In this document: positions 1-7,553 of the stretch, in pieces | How the letters are laid out: each line of letters starts with the position of its first letter | Position numbering within the stretch: the stretch's first letter is position 1 | DNA from: Candidatus Aenigmatarchaeota archaeon | GTDB lineage: Archaea > Aenigmatarchaeota > Aenigmatarchaeia > QMZS01 | Assembly (NCBI GenBank): GCA_016932615.1 | Contig: JAFGCN010000013.1 | Span: 1 to 7,553 of the forward strand | Direction of reading: 5' to 3' | DNA: 7,553 bases | Notes under the pieces: generated by a model | What the model was told of the DNA's origin: nothing | What the model saw: the letters and a program-made list of their open reading frames with translations, nothing else | Database searches by the model: none | Program-made: the position numbers and the translations under genes

Positions 1-1
1 A

Positions 2-745
2 GAACTCTGGCGCGACTTGAATTACACTGAGCTTTTGCCTGGGGGCAAAAACACCAAAAGGGCGCTTAACGTGGCAGCGGTTCCTGCCGCAGCCGTAGCG
101 CTATATTCCATTCCTAGAATTTCATTGCCACATGAATACACCCATGCTGCGGCAAATGTTCTCACCGGGGGGACAAATGATGCGGTCATAGAAGGCGTGA
201 CTGATATGGCTACGACAGGCCCATGGCCTGCGCAGGATGTAGTCTTGTTAGCCCCCTACCTCTGGTCGATGCCTTTGGGGTATTATCTTCTGAGTGAAGG
301 CAAAAAAAGAAAGTCTCTTCCGCTAACGGTAGCCGGCTCCGGGCTTTTATTTGGTGATGCAGCCTCAGTTCTCAATGCAGAGCTTTCTGCAGAGTCAATT
401 TCAGAGAAACTACCTGAACTAAACCTGCCTGAAGGTGCGGAAACCGTCTCCTTGTATGGTGATTTCAATCAGGTCGGCGCAGACTTGGTACAAAAAACAA
501 CCGAGCTTGTTGAAAAGCTTACTGGCCATGAAATAACAGACTACAAGCCAGTTGACCTTGACTGGGATTGTCAAACAGACCCAACAAACCCTTATCTTAT
601 GGGAGCAGCTTTCCTTGTAGGAGTCGCCATTATGGGGATAACCTATGGGCTTGGAAAGGCCTCAGTAAACAAGGTCGCAGACTGGAGGCGCAGGAAGAAA
701 ATCGATTCCACGGAAAGTGCAACTGAAAATTATGAAAACCAATAG
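2..745 (+). CDS. Membrane protein with HExxH (HEYTH) motif, possible M50-like zinc metalloprotease; 5' end uncertain or partial
   Basis: The frame is open to the left edge of the window. The first in-window start is TTG at 17, and the next Met is far inside at residue 64, so the true start is either that TTG or outside the window. Numbering from the TTG, hydrophobic segments lie near residues 18-34, 75-93, 101-119 and 192-215, followed by a basic tail (WRRRKK, 223-228). HEYTH at 39-43 sits at the end of the first segment, and LFGD at 111-114 lies in the third. A membrane-embedded HExxH plus a later Asp resembles the zinc site of site-2-protease (M50-like) families, where these residues bind Zn and hydrolyse peptide bonds within or beside the membrane. 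The classical NPDG motif is absent, so activity is inferred. A soluble loop of about 70 residues separates segments 3 and 4. The stop is 36 nt before the next gene. Family assignment is tentative. Confidence 0.7.
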   Translation, partial: ELWRDLNYTELLPGGKNTKRALNVAAVPAAAVALYSIPRISLPHEYTHAAANVLTGGTNDAVIEGVTDMATTGPWPAQDVVLLAPYLWSMPLGYYLLSEGKKRKSLPLTVAGSGLLFGDAASVLNAELSAESISEKLPELNLPEGAETVSLYGDFNQVGADLVQKTTELVEKLTGHEITDYKPVDLDWDCQTDPTNPYLMGAAFLVGVAIMGITYGLGKASVNKVADWRRRKKIDSTESATENYENQ

Positions 746-753
746 TTGCCGGC

Positions 754-769
754 TTCATAAGCTTAATAA
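754..769 (+). promoter_or_regulatory. Possible TATA-like promoter element for the acyl-CoA synthetase gene
   Basis: The 36-nt gap before the ATG at 782 is AT-rich and contains CATAAG (755-760) and TTAATAAT (763-770). The first lies about 24 nt before the ATG, roughly where an archaeal TATA box would sit for a leaderless transcript. No Shine-Dalgarno sequence is seen. The element is weak, and read-through from the preceding gene is equally possible. Confidence 0.25.
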
Positions 770-781
770 TCAGATAATCTT

Positions 782-2059
782 ATGGATTTGGAGCCGCTCT
801 TGAACCCAAAAAGCATTGCCGTAGTCGGCGCTTCGAGAAACAAGCAGAAAGTGGGCAGCATAATTCTCAAAAACCTGATGCACTTTCACGGAAAGCTCTA
901 CCCGGTCAACCCAAACACGAGGCATATATTCGGGCACCAGTGCTACCCAAGCGTCGAGTCAATAGGAAAGCCCGTCGATATGGCAGTAATCGCCATAAGG
1001 GCAGAGTTTATCCCGCAGATGTTGAGAAACGCAGAAAACCTCAAGACGGCAGTCATAATTTCAAGCGGCTTTTCAGAGGTCGGAAATTACAAGCTTAAAG
1101 ACGCAGTTCTTGCGGCGGCAAGAGAAAATGATATCCGGCTTCTTGGCCCTAACTGCATCGGCATACAGGTCCCTTCAAGGGAACTTAACGCAACCTTCAT
1201 GCGTCCCGCTCTAAATGGAGAGTATGCCCTTATTTCCCAGTCTGGCGCCATCTGCTCGTCCATAATCGACTGGAGCATCAGCCATAAGCTGGGCTTCTCC
1301 AAGATAATCTCTGTCGGAAACGCTTATGATCTGTCCTTTCCCGAGCTGATAAGCTATCTTGAAACAGACCGAAGCACGCAGAAGATTATCATGTATATCG
1401 AGGGGCTTAGCGACGGAAAGGCCTTCATTGAAGCGGCAAAGAAATCAAAGAAGCCGATTTATGCGCTTAAAGTCGGAAAGACCGAAGCGGGAATAAAGGC
1501 TGCTAAAACCCACACCGGCGCAATGGCAGGAAGCTACTCCATCTACAGGGATGTTTTCAGGCAGGTAGGGGTTACCGAGATGAAAAACCTAAAGGACCTG
1601 TTCCTTTTCCTCAAGATGAGCAAGCTGAAAAGAAAACCCGTCATTATCCTTTCGAATGCAGGCGGGCCAGCGACAGCAACAGCAGACCTGCTCTCTGAAG
1701 CAAACATTCCCCTAAAGAAGCTTTCTGGCGAGACAATGAAAAAGCTAAGCGCCCTTCTTCCCGAAAACTGGAGCCGCTCGAATCCTGTCGATATACTAGG
1801 CGACGCAACGCCAGACCGGTACGAAAAAGCCATGAAGATTCTATCAGGCGAAAAAGCAAATGTCTTAGTTATTCTTACGCCGCAGGAAATGACCGACCCA
1901 AGGGAAACCGCCCGGCGTCTTAGAAAATTCAAAAACCTGGTCTGCGTGTTTATCGGAGGAAAGGAGACCACAAGGGCCCGGCTCTTCTTAGAAGATTGCC
2001 ATGTCCCCGCCTTCGAGTTTCCAGAGCAGGCGGTTGATTGTTTGGGATTACTGAGATAA
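782..2059 (+). CDS. Acyl-CoA (acetyl-CoA) synthetase, ADP/NDP-forming, alpha subunit
   Basis: This family converts acyl-CoA, ADP and phosphate to free acid, CoA and ATP, the main energy-conserving step of acetate formation in many archaea. The 425-residue product has a CoA-binding Rossmann domain at the N-terminus (SIAVVGAS, 11-18), then GPNCIG (122-127), a succinyl-CoA-ligase-like domain (GEYALISQSG, 146-155) and the phosphohistidine loop KTHTGAMAGS (242-251), with His244 as the expected phosphorylated residue. The third domain carries SNAGGPATATADLL (291-304). The ATP-grasp beta subunit is not fused here and is not in the window, so it must be encoded elsewhere. The protein ends at FPEQAVDCLGLLR, in the family's last helix, and appears about 30 residues shorter than typical separate alpha subunits (from memory about 450-460). 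Its final codons plus stop are repeated twice downstream. ATG 782 is chosen because the conserved Rossmann start follows directly. The specific acyl substrate cannot be told. Confidence 0.9.
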   Translation: MDLEPLLNPKSIAVVGASRNKQKVGSIILKNLMHFHGKLYPVNPNTRHIFGHQCYPSVESIGKPVDMAVIAIRAEFIPQMLRNAENLKTAVIISSGFSEVGNYKLKDAVLAAARENDIRLLGPNCIGIQVPSRELNATFMRPALNGEYALISQSGAICSSIIDWSISHKLGFSKIISVGNAYDLSFPELISYLETDRSTQKIIMYIEGLSDGKAFIEAAKKSKKPIYALKVGKTEAGIKAAKTHTGAMAGSYSIYRDVFRQVGVTEMKNLKDLFLFLKMSKLKRKPVIILSNAGGPATATADLLSEANIPLKKLSGETMKKLSALLPENWSRSNPVDILGDATPDRYEKAMKILSGEKANVLVILTPQEMTDPRETARRLRKFKNLVCVFIGGKETTRARLFLEDCHVPAFEFPEQAVDCLGLLR

Positions 2060-2061
2060 AT
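2021..2061 (+). repeat. 3'-end repeat, copy A (in situ end of the acyl-CoA synthetase gene)
   Basis: This is the gene-attached copy of a three-copy direct repeat. It encodes P-E-Q-A-V-D-C-L-G-L-L-R-stop and runs two bases past the stop. It aligns without gaps to 4211-4251 with 37 of 41 identical bases, and its segment 2027-2059 aligns to 3061-3093 with 26 of 33 identical. Counts were made by eye from the sequence. Confidence 0.9.
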
Positions 2062-2080
2062 CCGCCACTTTCGACACAAC

Positions 2081-2090
2081 TTAAGGTTTA
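2081..2090 (+). promoter_or_regulatory. Possible TATA-like element for the amidohydrolase-like gene
   Basis: TTAAGGTTTA lies about 17-26 nt before the ATG at 2107, in the non-coding leader after copy A. The spacing fits an archaeal leaderless promoter and no Shine-Dalgarno sequence is present. The match to a TATA consensus is poor. Confidence 0.25.
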
Positions 2091-2106
2091 CTACTATGAA
2101 ATTATT

Positions 2107-3060
2107 ATGACTTTAGCCATAAACGATGCCCACCGCCACTTCGGCAGGAACAGCATTCACGGCTCCCTGGGCCGCCTGACTATCCCAAAGCTAAGATGCA
2201 CCTACAGTGGGCTTGTAAAAGACCTCGATAAATACAATATCAAAAAGAGCATTTTATTTCCACAGCCAGACCCATACGAAACTGGAAAAGACCTACTAAC
2301 CACAATTGCCGCCCTAAGCCTGCCCTATTTACTCTACAATCCTTGCGTGGAAACAATCCTGAGCGCTCAAGCCCTGGCACTGGGGGCAATTTTCCCACGA
2401 ATTTATGAAGACTTGAGCAGAAAGCCCCTGCGACCGGTCAATTACAAAAAGGCAAACCGGAAAATCTACGGGCTGGAAGATGAAAGGATAGATTTCATTC
2501 CCCTGGCAAACCACAATTTCAAGCTTTCCGACCTTGACAGCTTTGAAGGGTTCAAGGGCATAAAGTTCTATTATGGCGAGCCAACGGAAGGTCTTCTGGA
2601 ATATATGGACGAAAACAATCTGAATATGATTCTCCACCCTCCACCACAAAAGGCCAGAACTAAAGGAGTTTTCAGGAAAGTAGATGACGACATCTGGCAT
2701 CTGCCCAGCAATTTCCTGAAAACAGTCAACCGCTATGATGGAATCAAGTTCCAGGTAGCCCATCTTGCACGTGGTGATGAGCAGATAATAAATGCTCTAG
2801 GAAAATGCGAACACGATAATCTCTACACGGACAGCAGCGGCCTTACGTTCCATACGCTCAAAGCGTCCAGAAAAAATGCCGCAAAGATAATCCCCAGTAA
2901 TCCTGAACACGTTCTCTTCGGCTCCGACTGGCCATGGACCGATACTGGAAAAGAGATTGCATTCATAAATGGGCTAGAACTGGGCGAGAAAGAAAGAGAA
3001 AGTATTTTTTACAGCAACTACTTCAAACTCTGGGGTGACCGTGAGAAAGCTGTGCCTTAG
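2107..3060 (+). CDS. Amidohydrolase-like (Amidohydrolase_2 type) metal-dependent TIM-barrel hydrolase
   Basis: The 317-residue product has the layout of the Amidohydrolase_2 superfamily: DAHRH (residues 7-11, the DxHxH first-strand metal motif), GIKFYYG (151-157), MILHP with His177, VAHLARG with His219, and FGSDWPW with Asp274, followed by a closing YSNYFKLWG like the family's GNAxRLF end. These residues would build a mono- or dinuclear metal site for hydrolysis or decarboxylation of a small molecule; the substrate is unknown. There is no signal peptide, so it is presumably cytoplasmic. The frame is open upstream to a TTG at 2038 inside the synthetase gene, but ATG 2107 is preferred because it places DxHxH at the extreme N-terminus as in the family. 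The TAG stop is itself part of copy B of the 3'-end repeat. The gene seems unrelated to its neighbours and looks like accessory cargo. Confidence 0.8.
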   Translation: MTLAINDAHRHFGRNSIHGSLGRLTIPKLRCTYSGLVKDLDKYNIKKSILFPQPDPYETGKDLLTTIAALSLPYLLYNPCVETILSAQALALGAIFPRIYEDLSRKPLRPVNYKKANRKIYGLEDERIDFIPLANHNFKLSDLDSFEGFKGIKFYYGEPTEGLLEYMDENNLNMILHPPPQKARTKGVFRKVDDDIWHLPSNFLKTVNRYDGIKFQVAHLARGDEQIINALGKCEHDNLYTDSSGLTFHTLKASRKNAAKIIPSNPEHVLFGSDWPWTDTGKEIAFINGLELGEKERESIFYSNYFKLWGDREKAVP

Positions 3061-3093
3061 CGGGCGGTTGATTGTTTAGGGCTTTTAAGATAA
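3058..3093 (+). repeat. 3'-end repeat, copy B (displaced end of an acyl-CoA synthetase gene)
   Basis: Read in register with the synthetase, 3061-3093 encodes R-A-V-D-C-L-G-L-L-R-stop. It differs from copy A at 7 of 33 positions. From the Ala codon to the stop, all six differences are synonymous: Leu TTG/TTA, Gly GGA/GGG, Leu TTA/CTT and Leu CTG/TTA. The upstream amidohydrolase-like ORF ends on the TAG aligned with the Glu codon GAG of copy A. The copy is not part of any present-day ORF of useful length. Confidence 0.85.
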
Positions 3094-3098
3094 GTACC

Positions 3099-3120
3099 TC
3101 TATATAGTGGTATATAAATA
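3099..3120 (+). promoter_or_regulatory. Probable archaeal TATA-box region for a leaderless gene
   Basis: Two TATA-like strings, TATATA (3101-3106) and TATATAAATA (3111-3120), precede the ATG at 3131. The first is about 25-30 nt from that ATG, the expected distance if transcription begins at or next to the start codon. No Shine-Dalgarno sequence is seen. The element lies directly after repeat copy B, so this gene appears to carry its own promoter rather than depend on read-through. Confidence 0.5.
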
Positions 3121-3130
3121 TTTGTATATT

Positions 3131-4183
3131 ATGTCTCATGAAACTCTGCCTATGGAAGAACTCCCTGGAAGATACGACTATGGCTTTGTTACGCAGGAAG
3201 CAAAAGTCCCGGGAACAGGAGAGAAAATAACCACTGAGGTATCGCTGGACCACCTGGCATATAACCTGGTCCTTCCTGCCCTGGGAAGAAAAGTGGCCAA
3301 GGAACGATTTAGAGATATTATAAGAAATAACCTGTATTCCGTTGAGACTTCCAAAATACCCGGAGGCCACAATGGAGCCTATAATTCTTTAAAGAAGACC
3401 ATACGTGTAGACACTGAACTGGAAGGCACTCCACAGGAAGTGGCAAGCACGCTGTTTGCGGAAGGAGGCCACCTTTTTGCTGAAAATCTCTATAGGCCGG
3501 AAAATTTCATAATTGATGAATATTATGACCGTGTTGCCAAGCACATTGGGGAAGACTTATTTAGAAACACCAGATACGGATACTCGGTGGACACGTATCC
3601 AAACAATTTACCCAATGTTGCAGAAGATGCCAAGGCCATCAGAATAAGCAGAAATAATCTGGGCAAAATGCGGCTTTTTCTTGAGTCAGTATATAGCCAA
3701 GGCAAGCCGTTTCATGATCCGGACTTGTTCTCAAAAAATAAGGAAAAATGGAAGTCCCATATTTCCACATACCGGGCAGAGATAGCAACTCCAGAAGTGG
3801 AGAAAGACGTAAACCTTCTGGGGGAAGACTCCGAGTACCACTTAACTCACCTGGAGGGTTATTTCTTGGGAGACCTGCTTTTCAAGGAATTCGGGGCTGG
3901 AGCATTCACAGACCCCAGTAATTTGTTTTCAACGCTAGGGGAACTTCCCATAACAATCACTCAAATCCATCCAGACGGAAGCACTTCACGCAAAACGCTT
4001 AGGTACCCCATAGTGTCCGTAAATAGAAAGATAGAGCAAAAGATGAGCCCCGAAGCAAGAAAATCGTTGAAATACCTGGAGCGAAACATTCTGCCAGTCC
4101 TGCATTATTTAGGCAATATCCAGACAATCCACAGAGATTTTATCAGAGACTTGCAACGGACCGAAGAATGCTTAAGCGGGTAA
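3131..4183 (+). CDS. Unrecognised protein with a degenerate zincin-like AEGGH motif
   Basis: I do not recognise this 350-residue soluble protein. The segment TPQEVASTLFAEGGHLFAEN (100-119) has the helix pattern of a metalloprotease HExxH site, but Ala110 replaces the first zinc-ligand His, while Glu111 and His114 remain. A second conserved-looking stretch, HLEGYFLGDLLFKEF (240-254), contains Glu and Asp residues where a third ligand might sit in gluzincin-like folds. That suggests a metallopeptidase descendant that lost normal catalysis, or simply chance. No signal peptide or membrane segment is evident, and the C-terminal third is helical and charged. A GTG at 3107 could extend the frame by eight residues, but it lies inside the TATA-like region, so ATG 3131 is preferred. 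The gene is bracketed by copies B and C of the synthetase 3'-end repeat, which points to accessory cargo. Confidence 0.7.
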   Translation: MSHETLPMEELPGRYDYGFVTQEAKVPGTGEKITTEVSLDHLAYNLVLPALGRKVAKERFRDIIRNNLYSVETSKIPGGHNGAYNSLKKTIRVDTELEGTPQEVASTLFAEGGHLFAENLYRPENFIIDEYYDRVAKHIGEDLFRNTRYGYSVDTYPNNLPNVAEDAKAIRISRNNLGKMRLFLESVYSQGKPFHDPDLFSKNKEKWKSHISTYRAEIATPEVEKDVNLLGEDSEYHLTHLEGYFLGDLLFKEFGAGAFTDPSNLFSTLGELPITITQIHPDGSTSRKTLRYPIVSVNRKIEQKMSPEARKSLKYLERNILPVLHYLGNIQTIHRDFIRDLQRTEECLSG

Positions 4184-4186
4184 CCT

Positions 4187-4251
4187 GGAATGTCCCAGGG
4201 CCACTCGCGTCCACAGCAGGCAGTTGATTATTTGAGATTACTGAGATAAAT
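4187..4251 (+). repeat. 3'-end repeat, copy C (longest displaced end of an acyl-CoA synthetase gene)
   Basis: The core 4211-4251 matches copy A at 37 of 41 bases and encodes P-Q-Q-A-V-D-Y-L-R-L-L-R-stop in the synthetase register. Upstream, 4190-4210 still resembles the corresponding stretch of the gene (both start ATGTCCC), but with an indel of about one base that breaks the register. This copy is therefore a longer and more decayed gene end than copy B. The TAAATT at its end lies 21-26 nt before the next ATG and could double as a TATA-like element. Confidence 0.85.
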
Positions 4252-4272
4252 TCTATTCAACTGTAGTAAACT

Positions 4273-4932
4273 ATGGTCTCCACATCCCATATGCTTCTAT
4301 TTGAAGAGGAACCTTTACTGTTTGATCCCTACTTTACTAAGACCTCTCGATATGAGGGGCAGGGATATCTCGACAAGAAAGGCAGAGAGGCATACCTTAG
4401 CTGCGGCCCCCTCAATCCAACAAGATACACCGATTTGTGTGGCCCATACAAAGTGTGCCTCCAGGAACTACAAACCTCGGTCAATACAATCGTGGACAAA
4501 TCATTGTCAGACGGCTGCGAATACGGTTCTCTTATATTGAGTAAAACTTTACAGCCGGGACTGATAAAGGATATTTCATTTTTCGGGTGCGTAGGAGGCA
4601 TTTCTCCCGGAAGAATGAATTCTTCCGTCCTGAAAAATTATCCGGGATACAAGATTGGCATTCTTCACTCACATCCTACCGAAGACTTTCCCTCCCCACC
4701 CGATTTCACAACTTCCAGGAAGGTTCTGGTAGGCATTATACTCCCAAATGAAAAAAGACTCATATTCTATAAGATAAAGGCCCCTTTGTTTGATGATTTC
4801 ATGGGAGAATATGCTTCATTTTGGATGCGATCCTCTACGGAGCCATGGAAAGATGACCTCAAAAAATTCTGCCTTTCCGAAGAAGTGCCCCTGGACCCAA
4901 ATTACCAAATTTGCGTTCCAAACGCCAGGTAA
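4273..4932 (+). CDS. JAMM/JAB (MPN+) domain metalloprotease-like protein
   Basis: The 219-residue product has a full JAMM zinc signature: Glu83 in EYGSLIL, then LHSHP with His132 and His134, Ser141 and Asp144 in PSPPDF. In characterised JAMM enzymes, Glu, two His and Asp bind or activate zinc and water to cleave isopeptide or peptide bonds, typically removing ubiquitin-like or sulfur-carrier (SAMP/ThiS-like) proteins. All these residues are present, so activity is plausible. The domain occupies about residues 65-170, preceded by about 60 residues I cannot place and followed by about 50 charged residues with a WMRSSTEPW segment. No ubiquitin-like partner or E1-like gene is in the window. The start at ATG 4273 has no Shine-Dalgarno sequence and lies 23 nt after the copy C stop. 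The 3' end faces aglB, separated by the aglB repeat array. The natural substrate is unknown. Confidence 0.85.
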   Translation: MVSTSHMLLFEEEPLLFDPYFTKTSRYEGQGYLDKKGREAYLSCGPLNPTRYTDLCGPYKVCLQELQTSVNTIVDKSLSDGCEYGSLILSKTLQPGLIKDISFFGCVGGISPGRMNSSVLKNYPGYKIGILHSHPTEDFPSPPDFTTSRKVLVGIILPNEKRLIFYKIKAPLFDDFMGEYASFWMRSSTEPWKDDLKKFCLSEEVPLDPNYQICVPNAR

Positions 4933-4955
4933 AATTATGCAAACGCCCCAAGCAA

Positions 4956-5096
4956 TCACTTAACCTCGGGACTTGCCCAGTAATTTATTTAACCTCTGGG
5001 CTTGTCCTGAAAAACTACTTCGCCTCAGGACTTGCCCCATGACCTACCTAACTTCAGGGCTTGTCCTGTAACCTACTTAACTTCAGGATAGTCCTC
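4956..5096 (-). repeat. Tandem array of five 29-30 nt units made from the 3' end of aglB
   Basis: Reading the minus strand, the true end of aglB (5073-5096) encodes E-D-Y-P-E-V-K-stop. Four further units follow. They read R-T-S-P-E-V-R-TAG (5044-5067), G-A-S-P-E-A-K-TAG (5015-5038), R-T-S-P-E-V-K-TAA (4985-5008) and W-A-S-P-E-V-K-TGA (4956-4979). Linkers between units are 5-6 nt, giving periods of 29, 29, 30 and 29. The Pro, Glu and Lys codons vary synonymously and all three stop codon types appear. On the plus strand each downstream unit also has a partial dyad of the form GGxCTTGxCC. Apart from a short AT-rich stretch (4933-4955), nothing else lies between the JAMM gene and aglB. This is not a CRISPR: there are no spacers and the units diverge. 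Confidence 0.9.
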
Positions 5097-7553
5097 CTTC
5101 AGCTTTTCAAGATTAAGCTTGAACAGTTTTATCTCAGAGTTGGAATAGACCTTTTCGAAATATTCGAATCCCTCGCCCTCAAAGAAAAACATCCTCGTAA
5201 ACATCGAGTTCTCCGTCTGGGCAGGCATATAGATTACAAGCCGGAATGTTGGGTCGACCCAAAGAACGCCTGGAACCGGCGCGTCAGGGTAATCCAGCCG
5301 GACTGCAGTTCCGTTGTCATAGAAGATAAGCGCCTTTATACCAAGCCACATCCCATTCTGAAGAAGAAGCGGCTCGACCTTCTGCATTCCGTCTTTTACG
5401 GTGATTTTCAGGTAAAACGGGCCATATTCAAGGGCGGTTCCGTTCTCAAGCATAAGCTGCTTTTGTCCTGTAAGCCCGGACATTGAATACGGGTAAGCTG
5501 TTCCCTGGCCCTTAACAGGGTCCCAGTTGGAAAAGTAAGTCCACCAAGTCGATTTTCCAATCAGGTCGTTTGAGGCAAGGAAGTAGATTTCGGTGCAGTC
5601 TCCAAGGTACGACTCCAAAACTTTTGCCGCCTTTACCTCGTCAGAGGTATAAAGTGCGCCTGCCATGTCCTGCATCCTTGAAGTCACGCAGTACTGCTTT
5701 GGCGCGTCAGGAGTCCCGATAAGAGAGCAGTAGACACTGCTGTGGGTTCCATACGTGTCGCACCAGTCGCTAAGCCCCTCCTCGTCTATAAGGTAGCCCT
5801 GCCGATCCTTCATGCAGTCAAGCCCGTTCAAATCTTCAATCGAAGTAACCCTTTGGTTGTTCTGCGTTCCGCCATCGTAAACAGTCGTCCTTTCCGAAAG
5901 GGAAGCTATGAGGTAGCCAGGGTCCCAGTAAGTCGCAACTACCGAGCATTCAGCGGAATTGTTCTTGAGCCAAGACATCGAGGTAACCCACCCCGAAGTG
6001 GCGCCCGAGCCAAATGAGTTTGCAGACATTTCGTCTGCCTTGTAGATTGAAGTGTAATTGGCGTCGTTTCCAAGCACGAGCGCGTAAAGAAGGAAAACTG
6101 AAAACAAGGCGGCGATAATCCAGGACGCTTTTTTCAATAGGGCTTTATTGTCCCCGTAGTTTTCCAGCCGGAATATCGCGTCAAAAATAATCGCCACTGC
6201 AAGCCCTGCGCAGATTGCCATAGGAAGCGCCAGAAGCTGGGTGAACCTGACAGCCCATAAGCTCCCGTAAAGAGTCGGGGCAATCCAGATAAACATGAAA
6301 AAGAAGGTTTCGGGGTAGATGGATTTTTTCCCCAAGTTCTGGAAAAACAGGAACATCAAAAATATCAGGCCAAGAAGCCCGAACCCGAAAATCACAGGGT
6401 GGACCCTTCCTACAACCTCGCTGAATGACGCGCTCATCTCCTCGGAAATGGAAATCCACACGTTAGGGAAGATTCCCCCTTCGGCTTTTGCGGTCTGGAA
6501 GAAGCTTGTAACGCCGATAACCTGCTGAATCGGGTCTGGAGCTGAAAGGTTTGATAGCACATAAGGCATCGGATAGTAAGTTGCCAAAAAAGCAAGGAAC
6601 ATCAGGGCATAGATAAGCACATGGCTCTTGAAGAAGCCCATGCTGTTTTTAACTTTATTCTTAATGTCTGACCCTTCTGCCAGGAAAACATTGTAAACCC
6701 ACTGGAAACCAAAAAGCCCGGCAAAAAGCCAAGGCATATACGAGAAGCCCGACCAGACAAGGGCAAAAAGCGCCATCGAAACGCCGGCAAGAATCGCAAG
6801 GATTATTGGAGCGGGCTTTTTCCAGTTCTTTGTGTCGACGCGGTTATAAGCCGCCAGAAAGAGCGCCACGACAAGCATCGAGAAGAATACGACAAAGCAG
6901 TCCGTGTCAAGGTATCCTGCCATCGAACGGAATAGGAAAGATGGCGTAAAGCCCACGAAAAAAGCGGCAAAAATCCCCGCCTTGTTGGAATGAAGCTCTT
7001 TTCCTATCCAGAACGCCGGGAAAACTGCCAGCGCCGCAAAGAAAGGTGACACCCAGAAAAGGAACCGGTAAAAGTCAACCCCGTTTACGGCATGGACAAT
7101 ATTGTATGACCATGCGACGAAATAGGGGAAAAGCCCAAAGGTGAGCGGCTCGTATTCAGGGTGCAGCCGGAGCTGGTCATACTCCGGGATATTCCCATCC
7201 ACGATGTACTGCGCAAGCCGGGACCAGTAAAACGGGTCGTCCGCTCCAAGAAGGTACTGCTCATCAGCGGTAGCCATCCTGACCGAAAATGCGCCCCAGA
7301 ATATTAAAATAACTGCCAGAAGGGAGAAGGCAAGGGAAATCTTTTTCATGTGCCCTTCATTTGACCTTATCGCCTCGATAAATGGCTTTTTTGGCGTTTT
7401 GGCCACGTGCGGCTTTTCAGCTGCAGGGGTTTCCTCTGGCGCCTTCTCTTCCGCGGCCGCTTTTTCTGCTCTCGAATCGCTTTTTGCTTTCAAGGCTTTT
7501 GCCTGTTTATCAGAAACTGCAGTAGCCTTTGATTTCTTCGAGCGTTTTTCCAT
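5073..7553 (-). CDS. aglB: Oligosaccharyltransferase AglB (STT3 family)
   Basis: AglB transfers an oligosaccharide from a dolichol carrier to Asn in N-x-S/T sequons on the outer face of the membrane. The 826-residue product starts with a Lys/Ala/Glu-rich cytoplasmic tail of about 70 residues, then a first membrane helix (72-92) and the acceptor-side acidic motif GADDPFYWSR (103-112). A second acidic motif, GYLDTDCF (213-220), follows, and about a dozen hydrophobic segments extend to about 495. SISE (368-371) matches the SVSE/TIxE external-loop motif, and VRF (435-437) precedes the last helices. The C-terminal soluble domain contains TYWDPGY (541-547) in place of the canonical WWDYG sequon-recognition motif. 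The ATG is the final codon of the window, so a longer N-terminus cannot be excluded. It converges with the JAMM gene. Its last codons plus stop are repeated four times just downstream. Confidence 0.93.
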   Translation of the reverse strand: MEKRSKKSKATAVSDKQAKALKAKSDSRAEKAAAEEKAPEETPAAEKPHVAKTPKKPFIEAIRSNEGHMKKISLAFSLLAVILIFWGAFSVRMATADEQYLLGADDPFYWSRLAQYIVDGNIPEYDQLRLHPEYEPLTFGLFPYFVAWSYNIVHAVNGVDFYRFLFWVSPFFAALAVFPAFWIGKELHSNKAGIFAAFFVGFTPSFLFRSMAGYLDTDCFVVFFSMLVVALFLAAYNRVDTKNWKKPAPIILAILAGVSMALFALVWSGFSYMPWLFAGLFGFQWVYNVFLAEGSDIKNKVKNSMGFFKSHVLIYALMFLAFLATYYPMPYVLSNLSAPDPIQQVIGVTSFFQTAKAEGGIFPNVWISISEEMSASFSEVVGRVHPVIFGFGLLGLIFLMFLFFQNLGKKSIYPETFFFMFIWIAPTLYGSLWAVRFTQLLALPMAICAGLAVAIIFDAIFRLENYGDNKALLKKASWIIAALFSVFLLYALVLGNDANYTSIYKADEMSANSFGSGATSGWVTSMSWLKNNSAECSVVATYWDPGYLIASLSERTTVYDGGTQNNQRVTSIEDLNGLDCMKDRQGYLIDEEGLSDWCDTYGTHSSVYCSLIGTPDAPKQYCVTSRMQDMAGALYTSDEVKAAKVLESYLGDCTEIYFLASNDLIGKSTWWTYFSNWDPVKGQGTAYPYSMSGLTGQKQLMLENGTALEYGPFYLKITVKDGMQKVEPLLLQNGMWLGIKALIFYDNGTAVRLDYPDAPVPGVLWVDPTFRLVIYMPAQTENSMFTRMFFFEGEGFEYFEKVYSNSEIKLFKLNLEKLKEDYPEVK

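Follow-up and report, generated by a model that had tools for sequence, protein, structure and literature searches.

How small-genome DPANN archaea, which have little transposon or integrase equipment, gain single genes, toxin–antitoxin pairs and defence genes is poorly understood. A contig from a groundwater archaeon of the little-known Candidatus Aenigmatarchaeota (DPANN) raises this question in a concrete form: how did unrelated genes come to lie between repeated copies of the end of a synthetase gene? The window, i.e. the whole stretch of DNA that was analyzed, is the entire contig C13 with a length of 7553 bases; the genome comprises 1.26 Mb in 29 contigs and is 97% complete. For comparison we used a class sample of 156 genomes including the window genome, which has no congener in this sample; among named genomes no close relatives of the window synthetase were found.

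Repeated ends of the synthetase gene

The following features were assigned in the window:
2–745: uncharacterised gene
782–2059, + strand: host gene, intact, ADP-forming acyl/acetyl-CoA synthetase alpha-type, 425 aa (TIGR02717, E 4e-134; Succ_CoA_lig and CoA_binding Pfam matches)
2020–2061, + strand: copy A, the current gene end PEQAVDCLGLLR with stop codon and 2 nt (direct-repeat search; C-terminal motif P..AV..L..L common to class orthologues)
2107–3060, + strand: cargo 1, amidohydrolase-like, 317 aa from the ATG at 2107 (Pfam Amidohydro_2, E 1e-9)
3062–3095, + strand: copy B, putative displaced end AVDCLGLLR with stop codon (six differences from copy A, all synonymous)
3131–4183, + strand: cargo 2, orphan gene, 350 aa (no Pfam, NCBIfam, PHROG or PADLOC match)
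4210–4251, + strand: copy C, putative displaced end PQQAVDYLRLLR with stop codon (repeat search and comparison with class orthologues)
4273–4932, + strand: JAB/JAMM-like gene past the last copy, 219 aa (Prok-JAB, E 0.015, sub-threshold; HSHPTEDFPSPPD motif by eye)
4943–5072, − strand: four tandem, diverged copies of the aglB end, ∼29–30 nt each (second direct-repeat family, read from the sequence)
5073–7553, − strand: aglB/STT3-like oligosaccharyltransferase gene, convergent, running to the contig end (STT3, E 2e-28)

The direct-repeat search of the window yielded one family with members at 2020–2061, 3054–3095 (74%) and 4210–4251 (90%). Copy A corresponds to the last 13 codons of the synthetase, its stop codon and 2 nt; all copies lie on the + strand, with one unrelated gene per interval. 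Homology in copy B covers 3062–3095 and begins 1–2 nt past the stop codon of the amidohydrolase-like gene (3058–3060), and copy C begins 26 nt past the end of cargo 2 at 4183. A previous sequence-only reading of this DNA had described two downstream repeats of the synthetase end in the same orientation, an unrelated single gene between successive ends and an amidohydrolase-like ORF that stops at copy B: the repeat search bears out all of this, with coordinates right within 1–2 nt and a gap of 1–2 nt at copy B. The repetition is far above chance. Elsewhere in the window the synthetase tail reached a best local score of 32, whereas 300 first-order Markov shuffles averaged 8.9 and never exceeded 13.5. 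A degenerate pattern of the gene end matched three times in the 1.26-Mb genome, namely at copies A, B and C, and the reversed pattern yielded 0 matches.

Cargo 1 has 2 weak matches in the 155 other class genomes and cargo 2 is absent from them; no relatives of the window cargo were found in viral contigs. The sequence TATATAAATA is located ∼20 nt ahead of the start of cargo 2. The JAB/JAMM-like gene behind copy C could be either a native neighbour or an earlier cargo. The convergent aglB gene is followed by four more tandem copies of its own end with no cargo; these read xASPE[V/A][K/R] with the stop codons TAG, TAG, TAA and TGA, and alternate units match each other, as if a dimer had been duplicated.

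Further gene ends in the same genome

In 682 kb of the genome (54%, sampled in stretches) we compared the final 39 nt of every ORF with 80 aa or more with the 5 kb that follow it (739 genes). At a score of at least 18, seven gene tails recurred, whereas controls with mid-gene segments, reverse complements and gene starts against their upstream regions gave 0, 0 and 1, respectively. Tandem paralogues, which mimic gene-end repeats, were excluded here and in the related genomes (C9 137771, C18 53418, C7 40686, G8_C8, G045 33450); after removal of these and of within-protein repeats, four loci were left: the synthetase, metG, tatD and a gene for a 102-aa membrane protein. The ends of the latter three recur 0.4–1.7 kb downstream with an insert of 1–2 genes in between. 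Behind metG (MetRS, PF09334) a 199-aa orphan precedes the end copy and another gene lies beyond it; tatD (TatD_DNase) is followed by a 118-aa membrane orphan and a repeat identical at 20/20 nt; and the membrane gene (C9) is separated from its repeat (45/48 nt) by an AbiEi/AbiEii toxin–antitoxin pair, the sole cargo identified with PHROGs and PADLOC. The sequence-only reading had proposed a genome-wide search for such genes, and, in line with that proposal, several further host genes show the same anatomy.

Apart from short or ambiguous cases, an unbiased search for local direct repeats in the 682-kb sample turned up no further cargo gene flanked by a long non-palindromic pair, which places the signal in this genome at the 3′ ends of genes. 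In 300 kb of E. coli, used as a control, 0 of 292 gene tails recurred; this is consistent with rarity elsewhere, although the sample is too small for proof that the rates differ. As a side observation, the genes on both sides of the metG end copy (L047 13334–14612, C14) have H...NC motifs and look like papain/Ulp1-type cysteine peptidases by eye, with no Pfam match.

Similar loci in other Aenigmatarchaeota

Approximately 1.5 Mb from other members of the class were scanned. The gatB gene of G055 shows a 56-nt end repeat with a C39 peptidase gene and a 96-aa gene as cargo. Two host genes were found in G051: a 219-aa gene with a PIN toxin as cargo, and an S-layer/HTH gene with an M23 peptidase gene and two more genes. 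The repeat may also sit at a gene start: in G045 a ParE-like toxin and its antitoxin lie between copies of the start of the E2 gene, one copy located directly behind the E1-beta stop codon, and 48 of 49 bases are identical across the pair. Two islands in G051 repeat gene-end-like fragments with no intact source gene found in the genome, and the repeats flanking a LAGLIDADG gene in G032 and PIN or aspartyl-protease pairs in G045 are not clearly gene ends. The cassette model of the sequence-only reading is supported in part, namely in that small cargo would have entered one after another at the 3′ end of a protein-coding gene, leaving the host intact and an older end downstream; exclusiveness to 3′ ends does not hold in the relatives, which contain one clear gene-start case and others at intergenic or orphan fragments. 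Assembly from metagenomes is a caveat, yet the pattern recurs in independent assemblies and on contigs of 0.8–0.9 Mb.

No empty site was found in any close relative; the class sample contains no congener of the window genome, the window cargo is orphan and gene order is poorly conserved. Likewise, in an empty-site search at gatB and the E2 start across the genus and family of G055 and G045 the neighbourhoods were not syntenic.

Some details were noted in passing. The same ParE-like toxin–antitoxin pair is located just upstream of E2 in two species, G045 and G055 (L149, L153); G055 has no extra copy of the E2 start, and the congeners G081 and G083 have no ParE-like pair before E2. One of the G051 islands (L128 12016–13493, C2 92016–93493) contains three copies of a stretch reading EIKALL.NG.NGGK and a stop codon, with an in-frame 3-nt difference; between these copies lie a PIN pair and a DUF2283/DUF4258 pair, and no intact source gene for the stretch was found in the G051 genome.

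Divergence and edges of the copies

If the distal copies were decayed target duplications, mostly non-synonymous differences would be expected in them. Between copies A and B there are six base differences, spread over four codons, and all of them are synonymous (P about 0.007 under duplicate decay, in a simulation that already allows for synonymous change in the gene). Pooling nine comparisons gave P about 0.008; since the copy comparisons were picked after the data had been seen, these P values serve as guides. Differences between copies A and C are mostly at non-synonymous sites, and those of A/C, the AbiE locus and gatB are mostly neutral-looking. At one gene in G051 the distal copy ends with GAG TGA compared with GAA TAG, and another distal copy represents the C-terminal 56 residues of a homologue with ∼55% identity, with in-frame gaps. 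The synonymous A/B differences, the altered but retained stop codon and the copy of a diverged homologue together fit a reading in which some distal copies would be displaced ends of diverged alleles, joined through recombination, and not decayed target-site duplications.

The homology stops within ∼3 nt of the stop codon at the synthetase, metG, gatB and three gene-end loci in G051, and slightly before the stop codon at tatD and the AbiE locus. At one position copies A and B have G and copy C has R; in most class orthologues this residue is R or K. This agreement with the orthologues suggests that copy C is an older native end, and by sequence it is probably the oldest of the three; the order of insertion rests on little, as C is nearest to the class consensus at one residue.

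Recombinases and attachment sites

Profile searches found no integrase, transposase or other recombinase among the window genes. Two loci account for all tyrosine recombinases of the genome, a XerA-like gene and a split copy, on contigs C18 and C27; the copy on C27 (L054 1088–1896) is split into two ORFs and is probably a pseudogene. For the integron integrase IntI, matches to TIGR02249 in the genome remained below the cut-off and skip model positions 179–239 or 136–237, so that the IntI-specific stretch is missing. Near copies A, B and C and the aglB repeats, neither strand contains the attC core sites R″ (RYYYAAC) and R′ (GTTRRRY) as a pair spaced within 15–140 nt, and folding at the copies gave z-scores of 0.55, −0.03 and −0.48, i.e. 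no conserved fold. The ends of acs, metG, tatD, the membrane gene and gatB have no motif in common.

Several known element types were rejected on these grounds: an integron, as attC cores, IntI and a fold are all missing; a casposon, as the window contains neither a Cas1 or PolB gene nor terminal inverted repeats (the window repeat search found no inverted repeats at the interval ends); and an integrase-borne element, as no integrase is present in or beside the window units. The likeness to casposons or to integrase elements of tRNA genes that the sequence-only reading had drawn is thus not upheld: a common target motif, a recombinase in the window cargo and terminal inverted repeats are lacking, and the genome holds only the XerA-like gene and its split copy.

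A possible route of insertion and its rivals

The arrangement is real and recurring; the reading that suits it best is that gene ends were displaced serially at housekeeping genes of a DPANN phylum. With moderate confidence we favour serial, integrase-free insertion through homology of the gene ends. Imported DNA would carry the 3′ end of a host gene in the diverged version of a donor, followed by one or two cargo genes, and would recombine with the recipient gene inside the conserved coding end. The incoming DNA could be a circle that enters by a single crossover, the route suggested for Rhs tips (PMC2935791), or a linear molecule anchored by homology at just one side, which has been suggested for T6SS arrays (PMC5361080). 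The host gene would acquire the incoming end and remain complete; its stop codon would be followed immediately by the cargo, and farther downstream the displaced old end of the recipient would persist as a scar. A repetition of the event would produce the order gene, cargo, end, older cargo, older end, with copy A as the newest, then B, then C; the fragments between the inserts, in the order A, B, C, match a displacement-type layout. The genome contains a RadA homologue; the recombination would be homologous and RadA-dependent and the donors would be relatives, and a circular form and the order of events are likewise inferred. The repeats of 20–56 bp are near the lower limit for ordinary homologous recombination; in Sulfolobus acidocaldarius 30–50 bp of homology were enough for marker replacement (PMC5684531).

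The main rival is a site-specific recombinase acting in trans: the attachment site of a cassette would mimic the gene end, and a tyrosine recombinase, be it the XerA-like enzyme or one from a helper virus or plasmid, would integrate it in the manner in which tRNA ends are regenerated. In the window and at the same-genome loci the direct repeats do resemble attL/attR in that they restore the target gene's 3′ end, one site is used serially, the homology edges lie at the stop codon, and the XerA-like gene and its split second copy exist. However, without a motif shared by the five gene ends one enzyme would need many specificities, and this together with the lack of a recombinase in the window cargo, of an integron-integrase match over the cut-off and of a conserved fold at the copies makes such integration unlikely. 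We consider it improbable that the flanking copies are duplicates of one original target, made by insertion with long target duplication. Such an origin would suit the nearly identical E2 case in G045, and its toxin–antitoxin cargo recalls the restriction-modification genes in Helicobacter pylori (PMC1643837), but the synonymous-only A/B differences, the altered but retained stops, the 56-residue diverged homologue as a distal copy and edges that lie at the stop codon and not at random speak against it.

The aglB tandem ends, which carry no cargo, demonstrate that local duplication of gene ends does occur, and some tandem paralogues were found (excluded from the counts). Could the loci, then, stem from tandem duplication of a gene and its neighbour, with later deletions that spared only the ends and unrelated genes that arrived separately? 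Repeated independent deletions ending within 20–40 nt of the stop codon, plus independent gene gains at four genes, would be needed, and we regard this origin as very improbable.

On the favoured reading, insertion through gene-end homology, any conserved gene could become a hotspot, provided that plain homology is enough to make a gene end a landing site. If this is true, the sequence of past insertions can be read from the scars, and many orphans of such genomes would be recognisable as recent imports; the scars also provide a simple search signature for other genomes. A wider and rather doubtful extension is that Aenigmatarchaeota have a general integrase-free gene capture that uses short coding ends, those of ordinary genes, as addresses: excised circles of cargo and gene end might move between cells and re-enter any genome that has an allele of the gene in question, spreading toxin–antitoxin pairs, defence genes, peptidases and orphans.

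Relation to known systems

The displacement logic is already known for Rhs and T6SS genes; here it would operate at housekeeping genes. C-terminal displacement in Rhs genes, for which homologous recombination with a circular intermediate has been proposed (Jackson et al. 2009, PMC2935791), likewise adds new 3′ material at an intact gene; in successive rounds the old end, together with part of the core gene, is shunted downstream. In Rhs the variable tip of the gene itself changes, whereas here the housekeeping host keeps its product, the fragment comprises only ∼7–20 codons and the cargo consists of separate genes. In the T6SS effector–immunity arrays of Vibrio cholerae, for which homology-facilitated illegitimate recombination has been proposed (Kirchberger et al. 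2017, PMC5361080), each new homology-anchored insertion also moves the earlier genes, together with the 3′ end of the old gene, farther downstream; there the cargo is functionally tied to the host gene, whereas here it is unrelated. Insertion with long target duplication, described from a comparison of H. pylori strains (Nobusato et al. 2000, as cited in PMC1643837), resembles our loci in small selfish or defence modules between direct host repeats with no transposase; it differs in that some copies here would be diverged coding ends and not duplications. Integron cassette arrays also consist of single-gene units in a one-direction row, each followed by a related short site, and a survey of archaeal arrays lists attC sites in Aenigmatarchaeota (PMC9668308); unlike these, our loci have no attC core sites and no IntI, and the sites differ from locus to locus.

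Further repeats

Two other kinds of repeats were recorded. The G032 LAGLIDADG-type gene (L138 7758–8649, C16) lies between two 41-nt repeats that are identical at 39/41 positions, downstream of an ORF that resembles the DNA polymerase II large subunit by eye. A palindromic motif, GTTCACGTGAAC / GAAGTTCACGTGAAC, is present in many intergenic copies at L038 1390–3612 (C4) and L079 13793–14570 (G008 C5), i.e. in two genera of the same family; these palindromes are possibly regulator or replication sites.
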